Shown one piece after another: positions 1 to 64,000 of a DNA stretch of 64,000 nucleotides. A model generated the notes under the pieces. That model did not search any database and was not told the origin of the DNA. It was given only the letters and a program-made list of their open reading frames with translations. Numbering within the stretch: position 1 is the stretch's first letter; each line of letters starts with the position of its first letter. A program made the translations under genes and the position numbers. The stretch is from NCBI RefSeq assembly GCF_034044635.1, contig NZ_JAXCLX010000002.1, positions 558,001 through 622,000 on the forward strand. The letters are read 5' to 3'. This DNA is from Dongia rigui (lineage in GTDB: Bacteria > Pseudomonadota > Alphaproteobacteria > Dongiales > Dongiaceae).

Positions 1-80
1 GCATGCATGTGCGGCAATGAGTGCTTTGCCGCGCTTGCATGCGAGCTATGCGTCCGCCCCCGCAGGAGAAGAGGCATTCC

Positions 81-296
81 TTGTCCGAAGACCAATACAT
101 CATCGAGTTTCACCAGCTGGGTGCCTACGTCAAGGTTTCGGCCCTCGATCCGGTGACCCTCACCGAGGTGTCTGTTCCCGTGCCCGCGAATCTCTCGCAG
201 CGGCAGGCGGCGGAGATGGCGGTCCGCAGGCTGAAATATGTGCTCGCCCGGCGAAATGGCATGGCTGCTGACGGAACGGCTGGCGAACGCAAATAA
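81..296 (+). CDS. Small DUF6898-like hypothetical protein
   Basis: A 71-residue protein of unknown function. It resembles a small alphaproteobacterial family (DUF6898) in its pattern YIIEFHQLGAYVKVSALDP, a Thr-Glu-Val-Ser strand and a C-terminal helix ending KLKYVL-like (here RLKYVLARR). I chose the TTG start at 81 because AGGAGAAGAG at 64-73 is a good ribosome binding site and family similarity begins there. An ATG in the same frame at 21 would add 20 residues of unlikely composition. The next 250 bases are non-coding and lead into the liv operon, so this is probably the end of a preceding transcription unit. The family assignment is from memory. Confidence 0.6.
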   Translation: MSEDQYIIEFHQLGAYVKVSALDPVTLTEVSVPVPANLSQRQAAEMAVRRLKYVLARRNGMAADGTAGERK

Positions 297-552
297 CACC
301 TTGTCCCTCCTGAATTGTCGCGATAGGGTCCGCGTCAATGACGAGCTGCACACCGACGGGTCCATCAAAAGACCTGCGAGTTGTGGCCGGAATGGGGGCC
401 TTTCGTTTGACGTGACGTCGGTGCTACCGGATCGATTCCTATTGGGTTCGATCGCGCGCGCTGGTTTGGGCATTGCCAATCCGACCGCTGACGTAAGGTG
501 TGCTGCTCAAGGCGGGCCCAAAAGGCCCAGAGCAGAGGAGACTGCGCGCGAG
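297..552. promoter_or_regulatory. Intergenic leader upstream of the liv operon
   Basis: This 256-base stretch lies between the small upstream gene and livH and must hold the liv promoter. I see no convincing -35/-10 pair. A short GGCCC-type hairpin sits around 511-528, shortly before the livH ribosome binding site (GAGGAG at 535-540). No riboswitch is recognised. Confidence 0.3.
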
Positions 553-1482
553 ATGGATTGGTTTCCATATTTCCTGCAGCAGCTGATCAACGGGCTCACG
601 CTCGGATCCATCTACGGTCTCATCGCCATCGGCTACACGATGGTCTACGGCATCATCGGCATGGTCAACTTCGCCCATGGCGACGTCTACATGATCGGCG
701 CCTTCCAGGCGATGATCGTGTTCCTGCTCTGCGGCACGCTCGGCATTTCATGGGTGCCGCTGCAATTGCTGCTGATGCTCGTGGTCTCCATGATCCTGAC
801 CGCGGCCTACGGTTGGACAGTCGAACGCATCGCCTATCGACCCTTGCGTGGCGCACCGCGTCTTGCCCCCCTCATCACCGCTATCGGCATGTCGATCTTC
901 CTGCAGAACTACGTGCAGCTGGTGCAGGGCCCGCGCCCCAAACCGATTGAATCGATCATCAGCGGCGGCGTGCCCTTGATGACCCGCAGCGACGGCAGCT
1001 TTACCGTTCAGCTAGGCTGGATGCAGATCATCATCATCCTGGCCACCGTCGTGCTGATGGCGGGCTTCACGCTCCTCATTACACGCACCTCGCTGGGCCG
1101 TGCGCAGCGTGCTTGCGAGCAGGACATGAAGATGGCCTCGCTCTTGGGCGTCAATGTCGACCGTACCATCTCCATGACCTTTGTCATGGGAGCCGGCCTT
1201 GCCGCCATCGCCGGTACAATGGTGACCCTCTATTACGGCAACAATGATTTCTACATGGGCTTCCTCGCCGGCATCAAAGCCTTCACCGCGGCGGTGCTTG
1301 GCGGCATCGGCTCGCTTCCCGGCGCCATGCTCGGCGGTGTGCTGCTCGGCCTCATCGAGGCGATGTGGTCGGCCTATTTCTTTGCCGAATATAAAGACGT
1401 CGCGGCCTTTGGCGTGCTGGTCCTGGTGCTGATCTTCCGCCCGACCGGCCTCCTTGGGCGACCTGAAGTGGAAAAGGTCTGA
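553..1482 (+). CDS. livH: Branched-chain amino-acid ABC transporter permease LivH
   Basis: An inner-membrane permease of 309 residues that forms the translocation path for leucine/isoleucine/valine-type substrates with LivM. The N-terminus [20 protein letters not shown], the segment [15 protein letters not shown] and the ATP-binding-protein contact loop around [14 protein letters not shown] are typical of LivH. About eight hydrophobic segments are visible. The same frame is open from 238, but the family N-terminus and GAGGAG at 535-540 place the start at 553. It is the first gene of livHMGF, and livM begins 4 bases after its stop. Exact substrate specificity cannot be read from sequence. Confidence 0.93.
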
Positions 1483-1486
1483 CGCC

Positions 1487-3052
1487 ATGACTGACACGAC
1501 CCTTTCCGCTGGTCCCAAGGCGCCGTCTCCGCTTGTCGAAGCGGCAAAGGATGCGGTCTTCGCCGCCATCCTGGTTTTCCTGCTGAGCTGGCTGATGATC
1601 GGCTATCAGACCCAGGTCCTTCAGGGCCAGCCAATGAGCTATGTCACGCGCTACAGCGATGTGCTGTGGGCCGTGATTCTGATTCCGGCCGGCCGTTTCC
1701 TGATGACGCTGACCCGGTTCGACCGGACTTTGCCGGCCATCGTTGGCGGTGCCCTCGGCTTCATCTACCTCTTCATTCCCGGCGTACTGGGCGTGCTCGA
1801 GTTGCCGGTCTATGGCGAATTCTTCGTCACCGCCGATCCGTTGCAGCCGGATATCCTGCCCTTCGAGCAGCCGATGGTGAACGTGATCTTCGGCATCGGC
1901 GCGTTCTTCGTGCTGGTGGCAGGCGCCCGCGCACGTCGCAAGAAGGCGGTTGGCCTCCACACGCTGGAAGTCCGTGAAGCAGCCGAGGCGCGACAGGCGC
2001 ATATCGCCAAAAATCTCTCCAGTGTCCTGGGACCGCTGCTGATCGTCATTGCGCTCATCATTCCGTGGACGCCCTGGGGCGATCGCAAGCTGGTCGACAC
2101 CCTCATTCTGGTAATGACCTATGTCATGCTCGGCTGGGGTCTCAACATCGTGGTCGGCCTCGCTGGCCTCCTCGATCTCGGTTACGTCGCCTTCTACGCG
2201 GTCGGTGCCTATACCTATGCCAAGCTCTCTATCGATCTCGGCTTCAATTTCTGGGAAAGCCTCCCGATTGCGGGCGCCATGGCGGCGACCTTCGGCGTGG
2301 TGCTCGGTTTTCCTGTTCTGCGCCTGAGGGGCGATTATCTTGCCATCGTGACCCTCGGCTTCGGTGAGATCATCCGCATCGTGCTCATCAACTGGCAATG
2401 GTTCACCGGCGGCCCCAACGGCCTCGGCAACATCGCCAAGATCGACTTCTTCGGCATCCCGTTCGAACGTAATCCGAAGGAGGGGGAACTGGCCTTCCAC
2501 ACCTTGTTCGGGCTCGACTTCAGCACCGTGCACCGCATCTACTTCCTCTATTACGTCATCATCGTACTGGCGCTCATCACCAACTTCGTGACGATCCGCT
2601 TGCGCAAGATGCCGATCGGCCGTGCCTGGGAAGCCCTGCGCGAGGATGAGACTGCCTGCCGGGCGCTCGGCATCAATCCCACCAACACCAAGCTGACCGC
2701 CTTTGCGCTGGGGGCAATGTTCGCTGGCTTTGCCGGTTCATTCTTCGCCACCCGTCAGGGCTTCGTCAGCCCGGAAAGCTTCACCTTCATCGAATCAGCC
2801 GTGATCCTTGCCATCGTCGTGCTCGGCGGCATGGGTAGCCAGGTGGGTGTCGCCTTGGCGGCGATCCTGCTCATCGGTCTGCCGGAGGTGCTGCGCGAAC
2901 TGTCGCTCTATCGCATGCTGGTCTTCGGCGCCGTCATGGTGCTGATCATGCTGCTGCGCCCCAAAGGCCTGCTGTCGTTCCGCGTGCCGACCATCCAACT
3001 GCACGGGAAGAAGAAGGCGTTGCCACCGACCACGGCGGGGGCGACGAAATGA
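1487..3052 (+). CDS. livM: Branched-chain amino-acid ABC transporter permease LivM
   Basis: The second permease, 521 residues. The C-terminal two thirds carry the LivM core: [19 protein letters not shown], then [19 protein letters not shown] and the coupling-loop region [20 protein letters not shown]. It is longer than the shortest LivM proteins because of an N-terminal block of about 190 residues with extra hydrophobic segments, similar in layout to the DUF3382 region of the E. coli protein. The ATG at 1487 follows livH by 4 bases, and the stop overlaps livG as ATGA, so the genes are translationally coupled. Confidence 0.92.
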
Positions 3053-3873
3053 ACGCGCCCATGATTTCCGCCCCTGATACCTTGCTCGAGGTCGAGCGCC
3101 TGACCATGCGCTTCGGCGGCCTCGTGGCCATCAACGATGTCAGCTTCCAGGCCAAGAAACGCCAGATCACCGGCGTTATCGGTCCGAACGGCGCTGGCAA
3201 GACCACGCTCTTCAACTGCATCACCGGTTTCTATAAGCCGACGGTGGGGCGCATTGCGCTGCAGGCTGAAGATCGCGAACCCTATCTCCTTGAGCGCATG
3301 GATGGGTTCCGCATCGGCCAGAAGGCGAGGGTTGCGCGCACCTTCCAGAATATCCGGCTCTTCTCGGGCATGTCGGTGCTGGAGAACCTGATGGTGGCGC
3401 AGCACAACAAGCTGATGCATGCCTCGGGCTGGACGGTGCTGGGCCTCCTTGGCCTGCCGTCCTTCCGCCAGGCGGAAGCAGCGGCCAAGGAACTGGCGGT
3501 GGAGTGGCTGGAGCGCGTGAAGCTGACACGTGTTGCCGACGAGCCGGCCGGCAGCTTGCCCTATGGCGATCAGCGCCGACTTGAGATCGCGCGTGCCATG
3601 TGCACCCAGCCCGTTCTGCTTTGCCTTGATGAGCCGGCAGCCGGTCTTAACCCGAAGGAATCGGGCGAGCTCAATGCGCTCTTGCTCTCGATCCGCGATG
3701 AGTTCGGCATTGGCCTGCTGCTGATCGAACACGACATGAGCGTGGTGATGGGCATTTCCGACCACATCGTCGTGCTGGATTACGGCGTCAAGATTGCCGA
3801 TGGCACACCGGCGGAGATCCGCAACGATCCCGCGGTCATTCGTGCCTATCTCGGCGAAGAAGATACGGAATAG
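3049..3873 (+). CDS. livG: Branched-chain amino-acid ABC transporter ATPase LivG
   Basis: The cytoplasmic ATPase subunit, 274 residues. It shows Walker [13 protein letters not shown] near residue 45, the LivG-type signature [16 protein letters not shown], Walker [14 protein letters not shown] and the switch histidine in [11 protein letters not shown]. The LivG-specific insertion between Walker A and the signature ([20 protein letters not shown]) is present. The start overlaps the livM stop (ATGA). It pairs with LivF to power LivHM. Confidence 0.94.
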
Positions 3874-3882
3874 GTGGGCGCG

Positions 3883-4593
3883 ATGCTGACGATCTCCCGC
3901 GTTCACACCTTCTACGGCCATATCGAGGCGCTCAAAGGCATCGATATGGAAATCAACCAGGGCGAAATCGTGACGCTGATCGGTGCCAACGGTGCCGGCA
4001 AGTCGACCTTGCTGATGACGATCTGCGGCACGCCGCGGGCGCGGTCGGGCCGCATCGTCTTCGAGGGCAAGGACATCGCCCAGTTGCCGACCTACGAGAT
4101 CATGCGTCTCGGCATTGCGCAGTCGCCGGAAGGGCGCCGCATCTTCCCGCGCATGAGCGTGCAGGAAAACTTACGCATGGGGGCGATCACCGCCGACCCG
4201 CAATATTTCGAGGGCGATCTCGAACGCGTCTTCACGATCTTCCCCCGCCTCAAGGAACGCGCCACCCAGCGCGGTGGCACGCTCTCCGGCGGCGAGCAGC
4301 AGATGCTGGCCATCGCCCGCGCGCTGATGAGCCGGCCGCGCCTGCTGCTGCTGGATGAACCGTCGCTGGGTCTTGCCCCGATCATCGTGCGGCAGATCTT
4401 CTCGACCATCAAAGAGATCAACCAGCAGCAGGGCATGACTGTCTTCCTGGTCGAGCAGAACGCCAATCACGCGCTGAAGCTCGCCCATCGCGGCTATGTC
4501 ATGGTGAACGGTGTCATCACGCTGTCCGGCACTGGCCAGGAACTCCTGAGCAATGCCGAAGTTCGGGCGGCCTATCTGGAAGGGGGGCATTGA
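3883..4593 (+). CDS. livF: Branched-chain amino-acid ABC transporter ATPase LivF
   Basis: The second ATPase, 236 residues. Walker A is GANGAGKSTLLM, the signature LSGGEQQMLAIARALM, Walker B LLLLDEPSLGLAP and the switch region FLVEQNANHAL. The segment QSPEGRRIFPRMSVQENL is a LivF hallmark. A GTG at 3874 is in frame immediately after the livG stop, but AGGTGG just upstream of the ATG at 3883 and the family N-terminus MLTISRVHTFYG favour 3883. Confidence 0.93.
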   Translation: MLTISRVHTFYGHIEALKGIDMEINQGEIVTLIGANGAGKSTLLMTICGTPRARSGRIVFEGKDIAQLPTYEIMRLGIAQSPEGRRIFPRMSVQENLRMGAITADPQYFEGDLERVFTIFPRLKERATQRGGTLSGGEQQMLAIARALMSRPRLLLLDEPSLGLAPIIVRQIFSTIKEINQQQGMTVFLVEQNANHALKLAHRGYVMVNGVITLSGTGQELLSNAEVRAAYLEGGH

Positions 4594-4594
4594 G

Positions 4595-4933
4595 ATGAAA
4601 GAAGTGCTCGTTTTCCTCTTCCTCACCGTCATCATCTTCGGCGGCGCCTCGTTCCTGATGGGGCAGGCGATCGCTGAGACCTGGCGCCCGGTCTGGCAGA
4701 ACGTCGTCTATGGCGCCTTGCTCGTGGCGGTGGAGCGGTTCTTCGCCGCGACGCTGTTCCAGGCACCGCCTTTCAACATCGGTGGGATCCTGCTTAATGC
4801 AGTGGTCATCATCGGCTTCGCTCTGTTGGCCTATCGCCTGACCCAGGTCCGCAAAATGGTCACCCAGTATCCCTGGCTTTACGAACGCAACGGGCTGTTC
4901 TCCTGGCGCGATAAGGCTGCAACCGGGGGTTAA
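4595..4933 (+). CDS. DUF6867-like membrane protein of the liv operon
   Basis: A 112-residue protein with about three hydrophobic segments. The pattern TWRPVWQNVVYGALLVAVERFF followed by RLTQVRKMVTQYPWLYERNG matches my memory of DUF6867, a family found next to liv genes in alphaproteobacteria. No biochemical role is known to me; position suggests an accessory to the LivHMGF transporter or its assembly. The ATG at 4595 follows the livF stop by one base; an in-frame ATG at 4553 inside livF is less likely. A 165-base gap separates it from livJ. Confidence 0.72.
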   Translation: MKEVLVFLFLTVIIFGGASFLMGQAIAETWRPVWQNVVYGALLVAVERFFAATLFQAPPFNIGGILLNAVVIIGFALLAYRLTQVRKMVTQYPWLYERNGLFSWRDKAATGG

Positions 4934-5098
4934 GTCCGACAAAACGCCGGGTTAATCGGCGGAACGGTGGATCACGGAGTTTTGCAGCCGGATTGCATTG
5001 ACCCGGCTGAATTAAGGCGGGAAGATGCTGCCCAGCTTAACCGGGCGGCGGAAGACCGCAGGGGTAAGTGAAACATTCAGGCTTTATGTGAGGGATCA

Positions 5099-6232
5099 AT
5101 GTTCAAGACTCTGATTGGCTCGACGGCGCTTGCCGCCGTGATGGCTATCGGCGCGTTTGGTGGCGTGTCGTCGGCCCAGGCTGACATCACCATCGCCGTT
5201 GCTGGTCCGATGACCGGCGAACTCGCGGCTTTCGGCGAACAGCTGAAGCGCGGCGCGGAAAAGGCAGTTGCCGACATCAACGCCAAGGGCGGCGTGAACG
5301 GCGAACAGCTGAAGCTCGAAATCGGTGACGACCAGTGCGACCCGAAGCAGGCCGTGCAGGTTGCCAACGACCTCGTGAAGAAGGGCGTCGCATTCGTCGC
5401 CGGCCACTTCTGCTCGGGTTCGTCGATCCCGGCTTCGGCAGTCTACGCTGAAGAAGGCATCGTGCAGATCACCCCGGCCTCGACCAACCCGGCTTTCACC
5501 GAAGACATGGCCGCCAAGGGCGTCACCACCGTGTTCCGCACCTGCGGTCGTGACGATGCCCAGGGCATCTTCGCTGGTCCGTGGCTCGCCAAGACCTACA
5601 CCGGCAAGAACGTCGCCATTCTGGACGACAAGTCGGCTTACGGTCAGGGCCTCGCCAACGAGACGGCGAAGAACTTCGAATCCTCGGGTGGCAAGATCGC
5701 GGTCCGCGATACCTACACCGCGAAGGAGAAAGACTTCTCGGCGCTCATCAGCAAGCTGAAGGACGCCAAGATCGACGCCGTCTACATCGGTGGCTACCAC
5801 AACGACGTGGGTCTGATGGTTCGTCAGGCGCGTGAGCAGGGCCTCGAAGCCGCGTTCATCTCGGCCGACGCTCTCAACACGGCCGAGTTCTGGTCGATCT
5901 CCGGTCCGGCCGGCGAAGGCCTGCGTTACAGCGACGGCGCCTCGGCGGTCAATCTCGACTCCGCCAAGGACGTGGTTGCGGCATTCCGTGCCGACAATTA
6001 CGAGCCGGAAGGCTACACGTTGAACTCCTATGCCGCGATCCAGGCCTGGGCCGCTGCGGCGACCAAAGCCGGCTCGACTGACGGCGCCAAGGTTGCGGAA
6101 GCCCTGCGTTCGGGGCCGATCCCGACCGCGATCGGCGACCTGACCTGGGATGCCAAGGGCGACCTGACCAAAGTGAACTACGCCTGGTACGTCTATCATG
6201 ACGGCAAGGCCGTTCAGGAACCCCTGAACTAA
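5099..6232 (+). CDS. livJ: Periplasmic branched-chain amino-acid binding protein (LivJ/LivK type)
   Basis: A 377-residue substrate-binding protein that delivers ligand to LivHMGF. Residues 1-28 form a Sec signal peptide ending SSAQA before DITIAVAGPMTGELA, the usual mature start. FCSGSSIPASAVY and ITPASTNPAFT are ligand-pocket segments of the Leu/Ile/Val-binding family, and two Cys pairs resemble LivJ disulfides. The gene has its own 165-base upstream gap and ends in a strong terminator, which fits separate high-level expression. The ribosome binding site GAGGGA is a few bases before the ATG. Confidence 0.9.
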   Translation: MFKTLIGSTALAAVMAIGAFGGVSSAQADITIAVAGPMTGELAAFGEQLKRGAEKAVADINAKGGVNGEQLKLEIGDDQCDPKQAVQVANDLVKKGVAFVAGHFCSGSSIPASAVYAEEGIVQITPASTNPAFTEDMAAKGVTTVFRTCGRDDAQGIFAGPWLAKTYTGKNVAILDDKSAYGQGLANETAKNFESSGGKIAVRDTYTAKEKDFSALISKLKDAKIDAVYIGGYHNDVGLMVRQAREQGLEAAFISADALNTAEFWSISGPAGEGLRYSDGASAVNLDSAKDVVAAFRADNYEPEGYTLNSYAAIQAWAAAATKAGSTDGAKVAEALRSGPIPTAIGDLTWDAKGDLTKVNYAWYVYHDGKAVQEPLN

Positions 6233-6259
6233 ACATCTGCTCAACCGAGCCGATGAAGA

Positions 6260-6291
6260 AAGCCCGGGCGTCATGCCCGGGCTTTTGTTTT
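6260..6291 (+). terminator. Rho-independent terminator after livJ
   Basis: A perfect 10-bp stem (AAGCCCGGGC at 6260-6269 with GCCCGGGCTT at 6275-6284) has a 5-base loop and is followed by TTGTTTTTG. It closes the liv operon and lies between two converging genes. Confidence 0.92.
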
Positions 6292-6313
6292 TGTGGTTTG
6301 GTGCGCTTCGCGC

Positions 6314-7387
6314 TTAGGGCGCAATCGCCACTTTCAGCACGCCGTCGCGTTGATGCGCGAACAGGTCGTAGGCGGCTTCGATGTCATCGAGCTTGAAGCG
6401 GTGCGTCACCAGCGGCTTCAAATCCAGTCGCTCCGACTTGATGACTTCCATCAGCCGGCGCATGCGCTCCTTCCCGCCTGGGCACAACGTGGTGATGATC
6501 TTATGATCGCCCAGGCCCGCGGCAAAGGCGCCCAAGGGAATGGTGAGATCGCTGGAATAGACGCCAAGGCTTGAGAGTGTGCCCCCCGGACGCAAGACGC
6601 TGAGGCATGCCTGGAACGTCGCCTGGGTTCCCAGCGCTTCGATGGCGACATCGACGCCCCGGCCATTGGTGATCTGCATGATCGCCTCGACCGGATCCGT
6701 CTCGCGGAAATTGACGACATGGTCGGCACCCATATGCCGCGCGATCTCCAAACGCTTGGCGATGCTGTCGACGGCGATGATTGTGGTAGCGCCGGACAGC
6801 TTGGCGCCCGCCGTGGCGCAGAGGCCGATCGGTCCTTGGGCGAAAACGGCGACGACATCGCCAATGCGCACCTTGCCGCTCTCGGCGCCGCTGAAGCCGG
6901 TCGACATGATGTCCGGGCACATCAAGACCTGCTCGTCGCTGAGGCCATCCGGCACCGGCGCCAGATTGGCCATGGCATCCGGCACCAGAACATATTCGGC
7001 TTGCGCGCCGTCGATGGTGTTGCCGAACTTCCAGCCGCCGATCGGTTTCCAGCCATGGGCCGTGCCGGCACCGTCCTGGGAATGGCAGCCGCACAACGAC
7101 GCGTTGCTGTGGCCGCTGGGTGTGATGGCGCCGGCGATGACGCGCTGGCCTTCCTGATAGCCTTGCACGGCCGACCCCAGTTTCTCGATGATGCCGACCG
7201 GTTCATGGCCGACGGTCAGGCCTTTGCGGACCGGGTACTCGCCCTTGAGGATATGGACATCCGTGCCGCAAATCGTCGTCGTGGTGATCCGAATCAGCGC
7301 GTCGAGCGGGCCCACATCGGGTATGGGCTTCTCATCGAGCACAATCCGGCCCGGTTCCACGAAAATGGCGGCTTTCATCTTGGCCAT
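6314..7387 (-). CDS. Zinc-dependent medium-chain alcohol dehydrogenase
   Basis: A 357-residue NAD(P)-dependent alcohol dehydrogenase, cytoplasmic. Catalytic zinc ligands can be assigned as Cys40 (TICGTD), His61 (GHEPVG) and Asp159 (CPDIMSTGF), the Cys-His-Asp set of the isopropanol/TbADH-like subfamily; GGWKFGNTIDG also matches that group. The four-cysteine structural-zinc loop is absent, as in that subfamily. The Rossmann motif is around VFAQGPIGLCA. The start ATG at 7387 follows GGAGAAG. The substrate is unknown; secondary alcohols or short primary alcohols are possible. It converges on the livJ terminator. Confidence 0.85.
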   Translation of the reverse strand: MAKMKAAIFVEPGRIVLDEKPIPDVGPLDALIRITTTTICGTDVHILKGEYPVRKGLTVGHEPVGIIEKLGSAVQGYQEGQRVIAGAITPSGHSNASLCGCHSQDGAGTAHGWKPIGGWKFGNTIDGAQAEYVLVPDAMANLAPVPDGLSDEQVLMCPDIMSTGFSGAESGKVRIGDVVAVFAQGPIGLCATAGAKLSGATTIIAVDSIAKRLEIARHMGADHVVNFRETDPVEAIMQITNGRGVDVAIEALGTQATFQACLSVLRPGGTLSSLGVYSSDLTIPLGAFAAGLGDHKIITTLCPGGKERMRRLMEVIKSERLDLKPLVTHRFKLDDIEAAYDLFAHQRDGVLKVAIAP

Positions 7388-7573
7388 GGTCTTCTCCGTT
7401 CAATTTGCATTGGTCCGGTGCCATGTTCGGCGGCGGCGGTGATTCCAACCCTGACCTAGATCAAAATGGGCCGTGACCGATTCATGACGGCAAGGGCACG
7501 TAAGAGGCCTTGCGTCCGACCCGATCGCTCATTAATCGTAACACCCGGTGAGAAGCCCTGAGGTTCCAAGATC

Positions 7574-8773
7574 GTGACTGTCGGCCGTCTGTTCGTCGCG
7601 TCGTTGATGTCGAGCCTGCTGCTGGCCGCTTGTGCTGGCCCCAGCGGCCCGACCCAAGCCGAAATCGAGGCCGCTGCGGCCAAGGTCAACGCCAACGCGG
7701 TGGCGGCGCGCGCGGCTGCTGCCGATGACAACCGTGTGGTCATCGGCGTCGCTGGCCCCATGACCGGTGATCTACAGCAATACGGGTTGGAGATGCGCCG
7801 CGGTGCCGAACTTGCCGTCGCCGATCTCAATGCGGCGGGGGGCATTCTGGGGCGCAAGGTGGTCCTTGAGGTTGCGGACGACCATTGCGGCAAACAGGAT
7901 GCCGAGGACGCGGCCAAGGAACTGGTCCAGAAAGGCGTCGTCTTCGTCGATGGCCATTTCTGTTCCGGCTCATCGATCGAAGGGTCGGACATCTATGGCC
8001 CGGCCGAGGTTCTGCAGATCACGCCGTCCGTCACCAACGGTCTCGTGACCGACATTGCGTTCCAGCGCCACATCACCACCCTGCTGCGCGTCGTCGGGCG
8101 CGACGAGATGCAGGGCGACTTTGCGGCCGATTGGCTGGCAAAGGCTCATGCCGGCGGGCCGATTGTCGTGCTCAGCGACAACAGCGCCTATGGTCAGGGC
8201 ATCGCGCGGCATGTGCGCAATCGGCTGGAGGCGCTCGGCGTGCGCTCGATGGTGGGGGAGTTCGTGCAGGGCCAGACCAGCTACGCCAATCTCATCGCCA
8301 AACTGAAGGATCTGAAGCCCAGCGCCATCTATGTGGCCGCCTATCACGACGATATCGGGCGCCTGACCTGGTCGTTGCGCGTCGCCAAGATCGATGTCGA
8401 GATCATCGGGCCGGATGTGCTCAGCAATCCCGAGTTCTGGTCCTTCTCCCAAATGCGCGGCAGCGGCGTCCGATTTACCAATCCGGCGCCGGCGGCCGAG
8501 CGGCCGGAGGCGGCGGATCTGGTAGCCAGGTTCCGCGCCGATGGCCGTGGCGAGCCCACCAACGAAACGCTCAATGCCTACGCCGCGGTTCAGGTCTTTG
8601 CGGCGGCGGCCGAAGCCACCAAGGGTGTCGACGCCAAGGCGATCGGTGCCTATCTGCGCCAGAACAGCGTCAAAACGGTTTTGGGTGAGCTCAGCTGGGA
8701 CGACAAGGGCGACCTCACCCATGCTGACTACATCTGGTATGTCTGGCAGGACGGCCTAGCGCTCCGGCAATAA
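7574..8773 (+). CDS. LivJ-like ABC substrate-binding lipoprotein
   Basis: A 399-residue protein related to the LivJ copy at 5099-6232 (shared VAGPMTGDLQQYG, HFCSGSSIEGS, SDNSAYGQG, and a C-terminus with WYVW). Instead of a cleavable Sec signal it has a lipobox, LLLAACAG, near residue 19, followed by an Ala-rich helical linker of about 35 residues before the binding fold begins at VVIGVAGPM. It is therefore probably anchored to a membrane. Start is GTG at 7574. No permease or ATPase gene is adjacent, so it may feed the liv transporter upstream or serve as a sensor. Confidence 0.82.
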   Translation: MTVGRLFVASLMSSLLLAACAGPSGPTQAEIEAAAAKVNANAVAARAAAADDNRVVIGVAGPMTGDLQQYGLEMRRGAELAVADLNAAGGILGRKVVLEVADDHCGKQDAEDAAKELVQKGVVFVDGHFCSGSSIEGSDIYGPAEVLQITPSVTNGLVTDIAFQRHITTLLRVVGRDEMQGDFAADWLAKAHAGGPIVVLSDNSAYGQGIARHVRNRLEALGVRSMVGEFVQGQTSYANLIAKLKDLKPSAIYVAAYHDDIGRLTWSLRVAKIDVEIIGPDVLSNPEFWSFSQMRGSGVRFTNPAPAAERPEAADLVARFRADGRGEPTNETLNAYAAVQVFAAAAEATKGVDAKAIGAYLRQNSVKTVLGELSWDDKGDLTHADYIWYVWQDGLALRQ

Positions 8774-8913
8774 GCCGATTTTTGCCAATTAGCGGCATAG
8801 TTTGTGGTTGTTGGCGACCCCAGCCCGGCTATATGGTAGCGCCCGGCCTGAACCCGCCCAAACCGGCGGGTTTGGGCGTCTTGTATATTGGGCCGGGGCG
8901 GATAGCAGCATAA

Positions 8914-9345
8914 ATGGCTGAAAAGATTGCAATTGCCAGCGACCACGCGGGCTATGACCTCAAAGTTCAGCTGAAGCCGGAACTGGAAAGGCTGGGCTTC
9001 GAGGTGGTGGATCTCGGCACCGACGGTCCCGCCTCGGTCGACTATCCCGATTTTGCGCTGAAGATGGCCGAAACGCTCCGGGCCGGCACAGTTGCGCGCG
9101 GTGTGCTGGTGTGCGGTTCCGGGATCGGCATTTCCATGGCCGCCAACCGTCACAAGCATGTGCGGGCGGCGCTCTGCCATGACCATCTCACCGCCAAGCT
9201 GTCGCGCCAGCACAATAACGCCAATGTCTTGTGCTTGGGCGGCCGGACGACCGGCCCCGATGTCGCTAAAGACTGTTTGCGCGTGTTTCTTGAGACAGAA
9301 TTCGAAGGGGGCCGTCACCAAAATCGCGTCGCCAAATTCTGCTAA
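8914..9345 (+). CDS. rpiB: Ribose-5-phosphate isomerase B
   Basis: A 143-residue RpiB/LacAB-family sugar isomerase that interconverts ribose 5-phosphate and ribulose 5-phosphate in the non-oxidative pentose phosphate pathway. It shows ASDHAGYDLK at the N-terminus, DYPDFA, the active-site loop VLVCGSGIGISMAANRH and HDHLTAKLSRQHNNANVL. Length is normal. It lies upstream of glyA, a common alphaproteobacterial order. Confidence 0.93.
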   Translation: MAEKIAIASDHAGYDLKVQLKPELERLGFEVVDLGTDGPASVDYPDFALKMAETLRAGTVARGVLVCGSGIGISMAANRHKHVRAALCHDHLTAKLSRQHNNANVLCLGGRTTGPDVAKDCLRVFLETEFEGGRHQNRVAKFC

Positions 9346-9421
9346 AACCAGCGGATAGGGTCAGGTTTTGCAAGACCGGCAGCCCAGGGCGCCGGAAGAT
9401 GGCCTCAGAAAGGTTAAGGGA

Positions 9422-10726
9422 ATGACCAAGGACACCAAGAACTACAAGCCGATGCCGGGTTTCTTCGACAAGTCGCTGGCCGACCAGGATGCCGCGATCT
9501 TCGAGGCGATCGGCAAGGAATTCACCCGTCAGGCCGATCAGATCGAGCTGATCGCTTCCGAGAACATCGTCTCGCGCGCCGTCATGGAAGCGCAGGGTTC
9601 GGTGCTGACCAACAAATATGCCGAAGGCTATCCCTCGCGCCGCTACTACGGCGGCTGCGAATATGTCGACATCGCCGAAGAATTGGCGATCGAGCGCGCC
9701 AAGAAGCTGTTCAATTGCAAATTCGCCAATGTGCAGCCGCATTCGGGTGCACAGGCCAACCAGGCCGTCTTCATGGCACTGCTGCAGCCGGGCGATACCT
9801 TCATGGGCCTCAACCTCGCGGCCGGTGGTCACCTCACCCACGGTTCGCCCGCCAACCAGTCAGGCAAGTGGTTCAAGGTTGTTTCCTACACCGTCGATCC
9901 CGCGACCCTCACCATCAATATGGACGAGGTCGAGAAACTGGCGTTGGAGAACAAGCCCAAGCTGATCCTTGCCGGCGGTTCGGCCTATCCGCGCTTCTGG
10001 GATTTCGCGCGCTTCCGCAAGATCGCCGATGCGATCGGCGCCGTCTTCATGGTCGACATGGCCCATTTCGCCGGTCTGGTCGCTGCCGGCGTGCATGCCA
10101 GCCCGTTCCCGCATGCCCATGTCGTCACCACCACGACGCATAAGACCCTGCGCGGTCCGCGCGGCGGCATGATCCTGGCCGACGATGAAGAGATCGGCAA
10201 GAAGATCAATTCGGCCGTGTTCCCGGGCCTGCAGGGCGGTCCGCTCATGCATGTCATCGCGGCGAAGGCCGTGGCCTTCGGCGAAGCGCTCAAGCCCGAT
10301 TTCAAGGTCTATGCGCAGCAAGTCATCGACAACGCCAAGGTGCTGGCCGAGACCATCATCGAAGGCGGCTATGCCATCACGACGGGCGGTACGGACAACC
10401 ACCTGATGCTGGTCGATCTGCGGCCGAAGAAACTGACCGGCAAGGCTGCCGAGCATGCGCTCGACCGCGCCGGCATCACCTGCAACAAGAACGGCATTCC
10501 CTACGACACCGAAAAGCCGATGATCACCTCGGGTATCCGTCTGGGTACGCCGGCGGGGACGACGCGCGGCTTCGGTACGGCGGAATTCCGTCAGATTGGC
10601 AAACTGATCTGCCGCGTGCTGGATGGGCTCGCGGCCAATCCCGACACCAACGCGGCGACGGAAGCTGAAGTGCGCAAGGAAGTTCAAGCCTTGTGCCGTC
10701 AGTTCCCGATCTATCCGAAGCGGTAA
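9422..10726 (+). CDS. glyA: Serine hydroxymethyltransferase
   Basis: A 434-residue PLP enzyme converting serine and tetrahydrofolate to glycine and 5,10-methylenetetrahydrofolate. Recognisable parts are [14 protein letters not shown], the [15 protein letters not shown] segment, the PLP-lysine motif [16 protein letters not shown] and the C-terminal [14 protein letters not shown]. The frame is open from 9368, but the ATG at 9422 follows AAGG-type Shine-Dalgarno sequence and gives the usual length. nrdR follows after 28 bases, so cotranscription with the rib genes is likely. Confidence 0.96.
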
Positions 10727-10754
10727 TCGGGCCTAGAGGGGGAAGAGGGGACAA

Positions 10755-11213
10755 ATGCGCTGCCCATTTTGCGGCAATGAAGATACCCAGGTGAAGGATT
10801 CGCGGCCGACCGACGACAACGCCGCGATCCGCCGCCGGCGCCAATGTGGCAATTGCGGCGCCCGTTTCACGACCTTCGAGCGCGTGCAGCTGCGCGAGCT
10901 TGTGGTGGTGAAAAGCAATGGGCAGCGCGAACCCTTCGAACGCGACAAGCTGATGCGCTCCATGCAGACCTCGCTCAGAAAGCGCCCGGTCGATGCCGAG
11001 CGCTTGGAGCGCGTCGTCAACGGCATCGTCCGGCGCCTTGAAAGCTCTGGCGAAACCGAAGTGCCCACGTCGATGATCGGCGAGGCCGTCATGGACGCTT
11101 TGGCGAGCCTCGACAAGGTGGCCTATGTCCGCTTTGCCTCGGTCTATCGCAACTTCCGCGAAGCCAAGGATTTCGAGACCTTCATCGGCAAGCTCGGTGG
11201 CGAGAACGACTAA
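10755..11213 (+). CDS. nrdR: Transcriptional repressor NrdR
   Basis: A 152-residue repressor of ribonucleotide reductase genes. The N-terminal zinc ribbon is visible as CPFCG and CGNCG with RRRRQ between, followed by an ATP-cone domain ([19 protein letters not shown]). The start is preceded by GAGGGGGAAGAGGGG. Its 3' end overlaps the proposed ribD start by 17 bases, which supports coupled translation. Confidence 0.95.
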
Positions 11214-12309
11214 GGCGGATACAGACCTCGACCGCGCTCATATGAGCGCGGCGCTGGGGCTTGGGCGGCGCAATCTTGGCCGCACCTGGCCAAACCCGTC
11301 CGTCGGCTGCGTCATCGTGAAAGACGGGCGCGTGGTGGGGCGCGGGTACACGCAACCCGGCGGCCGGCCGCATGCTGAGACGCAAGCGCTCGTCCAGGCC
11401 GGCAGCGAGGCACGCGGCGCCACCGCCTATGTGACCCTGGAACCCTGTGCCCATCATGGCAAGACCCCGCCCTGTGCCGAAGCGCTTGTGGCAGCCGGGA
11501 TCCAACGCTGCGTCATCGCCACCGGCGATCCGGACCCGCGCGTCGCCGGCGGTGGCATCGCCATCCTCAAGGCGGCTGGGATTGAGATCACGGAAGGCGT
11601 GCTCGAGGCCGAGGCACGCGAGAGCAATGCCGGCTTTTTCACCCGGATCAAACTCGGCCGCCCACTCGTCACCCTGAAGCTCGCCACCACCCTCGATGGC
11701 CGCATCGCGACACTGTCGGGCGAGAGCAAATGGATCACCGGCCCGGGAGCCCGCGCTGCAGGACATCAATTGCGGGCGACCCATGATGCGATCATGGTCG
11801 GGTCCGGCACGGTGCTGGCCGACGACCCGGAACTGACCTGTCGGCTGCCGGGTCTTGAAGATCGCTCGCCGATCCGGATCGTCCTCGACACCAGGCTGCG
11901 GATTCCACCGACCGCAAAACTGCTTGCGGACCAGGATCGGTTTCCGACTTGGGTGGTCACCAAGCCGGGTCATCCGGCACGCCCGGAGATGTCGAATTTG
12001 CTGCATGTCGAGGGGTCTGATTCTGCGCGATTGCGAAGCGTTCTCATGGAATTGGGGGCACGGGGACTGACCCGGGTCTTGGTCGAAGGCGGCGCCACGC
12101 TGGCCACCAATTTGCTGAAGGAAGACCTCGTCGACCGCATCGCCTGGTTCCAGGCGCCCTTCGTGATCGGCAATGACGGCATGGCTGGTATTGGCGAATT
12201 GGGACGGGGCGAGCTTGACCGGATCAGCCGATTCAAGCTCTTGTCCGAGCAACGGGTCGGCCCGGACAGCGTCGCGCTGTATTCTCGCCCAGACTGCGGT
12301 ATTGGCTGA
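11197..12309 (+). CDS. ribD: Bifunctional diaminohydroxyphosphoribosylaminopyrimidine deaminase / reductase RibD
   Basis: A 370-residue riboflavin-biosynthesis enzyme. The N-terminal deaminase domain has [10 protein letters not shown], zinc-site HAETQAL and [15 protein letters not shown]; the C-terminal reductase domain has [13 protein letters not shown] and [14 protein letters not shown]. The start is uncertain: GTG at 11197 (inside nrdR) keeps the helix that normally precedes [11 protein letters not shown], while ATG at 11242 would remove it. Part of nrdR-ribD-ribE-ribH-nusB-thiL. Confidence 0.92.
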
Positions 12310-12340
12310 AGACCAGATTCTAACCTACGGATTATCAAGC

Positions 12341-12934
12341 ATGTTTACTGGCATAGTGGCCGATCTCGGCACCTTGCGCGCGCTCAAAGCTGGCGCCGTC
12401 ACGCGCCTTGAGATCGCCACCAGCTTCGATACCGACGACATCGCCCTCGGTGCCTCGGTCGCCTGCAATGGCTGCTGCCTCAGTGTGGTGGAAAAGGGCA
12501 AGGGCTGGTTCGCCTTTGAAGCAGCACAGGAGACATTGGCTGTAACCACATTGAAAGACTGGAAAGTCGGCGACCGTATCAACCTGGAACGTCCGACCAA
12601 GGTGGGCGATGAGTTGGGCGGCCACATCGTCGCTGGCCATGTCGATGGCATCGGCACCATCGCCCAGGCGGTGAATGACAAGGGAAGTCTCTTCCTCACC
12701 GTCGAAGTCCCTGAAAATCTAGCAAAATACATCGCATCCAAGGGCTCGGTGACGATCAACGGCGTGTCGCTGACGGTCAACGAGGTGCGCGGTCGCCAAT
12801 TCGGCGTCTGCCTGATCCCGATCACCCAAGAGGCGACCAACCTCGGCAAGGCGAAGGCTGGCGACCGCATCAATCTCGAGATCGACCTCATTGCCAGGTA
12901 TGTGGCGAGGCTCCTCGGGCAGGACGGCAATTAA
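12341..12934 (+). CDS. ribE: Riboflavin synthase, alpha subunit
   Basis: A 197-residue enzyme that dismutates two 6,7-dimethyl-8-ribityllumazine molecules to riboflavin. MFTGIVADLG is the canonical N-terminus, and two lumazine-binding repeats can be seen (GASVACNGCCLSVV and GSVTINGVSLTVNEV). The ATG at 12341 comes 31 bases after ribD. A ribBA gene, often found between this gene and ribH, is absent here. Confidence 0.95.
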   Translation: MFTGIVADLGTLRALKAGAVTRLEIATSFDTDDIALGASVACNGCCLSVVEKGKGWFAFEAAQETLAVTTLKDWKVGDRINLERPTKVGDELGGHIVAGHVDGIGTIAQAVNDKGSLFLTVEVPENLAKYIASKGSVTINGVSLTVNEVRGRQFGVCLIPITQEATNLGKAKAGDRINLEIDLIARYVARLLGQDGN

Positions 12935-13000
12935 GCACCCTCGACCTACGGCAGCGAAGCCGCTAAAAGGCGCGCAACCCAAGTTCAGAGTTTAGGAATT

Positions 13001-13441
13001 ATGACCGACAAACCGCATATCATGGTCGTCGAAGCGCGCTTCTACGAAGACCTTTCGGACGCGCTCTGGGAGGGTGCGAGAGCGGCCCTCGAGACCGCCG
13101 GCGCCACCTTTGAACGCGTCGCCGTGCCGGGCGCCCTGGAGATCCCGATTGCGATACGCCTCGCGCATCTGGCTGACCCGAAGCGGTTCGACGGCTATGT
13201 GGCCCTGGGCTGCGTCATCCGTGGCGAGACCACGCATTATGATACGGTCTGCAATGAGAGCGCCCGCGGCCTCATGAACCTCGGCACCGAATATGGCTTG
13301 TGCATCGGCAACGGCATCCTGACCTGCGAGAATGACGAGCAGGCCTGGGTCCGTGCCAAGGCCAACGAGCTGGACAAGGGCGGCGGGGCGGCGTTGGCGG
13401 CTTTGAGCCTGATTGACCTTCGCAAGAAGCTGGGCGCCTGA
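13001..13441 (+). CDS. ribH: 6,7-dimethyl-8-ribityllumazine synthase
   Basis: A 146-residue lumazine synthase that supplies the substrate of the preceding riboflavin synthase. Motifs are VEARFYEDL, VPGALEIP, GCVIRGETTHYDTVCNESARGL and NGILTCENDEQAW. Length is in the family range. nusB starts one base after its stop. Confidence 0.94.
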   Translation: MTDKPHIMVVEARFYEDLSDALWEGARAALETAGATFERVAVPGALEIPIAIRLAHLADPKRFDGYVALGCVIRGETTHYDTVCNESARGLMNLGTEYGLCIGNGILTCENDEQAWVRAKANELDKGGGAALAALSLIDLRKKLGA

Positions 13442-13442
13442 C

Positions 13443-13970
13443 GTGAGCGACGACAAGCAACCGAGCGCCAAAGAACGCAGCCAGCAACTGGCCTTGGAGC
13501 GCCGCGCCGCAAGGCTCGCGGCCGTCCAGGCGCTCTATCAATGGGAACAGACCGGGGCTCGGCCCGAAGCGGTCATCGCGGAATTCGGCACCCATCGTCT
13601 GGGCAAGGCCGCCGAGAACGCGGAAATGCCGAAGGCCGACCGCAAGCTCTTTGCCGAGCTGGTGCGCGGTGTGTCGGCCGGCGTTGAAGAACTCGACGAC
13701 ATGCTGTCGGCCGTTCTCACCGAGGATTGGAGCGTCGAGCGCCTGGAATCGATCCTGCGCGCCGTCATGCGCTGTGGCGCCTTCGAACTGGCCCACCGCC
13801 AGGACGTGCCGCCCAAGGTCGTGATCAGCGAATACCTCGCCGTGGCCGATGCCTTCTTTGGCGAGAAGGAAACGGGGATGACCAATGGCGTCCTCGACAA
13901 GCTGGCCCAGACCCTGCGTCCCGGCGAACTTACGGCCAAGGGCACGGGTCGCGGCAAGACGGCGTCGTAA
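13443..13970 (+). CDS. nusB: Transcription antitermination factor NusB
   Basis: A 175-residue RNA-binding protein of the rRNA antitermination complex. The N-terminal helix AARLAAVQALYQWEQ and the C-terminal LAHRQDVPPKVVISEYLAVADAFFG with GVLDKL are characteristic. A GTG start one base after ribH makes coupling likely; an ATG is not available in the right place. The C-terminal tail is rich in Gly, Lys and Thr. Confidence 0.93.
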   Translation: MSDDKQPSAKERSQQLALERRAARLAAVQALYQWEQTGARPEAVIAEFGTHRLGKAAENAEMPKADRKLFAELVRGVSAGVEELDDMLSAVLTEDWSVERLESILRAVMRCGAFELAHRQDVPPKVVISEYLAVADAFFGEKETGMTNGVLDKLAQTLRPGELTAKGTGRGKTAS

Positions 13971-13978
13971 CGCCCCGC

Positions 13979-14959
13979 ATGCTGGGGGAATTCGACCTCA
14001 TCGCCCGCTATTTCAAGCCGCTCGCCGCACGGATGGCGGGGGCGGTGGGCCTTGAGGACGATACCTGCACCTGGCGTCCGGGGGCCGGCGAGGAACTGGT
14101 CCTCACCGCCGATGCGCTGGTCGCCGGCATCCATTTCCTGCCCGACGATCCGGCCGACCTCATCGCCCGCAAGATGCTGCGGGTGAACCTCTCCGATCTC
14201 GCCGCCAAGGGTGCAAAGCCCGTCGGCTATCTGATGACGACAGCCTTCTCACCTGACATCGATGAGGCTTGGGTGGCGCAGTTCTGCCAGGGCCTCGCCG
14301 CCGACCAGGACGAGTTCGGCATCGGCTTGATGGGTGGCGATACGGTGGCTACACCCGGGCCGCTCAGCCTGTCGCTGACGGCCATCGGTACCGTTCCGGT
14401 GGGCCGCGCCCCGCGCCGCAACGGTGCCAAGCCCGGCGATATCGTTCTGGTATCCGGCTCCATCGGCGATGGCGCCCTCGGCCTCAAAGTCCTGCGCCAC
14501 GATTTCTTAGGGCTCGAGGAAAGTCATCGCCGCTTCCTTTCCAACCGCTATCACTTGCCGCAACCGCGCGTCGATCTCGGCCGTGCGCTGATGGAAAGCG
14601 GCAAGGTCCACGCGATGATGGATGTCTCGGATGGCCTCGTCGCCGATCTTACGCATATCACCGATGCGTCGAAGGTCGCTGCGACCTTGCGGGCCAGCGC
14701 GGTGCCTGTTTCCGAAGCGGCCGCGGCCATCCTCGCCGATGACATGGGTTGGCTGCCGCTGATCCTGACCGGCGGCGACGATTACGAATTGCTGCTCACC
14801 GCTTCCGCCGCCGATGTGCCGGACCTGCTCGGCATCGCCGCCGAACTCGACATGCCGCTGACGGCGATCGGCGAGATCGCGGCTGGCAAAGGCGTCACCG
14901 TCGTGGACCGCGACGGCGCTGCGCTCGAATTGGCACAAAAGGGCTTTCGCCACTTCTAG
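13979..14959 (+). CDS. thiL: Thiamine-monophosphate kinase
   Basis: A 326-residue kinase that makes thiamine pyrophosphate from thiamine monophosphate. The N-terminus MLGEFDLIARYFKPLA, the LTADALVAGIHFLPDD segment, KMLRVNLSDLAAKGAKP, GLMGGDTVATPG and MDVSDGLVADL are all present. The ATG at 13979 is 8 bases after nusB; the open frame further upstream lies within nusB. It is the last gene of the riboflavin run and is followed by palindromic repeats. Confidence 0.94.
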   Translation: MLGEFDLIARYFKPLAARMAGAVGLEDDTCTWRPGAGEELVLTADALVAGIHFLPDDPADLIARKMLRVNLSDLAAKGAKPVGYLMTTAFSPDIDEAWVAQFCQGLAADQDEFGIGLMGGDTVATPGPLSLSLTAIGTVPVGRAPRRNGAKPGDIVLVSGSIGDGALGLKVLRHDFLGLEESHRRFLSNRYHLPQPRVDLGRALMESGKVHAMMDVSDGLVADLTHITDASKVAATLRASAVPVSEAAAAILADDMGWLPLILTGGDDYELLLTASAADVPDLLGIAAELDMPLTAIGEIAAGKGVTVVDRDGAALELAQKGFRHF

Positions 14960-14997
14960 TCGGGTGACAACGAACCCAGCCGTGCCACCCCCTCACG

Positions 14998-15132
14998 GTC
15001 ATCCCCGCGCAAGCGGGGATCCATGGCATTGTCGGCGAGATCGAGCGGGCGGAGGAATGGATCCCCGCTTTCGCGGGGATGCCAAATAGGCTGAGGATGA
15101 GTTCGTCATGCGCGGGCCAAGTGCGGGGATGA
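14998..15132. repeat. REP-like intergenic palindromes (copy 1)
   Basis: A GTCATCCCCGCGCAAGCGGGGATCC hairpin at 14998-15022 and an inverted copy around 15057-15081 (ATGGATCCCCGC...GCGGGGATG), with a fragment GCGGGGATGAC near 15123-15133. The TCATCCCCG/CGGGGATGA arms recur at 17533-17642 and 27938-28024. It lies between the converging thiL and HAD genes and may also act in termination or mRNA stability. Confidence 0.8.
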
Positions 15133-15145
15133 CGGACTTAATTGG

Positions 15146-15754
15146 TCAGATCCCCACGCCCAGCTTCCGCAACTGCGCCAGTGCCGTGCCGTCATTCTTG
15201 AAATGCACGGTCTTGATGCCGATGCGGTCGGCGGCTTCGATGTTGTGGGCGTTGTCGTCGATGAAGACGCATTGCTGGGGTGGCAGCGCGATCTTTTCCA
15301 GGAGGTGGTGGTAGATCTCGGGATCCGGCTTCACCATCTTGAGGTGGCCCGACACGGCCACGTATTTGAGGCGCTTGGTGAAGGGCAGGTGATGGGCGCC
15401 GGTCTCATAGGTCTCGGCTGACCAGTTGGTGAGGCCATAGGCTGGAATGCCGGCTTCGAGGACACGCTCGAGGATGTCATGGCCTTCCGCGACGGGACCG
15501 GAGACCATCTCGTCCCATTGTTCGTGAAAGGCGCGGATATACTCTTCGTGCTGGGGGTGCTGGTCGACCAGCAGGGCGATGGCGTCTGCCCAAGAACGGC
15601 CGCGATCCTGTTCCAGGTTCCAGGCGGGCGTGCAGATCTCGGTCAGGAAGGCCTTGCGCGCTTTCGCATCGGGAATGAGTCGGCGATAGAGATTCTCCGG
15701 ATCCCAGCCGACGAGAACATTGCCGAAGTCGAAGATGACGGCCCCTATGGTCAT
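15146..15754 (-). CDS. HAD-superfamily hydrolase (YihX-like)
   Basis: A 202-residue haloacid dehalogenase-type phosphatase. Motif I is IFDFGNVLVGWD (nucleophile Asp, with Gly at the usual second-Asp position, as in YihX-like proteins), motif II GLTNWSAE, motif III lysine in KMVKPDPEIY and motif IV FIDDNAHNIEAA. The C1 cap region lies between motifs I and II. The substrate cannot be inferred. It is transcribed alone towards thiL. Confidence 0.85.
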   Translation of the reverse strand: MTIGAVIFDFGNVLVGWDPENLYRRLIPDAKARKAFLTEICTPAWNLEQDRGRSWADAIALLVDQHPQHEEYIRAFHEQWDEMVSGPVAEGHDILERVLEAGIPAYGLTNWSAETYETGAHHLPFTKRLKYVAVSGHLKMVKPDPEIYHHLLEKIALPPQQCVFIDDNAHNIEAADRIGIKTVHFKNDGTALAQLRKLGVGI

Positions 15755-15866
15755 GAAAATCCTCTGCTTTTGGGGAATCAGTGGGTTCGTGTAGAGTGGC
15801 GCTTAACCTGTCCCCGGTAACCTGCTGGGCGAATATGGCATTTTTTGGCGCAAAATCGATTAGGGC

Positions 15867-16310
15867 ATGAAGAAGCTCATCATCCTTTTGGTCATTCTGC
15901 TTCTGCTCGGTGGCGGCGCTGCGGCTGTCTGGTGGTATTTCCTGAAGCCCAAGGATGAAAATGCGCAGGCCGAGGAACCGCCGCCCCCGCCGCCGGTCCT
16001 GACCCAGATCGACCTGCCCTTGACCTCGATCGCCATCATCAACGGCAACAAATCGACACAGCGCATCGACTTCCTGATCACCGTGGTATTCGACGACGCG
16101 GAGAAGCAGAAGAAGGTCGAGGAGCGCATGCCGCGCCTCTTCGATGCCGTGAACACGGAACTGCATGGCATCCTGCCGCGCAAGATGGTGGAGCAGGGCG
16201 GTTTCCAACGCCCCTATCTTGAGGAGCGCTTGACCAAGGCGGTCGAAGCCCGGTTCGGCAAGGGCATGATCAACAAGATCTATATCAAGGACATGCAGAT
16301 CTACAAATGA
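15867..16310 (+). CDS. fliL: FliL-like flagellar basal-body-associated protein
   Basis: A 147-residue protein with one N-terminal transmembrane segment (LIILLVILLLLGGGAAAVWWYF), an acidic and Pro-rich linker with six consecutive prolines, and a FliL-type domain (LPLTSIAIINGNKS, RIDFLITVVFDD, a C-terminal YIKDMQIYK). FliL associates with the stator units of the flagellar motor. No other flagellar genes are nearby, and its stop overlaps the following MFS gene as ATGA, so a non-motility role is possible. Confidence 0.7.
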   Translation: MKKLIILLVILLLLGGGAAAVWWYFLKPKDENAQAEEPPPPPPVLTQIDLPLTSIAIINGNKSTQRIDFLITVVFDDAEKQKKVEERMPRLFDAVNTELHGILPRKMVEQGGFQRPYLEERLTKAVEARFGKGMINKIYIKDMQIYK

Positions 16311-17527
16311 GCACCGACGGCGCTGCGGCACCCACCACGGCCGGGGCGCATCGCGCCGTCTTCGTTCTGGCGCTGGCTCAGGCGACGGCCATGATCTGCA
16401 ACTCGATCATGATCGTGACGTCCGGCCTCACCGGTCAGATGCTGGCCGAGCATAAGGGCTGGGCGACGGTCCCGCTGGCCTTCCAATTCGTCGCCACCAT
16501 GCTGACGACCTTTCCGGCGTCGTTCCTGATGAAGCGCGTGGGCCGGAAGCGCGGATTCATGGTCGGCGCGCTGATTGGCATCATCGGCGGGCTGATCATG
16601 GCAGGCGCCACATATGTGGCGAGCTTCTGGCTGTTTGCCTTCGGTAACACCATCTTTGGCGTGTCGGCCGCCTTCACCTTGTTCTATCGCTTTGCCGCAG
16701 CGGAAGCGTCGGATGAAGCCTTCCGGCCCAAGGCGATCTCGCTGGTCATGGCCGGCGGCGTGATCTCGGCCGTGATGGGGCCCTATCTCGCGCGGGTCGG
16801 CCAGGAACTTTTCAGCCCACACATCTTCACCGGCGGTTTCGTCTTCATCATCGGCCTCTCCGTCCTGGTGGTGATCCTGCTGCTGCCCTTGCATCTGCCA
16901 CAAATCGCCCACGGGCCGGCGCTCCACAAAACGCAGCCTGTCCGGCCGCTCAAGGAGATCGTGCTGCAGCCGCGGGCGCTGTCCGCCATCATTGCCGCGA
17001 TGCTGGGTTACGGTGTCATGTCCTTCGTCATGACGGCGACGCCGCTCGCCATGACGTTTTGCGGGTTCGAACTGAAGACCGGCATCGCCTTCGTCATCCA
17101 GGGCCATGTACTGGCGATGTTCGCGCCAAGCTTCGTCACCGGTCATATCATCAAGAAATTCGGCGAGTACCGCGTCATGGGGGCGGGTGTGCTGTGCTAT
17201 GTCGGCTGCCTCGGCATCGGCATGGCGGGTATCGACATCCATCATTTCTGGCTGGCGCTGGTGTTGCTGGGCCTGGGGTGGAACTTCCTTTATGTCGCCG
17301 GCACCTCGCAGTTGACCAAATGCTACCGCCCGTCGGAACGCGCCAAGATCCAGGCCTTCAACGATTGCATGGTCTTTTCCTGCGTCGCACTCTGTTCCTT
17401 CATCGCGGGGACAGTCGAGCAGGCCTTCGGTTGGGATTGGGTGCTGCGCGGGGCCATCGTGCCGGTGGCGCTGATTGCCGCGGCCCTGCTGGTCGGTTGG
17501 CGGCGGGAGCGGGTGGTTGCCATTTAA
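16307..17527 (+). CDS. MFS transporter
   Basis: A 406-residue major facilitator with about twelve hydrophobic segments. The loop LMKRVGRKRGF between helices 2 and 3 matches the MFS signature, and a central cytoplasmic loop falls around residues 195-220. LGLGWNFLYVAGTSQLTKCY in the C-terminal half is seen in YajR/YdhP-like bacterial transporters. The start overlaps the FliL-like gene by four bases (ATGA). The substrate is unknown. Confidence 0.85.
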   Translation: MSTDGAAAPTTAGAHRAVFVLALAQATAMICNSIMIVTSGLTGQMLAEHKGWATVPLAFQFVATMLTTFPASFLMKRVGRKRGFMVGALIGIIGGLIMAGATYVASFWLFAFGNTIFGVSAAFTLFYRFAAAEASDEAFRPKAISLVMAGGVISAVMGPYLARVGQELFSPHIFTGGFVFIIGLSVLVVILLLPLHLPQIAHGPALHKTQPVRPLKEIVLQPRALSAIIAAMLGYGVMSFVMTATPLAMTFCGFELKTGIAFVIQGHVLAMFAPSFVTGHIIKKFGEYRVMGAGVLCYVGCLGIGMAGIDIHHFWLALVLLGLGWNFLYVAGTSQLTKCYRPSERAKIQAFNDCMVFSCVALCSFIAGTVEQAFGWDWVLRGAIVPVALIAAALLVGWRRERVVAI

Positions 17528-17532
17528 TGCCG

Positions 17533-17642
17533 CGTCATCCCCGGGCCCTGTTAGCGCATGCCGACATGCGTCGGCGGGGACCCGGGGATCCACTAGTGCC
17601 GCCTGCGAGAGTGGATGCCCAGGTCAAGCCCGGGCATGACGG
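17533..17642. repeat. REP-like intergenic palindromes (copy 2)
   Basis: CGTCATCCCCGGGCCC near 17533-17548 and its inverted partner GTGGATGCCC...AAGCCCGGGCATGACGG near 17610-17643 form a long imperfect inverted repeat, with a smaller GCATGCCGACATGCGTCGG element between them. Same family as copies 1 and 3. Confidence 0.75.
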
Positions 17643-17698
17643 CGTCGTTAAGTCTGGCACGGGCTTGACGGGTAGAGACCAGAGGAGGGACCGCCAGC

Positions 17699-18481
17699 AT
17701 GACCGACGCGCATGAGGAATATGACGACCGGATGCTGACCCTGCTGCAGATGATCTGGGGCGAGGGGTATTTGTCGCCGGGCGGGCCGCAGGCCGTGCGC
17801 GAGATCGCGGGCGGGCTCGACCTCACCGGCAAGCGCGTGCTCGATATCGGCTGCGGGCTTGGCGGGCTCGACCAAGTGTTGCTGACGCTGGGAGCGGCGC
17901 ATGTGACCGGGATCGATGTGGCACCGCTGATCGCCAAGCTGGGGCAGGACCGCATTCGCCGCTCGGGTCTTGCCAATCGCATCGATATTCAATTGGTCGA
18001 ACCCGGCCCGCTGCCCTTTGCGGATGCTTCCTTCGACGTCGTCTTCGGCAAGGATGCCTGGCTGCACATTCCGGACAAGGATGCGCATTTTGCCGAAGTC
18101 TACCGCGTGTTGAAGCCCGGCGGGCGCCTGGCGGCCGGGGATTGGATGAAGGCGCCCGGCCCCTATGGCCCCGACATGGCGTACTTTTTCAAGATGGAAG
18201 GCCTCACCTATCATCTGGTGACGCTTGCCGCTTACGGGCAGCATATCCATGGCGCCGGCTTCACCGACATACGCCTGACCGATATCACCGAGCGTTACCG
18301 CGCCGATGCGCATGAGGAGTTGGCGCGCATGAAGGGCGAACTGGCCGAGATGATGTTGGCGGAGATGGGAGAAGAGGGCAGCGCGCATTTCCTCGAGGAT
18401 TGGCGTTCGCTCACCGTCGTTCTCGACAAGGGCGAATTGCGCCCCGCCCAGGTTTGGGCACGAAAGCCCTTAGCCGGATGA
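17699..18481 (+). CDS. Class I SAM-dependent methyltransferase
   Basis: A 260-residue methyltransferase. SAM-binding motif I is VLDIGCGLGGLDQ, motif II the acidic VTGIDVAPL, and the post-I region FGKDAWLHIPDKD. The N-terminal WGEGYLSPGGPQAVREI resembles phosphoethanolamine/glycine-type N-methyltransferases, so a small-molecule methylamine acceptor is possible, but the substrate is not certain. The ribosome binding site is GAGGAGGG. Its stop overlaps the next gene (ATGA). Confidence 0.82.
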   Translation: MTDAHEEYDDRMLTLLQMIWGEGYLSPGGPQAVREIAGGLDLTGKRVLDIGCGLGGLDQVLLTLGAAHVTGIDVAPLIAKLGQDRIRRSGLANRIDIQLVEPGPLPFADASFDVVFGKDAWLHIPDKDAHFAEVYRVLKPGGRLAAGDWMKAPGPYGPDMAYFFKMEGLTYHLVTLAAYGQHIHGAGFTDIRLTDITERYRADAHEELARMKGELAEMMLAEMGEEGSAHFLEDWRSLTVVLDKGELRPAQVWARKPLAG

Positions 18482-18954
18482 CAGCCGATAGCTGCCTTTT
18501 GTGCCGTGGTGCCGCAGCCGATGACGAATTGGAGCGCATCGAGGTCTGGCAGGACGCGCATTGGCGCCTGACCGTCAGCCTGTCATCGGAGGTCGCTGGC
18601 TTTGCCTATCTCGAACCCAAGCGACATATCCGGTATCTCCATGAACTCGATGGCGCCGAGGCGGCGACCTTTGGTCCGGCGATTGCCCGCTGCATGGCGG
18701 CACTGAAGGACGCTACCGGGGCCGAACTCGTCTATGTCTACGTCTTCGGCGATGGGATCCCGCATCTCCACGTTCATCTGGCGCCGCACAGGGCCGGCGA
18801 CGCCCTCAACGATCAGATGATCCGAGGCGAGATCGTGGAGGAGAAACTGCCCAATGGCATGACCCGTTTCTTCAGTACCGATTTCCCCGCATTGCCGCGC
18901 CGGGACCTTGAAGATGCCGCCGATCGCGTCCGGTCCTTGTTGATCGGGGGGTGA
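18478..18954 (+). CDS. HIT-like nucleotide-binding protein
   Basis: A 158-residue protein with the histidine triad HLHVHLAPH and an N-terminal CLLCRG pair that may bind metal. Fold features fit the HIT superfamily (nucleotide hydrolases and transferases): YLEPKRHIRYLHEL early and the triad at about residue 100. It is translationally coupled to the methyltransferase upstream. The substrate is unknown. Confidence 0.75.
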   Translation: MTADSCLLCRGAAADDELERIEVWQDAHWRLTVSLSSEVAGFAYLEPKRHIRYLHELDGAEAATFGPAIARCMAALKDATGAELVYVYVFGDGIPHLHVHLAPHRAGDALNDQMIRGEIVEEKLPNGMTRFFSTDFPALPRRDLEDAADRVRSLLIGG

Positions 18955-19027
18955 TTTTGCGCGGTGCTGTTCCGGGGCAGGGAAGAACCGGCCTGCGCAT
19001 GGGACGACTCGGATGATTGGCCCCCTT

Positions 19028-19061
19028 CGTCATCCCTGGGGATGACGCCCATAATTATGGG
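19028..19061. promoter_or_regulatory. Two adjacent palindromes upstream of hppA
   Basis: CGTCATCCC-TG-GGGATGACG (19028-19047) is a near-minimal REP-type palindrome, followed directly by the perfect 14-base palindrome CCCATAATTATGGG (19048-19061). They sit about 40 bases before a candidate hppA promoter and could be an operator or a repeat remnant. Confidence 0.45.
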
Positions 19062-19100
19062 TATATTCCAGCCAAAACCAGCCGTTTAGACCCCCTTCGG

Positions 19101-19129
19101 TTGCAAGGCCATGCCACTTCCTTTATCGT
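19101..19129 (+). promoter_or_regulatory. Candidate promoter of hppA
   Basis: TTGCAA (19101-19106) and TATCGT (19124-19129) are separated by 17 bases, a good sigma-70-type spacing, about 112 bases before the hppA start. The match is by eye and the -10 is only moderate. Confidence 0.4.
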
Positions 19130-19241
19130 CCGCCCGCTAAAAATGATCGCCACAGGTGACTTCGATCGCCTCGTTCCAGGCCTTCGATCGACCCCCAAGC
19201 GGCGGCGTGCTCGTTCAAATTCTTAATTAGGGGATACAAGA

Positions 19242-21317
19242 ATGGACTCTTCCTGGCTTTGGGGCGTGATTGCCTGCGGCGTGTTGGCGCTGCTCTACGG
19301 CGCCTGGGCGACCAAATCGGTGCTCGCTGAGAGCGCCGGTACGGCGCGGATGCAAGAGATTGCCGCCGCCATTCAAGAAGGCGCCGGCGCTTACCTCAAC
19401 AAGCAATACACCGCCATCGGTCTGGTCGGCATCGTCGTCGCCATCATTCTTGGCTTCTTCCTTTCGGGCCTGTCGGCCCTGGGCTTCGTCATCGGCGCCG
19501 TGCTGTCGGGTGTCACGGGCTATGTCGGCATGAATGTGTCGGTTCGCGCCAACGTCCGTACCGCGGAAGCGGCGCGCAAGGGCCTCGCGCCCGCGCTCGC
19601 GGTCGCGGCGAAATCGGGCGGCATCACCGGCATGCTGGTGGTCGGCCTCGGCCTCCTCGGCGTCGCCGGCTACTATGCCTTCCTGAAGAATTCCGGCGTC
19701 GAAATGCGCGCGATGCTGGAAGCGCTGGTCGGCCTCTCCTTCGGTGCGTCGCTGATCTCGATCTTCGCGCGTCTGGGTGGCGGCATCTTCACCAAGGGCG
19801 CCGATGTCGGCGCCGACCTCGTCGGCAAGATCGAAGCCGGTATCCCGGAAGATGATCCCCGCAACCCCGCCGTCATCGCCGACAATGTGGGCGACAATGT
19901 GGGCGATTGTGCCGGCATGGCCGCCGATCTGTTCGAAACCTTCGCGGTCACGGTGGTTGCCACCATGCTGCTGGCCTCGATCTTCTTCACGGGGCCTGCC
20001 CAGGAACAGCTGATGCTGCTGCCGCTCCTCATCTGCGGTGCCAGTGTCATCGGCTCGGTCATCGGCATGTTCTTCATCAAGCTGGGGTCCAGCAACAACA
20101 TCATGGGGGCCCTCTATAAGGGCCTCATCGCCGCCAGCGTCATCTCGCTCGTGCTGATTGCGGTCCTGGTCAACAAGGTGGTTGGCTTCGACCTCATTGA
20201 AGGCACGCTGACCGGCATGAACATCGTGTGGTGTGCCGTGATCGGTCTTGCCGTCACCGGCCTCCTGGTCTGGATCACCGAATACTACACCTCGACGGCC
20301 TATCGTCCGGTGCGGTCGGTGGCGCAGGCGTCGACCACGGGCCATGCCACCAACATCATCCAGGGCCTGGCGGTGTCGATGGAAGCCTGCGCCCTGCCGG
20401 TGCTGGTCATCTCGGCCGCCATCGTCGGTGCCTACAGCCTCGGCGGTCTCTATGGCATCTCGATCGCCGCCACGACCATGCTGTCGCTGGCGGGCATCGT
20501 CGTCGCCCTCGATGCTTACGGCCCGGTCACCGACAATGCCGGCGGCATCGCCGAAATGTCGGAACTGCCGCCCGAGGTGCGCAAGGTGACGGATGCCCTC
20601 GACGCGGTCGGCAACACCACGAAGGCCGTGACCAAGGGCTATGCCATCGGTTCGGCGGCGCTCGCGGCCCTGGTGCTGTTTGCTGCCTATACCGAGGATC
20701 TGAAGCACTACTTCCCGCAGCTCACCGACGTGATCAAGTTCGAACTCAACAACCCCTATGTGGTCATCGGCCTGTTCATCGGCGGCGCTCTGCCGTTCCT
20801 GTTCGGCGCCATGGGCATGATGGCGGTGGGTCGTGCGGCGGGTTCGGTCGTCATCGAAGTGCGTCGTCAGTTCAAGGAGATCCCCGGCATCATGGAAGGC
20901 CGCGCCAAGCCGGAATACGGCAAGGCCGTCGCCCTCCTGACCACCGCGGCGATCAAGGAAATGATCATTCCGTCCTTGCTGCCGGTGGCGGCGCCGATCG
21001 TGCTCTACTTCGTCGTCTCGATCGTGGCGGGGCAGGCCGAAGGCTTCATCGCGTTGGGTGCGATGCTGCTCGGCACCATCGTCACCGGTCTCTTCGTCGC
21101 CATCCAGATGACCTCGGGTGGTGGCGCCTGGGATAACGCGAAGAAGTACATCGAAGACGGCCATCACGGCGGCAAGGGCTCCGACGCCCATAAGGCCGCG
21201 GTGACGGGCGACACGGTCGGCGATCCCTACAAGGACACTGCCGGTCCCGCCGTCAACCCGATGATCAAGATCACCAACATCGTGGCGCTGTTGCTCTTGG
21301 CAGCACTCGCCCACTGA
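19242..21317 (+). CDS. hppA: Membrane-bound proton-pumping pyrophosphatase
   Basis: A 691-residue H+-translocating inorganic pyrophosphatase, an inner-membrane enzyme with about 16 helices that couples pyrophosphate hydrolysis to proton export. The substrate-binding motif is [20 protein letters not shown] followed by [17 protein letters not shown], and the late motif is [29 protein letters not shown] carries Lys at the position that marks the K+-independent class known from Rhodospirillum rubrum. It is monocistronic, with its own upstream region and terminator. Confidence 0.96.
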
Positions 21318-21338
21318 TCTTGCTACAGTAAGTGAAGC

Positions 21339-21375
21339 AAGCCCTGGCCGAGCGATCGGCCGGGGCTTTTTCTTT
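21339..21375 (+). terminator. Rho-independent terminator after hppA
   Basis: AAGCCCTGGCCG (21339-21350) pairs with CGGCCGGGGCTT (21357-21368), a 12-bp stem with one T-G pair and a 6-base loop, followed by a T-rich tail (TTTCTTT). Confidence 0.88.
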
Positions 21376-21480
21376 GGGCGTCAGGTGGTTCTGCCGGTCA
21401 TGCGAAACTGGCACTTGCGGGGCGCGGTTGCGGGCGGCACTTAAGGCGCTCCCGGCAATCGGATCGGACCACCGCCTATC

Positions 21481-22350
21481 ATGAAGCTCGCCAGCATTCT
21501 CCTTCCCATCGGCGCCTTGCTGGTCGCCATGGTGTCGATCCAGGCCGGCGCCTCCTTTGCCAAGGCGCTGTTCCCAGCCGTGGGCGCAGAAGGGACGACG
21601 GCTTTGCGCTTAGGGTTTGGCGCGCTGATGCTCACCTTGGTGCTGCGGCCATGGCGGGCCAGGATTTCCAGGGCCAATTGGCGGATCCTGGCACTCTATG
21701 GCGTCGTGCTGGGGCTGATGAATCTCTGCTACTACATGTCGCTCACGCGCATTCCGCTCGGCATCGCTGCGGCGATCGAATTCACCGGGCCGCTGGCGGT
21801 GGCAGTCTGCACCTCGCGGCGCCGGATCGATCTCATTTGGGTGGCGCTGGCGGCTTGCGGCTTGCTGCTGCTCCTGCCGCTCGATACGTCGAGCGACGCG
21901 CTCGACCCGATCGGCGTCCTCTACGCATTGCTCGCCGGGGCGGGGTGGGGGACTTATGTCATCATCGGCAAGCGTGCGGGCAATGCCCTGGGCAGTGCTA
22001 CGCCGGCACTCGGCATGATTATCGGTGCGCTGGTGGTATTGCCTTTCGGTGTCGCCCAGGCGGGGATCGCGCTGCTCTCACCCGCCTTGCTACCGACGGC
22101 ATTGCTGGTGGCGGCCCTGTCGAGCGCCATTCCGTTTGCCCTTGAAATGGTGGCGTTGCGGCGCCTGCCGCCACAGACCTACGGCACCCTCACCAGCATG
22201 GAACCCGCGATCGGCGCGCTGGCCGGGCTCGTCATCCTCCATGAGGCACTGCCTGTGATGCAGTGGCTGGCGATCGGTCTCATTATCTCGGCCTCGATCG
22301 GCACGACGCTGGCGATCAGGCCGGAGCCTGTCGTTCCGCTGCCCGATTGA
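21481..22350 (+). CDS. EamA/RhtA-like amino-acid exporter
   Basis: A 289-residue drug/metabolite-superfamily transporter with about ten hydrophobic segments in two EamA repeats. Segments such as SIQAGASFAKALFP, ALRLGFGALMLT, YYMSLTRIPLGIAAAIEFTG and PAIGALAGLVILHE are close to RhtA, the threonine/homoserine exporter. The exact substrate remains an inference. It converges on bamE, with 18 bases between the stops. Confidence 0.82.
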   Translation: MKLASILLPIGALLVAMVSIQAGASFAKALFPAVGAEGTTALRLGFGALMLTLVLRPWRARISRANWRILALYGVVLGLMNLCYYMSLTRIPLGIAAAIEFTGPLAVAVCTSRRRIDLIWVALAACGLLLLLPLDTSSDALDPIGVLYALLAGAGWGTYVIIGKRAGNALGSATPALGMIIGALVVLPFGVAQAGIALLSPALLPTALLVAALSSAIPFALEMVALRRLPPQTYGTLTSMEPAIGALAGLVILHEALPVMQWLAIGLIISASIGTTLAIRPEPVVPLPD

Positions 22351-22368
22351 ACCGGAACGAGAACCGCT

Positions 22369-22899
22369 TCAGACGCCGCCGGGCGCGCCGGTGGTGCCGG
22401 TCGGACCCGTGTTCGGGCCGCTCTTGTCCGGGCTGAAGCGGCCGAAATTGCCAAGCAGCTGCTGGATGATCGTCAGCTCATTGCCGTGGGTCGGCGTGGT
22501 GCGGTCGACCATGGCGACCAAGCGGCCGTCGGTCTGGTCATAGATCTTCATGTCCTCGACGATGCCCTGGGCGTCGAAGCTGATGGCAAGCACCCCCTGG
22601 TCGATGGTATCCGGATCGAAGAAGGCGGTCTGGGCCGTGCGCTTGGAGATGTAATACCAGGTGTCGTCGCCGAAGGTCCCTGTGGTGGAGGGGGAACCCA
22701 GCAGCTGCTCGACCCGGTTCTTGTCATCCTGGCCCGGCAAGATCTGCACGACCTGATCCTCATCCGGGACATTGCCGTGCTGCAGGATCTTCTGCTGGCA
22801 GCCGCCGAGCAGGATGCCCACACCCAAGGCACCGGCCAGAACAAGGCGTCGCGCCGGGCGCCAAGTGGAAAAGAGGGGCTGATGTTGCGCCATAAGCAT
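22369..22899 (-). CDS. bamE: Outer membrane protein assembly factor BamE
   Basis: A 176-residue outer-membrane lipoprotein of the BAM complex. The lipobox is LLGGC, followed by the SmpA/OmlA domain: ILQHGNVPDEDQVVQI, RVEQLLGSPST and TWYYIS. The C-terminal 30 residues are Gly/Pro/Thr-rich and extend past the usual domain. The start is MLM at 22899 or the second Met at 22893; the frame upstream is open but lacks family similarity. Divergent from the chaperone gene at 23081. Confidence 0.92.
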   Translation of the reverse strand: MLMAQHQPLFSTWRPARRLVLAGALGVGILLGGCQQKILQHGNVPDEDQVVQILPGQDDKNRVEQLLGSPSTTGTFGDDTWYYISKRTAQTAFFDPDTIDQGVLAISFDAQGIVEDMKIYDQTDGRLVAMVDRTTPTHGNELTIIQQLLGNFGRFSPDKSGPNTGPTGTTGAPGGV

Positions 22900-23080
22900 G
22901 ATCCCAGGGACTGCCAAACCTGTTGCACCGTCCCGGCCCCGAAAGTACGGTCCCCTCGAAAGTTGGGACCGGCTGCGGCCGGTAGCTGCTCGGGCGGCAA
23001 ATTCGCACCGCCCACCGATGCCGTCAAGGCGCGGGTACGGCGATGGACCCGGGCGGGATCGAGTTGGAAAGGGTAACGGC

Positions 23081-23668
23081 GTGGCGCAATCGGCGTTGGG
23101 CAATCTCATTGCCAAGGTCCTCAAAGGGCCGGGTTCGGACAAGCTGACCGCGGCCAAGCTGTTCGAGCGGCTGGTCGCCCAGTCCCGCATCCGCGTGTTT
23201 TATGAGCAGTTCGGCGTGCCGGATTCGGTCGATGGTCGCTTCGACATGGTGGTGCTGCATACCTTTCTGATCTTCCAGCGGCTGCGCGGCCAAGGCGACG
23301 GGGCGGCGCAACTTGCCCAGGCGCTCTATGACACCCTGATCCTCGATCTCGAAGCCTCGCTGAGGCAGCTGGGGGCGGGGGATGTCGGCGTGGGCAAGCG
23401 CATCCGGGTCATGACCGAGGCGCTGCAGGGGCGGATCCGGGCCTATGAAACGGCGCTGGCTGGCAGCCCGCTCGACCTTGAAGCGGCCTTGCGGCGCAAC
23501 ATCTATGGCACAACGGAGCCCAGCACCGAGGCGGCGCGGGCCATGGCGGATTACCTGCGGCGCGGCAAGGAACTGGCCGACCGCCAGCCCTTGGATCGAA
23601 TCCAGCGCGGGATTTTCGAGTTTCCGTCACCCCCCGCTTTGGACGCCAAAAATTACCAATTGGATTGA
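23081..23668 (+). CDS. Ubiquinol-cytochrome c chaperone family protein
   Basis: A 195-residue homologue of mitochondrial Cbp3/UQCC1, which assists cytochrome b/bc1 assembly. The recognisable run is ARIRVFYEQFGVPDS-like (here SRIRVFYEQFGVPDSVDGRF), then HTFLIFQRL, DLEASLRQLGAGDVGVGKRI and RNIYG. The GTG start at 23081 follows GAAAGGG. It is head-to-tail with the DUF177 gene, 2 bases apart, which is the standard alphaproteobacterial order. Confidence 0.87.
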   Translation: MAQSALGNLIAKVLKGPGSDKLTAAKLFERLVAQSRIRVFYEQFGVPDSVDGRFDMVVLHTFLIFQRLRGQGDGAAQLAQALYDTLILDLEASLRQLGAGDVGVGKRIRVMTEALQGRIRAYETALAGSPLDLEAALRRNIYGTTEPSTEAARAMADYLRRGKELADRQPLDRIQRGIFEFPSPPALDAKNYQLD

Positions 23669-23670
23669 AA

Positions 23671-24228
23671 ATGAGCGAGCATAGCGCTGATATTTCAGTA
23701 TTTTCGCGGCAGATCGAGGCGGCTTCAGTGAGCCCCCGGGCGACCGAGCGCCAGCTTGAGGCCGGTCCTGCCGAGCGCACCGCCCTGGCGGAGGTTTTGG
23801 AGTTGCAGGCGATCGACCGGCTGGTGGCGACGCTCCACCTGCGGCGCCTGGCTTCCGGCTTGGTCGAGGTCACGGGCGATCTGGAAAGCGAGGTCGTGCA
23901 GACCTGCGTCATCACCCTGGAACCGGTCCCGGCGCAAATCCGCGAGCATTTCCGCCTGACTTTCGGAGATGCCGAACCCGAGCCCGCCTTGAGCGAAATC
24001 GACATCCATTTTGACGATTCGGACCCGCCGGAGCCGATTGTGGACGGCAAGATCGACCTCGGCGCCCTGGTTGCCGAGCAGCTCTCATTGGCGCTCGACC
24101 CTTATCCCCGCAAGGAAGGGGCGGTTGTGCCTGAGGAATTTGCGCCTAGTCCGGCGGAAATCCACCAGTTGGAGGCCCCGGCTGCTACCCGCAAGCCCTT
24201 TGCCGGGCTTGATAAACTGAAGAAATAG
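23671..24228 (+). CDS. DUF177 (YceD-like) protein
   Basis: A 185-residue DUF177 protein, the family that precedes rpmF in many bacteria and has been linked to 23S rRNA maturation. Seen here are LEVTGDLESEVVQTCVITLEP-like (GLVEVTGDLESEVVQTCVIT), a strongly acidic middle part and IDLGALVAEQLSLALDPYPRK. Only one Cys of the usual CxxC-like pair is present. An in-frame TTG at 23665 is the alternative start. Confidence 0.85.
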   Translation: MSEHSADISVFSRQIEAASVSPRATERQLEAGPAERTALAEVLELQAIDRLVATLHLRRLASGLVEVTGDLESEVVQTCVITLEPVPAQIREHFRLTFGDAEPEPALSEIDIHFDDSDPPEPIVDGKIDLGALVAEQLSLALDPYPRKEGAVVPEEFAPSPAEIHQLEAPAATRKPFAGLDKLKK

Positions 24229-24326
24229 GTCCGGCCCCGTCGGTTCGGGCACTGCCCGAATACGCATTGTTTCGGGCCAGCGCCCCCTTGCGTTCCTGGG
24301 GGATTTTCGATATCTACCCGCCCATT

Positions 24327-24353
24327 GGCGGCTTTTGCCGCCGCTATTTTTTT
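24327..24353 (+). terminator. Terminator-like hairpin in the rpmF leader
   Basis: GGCGGC-TTTT-GCCGCC at 24327-24342 is followed by GCTA and a run of seven or more T (24346-24353). It ends only about 17 bases before the rpmF start, so it cannot simply separate rpmF from its own promoter; it may attenuate rpmF or trim the upstream transcript. Confidence 0.7.
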
Positions 24354-24369
24354 GTGAAGAGAGTGGATC

Positions 24370-24564
24370 ATGGCAGTCCCCAAGAAGAAAACCAGCAAGT
24401 CGCGCCGTGATATGCGTCGCAGCCACCACGCGCTGACGGTCAGTTCGTCGGCCGAGTGCTCGAACTGTGGCGAGCTGAAGCGCCCGCATCACGTCTGTGG
24501 CTCCTGCGGCCATTACGATGGCCGTGAGGTCGTCGCGCAGGGTACTGAGGCGGACGCAGCGTAA
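24370..24564 (+). CDS. rpmF: 50S ribosomal protein bL32
   Basis: A 64-residue ribosomal protein. [20 protein letters not shown] is the canonical N-terminus, and a zinc-type CSNCG...CGSCG arrangement ([18 protein letters not shown]) is intact. Positioned between DUF177 and plsX as in most bacteria. The ribosome binding site is GAAGAGAG. Confidence 0.97.
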
Positions 24565-24604
24565 CTCCGAACCCGCTGCTATGATGGCCGGGAAGGAGTG
24601 ACGG

Positions 24605-25657
24605 GTGGGCAGCACCAGCCTGGCTATATCTTTAGACGCAATGGGTGGCGACAACGCGCCTGACATGGTGGTCAGGGGCGCAGATATCGCGCGCCAGCGT
24701 TTCCCCAACGTGCATTTCCTGATGTTCGGTGACGAGGCACGCCTCAAGCCCATGCTTGATGCGCTGCCGGAACTCGCCAAGGTCAGCACCATCCGCCATA
24801 CCGATTCCATCGTCTCGATGGACGACAAGCCGAGCCAGGCGCTGCGCGCCGGCCGGCAATCCTCGATGCGCCTGGCCATCGACGCCGTCCATGCAGGCGA
24901 AGCCGGCGCCTGCGTCTCCGCCGGCAATACCGGTGCCTTAATGGCGATGGCGAAGTTCGTCCTCAAGACCATGCCTGGGATCGATCGGCCGGCGATCGCC
25001 TCGTTCTTTCCGACCATGCGCTCGGAGAGCGTCATGCTCGATCTCGGCGCCAATGTGCAATGCGATGCCAACAATCTGGTGCAGTTTGCCGTGATGGGGA
25101 ACGTGTTCGCGCGCCTGGTGCTGGGCGTGCAGCAGCCCAGCATGGGCATCCTCAATGTCGGTGCCGAGGAACTCAAAGGCCATGATGCGGTGAAGGTTGC
25201 GGCGGCGATCCTGCGCGACGTGCCGCTGCCCGGCAAATTCGTCGGCTTCGTCGAAGGCGACGATATCGCCAAGGGCACGGTCGATGTCGTGGTCACCGAC
25301 GGCTTCACCGGCAACATCGCGCTAAAGACCATCGAAGGTACCGTGAAGCTCTATGGCCATTGGCTGAAGCAGACCTTCTCTGCCTCGCTGTGGTCCAAGA
25401 TCGCCTATCTCTTCGCCAGGCCCGCCCTCAATGGCCTCCGGGCCCAGGTCGACCCACGGCGCTATAACGGGGCGATTTTGATGGGTCTCAACGGCATTTG
25501 CGTCAAAAGCCATGGCGGCACCGATTCCTACGGCTTTGCCAATGCCATCGGTGTTGCAGTAAACATGGTGCAGAATGACGCCATGGAGCGTATGCGGCAG
25601 GACATTGCCCAACTCATGGCAATCCCGGGTGCCGAGGCTGTCGCTGCGGCCCTTTAA
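24605..25657 (+). CDS. plsX: Phosphate acyltransferase PlsX
   Basis: A 350-residue enzyme that makes acyl-phosphate from acyl-ACP for phospholipid synthesis. Motifs are ISLDAMGGDNAPDMVV, SAGNTGALMA, LDLGANVQCDA, GILNVGAEELKG and VVTDGFTGNIALKT. The GTG start at 24605 follows GAAGGAGTG. It sits in the rpmF-plsX-fabH order that couples ribosome protein and lipid synthesis. Confidence 0.96.
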   Translation: MGSTSLAISLDAMGGDNAPDMVVRGADIARQRFPNVHFLMFGDEARLKPMLDALPELAKVSTIRHTDSIVSMDDKPSQALRAGRQSSMRLAIDAVHAGEAGACVSAGNTGALMAMAKFVLKTMPGIDRPAIASFFPTMRSESVMLDLGANVQCDANNLVQFAVMGNVFARLVLGVQQPSMGILNVGAEELKGHDAVKVAAAILRDVPLPGKFVGFVEGDDIAKGTVDVVVTDGFTGNIALKTIEGTVKLYGHWLKQTFSASLWSKIAYLFARPALNGLRAQVDPRRYNGAILMGLNGICVKSHGGTDSYGFANAIGVAVNMVQNDAMERMRQDIAQLMAIPGAEAVAAAL

Positions 25658-25743
25658 CGGCATTCCATCTGTAATAACAATCTGTTAAATAAGCTTTTTC
25701 CGGCGCGAGACTATCCCCGGTTCACATATCGCGAAGATCGACC

Positions 25744-26718
25744 ATGGCCCGCAGATCCCTCCTTCTCTCCGCCGGCAGCTACCTTCCCAAAGAAATCCTC
25801 ACCAATGCGGAACTCGCCCGACGAGTCGAGACCTCCGACGACTGGATTTCCCAGCGCACCGGCATCCGCCAACGCCATATCGCGGCGCCCGGCGAACTGA
25901 CCTCCGACCTCGCGGTCCATGCCGCCGAGCAGGCGCTCCATCATGCGGGCCTGCGCGGTGCCGATATCGACATGCTGGTGGTGGCCACGACGACCCCGGA
26001 CCATACCTTTCCGGCGACCGCCACCAAGGTGCAGCAGCGCCTCGGCATGAAGGGCGGCTTTGCGATGGACGTGCAGGCCGTGTGCTCGGGCTTCGTCTAC
26101 GCTTTGGCGACGGCCGACAATTTCATTCGCGTGGGGCAGGCGCATCGCGCCCTGGTCATCGGCGCGGAGACCTTCTCGCGCATCCTCGACTGGAAGGACC
26201 GGAACACCTGCGTCCTTTTCGGCGACGGTGCTGGCGCTGTCGTGCTCGAGGCAGGCGAGGGCAACGGCACTTCGAAGGATCGGGGGATCCTTTGCACGCA
26301 TCTTTTTTCGGACGGGTCATATTACGACAAGCTCTATGTCGATGGCGGTCCGTCGGCGACACAGACGACCGGCGTCGTCCACATGGAAGGGAAAGAAGTC
26401 TTCCGCCATGCGGTCGTCAATCTGGCAGCGGCGGTCGATGCCGCCATCGCCTCGGCCGGCATCACGCCCGATGATGTGGATTGGCTGGTGCCGCATCAGG
26501 CGAATCGGCGCATCATCGACAGCATGGGCAGCAAGCTCAAACTGCCGCCCGAGAAAGTGGTCGTCACCATCGACCGCCACGCCAACACATCTGCAGCCTC
26601 GATCCCCCTGGCATTGGCAGAAGCCGTCAATGACGGCCGCATCCAGCGCGGCCAGCTGGTCCTCATGGAAGCTATGGGTGGTGGCTTCACCTGGGGTTCG
26701 GCCTTGATTCGCTACTGA
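25744..26718 (+). CDS. fabH: 3-oxoacyl-[ACP] synthase III (FabH)
   Basis: A 324-residue KAS III that starts fatty-acid synthesis by condensing acetyl-CoA with malonyl-ACP. The Cys-His-Asn triad is visible in [22 protein letters not shown] and [13 protein letters not shown]. The N-terminus [16 protein letters not shown] is typical. An 86-base AT-rich gap separates it from plsX and may hold a promoter. Confidence 0.96.
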
Positions 26719-26782
26719 ATCTTCCGTGACATTGTTGCCGCTTGGCGCACACATATGATTGCGGATCAATGTCGCTCTCTAA

Positions 26783-26811
26783 TTGACTGATTTCAGAGTA
26801 AACGATACGCT
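26783..26811 (+). promoter_or_regulatory. Candidate promoter of ihfA
   Basis: TTGACT (26783-26788) and TACGCT (26806-26811) have a 17-base spacer and lie about 68 bases before the ihfA start. The -35 is strong, the -10 weak. Confidence 0.45.
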
Positions 26812-26878
26812 CCTTCCACTAAACGCGATCGACGTGGGGGCCGGTCGGGTTGGGCACAATAGAAGAAGGGCGGGGGAG

Positions 26879-27187
26879 ATGAAGGGTAACACCATCACGC
26901 GCGCACATCTGGCCGAAGCCGTCTATCAAGAGGTCGGCCTGTCGCGTAACGAATCCGCCGAGCTGGTTGACACCGTGCTCGATGAAGTTTCGCATGCACT
27001 CGTTCGTGGCGAGAGCGTCAAGATCTCGTCCTTCGGCAGCTTCCTCGTGCGTCTCAAGGGCGAGCGTGTTGGCCGCAACCCGAAGACCGGCGAAGAGGTT
27101 CCAATCAAGCCGCGGCGCGTGCTCGTGTTCCGCGCCTCGCATGTCTTGAAGGACCGGGTCAACAAGGGCGCTGAGCAGAAAGCATGA
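26879..27187 (+). CDS. ihfA: Integration host factor, alpha subunit
   Basis: A 102-residue DNA-bending protein of the HU/IHF family. It begins [20 protein letters not shown] and has [12 protein letters not shown] followed by [12 protein letters not shown], the beta-arm tip with the intercalating Pro (NPKTG), then [10 protein letters not shown]. The alpha assignment rests on the E-V-P-I arm and the adjacent MerR gene. The ATG at 26879 follows GGGGGAG; an upstream in-frame stretch from 26783 is not family-like. Confidence 0.93.
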
Positions 27188-27810
27188 GCTCGTCGGCAGA
27201 ACGGCTTCCCGCCGCCGACAGAGGTGCGGGCGACCCCTTGAGCGGCAAGCACGACGCCGCGGCCCAGCGCCGCGCGAATGCGCGCCGGGTCGAAAAGGCC
27301 GCCGGCGCTTTCCGGACCATTTCGGAAGTCGCCGACGACCTCGAAGTCCCGCAGCACGTGCTGCGCTTCTGGGAAACCAAATTCCCGCAGATCAAGCCGA
27401 TGAAGCGGGGCGGTGGCCGCCGCTATTACCGGCCGGAGGACGTGGACTTGCTCCGCGCCATCCGCGGCCTGCTCTATGACCAGGGCTATACGATCAAGGG
27501 CGTCCAGAAGCTGATCCGCGAGGGCGCTTTGCGCCTGGGTGCTGATCTCGCCGAGGTCGAAGCCTTGGGCCTGGGTCCGGACTCCCATGGCAATGGCCAT
27601 GCCGACGGCCACACGGTCGCCGAGGCGGGATTGACCGGCGACGGCGCGACCGACCCGGCCATGGCCGCCAAGATCGGCCAGGCAGCCGCCATGCTGGATT
27701 TGCCGCTCTTCAAGGCCGCCACCCTCGACGAGCGCCAAATGCGCGAGGTGAAGGCCATCACCACCGAACTCGAAGAACTGCGCGACCGCCTGAGGAAGGT
27801 CCTCGGCTGA
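27184..27810 (+). CDS. MerR-family transcriptional regulator
   Basis: A 208-residue regulator. The N-terminal winged helix-turn-helix is seen as [22 protein letters not shown], then [19 protein letters not shown] and [12 protein letters not shown]. The rest is Ala/Gly-rich with a C-terminal helix ([16 protein letters not shown]). It overlaps ihfA by four bases (ATGA), a conserved pair in alphaproteobacteria. The effector and targets are unknown. Confidence 0.9.
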
Positions 27811-27838
27811 GCCGGTTCTGATTGTTCTGAATTTTTAG

Positions 27839-27873
27839 GGAAAGCCGGGCCTTCGTGCCGGGCTTTTTCATTT
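27839..27873 (+). terminator. Probable rho-independent terminator after merR
   Basis: AAAGCCGG (27841-27848) pairs with a bulged CCGGGCTTT (27858-27866 region) and is followed by TTTTTCATTT. The stem is imperfect, but its position 30-60 bases after the merR stop supports the call. Confidence 0.65.
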
Positions 27874-27937
27874 AGGAGATGGGGGCGCTGCCCCCATGCC
27901 CCCGCCTCAATAAACCCGGTCATACCAAAATGACTTC

Positions 27938-28024
27938 GTCATCCCCGGGCTTGGCCCGGGGATCCACGAGTTTGCGCGCGACTGAAGGAACTCGTGGATG
28001 CCCGGGCCAAGCCCGGGCATGACG
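27938..28024. repeat. REP-like intergenic palindrome (copy 3)
   Basis: A long inverted repeat: CGTCATCCCCGGGCTTGGCC at the left and GGCCAAGCCCGGGCATGACG at the right, with inner arms ATCCACGAG and CTCGTGGAT around a loop of about 20 bases. It is the best preserved member of the family in this window. Confidence 0.85.
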
Positions 28025-28086
28025 ATGAGGGGGAGCGAAGGCCCTCCCTCCCCATTAACTATTTGCCCCCGCCCGGCTTCTTTACA

Positions 28087-28115
28087 TTGCGCAGGGAGGA
28101 TGGGGCCGCTATATA
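28087..28115 (+). promoter_or_regulatory. Candidate promoter of tRNA-Pro
   Basis: TTGCGC (28087-28092) and TATATA (28110-28115) are 17 bases apart, and GGGCGCGC follows as a possible stringent-type discriminator, about 90 bases before the tRNA. Confidence 0.45.
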
Positions 28116-28207
28116 GGGCGCGCATTCGGCACCCCCTTGGGTTCCGGGATTTATCCCGCCCACAGCCAATGCCCGGACCCCCTCAGCGGGCACCCCGGAT
28201 CGAGCGT

Positions 28208-28284
28208 CGGAGCGTGGCGCAGCCTGGTAGCGCACTAGACTGGGGGTCTAGGGGTCGCAGGTTCAAATCCTGTCGCTCCGACCA
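28208..28284 (+). tRNA. tRNA-Pro (anticodon GGG)
   Basis: A 77-base cloverleaf with acceptor arms CGGAGCG and CGCTCCG, discriminator A and encoded CCA (28282-28284). The anticodon stem CTAGA/TCTAG encloses the loop CTGGGGG, giving anticodon GGG. The T arm contains GGTTCAAATCC. The 3' part from 28237 on is repeated exactly at 39239-39288, which shows that an integrated element rebuilt this end. Confidence 0.96.
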
Positions 28285-28286
28285 TT
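28237..28286 (+). repeat. attL: left 50-bp attachment repeat inside tRNA-Pro
   Basis: This 50-base block, from the anticodon stem to two bases past CCA, is identical to 39239-39288. Sequence differs on both sides (T before the left copy, G before the right; A after the left, T after the right). It is the left crossover site of the integrated element. Confidence 0.93.
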
Positions 28287-28675
28287 ATTTCAATGCCTTA
28301 CACTGCGCCTCGACCGACCTGGACGGTTAAATCCGCGTCGAGGGTAACAGTGTGGGTAACGGTGAGAAAAAAGACGACGTAAGCCCTTGAGGCTTGGCAG
28401 TGCGAACCGCGTTTGCATCAGTGCCTGTTCGAGTCGACAGAGGCGTTGATCATTGTCATCACACTTGCGGTCGGAACAGACAATGGTGGCTCGCATTCAG
28501 GTTGTGTTAGTTGCTCCTTTCAAGGTGCTGAAAATACGTTTTTTTCTAGAATCCTAGATCTGCGGTGGGCGCTAACACATTGATAAATTTAAGTCTCTGA
28601 TTGGCACGTGTTGCATTTTGCAATACACTTAGCAGTATGTAGCGTGCCAAGTTTTGGGGGGGCAGGATGCTCAAC
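28287..28675. other. Non-coding left end of the element
   Basis: No convincing gene is present. A 13-base inverted repeat TTGCA-TTT-TGCAA sits at 28611-28623, about 50 bases before the DprA-like gene, and could be an operator. TGGCAC then GTG then TTGC (28602-28614) looks like a sigma-54 element but with a spacer two bases too short. The AT-rich stretch 28530-28600 probably includes the cargo promoter. Confidence 0.5.
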
Positions 28676-29440
28676 ATGGCAGTTAAAAGAAGGGCACAAC
28701 GCCCTCCCCAATCTGATCGATATCTCGGACCGCAGGATACTGAAACACGGTCCTTGGCGGAGTTACTTACTTACGCGGGCCGTTCTGCGAGTTCTGCAAA
28801 GTCGGAAGATTTGTTTAAAACGCCGTCGGACCCCGACGGGGCGAAGAACCTTGCCATTCATTACGCGGGCGATCTGAGCCTGCTTAAGCGGCCATGTGTT
28901 GCCATCGTAGGCACGAGAAAGGTTTCGCCGGCAGGCGCCGCTCGCGCTCGCCGTTTGGCCAGAGAGTTGGTTGAAAGGGGCGTGGTTGTCGTGTCCGGCC
29001 TCGCCACCGGCGTGGATGCTAACGCCCATTCCAGCGCTTTGGAGGCGGGCGGCCGTACTATCGCCGTTATTGGCACTCCGCTCGATAAGGCCTATCCGGC
29101 TGAGAATGCCTGGCTGCAACAGGAAATCTATAACCATCATCTTCTGGTCAGCCAGTTCGATGTTGGGAGCCGCGTATTTCCGGCTAACTTCCCCAGGCGC
29201 AATAAGGTGATGGCAGCGCTGAGCGATGCCACCGTCATTATTGAAGCTTCGGATTCGTCCGGCACCCTTCACCAAGCCGCTGAGTGCGTGCGGCTTGGTA
29301 GATGGCTCTTCATCGCTCGCTCCGCCGTGGAGGATCCCGGTTTGAAATGGCCCAAGTCGTTCTTGGACCAACCGAGGACCGCCGTTCTGGATCGTGTAGA
29401 TGATATCGTGAGAGCCATCGGCCATGAGCAGACCAATTAA
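28676..29440 (+). CDS. DprA/SMF-like (SLOG superfamily) protein, first gene of a putative defence trio
   Basis: A 254-residue protein with a DprA-type Rossmann fold: AIVGTR (76-81), SGLATGVDANAH (107-118), VIGTPLDKAYPAEN (131-144), FPRRNKVMAALS (172-183) and EASDSSGTLHQA (190-201). DprA itself loads RecA on single-stranded DNA during transformation, but this copy lacks the usual N-terminal SAM and C-terminal winged-helix regions and is on a mobile element, so a nucleotide-sensing role is more likely. The ATG at 28676 has AGGA 8 bases upstream; ATG 28667 is the alternative. It overlaps the next gene by 17 bases. Confidence 0.8.
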   Translation: MAVKRRAQRPPQSDRYLGPQDTETRSLAELLTYAGRSASSAKSEDLFKTPSDPDGAKNLAIHYAGDLSLLKRPCVAIVGTRKVSPAGAARARRLARELVERGVVVVSGLATGVDANAHSSALEAGGRTIAVIGTPLDKAYPAENAWLQQEIYNHHLLVSQFDVGSRVFPANFPRRNKVMAALSDATVIIEASDSSGTLHQAAECVRLGRWLFIARSAVEDPGLKWPKSFLDQPRTAVLDRVDDIVRAIGHEQTN

Positions 29441-30110
29441 AGTCTGGTCGCTTCTATATTATCTCGCGGAAGTCGAAGGACTGACTTGGCGCGGCGTTGA
29501 CTACACCACCAACAAGATGATCAAGGCGATGAAGGGGAAGCCTATCAAAGGCTACCTAAATCTAAAAGTTGGCGGTCAAAATAAAACCTTCAATCAGCAG
29601 AACGTGACCGAACTCGTCGCCGTGATGAGACAGGAAGTAGCGCGGAAGCTGAAAAGCTCGGTAGCAGATAAGTTCTGCATTGTGCCCATTCCGAATTCTT
29701 CCGCCGTCTCATCGTCCGACGACGAATTTCGTACCTACGCTGACGCCAAGGCTATTGCCGCGGGCCTTGGAGAAAGCGCGTGCGCCGTCTCTTCGCTCAG
29801 ATGGAAGACGGCATTGAAGCCAGCACACGAAGGTGGCTCAAGGGATCCCAGCTTTCTCTTCGACAATCTAGTGGTGATGGAGAAACCGAAGGGCCCCGTT
29901 GTTCTCTATGATGACGTACAGACCACCGGGAGCCACATGGTCGCGTGCTACCGGAAACTCGAAGAAATAGGATTCCCTCCTATTTTGGGCATCGTGGTGG
30001 GCCGTGCGATCAAAGAACAAAGAGACCCAGCAATTGGCTGGCATGACGAAGATGTCGAGACGGAAGAGGTCGCCTTCGACTGGGACGCTTTTTTCAAAAC
30101 TGAGATCTGA
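29424..30110 (+). CDS. Phosphoribosyltransferase-like protein, second gene of the trio
   Basis: A 228-residue protein with a type I phosphoribosyltransferase PRPP loop, VVLYDDVQTTGSH (159-171), and an upstream FCIVPIPNSSAVSSS that fits the PPi loop. Following PRPP-loop rules, D163/D164 and T167-S170 would bind PRPP. The N-terminal 80 residues are not recognised. Overlap with the DprA-like gene and a 23-base gap to the SIR2-like gene indicate one operon. The reaction is unknown; it may make or recycle a nucleotide signal. Confidence 0.78.
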   Translation: MSRPIKVWSLLYYLAEVEGLTWRGVDYTTNKMIKAMKGKPIKGYLNLKVGGQNKTFNQQNVTELVAVMRQEVARKLKSSVADKFCIVPIPNSSAVSSSDDEFRTYADAKAIAAGLGESACAVSSLRWKTALKPAHEGGSRDPSFLFDNLVVMEKPKGPVVLYDDVQTTGSHMVACYRKLEEIGFPPILGIVVGRAIKEQRDPAIGWHDEDVETEEVAFDWDAFFKTEI

Positions 30111-30133
30111 TCTCTATTGGGGCCGGGATCAAC

Positions 30134-31201
30134 TTGAGCGAAATTGTTTTCATCCTCGGGGCTGGAGCTTCGGTGCCGGCCGGTGCCCCAATAATGAGCG
30201 ACTTCCTTGATCGAGCTCGTGATATCTGGGCCGATCCACATAGGGTAGTTGCCGAAGATGTGCCGCATTATCAGCGGGTCTTTAATGCCCTTCAGGTCCT
30301 GCAAGCTGTGCACTCAAAGTCCAACCTCGATTTGGTGAACATCGAGAGTGTGTTCACCCTTCTGGAGATGGCTGAATTACTTCAAAGAATGCCGGGGAAT
30401 TTCGAGAACCCAGGCGACGCTCTTAGCAGCTTGAAGAAGGTCATTGCGGCGACGTTGTCGGCATCTGTGAGATTTCCTGTCGCGAATCGCGGAATTGGGC
30501 AAGCCGCGGGGTATGCCGGCTTCGTGGATATGTTGCAGCGGATTGGTGAGATCGACCGGGGCAGACACAGCATTTCTGTCGTCACTTTCAACTACGATCT
30601 GGGCCTGGACTTCTCGTTGCTTGGAAGAGGCATACAGTACGGGTTGGGAGAGGAGCAACGACAAGGGGTGCCAGTCTTCAAGCTCCATGGCTCACTTAAC
30701 TGGGTCTCTAAAGAAGAAACGGGCGAGGTCATCCCTCTGATGCCGGACGCCCTCATGCGAACGATCGACCCTCTTCGATGGGTCGGTGAAGAGACAGTTC
30801 CGCTTAACTTTTATGCCAATCTTAAGACATCGGCTGCCGAAATTGGGATTGCTGGCGTTTCCTCTGATCCGGTCATCGTGCCGCCAACATGGAAGAAAGG
30901 TGAGCATCAACGCTCACTCGCCCGCGTCTGGCAAGGCGCTGCAATGCACTTGAATGAAGCGCAGTACATATTCGTTTGTGGGTACTCTTTGCCGGAGACT
31001 GACGGGTTCTTTAAAATGCTCTATGCCTTGGGCACTGCAGGGGGGCAGCCACTGCGCACTTTCCACGTACTGGATCCAGATCCGAACGTGGATCAACGCT
31101 TTCGAGCGCTGCTAGGACCTGGTGCACAAGGTCGTTACCGGTATCAGCAGGGCTTCTTCGAAGATCTGCCTGGAACGGTCCTTAGATATTTCGGTCAGTG
31201 A
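30134..31201 (+). CDS. SIR2-like protein, third gene of the trio
   Basis: A 355-residue protein with SIR2 fold signs: Gly-rich FILGAGASVPAGAP at residues 6-19, TFNYDLGLDFS with N153, and FKLHGSLNW with candidate catalytic His185, as seen in SIR2-type NAD-degrading defence effectors. The C-terminal half (VPPTWKK, FVCGYSLPETDGFF) also matches that class. The start is TTG at 30134, supported by the Gly-rich loop immediately after. Its stop overlaps the next small gene as GTGA. NADase activity is inferred. Confidence 0.82.
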   Translation: MSEIVFILGAGASVPAGAPIMSDFLDRARDIWADPHRVVAEDVPHYQRVFNALQVLQAVHSKSNLDLVNIESVFTLLEMAELLQRMPGNFENPGDALSSLKKVIAATLSASVRFPVANRGIGQAAGYAGFVDMLQRIGEIDRGRHSISVVTFNYDLGLDFSLLGRGIQYGLGEEQRQGVPVFKLHGSLNWVSKEETGEVIPLMPDALMRTIDPLRWVGEETVPLNFYANLKTSAAEIGIAGVSSDPVIVPPTWKKGEHQRSLARVWQGAAMHLNEAQYIFVCGYSLPETDGFFKMLYALGTAGGQPLRTFHVLDPDPNVDQRFRALLGPGAQGRYRYQQGFFEDLPGTVLRYFGQ

Positions 31202-31401
31202 CCTCGCCGATCGACATCATGCGCTGCGCGAAGCTGCTCTGCGACCAGTACGGCGCCGAGGCGGATCTGATCGCGGCCGTGCGCGCCGATCGGCTGCTGG
31301 AGCAGGGCGAACTCGACGGCTACGCAACTTGGAAGGCGATCTTGCGGGCGATTGTCGACATTCGATCTCAAACTCCGCGCGACGGCCAATCGGTCCACTA
31401 G
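31198..31401 (+). CDS. Small DUF6961-like protein coupled to the SIR2-like gene
   Basis: A 67-residue protein starting with GTG that overlaps the SIR2-like stop (GTGA). The run CAKLLCDQYGAEADLIAAVR followed by LLEQGELDGYATWKAILRAI resembles my memory of DUF6961, a small alphaproteobacterial family of unknown function often found on mobile elements. Composition returns to high GC here, unlike the trio, so it may be an independent cargo gene despite the overlap. Confidence 0.55.
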   Translation: MTSPIDIMRCAKLLCDQYGAEADLIAAVRADRLLEQGELDGYATWKAILRAIVDIRSQTPRDGQSVH

Positions 31402-31422
31402 CATCGCACTAGGGATGACAAA

Positions 31423-31794
31423 ATGAACAAACGAGAGTTTGCATTTGCGTGTGCCGATGTTGTCTTGGTCGTCATAGTGCTCGTCTGGATGCTGCGCGAT
31501 GGACCAACCAAAGATGCGGTCATCGGGGTGATGACGGTACTCGGAGCCGTACTCGCGTTTGTGTCTGCGGCCATATGGGAAAAGTCGGCCCGGGTTCCAG
31601 TGGAGACAGGGCTGCCAACAGATTCTGACGGCAATGTGTTCATGGGGCATCTAAATCTCAACGCCAAGATAATGGAACTGGACGCGTTGATGCGGGCCGC
31701 CAAAGCCGCCAATCGCTTGAATAGCATTGCCGCACGTTTCGCCGGAGCGTCCGCCGCCGTGTTTTTTTTGATTGCGGTCCTTTCCGCCCTCTAG
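31423..31794 (+). CDS. Small membrane protein, unknown function
   Basis: A 123-residue protein with two hydrophobic segments in the first 55 residues (VVLVVIVLVWML and VIGVMTVLGAVLAFVSAAIW), a soluble middle, and a third segment at the C-terminus (ASAAVFFLIAVLSAL). No family recognised. It is 21 bases after the previous small gene and in the same orientation as the SIR2-like operon. Confidence 0.6.
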   Translation: MNKREFAFACADVVLVVIVLVWMLRDGPTKDAVIGVMTVLGAVLAFVSAAIWEKSARVPVETGLPTDSDGNVFMGHLNLNAKIMELDALMRAAKAANRLNSIAARFAGASAAVFFLIAVLSAL

Positions 31795-31810
31795 GCGAAA
31801 TCTCTCCCCA

Positions 31811-32203
31811 TCACTTTGTCTTTCGCCGACTGCCACGCCCGCGGACGATCACAGGCAACGCACCGATCGCCTTGTGCCTGGCAGCCTCCTCAGGCGTCGC
31901 GATGTGGGGATCTCCACCCTCATGCGCAAACTGCTTGCGCGGTTCCCCAGGCTGGCGCCGATCGTCCCAGGGCCGCTTACCGGCATAGGCTAGATGGAAG
32001 GCAATGGAGGCGTTTCTGAAGCCGCACTTCCGGCATTTCAGGCGGGCAAGGTAGTAGCGGATCCCGATGCCGGCAGAGAGCCGCTGCGCCAGCCGCTCGG
32101 CTTGGTCAGGCTCGATCAGGCGCTCGCCGCCACACCCGGGCACGAGGCAGCGTAGTGTCCCCCATAGCTTCGGCGCGCCGTGCTTGTCGTGTAGTTCCGG
32201 CAT
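31811..32203 (-). CDS. Zinc-ribbon-like protein, unknown function
   Basis: A 130-residue protein with two Cys pairs, CLVPGC and CRKCG, spaced about 35 residues apart, as in zinc ribbons. A segment QRLSAGIGIRYYLARLKCRK lies between them. The C-terminal 40 residues are basic and polar. It converges on the membrane protein gene, 16 bases away, and is not part of the plus-strand run. Confidence 0.55.
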   Translation of the reverse strand: MPELHDKHGAPKLWGTLRCLVPGCGGERLIEPDQAERLAQRLSAGIGIRYYLARLKCRKCGFRNASIAFHLAYAGKRPWDDRRQPGEPRKQFAHEGGDPHIATPEEAARHKAIGALPVIVRGRGSRRKTK

Positions 32204-32379
32204 GGCGCCTCCCCGATCTGGGGCAGAGCCTAAACGAGAACATCATGAGAACTCAATAGGTCGGTATACCCGAAAGTCGACATCGGTTTGAGACAACCGG
32301 GCAATCGAAGATTGTGGCGCCGCGGAGCAAATGCACGCGGGGCCGCCGGCGCTTTGCCGGCATCTATGGGGTAGAAATC

Positions 32380-32562
32380 ATGGCAGCCAACCTGACAACC
32401 GCTGAAGTCAAGGCCGACATCGAGCACGTCCGGGCCGAGCTTGTTCAGACCATCCACGAGGTCGCAAAGGCGCTTGCCAAGCGCGGCGGCGGCGAAGTGC
32501 TATCGGCCGTAGCTGCGGATCTGACCAAAGAGGCCGCAGCGCTGCGGCGCTTGGCCAGCTAG
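32380..32562 (+). CDS. Small helical protein, unknown function
   Basis: A 60-residue protein, predicted almost entirely helical (TTAEVKADIEHVRAELVQTI). The ATG at 32380 follows GGGGTAGAAATC; an in-frame ATG at 32314 is less likely. No family recognised. Confidence 0.45.
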   Translation: MAANLTTAEVKADIEHVRAELVQTIHEVAKALAKRGGGEVLSAVAADLTKEAAALRRLAS

Positions 32563-32657
32563 CAGTCGGCCGGCGGCGGGCGGCGCTGCGTCCGCCGTCA
32601 CCTTGACCAAAGATCCGCGCCATGATGCGATTGCTGTTAGCAATGGAGTGGGGCGCT

Positions 32658-32978
32658 ATGATCGACGCGGACGATGTGAAGAAGGATGTTGTTGGCCGGT
32701 CGATTTTGACCCGCATTGAACATCTAGAAGGTCAAGGCCGTGAGCCGACGGACTGGGAACGGTATCAGCTTGCTGGTGCGATCCAGTCTCTTGCGATCGG
32801 CTGGTACGCCCACGCTCAGACTTGCGTCGCTCTCTCAAAGGTACCGGAAGGAGAGGTCTCGCCGACGTTCACTGGCGTTCGGCATCCGGAGTTGGCGCAC
32901 CTCGACACCGCACGTCTGCGACAAGCGCTGGCGCATGCAGGCGGCATGCCACCATTTAATTTTTGGCAGCAATTCTGA
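32658..32978 (+). CDS. Hypothetical protein, first of a pair
   Basis: A 106-residue protein beginning MIDADDVKKDVVGRSILTRI, with helical sequence AGAIQSLAIGWYAHAQTCVA and a C-terminus PFNFWQQF. GGAG at 32645-32648 supports the ATG at 32658. The next gene, 10 bases downstream, ends in a similar SFWRQF motif, so the two may be distant paralogues. No known family recognised. Confidence 0.55.
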   Translation: MIDADDVKKDVVGRSILTRIEHLEGQGREPTDWERYQLAGAIQSLAIGWYAHAQTCVALSKVPEGEVSPTFTGVRHPELAHLDTARLRQALAHAGGMPPFNFWQQF

Positions 32979-32988
32979 AGCGTCCAAG

Positions 32989-33513
32989 ATGGCAAGGTAC
33001 GCTAGGCCCAGCATTTTCGGCTTAGACGATCCGGGATCCTGGCTAGACAAAGCAGAGCGGGAGCTTATGCGGTATGAAGAGGCGAGCCGGCGCGAAGACA
33101 AGATCGACCACATTGTCAATTTTGCGCTAGCGATTTCCCATGTTGCCGAATGGCAATGGTATACGACGCTACAGCATCACCCGCGCTGGAAACATCTGTC
33201 GCTGTCCGCCTTTCGTCGGTATGCTTTTGCAATGGAGCCAGCCCTTGGCTACATGGAAACTATTTGCATATCAGCGAAGCATCCGGAGCTCGACAGCCAT
33301 AGGCCCGAGTTCGGGGACGCAGCCGCGACGGCGACTCTGGATCTGATTGAACTGCGCCCTGCCCCAGAGACGGGAGAACCCAAGCCTGTCTATCTCCTGA
33401 ATGAGGACTACACGTTCTCTGGGGGTGAGCACTTTGTGCAGGACTTCCTCGGGCTAGCCTTAGACTCAATGTCTTTCTGGCGCCAGTTCGATCCAGATCA
33501 TTCGCCAGTGTAG
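32989..33513 (+). CDS. Hypothetical protein, second of a pair
   Basis: A 174-residue protein (start MARYARPSIFGLDDPGSW). It has a helical core KIDHIVNFALAISHVAEWQW, conserved-looking Trp and His residues and a C-terminus DSMSFWRQFDPDHSPV. The arrangement matches the preceding protein (helix with AI...A..W, ending FWxQF). No family recognised. It closes the plus-strand cargo; a GC-rich hairpin follows. Confidence 0.6.
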   Translation: MARYARPSIFGLDDPGSWLDKAERELMRYEEASRREDKIDHIVNFALAISHVAEWQWYTTLQHHPRWKHLSLSAFRRYAFAMEPALGYMETICISAKHPELDSHRPEFGDAAATATLDLIELRPAPETGEPKPVYLLNEDYTFSGGEHFVQDFLGLALDSMSFWRQFDPDHSPV

Positions 33514-33536
33514 ATTTGGCTGTCCTGACAATAGAA

Positions 33537-33566
33537 GCCCCGCGCGGTCCGCTGCCCGCGCGGGGC
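33537..33566. terminator. GC-rich hairpin at the end of the cargo genes
   Basis: GCCCCGCGCG (33537-33546) pairs perfectly with CGCGCGGGGC (33557-33566) around a 10-base loop. There is no T run, so termination is only a possibility. It separates the plus-strand cargo from the minus-strand satellite genes. Confidence 0.45.
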
Positions 33567-33678
33567 CATCCCTACCATCAACCCAACCGCCATCTGCCCA
33601 TCGCGGCGGGCGGCTGTGCCGGCGTGCGATCCCGCCGGCTATCGCGGTCGGTCATGAAGAAACCCGGCCGCGAACTCT

Positions 33679-33924
33679 TCAGTGAAATGTGGCGTTCCAC
33701 TCCTGCGGCCGCAGGAGTGCAATCAGCTGCATCATGTCTATACGCGGTAACTGCACTTCGATTGGCGTAACATCACCGGGGCATCCGAGCACGAGAACGC
33801 ACTTGGCCACCGAGCCGTCGGCCGCCGCCTCTAACGCAACGTGTTCGACGTCGCCAAATGTTGGCCGAAGCGCCGCCATGGCTTCACGCAAGGCGCGGGC
33901 CGCAGGATGCTCCGGTACCGTCAT
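33679..33924 (-). CDS. Small protein at the end of the capsid transcript
   Basis: An 81-residue protein (MTVPEHPAARALREAMAALR at the start, then VEVQLPRIDMMQLIALLRP-like strands). Its ATG overlaps the stop of the preceding 57-residue gene (ATGA), so it is probably cotranslated with the capsid gene set. Unknown function. Confidence 0.5.
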   Translation of the reverse strand: MTVPEHPAARALREAMAALRPTFGDVEHVALEAAADGSVAKCVLVLGCPGDVTPIEVQLPRIDMMQLIALLRPQEWNATFH

Positions 33925-34094
33925 TCGCCGCCTGGCTTGGCAGCCTTCGAAGCGACTTCGAGCTCGGCAATACGATGCTCGGCAACCGCCAACCTTTCGC
34001 GCAGTGCAGCCGTAGTTTCTGCCATGGTAGCTTTCAGATGCTCGCCGACCTTACGGCCGAACTCTTCTGGGTCGAATGTCGTTTTCTTAACCAT
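33921..34094 (-). CDS. Small coiled-coil protein downstream of the capsid gene
   Basis: A 57-residue protein starting MVKKTTFDPEEFGRKVGEHL, followed by a heptad-like helix (ALRERLAVAEHRIAELE). It starts 9 bases after the capsid gene stop with a very good AAGGAG site and overlaps the next gene by four bases. Small proteins of this kind accompany capsid genes in phage-derived elements, but its role is unknown. Confidence 0.65.
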   Translation of the reverse strand: MVKKTTFDPEEFGRKVGEHLKATMAETTAALRERLAVAEHRIAELEVASKAAKPGGE

Positions 34095-34103
34095 GACGAC
34101 TCC

Positions 34104-35213
34104 TTAGCTCGCCGGTATGAACGGCAGATCCGGGAAGATGCCGTCAACAAGGACGACCGCCGCCGGTGTAATCGGTTTCCACGCGATGCGTCGAATCATC
34201 CGCAAGGCAATTAAATTGCTCTGCCACAAACTCACCATCGTACGGCCGGCGGCGGCGGCCGCATTCTGGCCAGGATCATCTCTCATTTCGACAGCACCTT
34301 GCTCGGAGGCCTTGAAATCACCGCCATCGGTGGTAACGGCGATTAGGCCGGGGTCTATAACGACGATTTTGAATTCGGTCGGTAGTTCGCTTGAGCCAAG
34401 ATCCGGAACTCGCAGTGGAGATGCATTCGAAGTCACAACGGAAACGCCACCGATGTCGCCACCGTTGACGCCAACGTTTTCGTACTTCGATCCACCGCGG
34501 TTGTGCAGAAAGAAGGCCAGGATTGGATTTAGCAGGATGCAGAGCCGCTTCGCATCGCCACCCTGTATGACAGCTGTGGCAATGGAGGTAACGATGGCCC
34601 GGTCGATGTCTTCGATATCGCCACTACCTACTGTTATTGGTGTGATGCCGTTCGTAATCGCTGCTGGGATCACGCCAGGGGTGCCTGAATTGGCGGCGTC
34701 GAGAAAAGCGATGTCGATCGCGTCTGACGTTGTGCGAATCAGATCACTTTGAAACTGTTCTTCGCCTTCGACTGTTTCAGCTCTTACCGCTTCAATTGTT
34801 TCCACGGTCAGGCTCGCGACCTTTAAAGGCACAATCGTACTAGGCTGAAAGTCACCTCGAATCAGAGGAATGCCACCGCCTTCGCCAACGAACGCGCCGA
34901 CTGAGGCCGACGCATTTAGGACAGTACGAACGCGCGGCGCTACGCGGCGAAGACCTGGCATTTGTCCCAGAACCGACCGTCGATCGCCGAGTTCAAAAAA
35001 CTCCTCTTGCTGACCTCGGACGTCTGCTGATAGGCCGGACTCGCTTGTCGCGGCGCCGACCATCGCCTTGACGATCCCGAAAGCACGGCTGCTCTGTCCG
35101 TAATTGTTTGCCGCATCGTGCAACGCCTCATTCAGATCGCCCTTCGCGCGCATCATGGCGAGCATGGCCCGAACAACGGCCCGGCCTTTCCCTTCGACCC
35201 TAAAGACCGTCAT
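34104..35213 (-). CDS. HK97-type phage major capsid protein
   Basis: A 369-residue protein with HK97 fold signs: an E-loop-like stretch (VLNASASVGAFVGEGGGIPL), a spine-helix region (TVEGEEQFQSDLIRTTSDAI), a P-domain LNPILAFFLHN and a C-terminal VSLWQSNLIALRMIRRIAWK that is standard for phage capsid proteins. The first 90 residues are helical and could be a short scaffold-like domain. No adjacent protease gene was found. It would form shells, perhaps with helper-phage proteins. Confidence 0.8.
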   Translation of the reverse strand: MTVFRVEGKGRAVVRAMLAMMRAKGDLNEALHDAANNYGQSSRAFGIVKAMVGAATSESGLSADVRGQQEEFFELGDRRSVLGQMPGLRRVAPRVRTVLNASASVGAFVGEGGGIPLIRGDFQPSTIVPLKVASLTVETIEAVRAETVEGEEQFQSDLIRTTSDAIDIAFLDAANSGTPGVIPAAITNGITPITVGSGDIEDIDRAIVTSIATAVIQGGDAKRLCILLNPILAFFLHNRGGSKYENVGVNGGDIGGVSVVTSNASPLRVPDLGSSELPTEFKIVVIDPGLIAVTTDGGDFKASEQGAVEMRDDPGQNAAAAAGRTMVSLWQSNLIALRMIRRIAWKPITPAAVVLVDGIFPDLPFIPAS

Positions 35214-35292
35214 CTCTTGCCTCTTCCAAGCTCTCTGGTTGCAGCGAATGATGCAATCGACTCATGCAACATGAAAGGAACGATCGGGAACA

Positions 35293-35607
35293 TCATTCTT
35301 GTTCGGTGTTGCGGCCAATGAACTCGACAATGCTAGAGATCCGCACGTACCGATATCGCCCGCGACGAAAGGTCCGAAGAAGCTCATCAAGTTGCGTGCG
35401 CCGGTTTTGAAGTGTTTTGATACTTAGCCTACACAATGTCGCGGCATCTTTTTCAGACACGGCGTCACGACCTTCCGGCGCGATCACCGTCGCCATCTCC
35501 TGCTCCAGGATCTCGGCCCTAAGTTTCGCTTCGATCAACGCCCGGCTATCAGGCACCGGCAAACCCTCCGCTAAGGCGGCAAATGGGCATCCTTGGCACA
35601 TCCTCAT
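35293..35607 (-). CDS. Putative DNA-binding protein
   Basis: A 104-residue protein with an N-terminal CQGCPF cluster and a C-terminal helix-turn-helix-like run (AATLCRLSIKTLQNRRTQLD) followed by a wing-like RRGRYRYVRISSIVEFI, as in MerR/AlpA-type excisionases and phage regulators. Its start overlaps the stop of the putative small terminase gene (ATGA). The function could be packaging or regulation. Confidence 0.5.
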   Translation of the reverse strand: MRMCQGCPFAALAEGLPVPDSRALIEAKLRAEILEQEMATVIAPEGRDAVSEKDAATLCRLSIKTLQNRRTQLDELLRTFRRGRYRYVRISSIVEFIGRNTEQE

Positions 35608-35951
35608 TTCCGCCCCCTTCCGTCGCTGGCTAAACCAAGTGCGCGAGCAAGCTTCCCGACCAAGGCGGTCGTGCGATCGACCGCTGATGCTGTCGCGATG
35701 AACGACTTGGCTGTTGATCCGCAGCAGTGAGATCGGGCGGCCTCCGCGGCAGCACGGTCAAACAATGCCTGCAGTTGGCTCAAGCGCTTGCGCGCAAGGA
35801 TCAGCGACACCACATCGTCAATTTCGGCGGGCATAACGGGCCGATTCAATGCAGTTCGCTGCCTGCAAATGCGCCGAAACTGCATTTTTCCGTCCACATC
35901 GAGCGCAGCCGGCGGCGAGATGCGCGCGGATCTATTGGGTTTCTGGGCCAT
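35604..35951 (-). CDS. Putative phage terminase small subunit (P27-like)
   Basis: A 115-residue protein. The layout (PPAALDVDGKMQFRRICRQR, then EIDDVVSLILARKRLSQLQA, then a C-terminal LVGKLARALGLASDGRGRK) fits the P27 family of small terminases, which end in a helix followed by LGL and a basic tail. No large subunit is encoded nearby. Satellites use a private small subunit to direct packaging of their own DNA. Similarity is by pattern only. Confidence 0.5.
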   Translation of the reverse strand: MAQKPNRSARISPPAALDVDGKMQFRRICRQRTALNRPVMPAEIDDVVSLILARKRLSQLQALFDRAAAEAARSHCCGSTAKSFIATASAVDRTTALVGKLARALGLASDGRGRK

Positions 35952-36103
35952 CAATCGAATCTCCACAAAAAAGCAGCGGCCGGCCGGAAAAAATTTCCGC
36001 AAGAAATTGGTGGGTGTCGCCGGATTCGCGCAGTGTGTCTTCCGAGGTCCCCCCGGTCTCAGCACTCAGCCGTCGTCATCGTCATCGTCATTCCTGTCGG
36101 TAC

Positions 36104-36517
36104 TTAGGCATCACCTTCTTCATCGGACGACGCGTCTGTCGCGTCGTAATGTGGGCTGTTGAAGATGGGCTGTTCTTTAGGCTGTTTAGATTGGCTGTTA
36201 TCTACGGCGACACGCAGATGTCGCTTTGGAATGTCCCGCATGTCGTTTTCAGGTCGCCGCCTTGTCGCTTTGTCCAGGACACCAGACGTCGTTATTGAAG
36301 GCACAAATCGAGAGAGGGAAACGACGTCTCGTGGCGTGTTTGGATTCGAAGGTGCGACGATGTTAACGACGGGTCGTGCCGCTTCTGTAAATCGCGGTGC
36401 GACTATGTGTACGACAGTCCGTGTCGTTTCTAAGGGCCGGGGCGCGACTATGTGTATGACAGTCCGTGTCGTTTTCGATGAGGATAGGACCTCAGGAGAT
36501 TTGGTATCGTCTTTCAT
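36104..36517 (-). CDS. Repeat-containing protein of unknown function
   Basis: A 137-residue protein whose first half contains three copies of a 15-residue unit around VxxIVAP (residues 17-27, 31-42, 47-56) plus a degenerate fourth. At DNA level two 31-base copies (36399-36429 and 36444-36474) differ by one base, with a 45-base period, so the expansion looks recent. The second half is polar and acidic at its end. Its start overlaps the helix-turn-helix gene by four bases. Confidence 0.55.
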   Translation of the reverse strand: MKDDTKSPEVLSSSKTTRTVIHIVAPRPLETTRTVVHIVAPRFTEAARPVVNIVAPSNPNTPRDVVSLSRFVPSITTSGVLDKATRRRPENDMRDIPKRHLRVAVDNSQSKQPKEQPIFNSPHYDATDASSDEEGDA

Positions 36518-36888
36518 GTTTCCGTGTCTTCGTGTCCTTGTGAACTTCCAAGCTGGTCGGCGGACGCGTCAGCATCTGAATGGGGGCGGACTTCGGCATC
36601 ATCCACCTCTGGATAGAGGACGGATAAGAACCGCCTTCGATAACCTAGAGAGGTATCGAACCCCTGTTCTTTGCGAAGATAACCGAGATCGATAAGCCGC
36701 TTGACGTGACGCTGAATTGATCGCCGATGCAAACCAAGATCTTGAGCAAGGCGCTCGGTGGATACCCAGCAAGTTCCCTTGCGATTGACGTAGATCGCTA
36801 TGGCACACAGGGCACGCAGGTCATCACCACTCAATCGACGATCGGATACGGCGGCTGCAGGAAGACGGGCGAAACGGCCCGTCATCAC
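36514..36888 (-). CDS. Helix-turn-helix protein, replication-initiator-like
   Basis: A 124-residue protein with a winged helix of the type found in phage and satellite replication proteins: CWVSTERLAQDLGLHRRSIQ, then RHVKRLIDLGYLRKEQG. It overlaps both neighbours by four bases (ATGA), showing tight coupling between the AlpA-like gene and the repeat protein. A replication or regulatory role is inferred. Confidence 0.65.
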   Translation of the reverse strand: MMTGRFARLPAAAVSDRRLSGDDLRALCAIAIYVNRKGTCWVSTERLAQDLGLHRRSIQRHVKRLIDLGYLRKEQGFDTSLGYRRRFLSVLYPEVDDAEVRPHSDADASADQLGSSQGHEDTET

Positions 36889-37139
36889 AGAGCCCCCTTG
36901 ACCTTGTCGTTCGGGTGGATGCCTTCGGCCTTGTCGACAGTACTTTGTAACGACTGTGCGTTGTTCAGGCGTGACCTAACCCAAATATCAACTTCGTCCG
37001 CATTGAATGCGACGCTGTTCGGGCCAAGTCGGATGCTGGCGGGAAAGCCATTGGCACGCTGCCAACGAGCAAGCGTGACGCGATTTGTAACAATCTTTCT
37101 TGCGACCAAATCTGGATATCGGTAAAGGCGCATCGCCAT
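36885..37139 (-). CDS. AlpA-like excisionase/regulator
   Basis: An 84-residue protein. RYPDLVARKIVTNRVTLARWQR, then ANGFPASIRLGPNSVAFNADEVDIWVRSRL, is the AlpA/prophage regulator pattern of a MerR-type helix-turn-helix and a wing ending in a W-containing helix. AlpA proteins switch integrase or satellite genes. It is the first small gene after the 188-residue gene. Confidence 0.72.
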   Translation of the reverse strand: MAMRLYRYPDLVARKIVTNRVTLARWQRANGFPASIRLGPNSVAFNADEVDIWVRSRLNNAQSLQSTVDKAEGIHPNDKVKGAL

Positions 37140-37228
37140 CCTCCATGTTTAAAGATGGCTAACCATGCAGCTTCGAATGTGGGGGAAATATCCCCTCCCA
37201 GGAGTGCTTAATGCGCCTCTATTTCGCC

Positions 37229-37795
37229 TCACACCTTCCTGCGGCGAAAGAAGCGTCTTTCGGTAAAGTAGTCGACATAAAGATCCACATCCCACTGCCA
37301 CCGATCCCGTACTTCGGCCGGTGCCGTGGACAGATAGGCGGCTCCTTCCGCGTGATACCGCCTGGCTGTTGCGGGTGAGGTCAGGTAAAGCGTTCCGTCG
37401 GGATCTTGCCCCCCAGAAATCTTCCACCCACGGCCCGACCTTCTTGGAAGGCTTTTGAACTTGTTATCGATGCTTCCTTTGATGGTTATCGTCGGGTCTT
37501 TGCGTTTGTCCAATTGCCACTGAACTTCTACAGCCCGCCAAGCCAAGAGTTTGCCGGGACCTCCCCATTTAGAAGGACGGCCTGCCGGCTTGGTTTCAAC
37601 TACGCGGAGCTTCCAGATTTTGGCCTGAAGTGCTGCGACCAGAGAGACGACGCGATGCTCCCGGTCGTCAGAAATCAATTGTGCCAGCGATCTGGTTAGT
37701 TCGTCAGGAGCCTTCAGTGCTTCGGAAAGCGCAACTTGGTCCAGAATGAGAATGCGTCGTCTTTTCGTCATCGGGTGCGCACCAGTTTCTGCCAA
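37229..37795 (-). CDS. Hypothetical protein beside the integrase
   Basis: A 188-residue basic protein (or 180 residues from the Met at 37771) with a predicted helical N-terminal part and a C-terminal WQWDVDLYVDYFTERRFFRR. It begins 19 bases after the integrase stop on the same strand, so the two are probably cotranscribed. No family recognised. Confidence 0.55.
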   Translation of the reverse strand: MAETGAHPMTKRRRILILDQVALSEALKAPDELTRSLAQLISDDREHRVVSLVAALQAKIWKLRVVETKPAGRPSKWGGPGKLLAWRAVEVQWQLDKRKDPTITIKGSIDNKFKSLPRRSGRGWKISGGQDPDGTLYLTSPATARRYHAEGAAYLSTAPAEVRDRWQWDVDLYVDYFTERRFFRRRKV

Positions 37796-37814
37796 GTTGT
37801 CGCGGCGATCGGAA

Positions 37815-39065
37815 TTATGAGGCCTTCCGCGTCAACGACGTGACGTTGGATATTGGCGAAATGAGATTTGAGACGTGATTTGCCCACGCGTCAAAAGCAT
37901 GGCGCTTTTCGTCTTCATACTCGAAAACGTCGTAGACGCGCTGGATGCCTCCTGGCACATGAGCTATACACCGCTCGGCAATGTGAGGCTCGATCCTAAG
38001 GCGCGAGAGGCCGCTGCGGAAGGTCCGGCGCAGGTCGTGCAAGCGCCAGTCCAGCATTGGTTTGGCTTCGGGGTTGGTCTCCTGGCGAGCCGCTAGGATC
38101 GCGACATCTAGCTGGATCTTCAATTTATTGAATCCACTAATCGGCGCATCGCCGCGGCGGCCGGTGCTGAACACATAGGTTGGCGTACTTTCGAGCGCAG
38201 CCACATCGTCGAGCACACCCAGCGCAAACCGAGATAGCGGGACTACATGGGCCTGCCTAGCCTTCATGCGCTGGGGCGGAAGGACCCAAAGATTGCGGTC
38301 TCGATCGATCTCGACATGCCTCATGTCCGAGACTTCCCGTCGGCGCTGGCCGGTGAGGAGCAAAAGGCGCACAAAACCCTGGAAGGCGTTGGCCAGCTTT
38401 TCGGTCGCCTGCCATACCTCCCTCAGCTCGGCATCGGTCAGGATCCTCTGACGATCGGCTTCCGGGAGCATCTTGATCCGGGCGGCGACGTTGGCGTCCA
38501 GCAGCTCGCGGTCCAGAGCGAAATTCAGCATATGCCGGATCAGTGCAAGCCGGCGGTTCCGAGCATAGACACCCTTCTCGGCCTCGATCTGGTCGAGAAG
38601 GGCCATGACCTTGCCTCGGGATAAGTCCCGAATGGGCGTGTTTTTCCAGGCCGGATTAAGATCGGCCTCAATGCCGTGATCCCAGAGGCCCTGGCCGGAG
38701 CTGATCTTGTCCAGGTGAGAGGTCTTGTAGGTCTCAGCAAACACCGCGAATGTGTCCGCTCGGCGCTTGGCCTCTTGGGCGATCTGTCGGGCGGCTACAT
38801 GCCGGGGGTCCTGGCCCGTCTCGACCAGCTGCAATCGGTCCCTGGCATCCGCCCGGGCTTCAGCCAGGCTTTTCGCCGGGTACCTGCCGATCACATCCCG
38901 CACCAGCTTGCCGTCTATCCGGTAAAATACAAACCAGCTGGCGGCTCCGGTCGACGAGAGCCGGATGCCGAAGGCGGGGAGCGTGAGGTCGAAATAGTCG
39001 ATTCGGCCGTCGGCCGGTGCCTTGAGGCTCTTTAGGGTGAGCTCAGTCAGCTTTTTACGCGGCAT
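37815..39065 (-). CDS. int: P4-type tyrosine integrase
   Basis: A 416-residue integrase with an N-terminal DUF4102 domain (LTLKSLKAPADGRIDYFDLT) and a C-terminal catalytic domain. Active-site parts seen are Arg in LLTGQRRREVSDM, His-x-x-Arg in LHDLRRTF, His in CIAHVPGG and the nucleophile Tyr in RVYDVFEYEDEKRHAF. It lies 173 bases from attR and should catalyse insertion at tRNA-Pro. Confidence 0.93.
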   Translation of the reverse strand: MPRKKLTELTLKSLKAPADGRIDYFDLTLPAFGIRLSSTGAASWFVFYRIDGKLVRDVIGRYPAKSLAEARADARDRLQLVETGQDPRHVAARQIAQEAKRRADTFAVFAETYKTSHLDKISSGQGLWDHGIEADLNPAWKNTPIRDLSRGKVMALLDQIEAEKGVYARNRRLALIRHMLNFALDRELLDANVAARIKMLPEADRQRILTDAELREVWQATEKLANAFQGFVRLLLLTGQRRREVSDMRHVEIDRDRNLWVLPPQRMKARQAHVVPLSRFALGVLDDVAALESTPTYVFSTGRRGDAPISGFNKLKIQLDVAILAARQETNPEAKPMLDWRLHDLRRTFRSGLSRLRIEPHIAERCIAHVPGGIQRVYDVFEYEDEKRHAFDAWANHVSNLISPISNVTSLTRKAS

Positions 39066-39238
39066 CTCGTGGTCTCCGGCCTAGCTTCTGGGTAACGCCA
39101 GGACAACACGGAGGGGTGTTTTCTGGCGTTCCATCCTGTTAGCTAAAGATATGGCTGACCTTGAGGAAAGCAAGGCGTAATGGGCATAACTCGTGGTTTC
39201 GCGTTATCTCCTGTTACTTGCTGTAACAGGTATTTTCG

Positions 39239-39288
39239 AGACTGGGGGTCTAGGGGTCGCAGGTTCAAATCCTGTCGCTCCGACCATT
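39239..39288 (+). repeat. attR: right 50-bp attachment repeat
   Basis: Identical over 50 bases to 28237-28286. This is the displaced original 3' piece of tRNA-Pro. It ends the element; it is not a functional tRNA because the 5' half is missing. Confidence 0.93.
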
Positions 39289-39648
39289 TATTTTCCGAGA
39301 AAATCAAACTGTTAAAGAATCTCTGTAGGGGGGTCGCTAGCCGAGTTCGATGCGACTGTGCGTGAACTATGAGCGGGCCAAGGATTTCTATACGGCGACT
39401 GGGGCCTGGGGTCGCGAAAGAGATGGCGTTCATTTCCCAGCCCAGAGACGGGTCCTGATTTTAATTCTAATAGCCGGTACGCGCGGAGATTGCGTTGGCC
39501 GGAGGGCGCGTTAGGCTTTGTAGAGTTGGAGAATCATCGCCAACGGATACCGATGGGACGACGGCGAAATTGGATAAATTGCCCGTTCAATTAATGTTCA
39601 CATCGAAGTGTGTTGCCGGTAGTTGCAATATAATGCAAGGTTGCCTAC
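39289..39648. promoter_or_regulatory. Non-coding stretch right of the element with an operator-like promoter
   Basis: No gene is seen in the first 300 bases. At its end, TATAAT (39629-39634) lies inside the inverted repeat TTGCA-ATATAA-TGCAA (39623-39638), 15 bases before the ATG at 39649. The arms match those at 28611-28623. This would suit an autorepressed toxin-antitoxin promoter, but no good -35 is present and the predicted leader would be very short. Confidence 0.45.
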
Positions 39649-40077
39649 ATGTCGGTTAAGCGAAAAAGCCTTGCTACGGTCTTTTCCTCAGCAAACGACG
39701 GTACCAACCGAAACGTCTTGATGACGGAGAAATGTAAAGCCGAATTCGATGGTATCGGTGATGTAAGAACGCGTGCTTTCCTCCGTGCAACGATGGGAAA
39801 GTTTGCGCGCGCCATCACCAGTCAGGATGAGCCCAGAGAGAAAAAGTTCAAGCGCTTGGGTAGGCATCCCACGGGCGGCAAGTGCGGTGAACGAGTGATT
39901 TGCGAGTTCAAGAAGGATGTGTATCGAATTTATGGCGTTGAGGAGGTGGTTGATGGGGTGGCTTCGATTATCTTGACGCTTGCCTCGAGTAGTGGGAAGG
40001 GCGGGGCCGGGGGCCGTCAGCACATCGATATCAGGACAGCGGCTGAGAGATTTGGGAGTTGGTATGATGGGAAATGA
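39649..40077 (+). CDS. Possible RelE/HigB-like protein, first gene of a cassette
   Basis: A 142-residue basic protein. The middle part, FKRLGRHPTGGKCGERVICEF, then KKDVYRIYGVEEV and a C-terminal IDIRTAAERFGSWY, resembles the core of phage-derived RelE/HigB toxins (Gp49 type), although the N-terminal 60 residues are unusual. The following gene encodes an XRE regulator and overlaps by 14 bases, the toxin-first order of HigBA-like modules. Confidence 0.5.
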   Translation: MSVKRKSLATVFSSANDGTNRNVLMTEKCKAEFDGIGDVRTRAFLRATMGKFARAITSQDEPREKKFKRLGRHPTGGKCGERVICEFKKDVYRIYGVEEVVDGVASIILTLASSSGKGGAGGRQHIDIRTAAERFGSWYDGK

Positions 40078-40582
40078 GGTCGGGGTGACTGGGGTGACGT
40101 TTGGCAACGAACGCGTCACCGTGGAGTCGGCAAGTCATGAGGAAAAGGTCGATATCCTTTTTGCCGAATATGTCAGCGACATGATCCATGCAATCGAGCG
40201 TGTCATGGCGGAGAGTGGCATCACACGCGCGAAGATGGCAAAGCTTCTTAAGAAGAGCGCTTCGACAATCTCGCGCCAGCTTGATGGCGAAGCCAATCTG
40301 AGTGCACGAACTATTTGCGAATACATGGCCGCATTGGGTGATCGTCCCCTAGCGAGCACAGCGAAGTACGAGAAACTGGTCGCGAACAGGACTGCTCAGG
40401 ATGTGATTTACGCGGCTAAGGATGGCCACAATTACGCAATCCTAATTGGATCTGGCGCGTCAAAGGCAAAGGCCCTTTCCGCTGGGAGCGCTGGTTCAAA
40501 TGCAACCAATTGGAACTTGTGGTCGACGTATGTGGTCCCTAGTCGAGACATGACGGCTTCTCTACCTACACTACGAAAGTGA
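40064..40582 (+). CDS. XRE-type helix-turn-helix regulator, possible antitoxin
   Basis: A 172-residue protein. The HTH is ITRAKMAKLLKKSASTISRQ followed by LDGEANLSARTICEYMAALG, typical of antitoxin regulators. The C-terminal 80 residues (DVIYAAKDGHNYAILIGSG) are not recognised. The start is ATG 40064 or 40067 within the preceding gene. It likely binds the inverted repeat upstream of 39649 if this is a toxin-antitoxin pair. Confidence 0.65.
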   Translation: MMGNEVGVTGVTFGNERVTVESASHEEKVDILFAEYVSDMIHAIERVMAESGITRAKMAKLLKKSASTISRQLDGEANLSARTICEYMAALGDRPLASTAKYEKLVANRTAQDVIYAAKDGHNYAILIGSGASKAKALSAGSAGSNATNWNLWSTYVVPSRDMTASLPTLRK

Positions 40583-40587
40583 TACGC

Positions 40588-41118
40588 ATGAAGTACCGCT
40601 TGGGTACGCTAACAATCTGTGACGATGTGCGTCTTGAGATTAATGGCAAGGAGACCATTGTTGGGCTCTACAACAATGTCCTTGTAGTTCCCTCCGTCCC
40701 TCACCGTATGCTGAAACTGTGCTTCCGATTACCGTTGTTTCTAGCCGAACCGGTTTCGAGCAAAGCTAAATTCGAAGTTTTCTCACCGTCCGGCAAGGTT
40801 ATGCTATCAGCTGAGGGCGATATTGAAGTCAAGACTATCGAAGAAGAGTCACCGGCACCATTTACCATCGCCGTGGGCAACGCACTGCTCCCTGAGTTCG
40901 GAACGTACCACGTGAAATTCATAATTGGGCCGGGCAAACCTAAACGTGTCGCCAGTTTTCTGGTGCGACAACCGAGGCCTGGGGATCCGATTGTCGAACT
41001 TGGCCCTGTTTTCTTAGGGGCGCCAAATGCTGCTGTCCCAGAACCGTCCAAACCGGCCCAGTCTGTTAAGAAAACTAAGACTGCAAAATCATCAAATCCG
41101 ACCCGACGGAAGTCCTGA
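40588..41118 (+). CDS. DUF6941-like protein
   Basis: A 176-residue protein with an N-terminal pattern LGTLTICDDVRLEINGKETIVG-like (YRLGTLTICDDVRLEINGK) and a beta-rich core (LPLFLAEPVSSKAKFEVFSP), which fits DUF6941, a family of small beta-sandwich proteins on accessory DNA. The C-terminal 40 residues are Pro/Lys-rich and probably unstructured. GTG 40579 overlapping the XRE stop is an alternative start. Unknown role, possibly a third component of the cassette. Confidence 0.6.
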   Translation: MKYRLGTLTICDDVRLEINGKETIVGLYNNVLVVPSVPHRMLKLCFRLPLFLAEPVSSKAKFEVFSPSGKVMLSAEGDIEVKTIEEESPAPFTIAVGNALLPEFGTYHVKFIIGPGKPKRVASFLVRQPRPGDPIVELGPVFLGAPNAAVPEPSKPAQSVKKTKTAKSSNPTRRKS

Positions 41119-41236
41119 TTTTGTCCTACCATCTGTGCTCATGACGACCGCAACCAACATCACGCGCCGTGCGAAGTAGTCGGGTGATCAGCGCGGCGAT
41201 GAGGTTGACCTCACGTTAGGGGCGCAGATCCCAATC

Positions 41237-41470
41237 TCAGCCAACGGGCTCGAACCGGTGGATCATCGAGTTGCTGATGTCGCCAATGCGGTCAACGAGT
41301 TTTGTGCCCGCGACTCCCAGTAGGGCTTCCACGTGCTCGCCCGCAACGTCGATCGTGGCTTCATGCCGATCTTCACTAGAGAGTTCATGATCTACCCGAC
41401 GCTCCGCCAGCAATGAGGCGACAATGGCCTCCAATGCCACGATGCGGCTCTTTAAGTCATTGCTATCCAT
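41237..41470 (-). CDS. Small coiled-coil-like protein
   Basis: A 77-residue protein beginning MDSNDLKSRIVALEAIVASL and ending SNSMIHRFEPVG. A helix with heptad spacing covers residues 5-30. The ribosome binding site GGAG is about 9 bases before the start. It belongs to a type of small protein seen near mobile DNA; function unknown. Confidence 0.5.
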   Translation of the reverse strand: MDSNDLKSRIVALEAIVASLLAERRVDHELSSEDRHEATIDVAGEHVEALLGVAGTKLVDRIGDISNSMIHRFEPVG

Positions 41471-41614
41471 TTTCGGAGTCTCCGTTTGAGAATTGAAGCT
41501 ATGCTGAAATTACCATCAAAATCCGAATCAGATCGCGATTCCTGGGGGCCAAGGCTTACGCACGATGGCGATAGCTGCATCATCGTGAACCTTCACTTTG
41601 AAGGTGAATAGGTC

Positions 41615-42268
41615 TTGAGTGCCATCTACACCGTCTACGGAGCCATTGGCTCCGGGTCTGTGCCGATTGAGGCGGCCCTCAGCCTGATCGGGTTGCCTTA
41701 TCGCGTTGAGGATCACGCGCCTTGGGAAGGTGCTGCGCGGGCAAGCGACCTGACGCGCATCAATCCGCTGCTTCAGGTGCCGGCCTTGGCGCTGCCGTCG
41801 GGCGAGATCATGACGGAGAGTGCGGCGATCCTGATCTGGCTCGCCGATGCTTTCCCTCAAGCGCGGTTGGCGCCGGCGGTGACTGACTTGGCGCGGCCGG
41901 CATTCTTGCGTTGGATGAATTTCGTCTCCTCGGCGATCTATGCGCTCTATTGGATCTCGGATAATCCGGCGCGGGTCGTTGATCGTGCGGAGGATCATGA
42001 ATCCGCCAAGGCGCACATCTATGACCGCATCGCGCATTGCTGGGGTGTGATGGGGGCGCAAGTGAAGCCCGGCCGGTATCTTCTTGGTGACGATCTCTCC
42101 GTGCTCGATCTTTACGTGGCCACGGCCTCGCGCTGGTCGCCTGGGCGGCGGCGTTTTGATGAGGTGGCACCCGGGCTGGCGGAAGCCGTGCGGCGCACGG
42201 ATTCCGATCCGCGCTTGGCGACGTTCTGGGCCGAGCGCTTTCCGTTTGTGGATGGCTGGCAGAGCTGA
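41615..42268 (+). CDS. Glutathione S-transferase family protein
   Basis: A 217-residue protein with a thioredoxin-fold N-terminus (IYTVYGAIGSGSVPIEAAL) and the glutathione-site loop INPLLQVPALALPSGEIMTESAAIL. The all-helical C-terminal domain carries LGDDLSVLDLYVA, the N-capping box. Start is TTG at 41615 after AGGTGAATAGG. The active-site residue is probably Ser. The substrate is unknown. Confidence 0.85.
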   Translation: MSAIYTVYGAIGSGSVPIEAALSLIGLPYRVEDHAPWEGAARASDLTRINPLLQVPALALPSGEIMTESAAILIWLADAFPQARLAPAVTDLARPAFLRWMNFVSSAIYALYWISDNPARVVDRAEDHESAKAHIYDRIAHCWGVMGAQVKPGRYLLGDDLSVLDLYVATASRWSPGRRRFDEVAPGLAEAVRRTDSDPRLATFWAERFPFVDGWQS

Positions 42269-42429
42269 CGCGCCACGCCCCCACAGGGGCATGCCGTGAA
42301 CCCGTAGATTACCTTTACCTATCTCGAACCCAGGGAAATAGTATTTTCTGATCGGTACGGGCGCTGCTAGATCTTTCCTCCAGTCGGTTGCACGGTCCGG
42401 CATGTCGGACGAAGGAAGAGGCTGGTTCT

Positions 42430-43692
42430 ATGCAGGTTGAGAAGGTGGACACGCTGGTCGTTGGCGGTGGTCAGGCGGGCCTCGCCATGAGCGAGCATTT
42501 GAGCAAGAGCGGTCTTTCGCATGTGGTGCTCGAGCGGCATCGCATTGCCGAGCGCTGGCGCTCCGAGCGCTGGGATTCGCTGGTGGCCAATGGTCCGGCC
42601 TGGCACGACCGTTTTCCGGGCATGGAATTCCCCGTCACCGGGCCGGATGGTTTTCCATCCAAGGAAGAAGTCGCGGATTACTTCGCGGCCTATGCCAAGA
42701 TGATCGCCGCCCCCATTCGCTGTGGTGTCGACGTGAAGCGCGTGGAGAAGAACGCGGGCCGGCCGGGTTTTCGCATCGAGACGAGCCAGGGTGTGTTCGA
42801 GGCCAACAACGTCGTGGCCGCGACCGGCCCGTTCCAGGTGCCGATCATTCCTGCCATGGTCCCGGCTGAGACAGGGATCGTGCAGATCCACTCCAGCGCC
42901 TATCGCAACCCGGCGCAGATGCCGACGGGTGCCATTCTGGTGGTCGGTGCGGGCTCGTCCGGCGTGCAGATCGCCGATGAACTGGCGCGCGCCGGCCGGC
43001 AGGTGTTTCTCTCCGTCGGCCCGCATGACCGGCCGCCGCGCGCCTATCGGGGGCGGGATTTCTGCTGGTGGCTGGGCGTTCTCGGCAAATGGGATCTCGA
43101 GACTCGCGGCCCCGGCATGGAGCATGTCACCATTGCGGTGAGCGGTGCCCATGGCGGCTACACGATCGATTTTCGCCGCCTTGCAGCACTCGGCGTGACG
43201 CTGGTCGGGAGGACGCAGAGTTGCGAAGCGGGCGTGATGCGTTTCGCCGGCGATCTGGTGGCGAATGTCGCCAAGGGCGATGCCAATTATCTGTCGGTGC
43301 TGGACGAGGCCGACGCCTTCATCGCGGCCAACGGCCTTGACCTGCCACCCGAGCCAGAGGCGCGCAAGATCGATCCGGATCCGGCTTGCATGACGCATCC
43401 GATCCGTGAACTTAATCTTGCCGAGGCAGGTGTCACGTCGATCATCTGGGCGACGGGCTTCTCCGCCGATTACAGCTGGATGAAGGTCGATACCTTCGAC
43501 GAGAAGGGGAAGCCGAAGCATCAGCGCGGTGTGTCGGAAGTGCCGGGCATCTACTTCCTTGGCCTGCCATGGCAGTCAAGGCGTGGATCGAGCTTCATCT
43601 GGGGCGTTTGGCACGATGCAAAGTATCTGGCCGACCGCATCGCGACCCGCCACAAATACATGGAATATCACCGCACCTCGGCAGCTTTGTGA
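42430..43692 (+). CDS. Flavin-containing monooxygenase-like oxidoreductase
   Basis: A 420-residue FAD/NAD(P)H enzyme. FAD motif LVVGGGQAGLAMSEHL at the N-terminus, a central NAD(P)-binding motif VVGAGSSGVQIADELARAG and the late WATGFSADYSWM with GIYFLGLPW are present. The RWDSLVANGPAWHDRFPG region replaces the typical FxGxxxHxxxY motif, so it is closer to CzcO-like oxidoreductases. The substrate is unknown. Confidence 0.85.
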   Translation: MQVEKVDTLVVGGGQAGLAMSEHLSKSGLSHVVLERHRIAERWRSERWDSLVANGPAWHDRFPGMEFPVTGPDGFPSKEEVADYFAAYAKMIAAPIRCGVDVKRVEKNAGRPGFRIETSQGVFEANNVVAATGPFQVPIIPAMVPAETGIVQIHSSAYRNPAQMPTGAILVVGAGSSGVQIADELARAGRQVFLSVGPHDRPPRAYRGRDFCWWLGVLGKWDLETRGPGMEHVTIAVSGAHGGYTIDFRRLAALGVTLVGRTQSCEAGVMRFAGDLVANVAKGDANYLSVLDEADAFIAANGLDLPPEPEARKIDPDPACMTHPIRELNLAEAGVTSIIWATGFSADYSWMKVDTFDEKGKPKHQRGVSEVPGIYFLGLPWQSRRGSSFIWGVWHDAKYLADRIATRHKYMEYHRTSAAL

Positions 43693-43770
43693 CCGCGGGC
43701 CTATCAAGCAAGGCCCGCCGACGCAGCCGATACGCCGCTGCGAAATCGTCCCTCTGGCTCAGTCCCAGCG

Positions 43771-43857
43771 TCAGGTCACCTGACGCAGGAAAACCAGCGC
43801 CGCGACGACCAGGAAAATCAGGATCGGCAGCACGATCGGTGAGGTGAAGTACTTCAT
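43771..43857 (-). CDS. 28-residue single-membrane-segment protein
   Basis: A very short gene with the product MKYFTSPIVLPILIFLVVAA followed by LVFLRQVT. GGAGAG lies about 9 bases upstream of the ATG, and the product is a clean transmembrane helix with a short charged end. The frame runs on upstream to 43971 but only this part looks real. Unknown function. Confidence 0.5.
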   Translation of the reverse strand: MKYFTSPIVLPILIFLVVAALVFLRQVT

Positions 43858-44038
43858 GCCATTTTCTCTCCGGACAAGGGGGGCCTGACGCTGCCGGCAG
43901 GCGGAATGCATGAGGGGTGCCGGCACAAGCAGTCTCGTGGGCCAAAGAGCCGTCGCTTGTCCGGCGCCCACATCGCCTCGCCATCGCTTCCGATAGCATC
44001 AGTCCCGGCCGGCGGATGATGCCGGCGCGTCGATGTCG

Positions 44039-44293
44039 CTATTTGGTCCTGGTAGCCTTTTTGGCGGGGGCTGCCAGCTTGGCGGCCAGTGCTTGCTGCG
44101 CCACCTCGCGGTCGCCGGCTTCCTTTGCCAAGCGGGTCGCGCGGAGCTGCGCGGTCCTTTCAGCAAAGACGGCGCTTTCCTTTGCCTTCTCGTTCAGCAT
44201 TTCCTGCTCACGGTGCCGCTCGCGATTGCGTGTCTCGCGCGCAATGCGCTGCGATTCCTCAACCTGTCGGGACAATGGTTGGCGGGTGATCAC
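44039..44293 (-). CDS. Small charged helical protein
   Basis: An 84-residue protein starting with GTG (VITRQPLSRQVEESQRIARE), rich in Arg, Glu and Ala and probably a long helix, ending in an Ala/Lys tail. GGAG is 7 bases before the start. No family recognised. Confidence 0.5.
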   Translation of the reverse strand: MITRQPLSRQVEESQRIARETRNRERHREQEMLNEKAKESAVFAERTAQLRATRLAKEAGDREVAQQALAAKLAAPAKKATRTK

Positions 44294-44671
44294 GTTTGTT
44301 CTCCATCATTATTGAGTAAATGCAGGCGTAACGGAACAATCAGCAGCGATGGAGTGCTAAGGCCAGCGTGGCAGATCATTTGGCCTTGCGGAGACGGATC
44401 TCCGCCTGTGCCTCTCTCGGGCGACCCAGCGTGCGGGCGGCGAGGTTGTTATTCTGCCGATATCGACGTGAGAGTCGGTGTCGCGTTCATTGGCTGACGC
44501 CGTTCAGGCACTACGAGCTGCCTCGAAGGGCCCGTACTGAACATGTATCGCAAGCTTCGGCAGTGACCGGATCACTATAGGGCCCACCCGCGGCTTTGGA
44601 TATCGATTATTTCCACAGGCTTTTCGGCAGCTGAGGATGCATCCGTGCGGCACTGAACGTCGGCGCGCGCT
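44294..44671. other. Intergenic stretch without a supported gene
   Basis: No gene with a start and ribosome binding site is visible on either strand. On the minus strand around 44380-44455 a run reading NNLAARTLGRPREAQAEIRL then RKAK and a stop looks protein-like but has no usable start, so it may be a gene remnant. Confidence 0.4.
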
Positions 44672-45043
44672 TCACGGCATCATGAAATAGGTCTGTGGCG
44701 TGCCGTAGGCTTTGTCGCGTTTCCATTTCCCGCGCGGGCCCAGATAGCGTTCAGTCTCGGCCGCATCGATGCCGTTGCTGGTGTAGCAGACATGCCTGCC
44801 GCGCTCGCAGACCAGCCCCGGACGTGGCGCGAAACGATCGGCGGACAAATACCCGACCGTCTCGGCATTCGGCTGTCCCCAGGGCAGGTGATAGCCATAA
44901 GGCGCGGGATTGCTATAGGCATAAGGCGTGCTGCGCAGGTCTTCGCCGGAACTGATGTAATGCTGCTGGATCGCCTCGCCCTGGTGATCGGCGGCGCAGG
45001 CGGCGAGCAGGCCGGCCAAGCTGGACACCATCCAACGTGACAT
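44672..45043 (-). CDS. Predicted lipoprotein
   Basis: A 123-residue protein with signal peptide MSRWMVSSLAGLLAAC (lipobox LLAAC). The mature part is Tyr/Pro-rich (STPYAYSNPAPYGYHLPWGQ) with two further Cys (VCERGRHVC) that could form a disulfide. An in-frame Met at 45127 would hide the signal peptide, so the start is taken at 45043. Function unknown; divergent from the cytochrome gene. Confidence 0.65.
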   Translation of the reverse strand: MSRWMVSSLAGLLAACAADHQGEAIQQHYISSGEDLRSTPYAYSNPAPYGYHLPWGQPNAETVGYLSADRFAPRPGLVCERGRHVCYTSNGIDAAETERYLGPRGKWKRDKAYGTPQTYFMMP

Positions 45044-45252
45044 GCGCAAGGCAGTTTTCCGGCCCAAGGCATTACTCCCAGCTGGGGGTTTCTTCGGCGC
45101 GCTCCAGAAACGGTATGGCGCTTGCAAAGTTCCTGGGGCGGTCCTTTCATGATGGGCCGATCCGCCCGTTCGGCCGCCGGAATTTCAGCTTGCTGTCAGC
45201 TTTCGCCGTCTACGGTTTCGGTGTCATCCGAAGACTCGAGGGAGGTACCCAG

Positions 45253-45666
45253 ATGAAAGTCACAAAATTGCGCCTGGCATTGCTTGGCTTGATCCTGGCC
45301 GGCTGCGCCACCGGCCTTGGCCATGACCGGGAAGAGGCCATGGAAACGATCGGCGGCGCTTTCAAGCCGATCGGCGCCATGGCGAAGGCCGGGACATTCG
45401 ACCAGGCCGAAGTTTCCGAGAAGGCAAAGGTGATCGCCATGGAACTGGAGCATTTCGGTACGCTGTTTCCCGATGCCTCAGATAAGTCGGGCACCACGGA
45501 AAAGGTCTGGAGCGATCGCGCCGGTTTCGATGCCGCGCGGAACGATGCCCGTGCCGCCGCGCTGGAACTCGCTGCCGTGACCGATGCAGCAGCTTTTCCG
45601 GGTGCGGTGAAGAAGCTTGGCGATGCCTGCGGGGCTTGCCATTCGACCTACCGCGCGGATTTCTAA
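45253..45666 (+). CDS. Cytochrome c' (predicted lipoprotein)
   Basis: A 137-residue four-helix cytochrome c'. The heme site CGACHSTYRADF is at the C-terminus, as expected for this family. Unlike most soluble cytochromes c', the signal sequence ends in a lipobox (LGLILAGC), so it may be membrane-anchored. Cytochromes c' bind NO and CO and are linked to NO stress resistance. The ribosome binding site GGGAGG is about 8 bases before the ATG. Confidence 0.85.
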   Translation: MKVTKLRLALLGLILAGCATGLGHDREEAMETIGGAFKPIGAMAKAGTFDQAEVSEKAKVIAMELEHFGTLFPDASDKSGTTEKVWSDRAGFDAARNDARAAALELAAVTDAAAFPGAVKKLGDACGACHSTYRADF

Positions 45667-45991
45667 ACGCCCTTGCTGGGCGGGAGTGAGGGGGGCGGGG
45701 CTTGTTCCCGCCCCGTTGCTTTGCCGGAATGGTTAATGACCGCCGGACAGACGCATCCAAATATAGCCCCTCACACGCCTCTCACGTGGCACCCACGGCG
45801 TTCGATCAGGGGTATTTCGATCAAATGTGCGGGAAAAACTCACTTCACACATTTTGGTGTATCCACCGACAAGATTCGCCGGTTCATTTCCTGAATGGGA
45901 AGTGCCATATTTTGACTCGGAACTGACCGGTTTAGGCGAATGCGGCCTTTAGGGGCTGGGCGGCTTGGCCTTCGCTGAAGCGAGAATTGAT
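45667..45991. other. Intergenic stretch between cytochrome c' and the acidic protein gene
   Basis: CGCCCTTGCTGGGCG (45668-45682) is a short hairpin right after the cytochrome stop and GGGGCGGGGCTTG...CCCGCCCC (about 45693-45715) a second one; either might terminate. The rest is AT-richer and probably holds the promoter of the next gene. No gene seen. Confidence 0.4.
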
Positions 45992-46309
45992 ATGATTGAT
46001 GCTCCTGAGTATTTGCAACCAATTGTACCTCATACTGATGGCGACGCCGGTAACGGCGACGCCATCAGCCTTTCTCTTGCTGATTTGCTGCCTGACAGCA
46101 GCGGCGCCATTGTCATTGAAGGCGATGGTGGTGATCTCAGCATTCTAATTTTGACCGACGAGCCCGTGGTGGACGCCGGTGTCGTTGAAACCTTGGTGAC
46201 GGCGGCGGGCGAGGATGTTTCCGGCCACGCGTTTTTTGCCTTCAGCAATGGCACCACGCTTTATGCGCCGCGCGAAGTCGATCTGCTGATCATCAACGCC
46301 GACGTTTGA
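45992..46309 (+). CDS. Small acidic protein, unknown function
   Basis: A 105-residue, very acidic protein (MIDAPEYLQPIVPHTDGDAG) with beta-strand patterns (GAIVIEGDGGDLSILILTDE, FFAFSNGTTLYAPREVDLLI). It looks like a single unit of the repeats found in large secreted or RTX-type proteins. It converges on the FecR gene and shares its terminator. In-frame TTG at 45965 is an alternative start. Confidence 0.55.
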   Translation: MIDAPEYLQPIVPHTDGDAGNGDAISLSLADLLPDSSGAIVIEGDGGDLSILILTDEPVVDAGVVETLVTAAGEDVSGHAFFAFSNGTTLYAPREVDLLIINADV

Positions 46310-46356
46310 CTGGACGCTGTCCGGTCGCGCAATCGACTGCGCTATCATTGAAATGG

Positions 46357-46396
46357 AAAACGCCGGGACGCGATGTCGCTCCCGGCGTTTTCTTTT
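46357..46396. terminator. Bidirectional rho-independent terminator
   Basis: AAAACGCCGGG (46357-46367) and CCCGGCGTTTT (46381-46391) form a perfect 11-bp stem with a 13-base loop; T-runs flank both sides, serving the converging acidic-protein and FecR genes. Confidence 0.9.
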
Positions 46397-46411
46397 GCGC
46401 CACCAGCTTCT

Positions 46412-47278
46412 TTAGCTGTTGTTGCTGTCGTGGTCATGGTCATGGTCGCTGTCGTGATCATGACTATTGTCATGGTCACGATCGTTGTCACGGCCGCCAT
46501 TGCCGTCCTTGTCGCAAAGGCTGGTATCGGGATCGAAGCAACGGCTGGTCCGCTTCCGGGGTGGCTGACTGGGATTCTGCTGCGGCGTCTGGGGCGCCTG
46601 CGGCAGGAGGTCGAGCGCCGGTGCCGCGCCAAGATCGAAGGGCACGTCCGCGCCAGGCACATCGGTCGCCGCCTGCCAAGCTTCGACCTGGGCCTTTGGC
46701 CAGCGGGTGATCGCCCCAAGACCGGTATCTGTCACAGTGACACCCAACGTGCGGGTCAGTGAAATCGCGCTGCGACCTGAAATCTCGTTCTTGCGCACGC
46801 CGACGCGGCCGCTCATGACCAGGACATCGCTCTGCGCCGGCATCGCGATGACGCCCCATTCGGTCCCGCGCACGGCCGTGATGGCCCGCGGCGTGCGAAT
46901 TTCAAAACGTGAGGACGGCGTGGCCGGGGCCGCGAATGCGCGCAAGGCGCCGGTCAGCAGTTCCAGGCCAACTTGACGCTCGGTCCCGGGGCCACCGCTT
47001 TCGACTTCGGCAATCTCGAAATTGGCGAGCGAGCCCAGATTGATGACAGAGCCATCGATCAATTGCAGCCGCACCCGGCCGGTGGCGTCGGTTGCCAAAC
47101 GGTCGCCGGTCTCAAGCGCCGCGCCCAGTTTCAACTGTGCCGTTGCATTGTCGCGGGTCACTGTTGCCGTACCGCTCAGCCTGACGACCTGGGCAACGGG
47201 ATCGGCCCAGGCCATGGCGGTCGAAGCAAGAAGGGCGACCGCACCCCAAGCGAGATCGCGCAGAAACATCATTGTCAT
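46412..47278 (-). CDS. FecR-domain periplasmic protein with Asp/His-rich tail
   Basis: A 288-residue protein with a signal peptide ending TAMAWA, then a FecR domain (LKLGAALETGDRLATDATGR, LQLIDGSVINLGS, FEIRTPRAITAVRGTEW). FecR domains bind ligands or act as anti-sigma sensors; without a transmembrane anchor this one is likely periplasmic. After a Pro/Gln-rich linker comes a 30-residue tail dominated by Asp and His (DHDSDHDHDHD), which could bind divalent metals. Confidence 0.8.
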   Translation of the reverse strand: MTMMFLRDLAWGAVALLASTAMAWADPVAQVVRLSGTATVTRDNATAQLKLGAALETGDRLATDATGRVRLQLIDGSVINLGSLANFEIAEVESGGPGTERQVGLELLTGALRAFAAPATPSSRFEIRTPRAITAVRGTEWGVIAMPAQSDVLVMSGRVGVRKNEISGRSAISLTRTLGVTVTDTGLGAITRWPKAQVEAWQAATDVPGADVPFDLGAAPALDLLPQAPQTPQQNPSQPPRKRTSRCFDPDTSLCDKDGNGGRDNDRDHDNSHDHDSDHDHDHDSNNS

Positions 47279-47520
47279 CTTCCGATAAGAGCCTTCATCA
47301 ACGTAGTGGACAGGATACGGCACGTCCAGGTGCGTGGATGTGGCGTCCATCACCATTTGTCACCAGCGCCGCTTTGGCACCGGTGCAGGTTTGCCACAGT
47401 CGCACCTGTTCAGCGACCGCCTGAAGGCTTTGTCGGAACGAGGATGGCTTGGGTTCGCAGGTCCCCTCACACCGGGAGGCAAGAGAAAGCTGCGGCGGAA
47501 GGTGCGGGCGCCCTAGGACG

Positions 47521-49506
47521 TCAGATATCCAGATTCTGAGCGAAGCGGGCGTTTTCCTGGATGAACTGGAAACGCATCTCCGCCTTGCGGCCCATCAACC
47601 GTTCGACCAGATCGGCAGTCTCGCGCGCTTCTTCGCGCTCTTCCTCGTTATATTTGTGCGGGATGCGCACCTTGAGGAGCGAGCGATTGCGCGGATCCAT
47701 CGTCGTCTCTTTCAGCTGATTGGCCGGCATTTCGCCAAGGCCTTTGAAACGGCTGATCTCGACCTTGCCGCGACCGGAAAACTCACCCTTGAGGAGCGCT
47801 TCCTTATGCGCGTCGTCGCGGGCATAGGCGACCTTGCCGCCCTGCGCCAGACGATAAAGCGGTGGCTGGGCGAGGTAGAGATGGCCGTTCTCGATGAGCT
47901 GCGGCATCTCGCGGTAGAAGAAGGTCATCAGCAACGAAGCAATATGCGCACCGTCGACATCGGCGTCGGTCATGATGACGACCTTGTCGTAGCGCAAGCG
48001 TTCTTCGCTGTACTTGTCGCGGCTGCCGCAGCCAAGGGCCTGGATAAGGTCGACCAGTTCCTGGTTGGCGGCGAGCTTGTCATTGGTGGCGGATGCGACG
48101 TTGAGGATCTTGCCGCGCAAGGGCAGCACGGCCTGGGTCTCGCGGTTACGCGCCTGCTTGGCCGAGCCGCCGGCGCTGTCGCCTTCCACCAGGAAGATCT
48201 CGGTCCCCGCCATCGCGTCCTTGGTGCAATCGGTGAGCTTGCCAGGCAGGCGCAGCTTCCGCGTCGCGGTCTTCCTTGAGAGTTCCTTGTCCTGCTTTTT
48301 GCGCAGGCGGTCCTCGGCCTTCTCGATCACGCGGTCGAGCAGGTCCTTGGCGCGGTTCGGATCGTTCGACAGCCAGTGGTCGAAATGATCCTTGATCATG
48401 TTGTCGACCAGGCGCGTCGCTTCCGGCGAGGCCAGCTTTTCCTTCGTCTGGCCCTGGAATTGCGGATCGCGGATGAAGACCGAGAGCAGCATCGCGGCGT
48501 TGCCGCAGATGTCGTCGGACGTGACCAGGCCGATCTTGCGATTGCCGATCAGCTCGCCATAGGCCTTCAAGGAGCGGGTGAGACCGGTGCGTAGGCCGCT
48601 TTCATGCGTGCCGCCTTCGGGTGTCGGCACCGTGTTGCAATAGGAGTTGATGAAGCCGTCCTCATCGACCGGCCAGGCGATCGCCCATTCGAGGCGGCCC
48701 TGTTCATCAGTGAAGTCTGCCTGGCCAGCATAGGGGGCCGCGGTGATGGTCTTGCGAGTCCCCAGCGTCATGTTGAGGTAGTCCATCAGGCCGCCGGGGA
48801 AATGCAGCACAGCCTCGGCCGGCGTGTCATCGCCGTCATGGACCAGTGTCGGGTCGCATTTCCAACGGATCTCGACACCGCGATAGAGATAAGCCTTGGA
48901 GCGGCACATGCGATAGAGCCGGCTCGGCTTGAAATGTGCCAGCTTGCCAAAAATCTCGGGGTCAGGATGGAAGCGCACCGACGTGCCGCGGCGGTTGACG
49001 TTGCCCTGGTTGGTGAGCTTGGTGACCGGCTTGCCGCGCTTGTAGCTCTGCACCCAGAGTTGCTTATCCTTGGCGACCTCGACGATGAGGTCGTCGGAGA
49101 GGGCATTCACCACCGAACTGCCGACACCATGGAGACCACCGGAGGTCTGGTAGACCTTGCCGGAGAATTTGCCGCCGGAGTGCAGGGTGGTGAGAATGAC
49201 TTCGAGCGCCGACTTGTCCTTGAACTTCGGGTGCGGGTCGATCGGAATGCCGCGGCCGTTATCGCGCACGGTGACATAGCCGTCCTTGTCGAGCTCGACC
49301 TCGATCCGGCTGGCATGGCCGGCGACGGCCTCGTCCATCGAGTTGTCGAGCACTTCGGCGACCAGATGATGAAGGGCGCGTTCGTCGGTGCCGCCGATAT
49401 ACATGCCAGGACGCCGCCGGACGGGCTCAAGCCCTTCCAGAACCTCGATATCCTTGGCCGAATAATCGCCGCCCTTCTTGGACGTGCCTTCGAAAAGATC
49501 GCTCAT
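47521..49506 (-). CDS. parE: DNA topoisomerase IV subunit B
   Basis: A 661-residue ATPase subunit of topoisomerase IV, which decatenates daughter chromosomes. GHKL ATPase motifs are EVLDNSMDEAVAG, DNGRGIPID and TSGGLHGVGSSVVNALS; TOPRIM motifs are LVEGDSAGGSAKQARNR, PLRGKILNV and DADVDGAHIASLL. It is ParE rather than GyrB because of MSDLFEG at the N-terminus and the lack of a long C-terminal insertion. parC is not in the window. Confidence 0.95.
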   Translation of the reverse strand: MSDLFEGTSKKGGDYSAKDIEVLEGLEPVRRRPGMYIGGTDERALHHLVAEVLDNSMDEAVAGHASRIEVELDKDGYVTVRDNGRGIPIDPHPKFKDKSALEVILTTLHSGGKFSGKVYQTSGGLHGVGSSVVNALSDDLIVEVAKDKQLWVQSYKRGKPVTKLTNQGNVNRRGTSVRFHPDPEIFGKLAHFKPSRLYRMCRSKAYLYRGVEIRWKCDPTLVHDGDDTPAEAVLHFPGGLMDYLNMTLGTRKTITAAPYAGQADFTDEQGRLEWAIAWPVDEDGFINSYCNTVPTPEGGTHESGLRTGLTRSLKAYGELIGNRKIGLVTSDDICGNAAMLLSVFIRDPQFQGQTKEKLASPEATRLVDNMIKDHFDHWLSNDPNRAKDLLDRVIEKAEDRLRKKQDKELSRKTATRKLRLPGKLTDCTKDAMAGTEIFLVEGDSAGGSAKQARNRETQAVLPLRGKILNVASATNDKLAANQELVDLIQALGCGSRDKYSEERLRYDKVVIMTDADVDGAHIASLLMTFFYREMPQLIENGHLYLAQPPLYRLAQGGKVAYARDDAHKEALLKGEFSGRGKVEISRFKGLGEMPANQLKETTMDPRNRSLLKVRIPHKYNEEEREEARETADLVERLMGRKAEMRFQFIQENARFAQNLDI

Positions 49507-49626
49507 GAGACTCCAGACCGTACTCGACTCGTTCGCGCCCAGGGCGCGGCGTGGGCGCAGTGATACCCATCCCGGGGCTGATCCCGCAAGGATTTGGTCA
49601 ACATACTGATATAGAACGATATTAAA

Positions 49627-50277
49627 TCAGTCGTTCGGCTGGTTTGAGCCTGGGTGGCGGCAGGAAAGGGCGCGGTGCAGCACGTCCGGGGCCACCTCGA
49701 CCCCCATCAGGTTAGCCCGCCATAGATCCGCACCGTCGAGATTGGCACCGGAGAGATTGGAGCCTTTCAGGTTGGCGTCGGAGAGATCGGCACCGGAAAG
49801 ATCGGCGTCCTTGAGATTGGCGCCGGCAAGGTTGCTGCCGGCGAGATTGGCACCCTGCAGCTTGCTTTCGGAGAGATCTGTCCCGGAGAAATCGCAGCCG
49901 GACAGATTGGCCATGGAGAGGTCGAGGCGGGGCAATTTCAGGCCCGACATATTGCGGCCGGTAAAGTCGGCCCGCTCACCGCCGTCGCCCCGCAGCCAAT
50001 CATGATGCGCCCGCAGAATATCAAGCAACAGACGGACATTGCGCGACTTTGCCGCCCGTTCGCGCGCGTCGATTTCTTCCTTGGCTTCGAAATCGACATG
50101 GGGCGGCAGGGACGGAGAGAGGAGCTTCAGGCGCAACTGACGCTCGGCGTCGGCCTCATCCTCGGCCAGAATCTCGCCGCGTAGGGTCGGCAGACCTTTG
50201 CGTTGCTGAATGCGATAGACGAAAACCTTGGGACTGGAATCGCCGTCTGGAGGCTGGTTCTCGTCCGACGCTGTCAT
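49627..50277 (-). CDS. Pentapeptide-repeat protein
   Basis: A 216-residue protein. Residues 1-80 are mixed charged; residues 100-195 form about 20 pentapeptides of A(D/N)LxX type (ADLSGADLSDANLKGSNLSG and so on), predicted to fold as a right-handed beta-helix. It lies 120 bases upstream of parE on the same strand. Related Qnr/MfpA proteins mimic DNA and protect type II topoisomerases, but that role here is inference from the neighbour. Confidence 0.85.
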   Translation of the reverse strand: MTASDENQPPDGDSSPKVFVYRIQQRKGLPTLRGEILAEDEADAERQLRLKLLSPSLPPHVDFEAKEEIDARERAAKSRNVRLLLDILRAHHDWLRGDGGERADFTGRNMSGLKLPRLDLSMANLSGCDFSGTDLSESKLQGANLAGSNLAGANLKDADLSGADLSDANLKGSNLSGANLDGADLWRANLMGVEVAPDVLHRALSCRHPGSNQPND

Positions 50278-50467
50278 GATGCTGGGAGGCTCCCTGCCGG
50301 TCTCAACATGGCCGACTCACGCGGCCACCAAAACTATACCAAGCGATCCTTGGTCAGACTCTAAAGAAGAATGGTTAACAGAAATTGTTGGCAGACGTTC
50401 TGGCGCTGGCACAGGGGATGTTCAGCCGGTATAGATTTTCCTCCATTTCCAATGTCCTCCTGGAATC

Positions 50468-51676
50468 ATGAGCACGAATTCCTTTCTTCCCTATGGTCGA
50501 CAGAGCATCGATGCGGACGATCTGGCCGCGGTGGCCCAGGCCCTGCAGGCGGATTATCTGACCACCGGGCCTGGCGTTGGTCGGTTCGAGCAGGCCTTTG
50601 CGGCGGCTGTAGGTTCGCGCTACGCGGTTGCCAGCAACAGCGGGACGGCAGCATTGCACCTGGCCTGCATTGCGCTGGGGCTGCAGCAGGGCGACGTGGT
50701 GATCGTGCCTACGCTCACCTTTCTGGCCACCGCCAATGCGGCGCGCTTCTGCGGTGCGGATGTGATTTTTGCCGATGTCGATCCCGATAGCGGCCGCCTG
50801 ACGCCAGCCGCGCTGGAAGCGGCTTTGGCGCGCGCCGGTTCGGCCAAGGTCAAAGCGGTGCTGCCCGTCCATCTCAACGGCCATTGCGCCGACATGGCGA
50901 CGATCCGGGCGATGACCGAAGCCAAGGGCATCAAGATTATCGAGGATGCCTGCCATGCATTGGGCACCGTGCATCAATCGGGCAACAACAGCACCGCCAA
51001 GGTCGGCGCCTGTGCGCTTTCCGAGATGGCCTGTTTCTCGTTGCATCCAGTGAAGACGATGACGACGGGCGAAGGCGGCGTCACGACGACGAATGATCCC
51101 AAACAATACAAGACCATGATGCTCTATCGCAGCCATGGCATGGTACGGGAACCATCGGAGTTCAAGCACCGCGATCTCGGCTTTGCGCCCGATGGCCAAG
51201 CCAATCCCTGGTATTACGAAATGCAGGCGCTGGGCTGGAACTACCGCATCACCGACTTTGCCTGTGCGCTGGGTGAAAGTCAGTTGCGGAAGTTGCCGCG
51301 CTTTGTCGAACGCCGCCGCCAGTTGACCGCGCTCTATGACGCGCAACTGGCGGCACTGGCGCCACGCCTCAAGGTCGTCGCCAAGCAGGCGGGAGATGAT
51401 GCCGCCCTTCATCTTTACGCCGTGCTGATCGATTTCGCAGCGATTGGTAAGTCGCGGGCGCAGGTGGTGGCGGAATTGAAGGCCAAGGGTGTCGGCACGC
51501 AGGTGCACTACCTGCCTGTGCACCAGCAGCCTTACTATCGCGACCTCTATGGCAAGCTGGATCTGCCGGGTGCCGATTCCTATTACGAGCGCCAGTTGTC
51601 GATCCCGCTCTATCCCGATATGACGGACCATGATGTGACACGGGTGGTCGATGCCTTGCGGGGCGTGCTTGGCTGA
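50468..51676 (+). CDS. pseC: UDP-4-amino-4,6-dideoxy-N-acetyl-beta-L-altrosamine transaminase (PseC)
   Basis: A 402-residue DegT/DnrJ/EryC1 aminotransferase. FLPYGRQSIDADDL, LTTGPGVGRFEQAF, SLHPVKTMTTGEGG (PLP lysine) and VHYLPVHQQPYYRDL are PseC hallmarks. It acts in the pseudaminic acid pathway that decorates flagellin or surface polysaccharide. Other pse genes are not in the window; the acylation genes 0.5-5 kb downstream may act on the same polymer. Confidence 0.88.
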   Translation: MSTNSFLPYGRQSIDADDLAAVAQALQADYLTTGPGVGRFEQAFAAAVGSRYAVASNSGTAALHLACIALGLQQGDVVIVPTLTFLATANAARFCGADVIFADVDPDSGRLTPAALEAALARAGSAKVKAVLPVHLNGHCADMATIRAMTEAKGIKIIEDACHALGTVHQSGNNSTAKVGACALSEMACFSLHPVKTMTTGEGGVTTTNDPKQYKTMMLYRSHGMVREPSEFKHRDLGFAPDGQANPWYYEMQALGWNYRITDFACALGESQLRKLPRFVERRRQLTALYDAQLAALAPRLKVVAKQAGDDAALHLYAVLIDFAAIGKSRAQVVAELKAKGVGTQVHYLPVHQQPYYRDLYGKLDLPGADSYYERQLSIPLYPDMTDHDVTRVVDALRGVLG

Positions 51677-51748
51677 CCTAACCTGATGCCAGCCAGAATG
51701 ACGTCGGGCAGAATGACGTCGGGCAAAATGCTGAGGGAGGGGAGAACC

Positions 51749-52162
51749 GTGTTCAAGGAATTCCGCGATTTCGCCATGCGCGGCAATGTCGTCGACCTTG
51801 CCGTCGGTATCATCATCGGCGCGGCCTTCACCGGGATCGTCAATTCGCTGGTCAAAGATGTCCTGATGCCGCCGATCGGCTTCATCATGGGCGGCATCGA
51901 CTTCAGCAATTTCTTCCTTACGCTCAGCGGGCCGCATTACGACACGCTGAAGGCCGCTCAGGAAGCCGGTGCCGTCACCATCAATTACGGCGTCTTTCTC
52001 AATGCCGTGATCAATTTTCTGATCGTGGCGTTTGCCATCTTCCTGCTGGTGAAGCAGATCAACCGCTTCAAGAAAGCGGAAGAGGCGGCACCGCCGCCTG
52101 GGCCGAGCGAAAGCGAGAAGCTGCTGGCCGAAATTCGCGACCTGCTCAAAAGCGGCCGCTGA
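51749..52162 (+). CDS. mscL: Large-conductance mechanosensitive channel MscL
   Basis: A 137-residue channel that opens under membrane tension during hypo-osmotic shock. [20 protein letters not shown]-like N-terminus ([13 protein letters not shown]), two hydrophobic helices, and a C-terminal [12 protein letters not shown] bundle are all present. I chose the GTG at 51749 because AGGGAGGGGAG at 51734-51744 precedes it and the product then starts like other MscL proteins. An upstream ATG at 51686 would include a tandem 15-base repeat. Confidence 0.93.
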
Positions 52163-53326
52163 TTACTTCCTGCAGCCGAGGCTGTTGAAATCTGCCTCCG
52201 GCATCCGGTCGGGATCATCGTGCTTCAGGCTGGCATGACCCGCATTGTCGGCGATGAGCCGCTGGATCAGCGGCCGGTCGACCGCACTTTCCAGATCGGC
52301 GCTGGGATCGGCTGCAATCGCGTCGAGCACGCGCAGGTAAGTGACCTCGCCACCGTGAATGCCATCGACGAACTCGCAAGTATCAGTTCCGAGCGTCTTG
52401 GGATCATGGAAATCGAAAGTGAGGGCCGGCAGCGTCGGCAGGCGACGCTGCACTTCCTTCACCAGATTGGGTTCGGGCTGGGCGGCGATCCAGTCATAGA
52501 CGGGGCCGGCGACGGGCGGCAGAATGAGGATCACTTCGGCGCCGGAATCCTGGAAGCGCTTTACCAGAGCCTCCAGGCGCTGCCAGGACTCCTCTGAAAA
52601 AGCATTGCTCGGCGCGCGATCGTTGCGCTTGGAATGGCGCTGAATATCCTTCAGCGTTTCCTGAAAGCCGATGTCGTTGCCACCGGCCTGCTCGGTCAGA
52701 ATGTCACCGTAGTCGTAATGGCCGAACGGATCCCATCCGGCGTGCATGAACTGCGCCGGCAGGCCGATCGCCGGTTTCAACGCGCCGGGCTCGAGCAGCA
52801 ATGCCTGCAGCCTTTGCCGCGTCAGTGTCCCGTCCCAAAGCCAGACGGCAGGCTGCACCAGTTCATGCAATGTCAGTGGCGTATCTGGTGATGCGTCGCT
52901 TGGCGCATCGGGTCGACGCGACTGGCTGAACCACCACCAATCGAGCGAGATGATGATGCGTTTGGGATGGTGAAGCTCGAGCAGACTGTCGGTGAAGATC
53001 TCACCTGATTCCAGATCACGCATCGCGCCGCCCGCATTGTAGGTCGGCACTTTCCAGGGTGCGCCGACGAATTGCATCGCGCGCGACGAACCCAGCAGGA
53101 CAATGTCCGCCTTGGTCAGCCTTGCCCGCTCGATCTTATAGGGGCGCGGTCGATAGAAGAGCGCTGAACTGTAGACGACATCGGCGCCTTGCTGCAGCCT
53201 TGCTGCGGCCAGCGGATCGATCGTCTCGCCAGCGCGGTCCAGCACCAGGTAGGAGAGCCCGAGCGCGGACGCGGCGATCGCCACCGGCAGGGCAAAGAGG
53301 ATCGCGTAACGCAGAAGTCGCGGCAT
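52163..53326 (-). CDS. SGNH-like protein, paralogue 1 (MBOAT partner)
   Basis: A 387-residue protein with one N-terminal membrane segment and a periplasmic domain. IVLLGSSRAMQF resembles SGNH block I (GSS in place of GDS) and EFVDGIHGGEVTYLR resembles the late Asp-His block. LILPPVAGPVYDWIA is shared with its paralogue at 54874-56130. In alginate-type systems such proteins transfer or handle acyl groups delivered by an MBOAT; that role is inferred from the neighbour at 53340-54833. Confidence 0.65.
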   Translation of the reverse strand: MPRLLRYAILFALPVAIAASALGLSYLVLDRAGETIDPLAAARLQQGADVVYSSALFYRPRPYKIERARLTKADIVLLGSSRAMQFVGAPWKVPTYNAGGAMRDLESGEIFTDSLLELHHPKRIIISLDWWWFSQSRRPDAPSDASPDTPLTLHELVQPAVWLWDGTLTRQRLQALLLEPGALKPAIGLPAQFMHAGWDPFGHYDYGDILTEQAGGNDIGFQETLKDIQRHSKRNDRAPSNAFSEESWQRLEALVKRFQDSGAEVILILPPVAGPVYDWIAAQPEPNLVKEVQRRLPTLPALTFDFHDPKTLGTDTCEFVDGIHGGEVTYLRVLDAIAADPSADLESAVDRPLIQRLIADNAGHASLKHDDPDRMPEADFNSLGCRK

Positions 53327-53339
53327 ACTGACAGTCTCA

Positions 53340-54833
53340 CTAGAACTGGAAGTAAAGGAATTCCGATTGCCAGCCTAGAATGGCGACGGCACCCGCCGTC
53401 GTCACGATGCCGGCAATAAGCGCCCAGGCAGTCACGGGGCGCCATTCCAGATACCGCTCGAACCGACCCAGGCGCCGTTGCGCCAGTGTGACCAATTTCA
53501 GGGTTGGCGCATAACGGCGGAATATCTCGGTGCTGTTTGGGGCGAGGACGGCGACCAGACCGGCAAGCAGGATGACCGGCCACCCATCCAGCGGCATGTC
53601 GGGCAAGTTCGGCGTCTTGAGGCTGAAGCCATGGCCACCGACCAGCGAAGCCAGAACGCTGTGGGCGGTGGCGACATCGGGCGCGCGGAAATAGACCCAG
53701 GCAGCCATGACGCAGAGCGTCGTGATCAGCCAGCCGAGCCAGCGCGGCAGGACGAAGCCGCGCCCTTTGGCAAAGCTTGACCACAAGCGCTGGATTGCCA
53801 GGAAGATGCCGTGCATGGCGCCCCAGATCACGAAGGTCCAGCCGGCACCATGCCAAAGCCCCCCCAGCAACATGGTGAGGAACAGATTGATCACCTGACG
53901 GGCCGTACCCTGGCGATTGCCGCCCAGCGGGATATAGAGATAGTCCCGCAGGAAGCGCGACAGGGTCATGTGCCAGCGCCGCCAGAAATCGGCGATGTTC
54001 ACGGCCTTGTAGGGCGAATGGAAGTTGGCCGGAAAGCGCACGTTGAACATGCGTGCCAGGCCGATGGCCATGTCCGAATAGCCCGAGAAATCGAAATAGA
54101 GTTGCAGGGAGTACGCCAGAGCACCCATCCACGCTTCGACGAGGGTGAGATGGGCGCCGCCGGCAGCGGCGTTGAACGCCGGATTGGCTACCTGCGCCAG
54201 TGTGTCGGCGATGATCGTCTTCTTGAAGAGGCCCAGGCCGAAAAGGGACAGGCCCACCAGCAGGTTGATGCCGCGCGGCGTCAGAAAGCCTGGGCGGCGG
54301 ATTTGCGGGATGGCCTCGTTGTGGTGGACGATCGGGCCGGCAATGAGCTGCGGGAAAAAGGTGACGAACAGGCAGAAGTCGATCAGGCGATAATGCTTGG
54401 CGGAACGCCGATAGGCATCAACCAGATAGGCAATCTGCTGGAAGGTATGGAAGGAAATGCCGAGCGGCAGGATGATGTGCCAGGGGCCGAGTTGCGTGCC
54501 GCCGACCTCGTTGATCATGCCAAGGAAGAAATTGGTGTATTTGAAATAGCCGAGCACAAGCAAGATTAGGGCGATGGCCGCGGCCAGAATGAGATGGCGC
54601 TTACGCTGATCGAGATCGGTCCGTTCCAATTGCCGGCCGACCAGGAAGCTGAAGACGACCTCAGCCAGGATGAGGATGATGTAGACCCAATTCCACCAGG
54701 CATAAAAGAACACCGAAGCCAAAGCGAGAAAACCGATCGCGAAGTCCCGCGACGCAAACCGCCCCAGCAGGAAGAACAGGGCCAGCGTTGCAGGAAGGAA
54801 GGCGAACAGGAACTGGTAGGAATTAAAGAGCAT
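53340..54833 (-). CDS. MBOAT-family O-acyltransferase (AlgI-like)
   Basis: A 497-residue polytopic membrane protein. MLFNSYQFLFAFLPATLALF is the standard AlgI/DltB-type N-terminus; FFPQLIAGPIVHH, NFHSPYKAVNIADFWRRWHM and LLGGLWHGAGWTFVIWGAMH carry the catalytic His region of MBOATs. It moves acetyl groups across the membrane for polysaccharide or sialic-acid-like sugar O-acetylation. Both flanking genes encode SGNH-like partners. Confidence 0.9.
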   Translation of the reverse strand: MLFNSYQFLFAFLPATLALFFLLGRFASRDFAIGFLALASVFFYAWWNWVYIILILAEVVFSFLVGRQLERTDLDQRKRHLILAAAIALILLVLGYFKYTNFFLGMINEVGGTQLGPWHIILPLGISFHTFQQIAYLVDAYRRSAKHYRLIDFCLFVTFFPQLIAGPIVHHNEAIPQIRRPGFLTPRGINLLVGLSLFGLGLFKKTIIADTLAQVANPAFNAAAGGAHLTLVEAWMGALAYSLQLYFDFSGYSDMAIGLARMFNVRFPANFHSPYKAVNIADFWRRWHMTLSRFLRDYLYIPLGGNRQGTARQVINLFLTMLLGGLWHGAGWTFVIWGAMHGIFLAIQRLWSSFAKGRGFVLPRWLGWLITTLCVMAAWVYFRAPDVATAHSVLASLVGGHGFSLKTPNLPDMPLDGWPVILLAGLVAVLAPNSTEIFRRYAPTLKLVTLAQRRLGRFERYLEWRPVTAWALIAGIVTTAGAVAILGWQSEFLYFQF

Positions 54834-54873
54834 GTCGGTTTCTCGTTCAGCGCGCCGGAGAACGGCAACGGAG

Positions 54874-56130
54874 TCAAAGGGCTTTTGGGCAACCTAGATC
54901 GAGGAAGTCGATTTCCGGCGGCGCGTCGCCGGGCAGCAGTTCGTTGACGCGGGCGTGCCCGGCATTGGTGGCGATGAGGCCTGCGACCATATCGCGATCG
55001 ATGGCGCGCGACAGGATCGTGTCGCCATAGTCGGCGATCGCATCCAGGATACGCATATATGTGACTGCACCGCCGTGAAACCCATCCACAAACTCGCAAT
55101 CATTGGAGCCGAGGGCCTGCGGATCGGTAAAATCGAAAACGCGCGCACCGAGGTTTGCCATGGCGTCGCGCCACAGCGGAATCAACCGGCTCTCGGGGTC
55201 CTGCTCAATCGCCTGCAATACCGAACCGGCCAAAGGCGGTAAGAACAGCACGACCTCGATCGATTGCCCGTCCAGTTCAGCCAAGAGTTGCCGCAGTTCA
55301 TCGATTTTCTCGGCCGATGGCGAGACACGGACGTTGAGCTTGCTCGATATCTTGGCGCTTTGCAGGCGCTTCAGCGTGCGCTTAAAATGTCGATCGTCAC
55401 TTTGCATACCGCCGTCGAGGAGGGTGCCGTAGTCATATCGCCCATAGACATCCCACCCGCGACCGCCGAACTTGGCGAAAGCGCCAATGCCGGGAGCCAA
55501 ATCCTTCACCGGCAGGAGGGCTTCGAAAAATGAGCCTGCACGAAGGCTGCCTTCGGATACCCATTGCAGCGGTGCGAAGAGCTGGCTCAGCGACAGATCA
55601 ACATCGTCGCTCATATCGCCGGTCGCATCGATATCGTCGTCGCGACTTGGATTGAACCACCAGAAATCGAGCCCGATCAAGATCGCCTTGGGCTTGTGAA
55701 CAGCCAGAGCAGCGCGGATGAAGCCGACGGTCTGGTCGAGTGTGTTGGAGGCGCCACCGGAATTGAGAACCGGCACGTTGAAGACCTCGCCCGCGAACTG
55801 CATCACACGGGAAGAACCGACCAAAAGAATATCTGGCGACGTAAGTCGGTAACGCTCAAGCTTGTAGGCAAAGGGTCGATAGAAGAGCGCGGCACCGTAG
55901 AGATCACCTGTCTTGTCTTGCAGTCGCGCGGCGGTCACCGGGCCGATCGTCTCCAGCGTCCGCCAAAGGAAAGCATAAAGAGCGCCGACGATGACGACCA
56001 CAACCAGCATCGGCGAGAAGAACATGGCTGCATAGCGAATATGGAAGGAGCGGCGGTTCACCGATTCTGCCTCGGTTGTGCTTGGCGGAGAGTCTGTTGT
56101 GCGGTCTGCATTCAGGATGTCCTGGGTCAT
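54874..56130 (-). CDS. SGNH-like protein, paralogue 2 (MBOAT partner)
   Basis: A 418-residue protein with a 30-residue cytoplasmic start, a membrane segment (FFSPMLVVVVIVGALYAFLW) and a periplasmic domain. ILLVGSSRVMQFAGEVFNVP, DFWWFNPSR, FLPPLAGSVLQAIEQ and CEFVDGFHGGAVTYMRIL align with paralogue 1. It lies 40 bases upstream of the MBOAT gene, so the three minus-strand genes form a probable operon. Confidence 0.65.
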   Translation of the reverse strand: MTQDILNADRTTDSPPSTTEAESVNRRSFHIRYAAMFFSPMLVVVVIVGALYAFLWRTLETIGPVTAARLQDKTGDLYGAALFYRPFAYKLERYRLTSPDILLVGSSRVMQFAGEVFNVPVLNSGGASNTLDQTVGFIRAALAVHKPKAILIGLDFWWFNPSRDDDIDATGDMSDDVDLSLSQLFAPLQWVSEGSLRAGSFFEALLPVKDLAPGIGAFAKFGGRGWDVYGRYDYGTLLDGGMQSDDRHFKRTLKRLQSAKISSKLNVRVSPSAEKIDELRQLLAELDGQSIEVVLFLPPLAGSVLQAIEQDPESRLIPLWRDAMANLGARVFDFTDPQALGSNDCEFVDGFHGGAVTYMRILDAIADYGDTILSRAIDRDMVAGLIATNAGHARVNELLPGDAPPEIDFLDLGCPKAL

Positions 56131-56249
56131 AGGCGCGCAGAATCAGTCGGTTCAAGATTGCCAAGGCCGGGGCCGGGTTATATCAATTGGCAGGCTCACT
56201 GTCATGCGCCGCAATTCGCGCAAGTCCCTTGTCCATCAAAAGGTTAACT

Positions 56250-57251
56250 ATGGCCCGATTCACCTTTTCCTGTATCGACGCGCATACCTGCGGCAATCCC
56301 GTGCGGGTCGTTTCCGGGGGTGGCCCGCAATTGCGCGGCGCCACGATGAGTGATCGGCGCCAGCATTTCCTCAGTGAATATGACTGGATCCGCAAAGGGC
56401 TGATGTTCGAGCCGCGTGGCCACGACATGATGTCCGGCAGCATCCTCTATCCGCCGACCCGCGACGATTGCGATGTTGCCATCTTGTTCATTGAGACCTC
56501 CGGCTGCCTGCCGATGTGCGGTCACGGCACCATCGGCACGGTGACGGTGGCGATCGAGAACGGCTTGGTCCGGCCGAAGAAGCCGGGCGAGCTGCGGCTG
56601 GATACGCCGGCCGGCCTCGTCGTCGCGCAGTATGAGCAGGTCGGCGAGTATGTCGAGAGTGTGCGCCTGACCAACGTGCCAGGTTTCTTGCATTCGGAAG
56701 GTCTCGAGATCGACTGCCCCGAACTCGGCCCGATCAAGGTCGATGTCGCTTATGGCGGCAATTTCTATTGCATCGTCGAGCCGCAGGAGAACTATCGCGA
56801 CATGGCGGATTTTACCGCCGGCGAGCTCATCGCCATGAGCCGCGAACTGCGCCGGCGCATGAACGAGCGGTACACCTTCGAGCATCCAGACAACCCGACC
56901 ATCCGCGGGCTGTCGCATATCCTCTGGACGGGCAAGCCAACGGTTGATGGTGCCGACGCCCGCAACGCCGTCTTCTATGGCGACAAGGCGATCGACCGTT
57001 CGCCCTGCGGCACCGGCACCTCGGCGCGCATGGCGCAGCTGGCAGGCAAGGGCAAGCTGACGGTCGGCGACAATTTCGTTCATGAAAGCATCATCGGCTC
57101 GCTGTTCAAGGGGCGGGTCGAGAAAGCGGCGGCGGTCGGCAACAAGCCGGCCATCGTGCCGTCGATCGAAGGCTGGGCGCGCGTGACCGGCTACAACACC
57201 ATCTTCATCGACGATCGCGATCCCTATAAGCACGGCTTTCAGGTCATCTAA
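56250..57251 (+). CDS. 4-hydroxyproline 2-epimerase (proline racemase family)
   Basis: A 333-residue cofactor-independent epimerase. Two catalytic cysteines are seen in [10 protein letters not shown] and [14 protein letters not shown], which separates it from dehydratases with Thr or Ser. It converts trans-4-hydroxy-L-proline to cis-4-hydroxy-D-proline; proline racemase is an alternative. The ATG at 56250 follows AAAAGG. No other hydroxyproline catabolic genes are adjacent. Confidence 0.85.
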
Positions 57252-57303
57252 AAAGAACAACAACCGGCCCGGACTGTTGCGGGCGGGAGCAGGGAGCAAG
57301 CCC

Positions 57304-57957
57304 ATGGTCAAGACCTTCAAGGAATTTCCGACGCTCAGCGTGCTCGATCATCCGCTGATCCAGCACAAGCTCTCGATGATGCGCGACAAGGCAACGCCGA
57401 CCACCTTGTTCCGGCAGCTGCTGAAGGAAATCGCGCTGCTCATGGGCTACGAGCTGACGCGCGACCTGCCGATGACGACGCAGGAGATCGAAACGCCACT
57501 CACCAAAATGGCGGCACCGGTCATCATGGGGAAGAAAGTCGCGGTGGTGCCGATCTTGCGCGCCGGCCTCGGCATGGCGGACGGATTGATGGAACTGGTG
57601 CCGGCGGCGCGGATGGGGCATATCGGTCTCTATCGCGACCATGAGACCAAGCGGCCGGTTGAATATTTCGTGAAGCTACCGGAACCGGAAGGCCGCATAT
57701 TCATCCTGGTTGATCCCATGCTGGCGACTGGGCATTCAGCCTCGGCTGCGATCGATACGCTCAACAAACGCGGCATCGCCGACGACAATATCCGCCTGAT
57801 GTCACTGGTGGCGGCGCCGGAGGGTGTGCGGGTTGTCCAAGCCGCCCATCCAACCGTGCCGATCTTCATGGCGGCATTGGATTCCCATCTCAACGAGAAC
57901 GCCTATATCGTGCCGGGGCTCGGCGATGCCGGCGATCGCTTGTTCGGTACGAAGTGA
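57304..57957 (+). CDS. upp: Uracil phosphoribosyltransferase
   Basis: A 217-residue salvage enzyme that makes UMP from uracil and PRPP. The start [21 protein letters not shown]-like segment, [14 protein letters not shown], the PRPP loop [15 protein letters not shown] and [16 protein letters not shown] at the end are all canonical. The ATG at 57304 follows GGGAGCA. glpK follows within 11 bases. Confidence 0.95.
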
Positions 57958-57968
57958 GGATCGCGCGC

Positions 57969-59450
57969 ATGGCCAAAGCGGATCTCATCCTCGCCATCGA
58001 CCAGGGCACCACCAGCACGCGCGCCATCGCTTTTTCGTTGAAGGGCGAACCGCAGGCGACGGCACAAAAGGAGCTCACGCAGGTTTATCCGGCCGATGGC
58101 TGGGTCGAACATGATCCGGAGGAAATATGGCGCGCCACGGTCGAGGTGACCAAGGGCGTCATCGCCAAGGTCGGCGCTGAGCGAATTGCCGCCATTGGCA
58201 TCACCAATCAGCGCGAAACGACGGTGGTCTGGGACCGCAAGACCGGGAAGCCCGTTCATAACGCTATCGTCTGGCAGGATCGGCGTGGCGCGCCGTTGTG
58301 CAAGAAGCTCATCGCCGATGGCTGGGAGCCAAAGATCCAGGCAAAGACTGGCTTGCTGATCGACAGCTATTTCTCGGCCACCAAGATCGCCTGGATTCTA
58401 GAGAATGTGGCCGGTGCGCGCGCTGCGGCCGATAAGGGCGACCTGGCCTTCGGGACCATCGACACCTTCCTGCTGTGGCGCCTCACCGGCGGCAAAAGCC
58501 ACGCGACCGACGTCACCAACGCCTCGCGCACCATGCTGTGCGATATCCACAAGCTCGACTGGGATGACGAACTGCTGAAGCTTTTCGGCGTGCCGCGCTC
58601 GATGCTGCCGGAGATCCGCGAGAATGCCAGTGCGTTCGGTATGACGGATCCGCGTGAGCTGGGCGCCAGCCTGCCGGTTGCCGGGATGGCCGGCGACCAG
58701 CAGGCAGCGCTCATCGGCCAGGCTTGCTTCAAGCCCGGCATGATCAAGAGCACCTATGGCACCGGCTGCTTTGCCTTGATGAATACGGGCGGCAGGGCCG
58801 TTCTCTCCAAGAACCGGCTGCTCACCACCGTTGGCTACAAGCTCAAAGGCGAAACGGCCTATGCCAGCGAAGGCAGCATCTTCATCGCCGGCGCTGCCGT
58901 GCAATGGCTGCGCGACGGCTTGAAGCTCATCCAACAGGCCGGCGAAACGGAACGCCTGGCACGCTCCGTGCGCGGGACCGGTGGTGTCTATCTGGTCCCG
59001 GCCTTCACGGGGCTTGGCGCGCCTTATTGGGACCCGATGGCACGCGGTGCGCTTCTGGGTCTCACCCGCGACACCGGCATTGCCGAGATCGTGCGTGCGG
59101 CGCTGGAAGCCGTCTGCTACCAGACCCGTGACCTGATGAGCGCCATGATCAGCGATACCGGCACCGAGGTGCAGTCTCTGCGCGTCGATGGCGGCATGGC
59201 GCGCAACGACTGGGTGATGCAGTTCCTGGCGGACCTCTTGAATGTGCCGATCGGGCGCCCCGTCGTCGTGGAAACGACGGCCCTGGGTGCGGCCATAGCC
59301 GCGGGTCTTGGCGTCGGCATCATTCCCGATCTCAAGGCGGCCTCCGCCAACTGGCAGCAGGAGCGCGAGTTCCGTCCGGACATGGCAGAAGCCGACCGCG
59401 AAAGGCTCTATGCGGGTTGGAAGACGGCCATCGGGCGCATTCGCTCCTGA
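57969..59450 (+). CDS. glpK: Glycerol kinase
   Basis: A 493-residue FGGY-family kinase phosphorylating glycerol. N-terminal [54 protein letters not shown] and the C-terminal [12 protein letters not shown] are present. The ATG at 57969 is 11 bases after upp. No glpD or glycerol facilitator is adjacent. Confidence 0.95.
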
Positions 59451-59484
59451 CCTGGCCATGCGTCGTCACGTCGAAGGGGGAAGG

Positions 59485-60129
59485 ATGTTGGGTCGTCTCT
59501 GCCGTAACACCCTGAGTGTTGTTCTTCTGGTCATCGCCGCTGCGTGTGCGTCGTCTGAACCGGCATCGAAAGCGCCGATGGCGACCAGCGAGGATCTGTG
59601 GCGCCTGAGCGGGACAAAGGATGCCTTGGTCGAATTGCACCGGGCGCTTTCCGACGCGTGCCAGGCCAAGCTCGAAACGCCCGACGACTTGCTGACATTG
59701 CCGGCGGGGCAAGCCATCTGCGTGCGCTCTCGCCTCGTCGAGGCCTTCGATGCCGCCGATGGCGCCGGACCCTGTGGGCAAGGGCGCGATTTGAAGCAAT
59801 TCGTCAGTTGCATCCTGGAAGGCCAATTCGTCGGCAACGTCATCAAGAACAGCGGCTCGGCGCCACTCCCGGCCGAGGTGCAATGGGGCAGCCGCGATGC
59901 GCGCGGCCAGCAGGCCAGCAAGCTCATCAGTGAAAGAATAAAGGCGTCCTGCCTCACGCCCAGCAAATCGGCGATGAACGAATGCGTCGAGACGTCGATG
60001 TTCCGTTATTTCGAGGTCAAGCCCCAGTCGATCGACTTCTGCCCGACTAAGGAACAGCGCGATATGTGCATTTACTGGGCGGGATTCGCCCATTCGATCC
60101 GGCTCAAGCTGGATCGCGTGGCGTCATAG
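59485..60129 (+). CDS. Cys-rich predicted lipoprotein, paralogue 1
   Basis: A 214-residue lipoprotein (lipobox VIAAAC near residue 19). The mature part has 8 Cys, in order within ACQ, AIC, GPC, VSC, ASC, NEC, DFC and DMC. The same 8-Cys count and a similar order occur in the two downstream genes. The ATG at 59485 has GGGGGA just upstream; ATG 59458 is the alternative. No family recognised. Confidence 0.7.
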   Translation: MLGRLCRNTLSVVLLVIAAACASSEPASKAPMATSEDLWRLSGTKDALVELHRALSDACQAKLETPDDLLTLPAGQAICVRSRLVEAFDAADGAGPCGQGRDLKQFVSCILEGQFVGNVIKNSGSAPLPAEVQWGSRDARGQQASKLISERIKASCLTPSKSAMNECVETSMFRYFEVKPQSIDFCPTKEQRDMCIYWAGFAHSIRLKLDRVAS

Positions 60130-60183
60130 CACGATGTAGTTGCGATGCGCACGGGCAAGGAACGGTCAACCAGAGTCTGCTTT

Positions 60184-60819
60184 ATGAAGCCCTTCCTCAT
60201 ATCATTTCTGCTGTTGCTGACGGCATGTGCAAGCCAAGCTATGCCGAAGAATGACGCTGATCTGGTCGGCCAACCTTCGACGATGACCTCGGCAGAAGCT
60301 CGGGCAGTCTCCGGTCTCGATGCAGAATATGTCGTCCTATATGAACGTCTGAACCAAGTCTGCAAATTGCCGCCAGAGCGTCCGTTTGGCCTGACCCCCG
60401 ATCAAATGGACTGTGTCGTCTCTCGAACGGTATCTGCGTTTGGTGCGGAGGCAGGGGAGAGCGGTTGTCGCGCGCAGCTTGAACAGGGCACTTTCATCGG
60501 CTGCATCGTCGACGGAACGTTGCTGACATTGGTTGCAAAGAACGCCGGTTCAGCCGATATCCCTTGGGAGCTGTTTTGGAGTGACCAGTTAGGGGCATGG
60601 GAGCGCCTCAACGCAGTCTTGAACGAGAACGCCACAAAGCACTGCAAATCTGCGAGTCAGTCCGACGCGGCGGCCTGCCAGGACGACTATGTGTTGCGGC
60701 TCTTTGAGATCGATCGAACCGCTGTCGCGGGCTGTCCGACCGGTTGGGCGCGCGAGGACTGTGTGTCCGGCGTCGCAACAGTGAAGCTTATCAGAAGCAA
60801 ACTTCCCTATCTCTTCTAG
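60184..60819 (+). CDS. Cys-rich predicted lipoprotein, paralogue 2
   Basis: A 211-residue lipoprotein (SFLLLLTACAS) with 8 mature Cys (QVC, MDC, SGC, IGC, KHC, AAC, AGC, EDC). The segment GCIVDGTLLTLVAKNAGSAD matches SCILEGQFVGNVIKNSGSAP of paralogue 1. Base composition is lower in GC than its neighbours. No family recognised. Confidence 0.7.
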   Translation: MKPFLISFLLLLTACASQAMPKNDADLVGQPSTMTSAEARAVSGLDAEYVVLYERLNQVCKLPPERPFGLTPDQMDCVVSRTVSAFGAEAGESGCRAQLEQGTFIGCIVDGTLLTLVAKNAGSADIPWELFWSDQLGAWERLNAVLNENATKHCKSASQSDAAACQDDYVLRLFEIDRTAVAGCPTGWAREDCVSGVATVKLIRSKLPYLF

Positions 60820-60910
60820 GAGTGCGCGGGGAAATGGCCGACCATTTAGAGTTGCGGTGTGATCGTGACTGCGCAACACTCCGGTGGATAGGTTGGAAAT
60901 AGGGCGGGGC

Positions 60911-61657
60911 ATGAAGACGCAGGGATTTATATCTTCAGCAATACTGATTCTCTTGGCGATACTGGCGGCAGGCTGTCAATCGGCGCCTGCGGCCAAGCCT
61001 CCAGCGAAAGCCGCCGCGGCGACTGAAGCGCTGAGATCTCTGGAGGGTTCGGCGGGTGAGCTGGAAGCGCTATTGACACTTCTTCAAGAATTGAAGGCCG
61101 AAGAAGGAAACGATGCGCCGCCGAGTTTCCCCGAACTCGACGCGCGCAAGGAACGGGCAACCAGCAAATTGGGTATCCTGCTGCTGGCTTCCTGCTTGGG
61201 TGAAGGGGAAGACATTTCTAAATTGGCGGACACGGCCAATCCGCCTTGTGTATCTCATGGAATTTCAAAGCTGCTTGACCCCAGTGGCGGGGTGGACGCG
61301 CATTGCGCGGCGCACAAGGCTATCGAGCCGTTCGTCAGCTGTGCGGCGGGCGGTATCATGATATCGCGGATGAAATCCTACATGCATCAGGACGTCACAT
61401 CCGAGGACTGGACGGATTCCACAAGTCAGGCGCAAGACGTTGCACATGACCTTGCCGGATACGTCGTGAATGGCTGCCTCAAAGCAAGCAAGGGCATTGC
61501 CGATTGCATTGTCGTGGAGTTCGCCGATGCACTTGACGTGAGGGAGACCGACACCGCGTATTGCCGCAAACAATCCAACTTGTCGGACAAGTTGTATTGC
61601 CTCGGTGCCGCCGCAGCGGTCGGCCTGCTGGAGAATGGTGCCGCAACCGGCAGCTAG
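60911..61657 (+). CDS. Cys-rich predicted lipoprotein, paralogue 3
   Basis: A 248-residue lipoprotein (LLAILAAGC) with an Ala-rich helical linker and then 8 Cys (ASC, PPC, AHC, VSC, NGC, ADC, AYC, LYC). The block [14 protein letters not shown] aligns with the fourth Cys of the other two. Its stop overlaps the trmFO stop tail to tail. No family recognised. Confidence 0.68.
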
Positions 61658-63036
61658 CAGGCCTGTGCGCTTCGATTGAGCCAGCTTTGCAACTCGGTCA
61701 GTGCCCTTGCGCTGAGGCGCGGCTTGCGCCCAGCCTTCCACTCCCGCAGCTGCGCTTTGTTGAGGCCTTCCGGCGCATCGATTTCAGGGAACAGGCCGAA
61801 ATTGACATTCATCGGCTGGAAGGTCTTGGCATCTGCCTGACCCGTGATGTGGCCGATGAGTGCGCCGAGCGCGGTGGTGAGTGGCGGCGGCGTGAGTGTC
61901 TGTCCCAGGCGTTGCGCGGCGGCGAAACGGCCGGCGAGGAGGCCGATGGCGGCACTCTCGACATAGCCTTCGACACCGGTCACCTGGCCGGCAAAACGCA
62001 GGCGCGGATCGGCTTTGAGGCGCAGGCTGTGATCCAGCAGCTTTGGGCTGTTGATGAAGGTGTTGCGGTGCAGGCCGCCAAGGCGTGCGAACTCGGCATT
62101 CTCGAGGCCGGGGATCATGCGGAACACGCGCACCTGTTCGGCATATTTCAGCTTCGTCTGGAAGCCGACCATGTTGTAGAGCGTGCCCAGAGCGTTGTCC
62201 TGGCGCAGCTGCACCACCGCATAGGGTCGGCGCTGCGCATGCGGATCAAAGAGGCCAATGGGCTTCATCGGGCCGAAGCGCAACGTGTTGGGGCCGCGTC
62301 CCGCCATGATCTCGATGGGCAGGCAGCCTTCGAAATAGGGTGTGCCTTCCCATTCCTTGAACTCGGTCTTCTCGCCGGCCAGCACTGCGTCGATGAAGGC
62401 CAAGTAGTCCGGCTTGTCCATCGGGCAGTTGATGTAATCGGCGCCGTCCCCTTCGGGGCCGACTTTGTCATAGCGCGACTGGAACCAGGCGCGCTCCAGG
62501 TTGATGCTATCCTTGTGGATGATGGGCGCGATGGCGTCGAAGAAACTCAAAGACGCTTCACCGGTAAGCGTCAGGATCGCCTCCGCCAAGGCCGGCGAGG
62601 TGAGGGGGCCGCTGGCGATGATGACATTGTCCCACTCGGCCGGCGGCAGGCCGGCGATTTCACCGCGTTCGAATGTCACCAGCGGATGGCTCGTGAGCGT
62701 GGCGGTCACGGCCTCGGCAAAGCCGTCGCGATCGACGGCCAACGCGCCGCCCGCCGGCAGCTTGTGCTTGTCGGCGGATTTGAGGATCAGCGAGCCGGCG
62801 CGGCGCATCTCTTCGTGCAGCAAGCCGACGGCATTGTTCTCCGCATCGTCGGAGCGGAAGGAATTCGAGCAGACGAGTTCTGCGCATTTGTCGGTCTGGT
62901 GCGCGTCGGTGCCGCGCATGGGCCGCATCTCGTGGAGGATGACGGGGACGCCGGCCGAGACGAGTTGCCAGGCGGCTTCGGATCCGGCCAGGCCAGCGCC
63001 GATGATGTGAACGGGCTTTGGGGGGGTGGTTGTCAT
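61654..63036 (-). CDS. trmFO: Methylenetetrahydrofolate--tRNA-(uracil-5-)-methyltransferase TrmFO
   Basis: A 460-residue FAD enzyme that methylates U54 of tRNA using methylenetetrahydrofolate. [74 protein letters not shown] and [12 protein letters not shown] are signature segments. The start is MTTTPP at 63036; an in-frame Met at 63102 adds an unlikely extension. Confidence 0.95.
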
Positions 63037-63121
63037 GGCGGGGTCATAACCTTCCCGAAGCACATTGACAACAAAGCCGATGCACGAAACGATTAAATCC
63101 ATCTAATCAAGGAGATAAGAT

Positions 63122-63511
63122 ATGCTGAGCTTCCTCAATCCACCCTCCGCGCCGCCGCCTTTCAGCCGCTATTCGCAGATGGTGTCGGCACCGGCCAATT
63201 ATCGCTGGCTGCATATCAGCGGCCAGGTCGGTGCCGACCGCCAGCACAAGACCGCCCAAGGCTTCGAGGCGCAGGCGGATCTCGCTTGGAGCAATCTGGT
63301 CGCCTGCCTGGAGGCGGATGGCATGACGGTCCAAGACCTGGTGAAGGTCAATGTCATGCTGACGCGGGCCAGTGATGTGCCGGCATCGCGTGTTGCCCGT
63401 GATAAGGCGTTGAACGGTGCACAGCCTGCCTCCACCCTCATCATCGTGGCCGGTTTGGCCAATCCGGAATGGTTGATCGAAATCGAAGGTATTGCAGCCA
63501 AGGCAGCGTAG
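63122..63511 (+). CDS. RidA/YjgF-family protein, non-canonical
   Basis: A 129-residue Rid-family protein. WLHISGQVGADRQ, EAQADLAWSNLVACLEADGM and LVKVNVMLTRASDV match the family. The conserved Arg of the RidA deaminase site (in PARS) is replaced, as the sequence reads QPASTLIIVAGL, so imine deaminase activity is doubtful. This variant belongs to the Rid subgroup lacking that Arg. AAGGAG about 9 bases upstream supports the start. Confidence 0.85.
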   Translation: MLSFLNPPSAPPPFSRYSQMVSAPANYRWLHISGQVGADRQHKTAQGFEAQADLAWSNLVACLEADGMTVQDLVKVNVMLTRASDVPASRVARDKALNGAQPASTLIIVAGLANPEWLIEIEGIAAKAA

Positions 63512-63571
63512 CTCACATGCGTAAAACGGCGCACGATACTCTCCTATCCCGCTTGGGGCAGGGAGAATGGC

Positions 63572-63835
63572 ATGCAGGAATCCGGGGCCGACAAGCGTCG
63601 GCATCCGCGCCGCAAGATGCTGAAAGGAGCGAAGGCGATCTTCAATGGAGGCGCCAGCCTCTATGACTGCCAGGTGCGCGACTGGTCAGAATCCGGAGCC
63701 AGGTTGGTCTTCCCCGAACTGACACCGCTGCCAAAGCTCTTCACCTTGCGTCTCAGCGACGGCAGCGAACATGCCTGCGAAGTCGTACGTGCCGACGGGG
63801 TGATCGTCGGCGTGCGCTTTTCCGGGTCGGTTTAG
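63572..63835 (+). CDS. PilZ-domain protein
   Basis: An 87-residue protein that consists of one PilZ domain. KRRHPRRK supplies the RxxxR element and VRDWSESGARL the DxSxxG element, so cyclic di-GMP binding is likely. It has no fused output domain. PilZ proteins regulate motility, adhesion or polysaccharide synthesis. Confidence 0.85.
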   Translation: MQESGADKRRHPRRKMLKGAKAIFNGGASLYDCQVRDWSESGARLVFPELTPLPKLFTLRLSDGSEHACEVVRADGVIVGVRFSGSV

Positions 63836-63850
63836 AGCGTCGGCATAGTA

Positions 63851-63956
63851 CCCCTCACCCCAACCCCTCTCCCCGCAAGCGGGGCGAGGGGCCCGAGGCA
63901 AAACTCGGTCGAGACTCCCTCGCCCCACGAAGTGGGGAGAGGGGCGGGGTGAGGGG
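63851..63956. repeat. Intergenic inverted repeat (CCCCTCACCCC type)
   Basis: CCCCTCACCCCAACCCCTCT at the left and AGAGGGGCGGGGTGAGGGG at the right form a near-perfect inverted repeat, with internal hairpins CCCCGCAAGCGGGG and CCCCACGAAGTGGGG. This type is common between genes in many proteobacteria and differs from the TCATCCCCG family above. Confidence 0.8.
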
Positions 63957-63965
63957 CGTTAGACG

Positions 63966-64000
63966 TCAGACCGGCTGGATGATGCCCTGGTCTTTTAGCA
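63966..64000 (-). CDS. Possible 3' end of a gene cut by the window edge
   Basis: On the minus strand one frame reads LKDQGIIQPV followed by a stop at 63966-63968. The composition is protein-like, but 11 codons are too few to identify the product. Confidence 0.3.
   Translation of the reverse strand, partial: LKDQGIIQPV

What the first reader, a model, noticed from the sequence alone, without database searches (positions are those of the whole stretch)
28676..31401. DprA-like, phosphoribosyltransferase and SIR2-like operon: candidate anti-phage system
Seen directly: three genes with a 17-bp overlap, a 23-bp gap and a GTGA overlap to a fourth small gene, on an integrated element. Known: SIR2-like proteins with the HGSLNW motif act as NAD-depleting effectors in several defence systems, SLOG/DprA folds bind nucleotides, and PRTases make nucleotide products. 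Inference: a phage signal could make the PRTase/SLOG pair produce or sense a nucleotide and trigger the SIR2 effector. I cannot match this trio to a system I can name with certainty.
Basis: partly seen in the sequence, partly recalled or inferred. Interest (0 to 1): 0.85.

Follow-up and report, generated by a model that had tools for sequence, protein, structure and literature searches.

The report
ShosTA-like defence pair beside SIR2 gene
Two of the three genes look like a toxin-antitoxin pair of an already described anti-phage kind, and the third, a predicted NAD-destroying enzyme, was seen beside such a pair only here, so it is more likely a second defence gene carried on the same mobile element than part of a new three-gene system.

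Summary
The trio can be partly named. A and B match PADLOC ShosA (2.7e-71) and ShosT (6.9e-10): a ShosTA-like DprA/PRTase pair. B is only 228 residues, without the long N-terminal part of the ShosT whose structure is solved. Its model is confident and its PRPP loop intact. Of 158 other loci with a ShosA-like DprA, 137 have a PRTase beside it on the same strand; a SIR2 gene was found in none. Conversely, no DprA or PRTase was found in 13 loci around relatives of C. N153 and H185 of C are kept in two relatives, so C is probably a working NADase, but as a neighbour. A coupled ShosTA-SIR2 unit peculiar to this lineage is not excluded.

The parts
28667..29440 (+). A: DprA-like protein (257 aa), ShosA-like antitoxin candidate
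   Evidence: PADLOC ShosA 2.7e-71; Pfam DNA_processg_A 1.9e-53; solved ShosA 9vzo 7e-20
29424..30110 (+). B: single-domain phosphoribosyltransferase (228 aa), ShosT-like toxin candidate
   Evidence: PADLOC ShosT 6.9e-10; AlphaFold model pLDDT 95.4; PRPP loop D163 D164 T167 G169 kept in 48, 47, 46, 48 of 48 sequences
30134..31201 (+). C: SIR2-family protein (355 aa), predicted NADase; neighbour of the pair
   Evidence: N153 and H185, invariant in the 3-sequence alignment; profile match to solved SIR2 proteins 9.9e-8
31198..31401 (+). D: small protein (67 aa), function unknown, probably unrelated to C
   Evidence: a 43% relative lies in L134, which has no SIR2 hit; GC3 82.4 against 57.6 for C; DUF6961 only 0.0054, below cut-off
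31423..31794 (+). E: small, probably membrane protein (123 aa; hydrophobic stretches judged by eye), function unknown
   Evidence: no relative in the held loci other than the window's own DNA
28237..28286 (.). left 50-bp repeat (att site), overlapping the end of tRNA-Pro
39239..39288 (.). right 50-bp repeat (att site)
37815..39065 (-). tyrosine integrase of the element
   Evidence: phrog_1 1.1e-43; Pfam Phage_integrase 7e-11

Best explanation
Two defence modules lie in tandem on an integrated, satellite-like element. Module 1 (A+B) is a ShosTA-like toxin-antitoxin pair: B binds PRPP and acts as the toxin by disturbing nucleotide metabolism, A (DprA-like) binds DNA and restrains or counteracts B, and infection tips the balance. 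Shown here: conservation and order of the pair, and an intact PRPP loop. Inferred from relatives: toxicity, neutralisation and trigger. B has only the PRTase part, so any published ShosT activity that depends on its other part cannot be assumed. Module 2 (C) is a SIR2-family NADase that would lower NAD+ on infection; its catalytic residues are shown, its activity and trigger are inferred. The two modules may be co-transcribed but probably work separately.
For: PADLOC ShosA and ShosT matches. DprA with PRTase on the same strand in 138 of 159 loci, window included, DprA first in 138 of 138. Confident PRTase-like model, with ShosT+PRPP (8zvc) among its Foldseek hits at E 4.1e-4. PRPP-loop conservation. 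SIR2 only in the window among 159 loci. No DprA or PRTase in 13 loci around relatives of C. Other downstream genes are different: of six downstream ORFs from five loci scanned, one is Panacea-like (L053), one Fic (L134), four unnamed. Published: a DprA+PRTase system protects against T7 and lambda (PMC9122126 passages); ShosTA mechanism as told in a review passage (PMC12593503).
Against: A, B and C share a low GC3 (60.9, 60.7, 57.6 against 78-85 in four host genes) and no terminator-like site was seen on the + strand, so they may have arrived and be transcribed together. The ShosT match of B is weak (37 bits). The survey holds best matches only and some loci are cut short or duplicated. One paper's passage lists ShosTA among families underrepresented in defence islands (PMC10924106). 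Every functional step is inferred.
Confidence: 0.75

Rival explanations
1. Tripartite system: A and B sense infection or make a nucleotide product that switches on C, which depletes NAD+.
For: Tight spacing on one strand; similar GC3 of A, B and C; no + strand terminator-like site between B and C; C is a bare SIR2 protein without an obvious sensor of its own among the element ORFs scanned.
Against: No SIR2 in 158 other loci with a ShosA-like DprA, including L131 and L134, whose PRTases are nearest to B at 47%; no DprA or PRTase in 13 loci around relatives of C.
Confidence: 0.1
2. C works with D and perhaps E as a separate small SIR2 system, with the DprA-PRTase pair independent.
For: C and D overlap by 4 bp and E follows 21 bp after D.
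Against: D and E gave no hit in the loci around relatives of C. A relative of D lies in L134, which has no SIR2. D differs in GC3 (82.4 against 57.6; D has only 67 codons).
Confidence: 0.1
3. A and B serve DNA uptake (DprA and ComF-like PRTase), not defence.
For: The best Foldseek hit of B is Helicobacter ComF (E 1.5e-7, query TM-score only 0.41); A is of the DprA family (below the equivalog cut-off).
Against: The host has another DprA-like frame elsewhere, 37% identical; the pair lies on a mobile element and relatives of A occur in 78 viral-contig loci; A scores higher with ShosA (238 bits) than with dprA (159 bits).
Confidence: 0.03

Closest known systems
ShosTA (DprA-like ShosA plus PRTase ShosT)
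   Same: DprA-like gene followed at once by a PRTase gene with an intact PRPP loop, on a mobile element; PADLOC models of both parts match.
   Different: The ShosT of P2-like phage P24C9 (424 aa) matches PADLOC PDLC03012 at 973 bits and the solved ShosT chains are 432-447 residues; B is 228 aa and does not match PDLC03012. In a long relative (L049, 415 aa) the PRPP loop aligns near residues 316-357 (probability 67%), so B lacks a long N-terminal part. A SIR2 gene follows.
RqlHI (PsyrTA-like; helicase with PRTase domain plus DprA-like RqlI)
   Same: DprA-like partner of a PRTase; in RqlH the PRTase domain is the toxic part and changes in its PRPP pocket abolish the effect (PMC4670107 passages).
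   Different: No helicase domain in B; A matches PsyrA less well (2e-30) than ShosA (2.7e-71).
SIR2 NADase defence proteins (Nezha/SIR2-HerA, pAgo-linked SIR2, Thoeris ThsA, DSR)
   Same: C keeps the N and H positions and weakly matches Aga_SIR2 and other SIR2 models.
   Different: No HerA, Piwi or TIR family appeared in the element ORFs scanned, and C has no fused extra domain recognised; two Hymenobacter relatives of C do sit beside Piwi genes.

Membership tests
ShosTA | DprA-like antitoxin gene | tested here: met
   PADLOC ShosA 2.7e-71
ShosTA | Adjacent PRTase toxin gene with PRPP-binding loop | tested here: met
   17-bp overlap; PADLOC ShosT 6.9e-10; loop residues kept; model
ShosTA | Long ShosT with an extra N-terminal part, as in the solved ShosT (a feature of the studied examples; the shorter PADLOC model PDLC03962 also matches single-domain proteins) | tested here: not met
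   B is 228 aa, no match to PDLC03012; solved chains 432-447 residues. Hence filed as ShosTA-like, single-domain branch
ShosTA | Toxicity of the PRTase, neutralisation by the DprA protein, phage protection | not testable with these tools
   needs bench work
SIR2 NADase | GAG motif, catalytic N and H | tested here: met
   GAGAS at 9, N153, H185; N and H invariant in 3 sequences
SIR2 NADase | Curated SIR2 family cut-off reached by the single sequence | tested here: not met
   Pfam SIR2_2 12.7 bits against 24.5; NCBIfam SIR2_antiphage 30.8 against 500
SIR2 NADase | NAD+ hydrolysis on infection | not testable with these tools
   needs bench work
Thoeris | SIR2-SLOG fusion (ThsA) with TIR protein (ThsB) | tested here: not met
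   SIR2 and SLOG/DprA are separate proteins; no TIR family in the element ORFs scanned
SIR2-HerA or pAgo-associated SIR2 | HerA or Piwi partner gene beside SIR2 | tested here: not met
   none in the element ORFs scanned
Proposed DprA-PRTase-SIR2 system | Co-occurrence of the three genes in unrelated genomes | tested here: not met
   0 of 158 other ShosA-like loci; 0 of 13 loci around relatives of C

The most novel reading that the evidence does not exclude
In this lineage a ShosTA-like pair has captured a SIR2 NADase as a third, co-regulated effector, so that one DprA sensor controls two killers: nucleotide disturbance by the PRTase and NAD+ depletion by SIR2. The single-domain PRTase could influence the SIR2 by changing PRPP or NAD-precursor pools.
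Probability: 0.1. Interest if true: 0.6.

Novelty: new member of a known kind. Interest (0 to 1): 0.25.

Why it matters
It replaces a guessed new system by a testable statement: the DprA-PRTase pair is a widespread unit, in this survey mostly with a short PRTase, while the SIR2 gene looks like local cargo. The short branch matters in itself, because the solved ShosT structures concern a much longer toxin; whether the PRTase alone is toxic would show which part the defence needs.

Tried and rejected
Tried with little gain: (1) pattern scans with C in genome and viral contigs and with B in viral contigs found no relatives; such scans from one protein reach close relatives only. (2) A genome search with PDLC03962 rang in 388 of 398 genomes and in 13 of 14 control genomes; only two matches were strong (2.7e-53 and 8.3e-48), so it was not used for counts. 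(3) The structure model of C from one sequence was useless (mean pLDDT 39.3) and no fold search was run on it. (4) Relatives of the capsid-like gene, sought to compare cargo slots between related elements, gave none in viral contigs and only the own genome among 17 in the order. (6) phmmer of C against solved structures gave two matches at E 0.1 and 0.62; the profile did better.

Limits of the counts: the 158 loci are the best 80 of 316 genome relatives plus the 78 viral relatives. Many are cut by contig ends, and some are the same DNA in both collections (L120 and L177, for example). Of the 21 loci without a same-strand PRTase within 400 bases, six have a PRTase on the opposite strand meeting the DprA end (one of these, L057, also has a tandem one further on); the other 15 were not studied further. 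Some of the PRTase ORFs are fragments (shortest 59 aa). Of the relatives of C found, the 13 loci leave out Hymenobacter monticola (H3) and G080, and some of the 13 are cut by contig ends. Only six downstream ORFs from five loci were given to a family search.

Considered and rejected: Thoeris, SIR2-HerA, pAgo-SIR2 and DNA uptake (see membership table and rivals). The AlpA-like frame (36885-37139) was named by eye and given to no family search. Paper searches for DprA with SIR2 or PRTase (2, 6 and 8 papers) showed no title or seen passage that describes this trio. Passages were seen in three of those papers (PMC9122126, PMC7824862, PMC11878078); the other listed papers were not opened, and the library holds open-licence papers only.

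Full report
Observation. The four genes and their spacing are as described: A 28667-29440, B 29424-30110 (17-bp overlap), C 30134-31201 (23-bp gap, TTG start), D 31198-31401 (GTGA overlap), all on the + strand, followed by E 31423-31794. They lie at the left end of an element bounded by perfect 50-bp repeats (28237-28286, 39239-39288), the left one overlapping the end of tRNA-Pro, with an integrase at 37815-39065. The element has less G+C (57.0%) than the flanks (62.8 and 60.5%).

What A and B are. A matches PADLOC ShosA at 2.7e-71 and B matches ShosT at 6.9e-10. A is of the DprA family by Pfam (1.9e-53), and a solved chain named ShosA (9vzo) is among its PDB matches (7e-20), though ordinary DprA chains match better (3uqz, 4.9e-31). 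B has no Pfam family above cut-off and no phmmer match to a solved chain, but an AlphaFold model on a 48-sequence alignment is confident (mean pLDDT 95.4, pTM 0.90). Foldseek places it with ComF, adenine and orotate PRTases and ShosT with PRPP (8zvc, rank 9, E 4.1e-4, rmsd 3.0); TM-scores are modest (0.31-0.45 by query among the first 50). The PRPP-loop residues D163, D164, T167 and G169 are kept in 48, 47, 46 and 48 of 48 sequences. The host has another DprA-like frame elsewhere, 37% identical to A.

The pair is a conserved unit. An alignment of four ShosA-like DprA proteins was used to scan genome contigs (316 relatives, best 80 kept) and viral contigs (78). Of these 158 loci plus the window, 138 of 159 have a PRTase on the same strand within 400 bases, with DprA first in 138 of 138. 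By record title the loci come from Alphaproteobacteria, other Proteobacteria, Bacteroidota, Planctomycetota, archaea and others. An independent search with B in 385 genomes of the class found 7 with a match, the own genome included; DprA lies beside it in three of the other six (L008, L009, L011).

The SIR2 gene was not found in that unit elsewhere. An iterated profile from C and its Cohnella relative found one SIR2 gene in the 159 loci, the window's own. A motif scan agreed: besides the window it gave two partial hits (L100, L182), both in frames that span the DprA match of those loci. The Hymenobacter relatives sit beside Piwi genes and the Cohnella one after a NUDIX gene. C is uncommon: 4 of 385 genomes of the class match at E 0.001, the own genome included, and 5 of 72,556 plasmid records. 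It had no match in 50,697 phage records. The genes after the pair vary: of six downstream ORFs from five loci given to Pfam, one is Panacea-like (L053), one Fic (L134) and four are unnamed; several loci have no co-directional ORF close behind. That is what a cargo slot would give.

What C probably does. C has GAGAS at residue 9, N153 and H185; N153 and H185 are invariant in the three-sequence alignment, in which the Curtobacterium protein is aligned over part of the length only. The profile of that alignment matches solved SIR2-family proteins (8yhx, 8w9l, 8j4u; best 9.9e-8). NADase activity is therefore likely by family (SIR2-like proteins of other defence systems deplete NAD+, for instance Nezha, PMC11559045, abstract and outline seen), but the trigger is unknown. 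The structure model of C failed.

How it most likely works. For ShosTA, a review states that ShosT acts as phosphoribosyltransferase and pyrophosphatase, disturbs the purine pool, and causes DNA duplications, filamentation and death; that ShosA binds DNA and counteracts this; and that T7 Gp0.7 is a trigger (PMC12593503, passage, citing Pu et al. 2025, which was not held). A DprA+PRTase system from P2-like phages protects against T7 and lambda (PMC9122126, passages). In the related RqlHI pair the PRTase domain is the toxic part and PRPP-pocket changes abolish the effect (PMC4670107, passages). The window pair keeps the DprA and the PRTase loop but not the long N-terminal part of the ShosT of P2-like phage P24C9 (424 aa) and of the solved chains (432-447 residues, matched by the long relative in L049). 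So a PRTase-based toxin held by a DprA-like antitoxin is the best reading, and the pyrophosphatase activity should not be carried over without a test. Short PRTases dominate this branch: 135 of 138 adjacent PRTase ORFs are 274 aa or shorter (a few are fragments).

Against this reading. A, B and C share a low GC3 (60.9, 60.7, 57.6 against 78-85 for four host genes). No terminator-like site was found on the + strand between 28290 and 32300, and the two promoter-like sites found there are no more than chance gives. The three genes may therefore be one transcript and may have arrived together, and a lineage-specific coupling cannot be excluded. The ShosT match of B is weak (37 bits). One paper's passage lists ShosTA among families underrepresented in defence islands (PMC10924106). 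The survey is limited to best matches and includes duplicates and cut loci. All functional steps are inferred.

Verdict. The DprA-PRTase pair is a new member of a known kind (ShosTA-like, short-PRTase branch), next to a SIR2-type gene.

Noticed in passing
L056, L057, L058, L137, L141 (3' ends of the DprA genes; for example L057 5740-6291 -): A ShosA-like DprA (54-62% identical to A in four of the five loci, 55% in L137) meets a PRTase of about 183-220 aa on the opposite strand with overlapping ends; the one in L057 matches Pfam Pribosyltran, and L057 also has a tandem PRTase at 6406-7104. A convergent toxin-antitoxin layout would be unusual.
   Followed up: partly
window 34104-37139 -: The 11-kb element carries a phage-type major head protein (phrog_617, 4.3e-12), a replication-initiation-like HTH protein (phrog_270; HTH_36) and an AlpA-like frame (36885-37139, named by eye), but no terminase or portal family in the ORFs scanned: it looks like a capsid-bearing phage satellite.
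   Followed up: partly
L002 5388-7092: The only close full-length relative of C found (36.5% identity, Cohnella herbarum plasmid) follows a NUDIX gene; whether these two form a unit was not examined.
   Followed up: no
L222 3928-6813 -: Two adjacent frames (593 and 358 aa) both fit a loose SIR2-like motif scan, and the second also matches the SIR2 profile (2.1e-9): a possible paired SIR2 locus.
   Followed up: no
L134 1906-2079 -: A 43% relative of the small protein D lies in a viral contig that also carries a DprA-PRTase pair, about 3 kb away and on the other strand.
   Followed up: no
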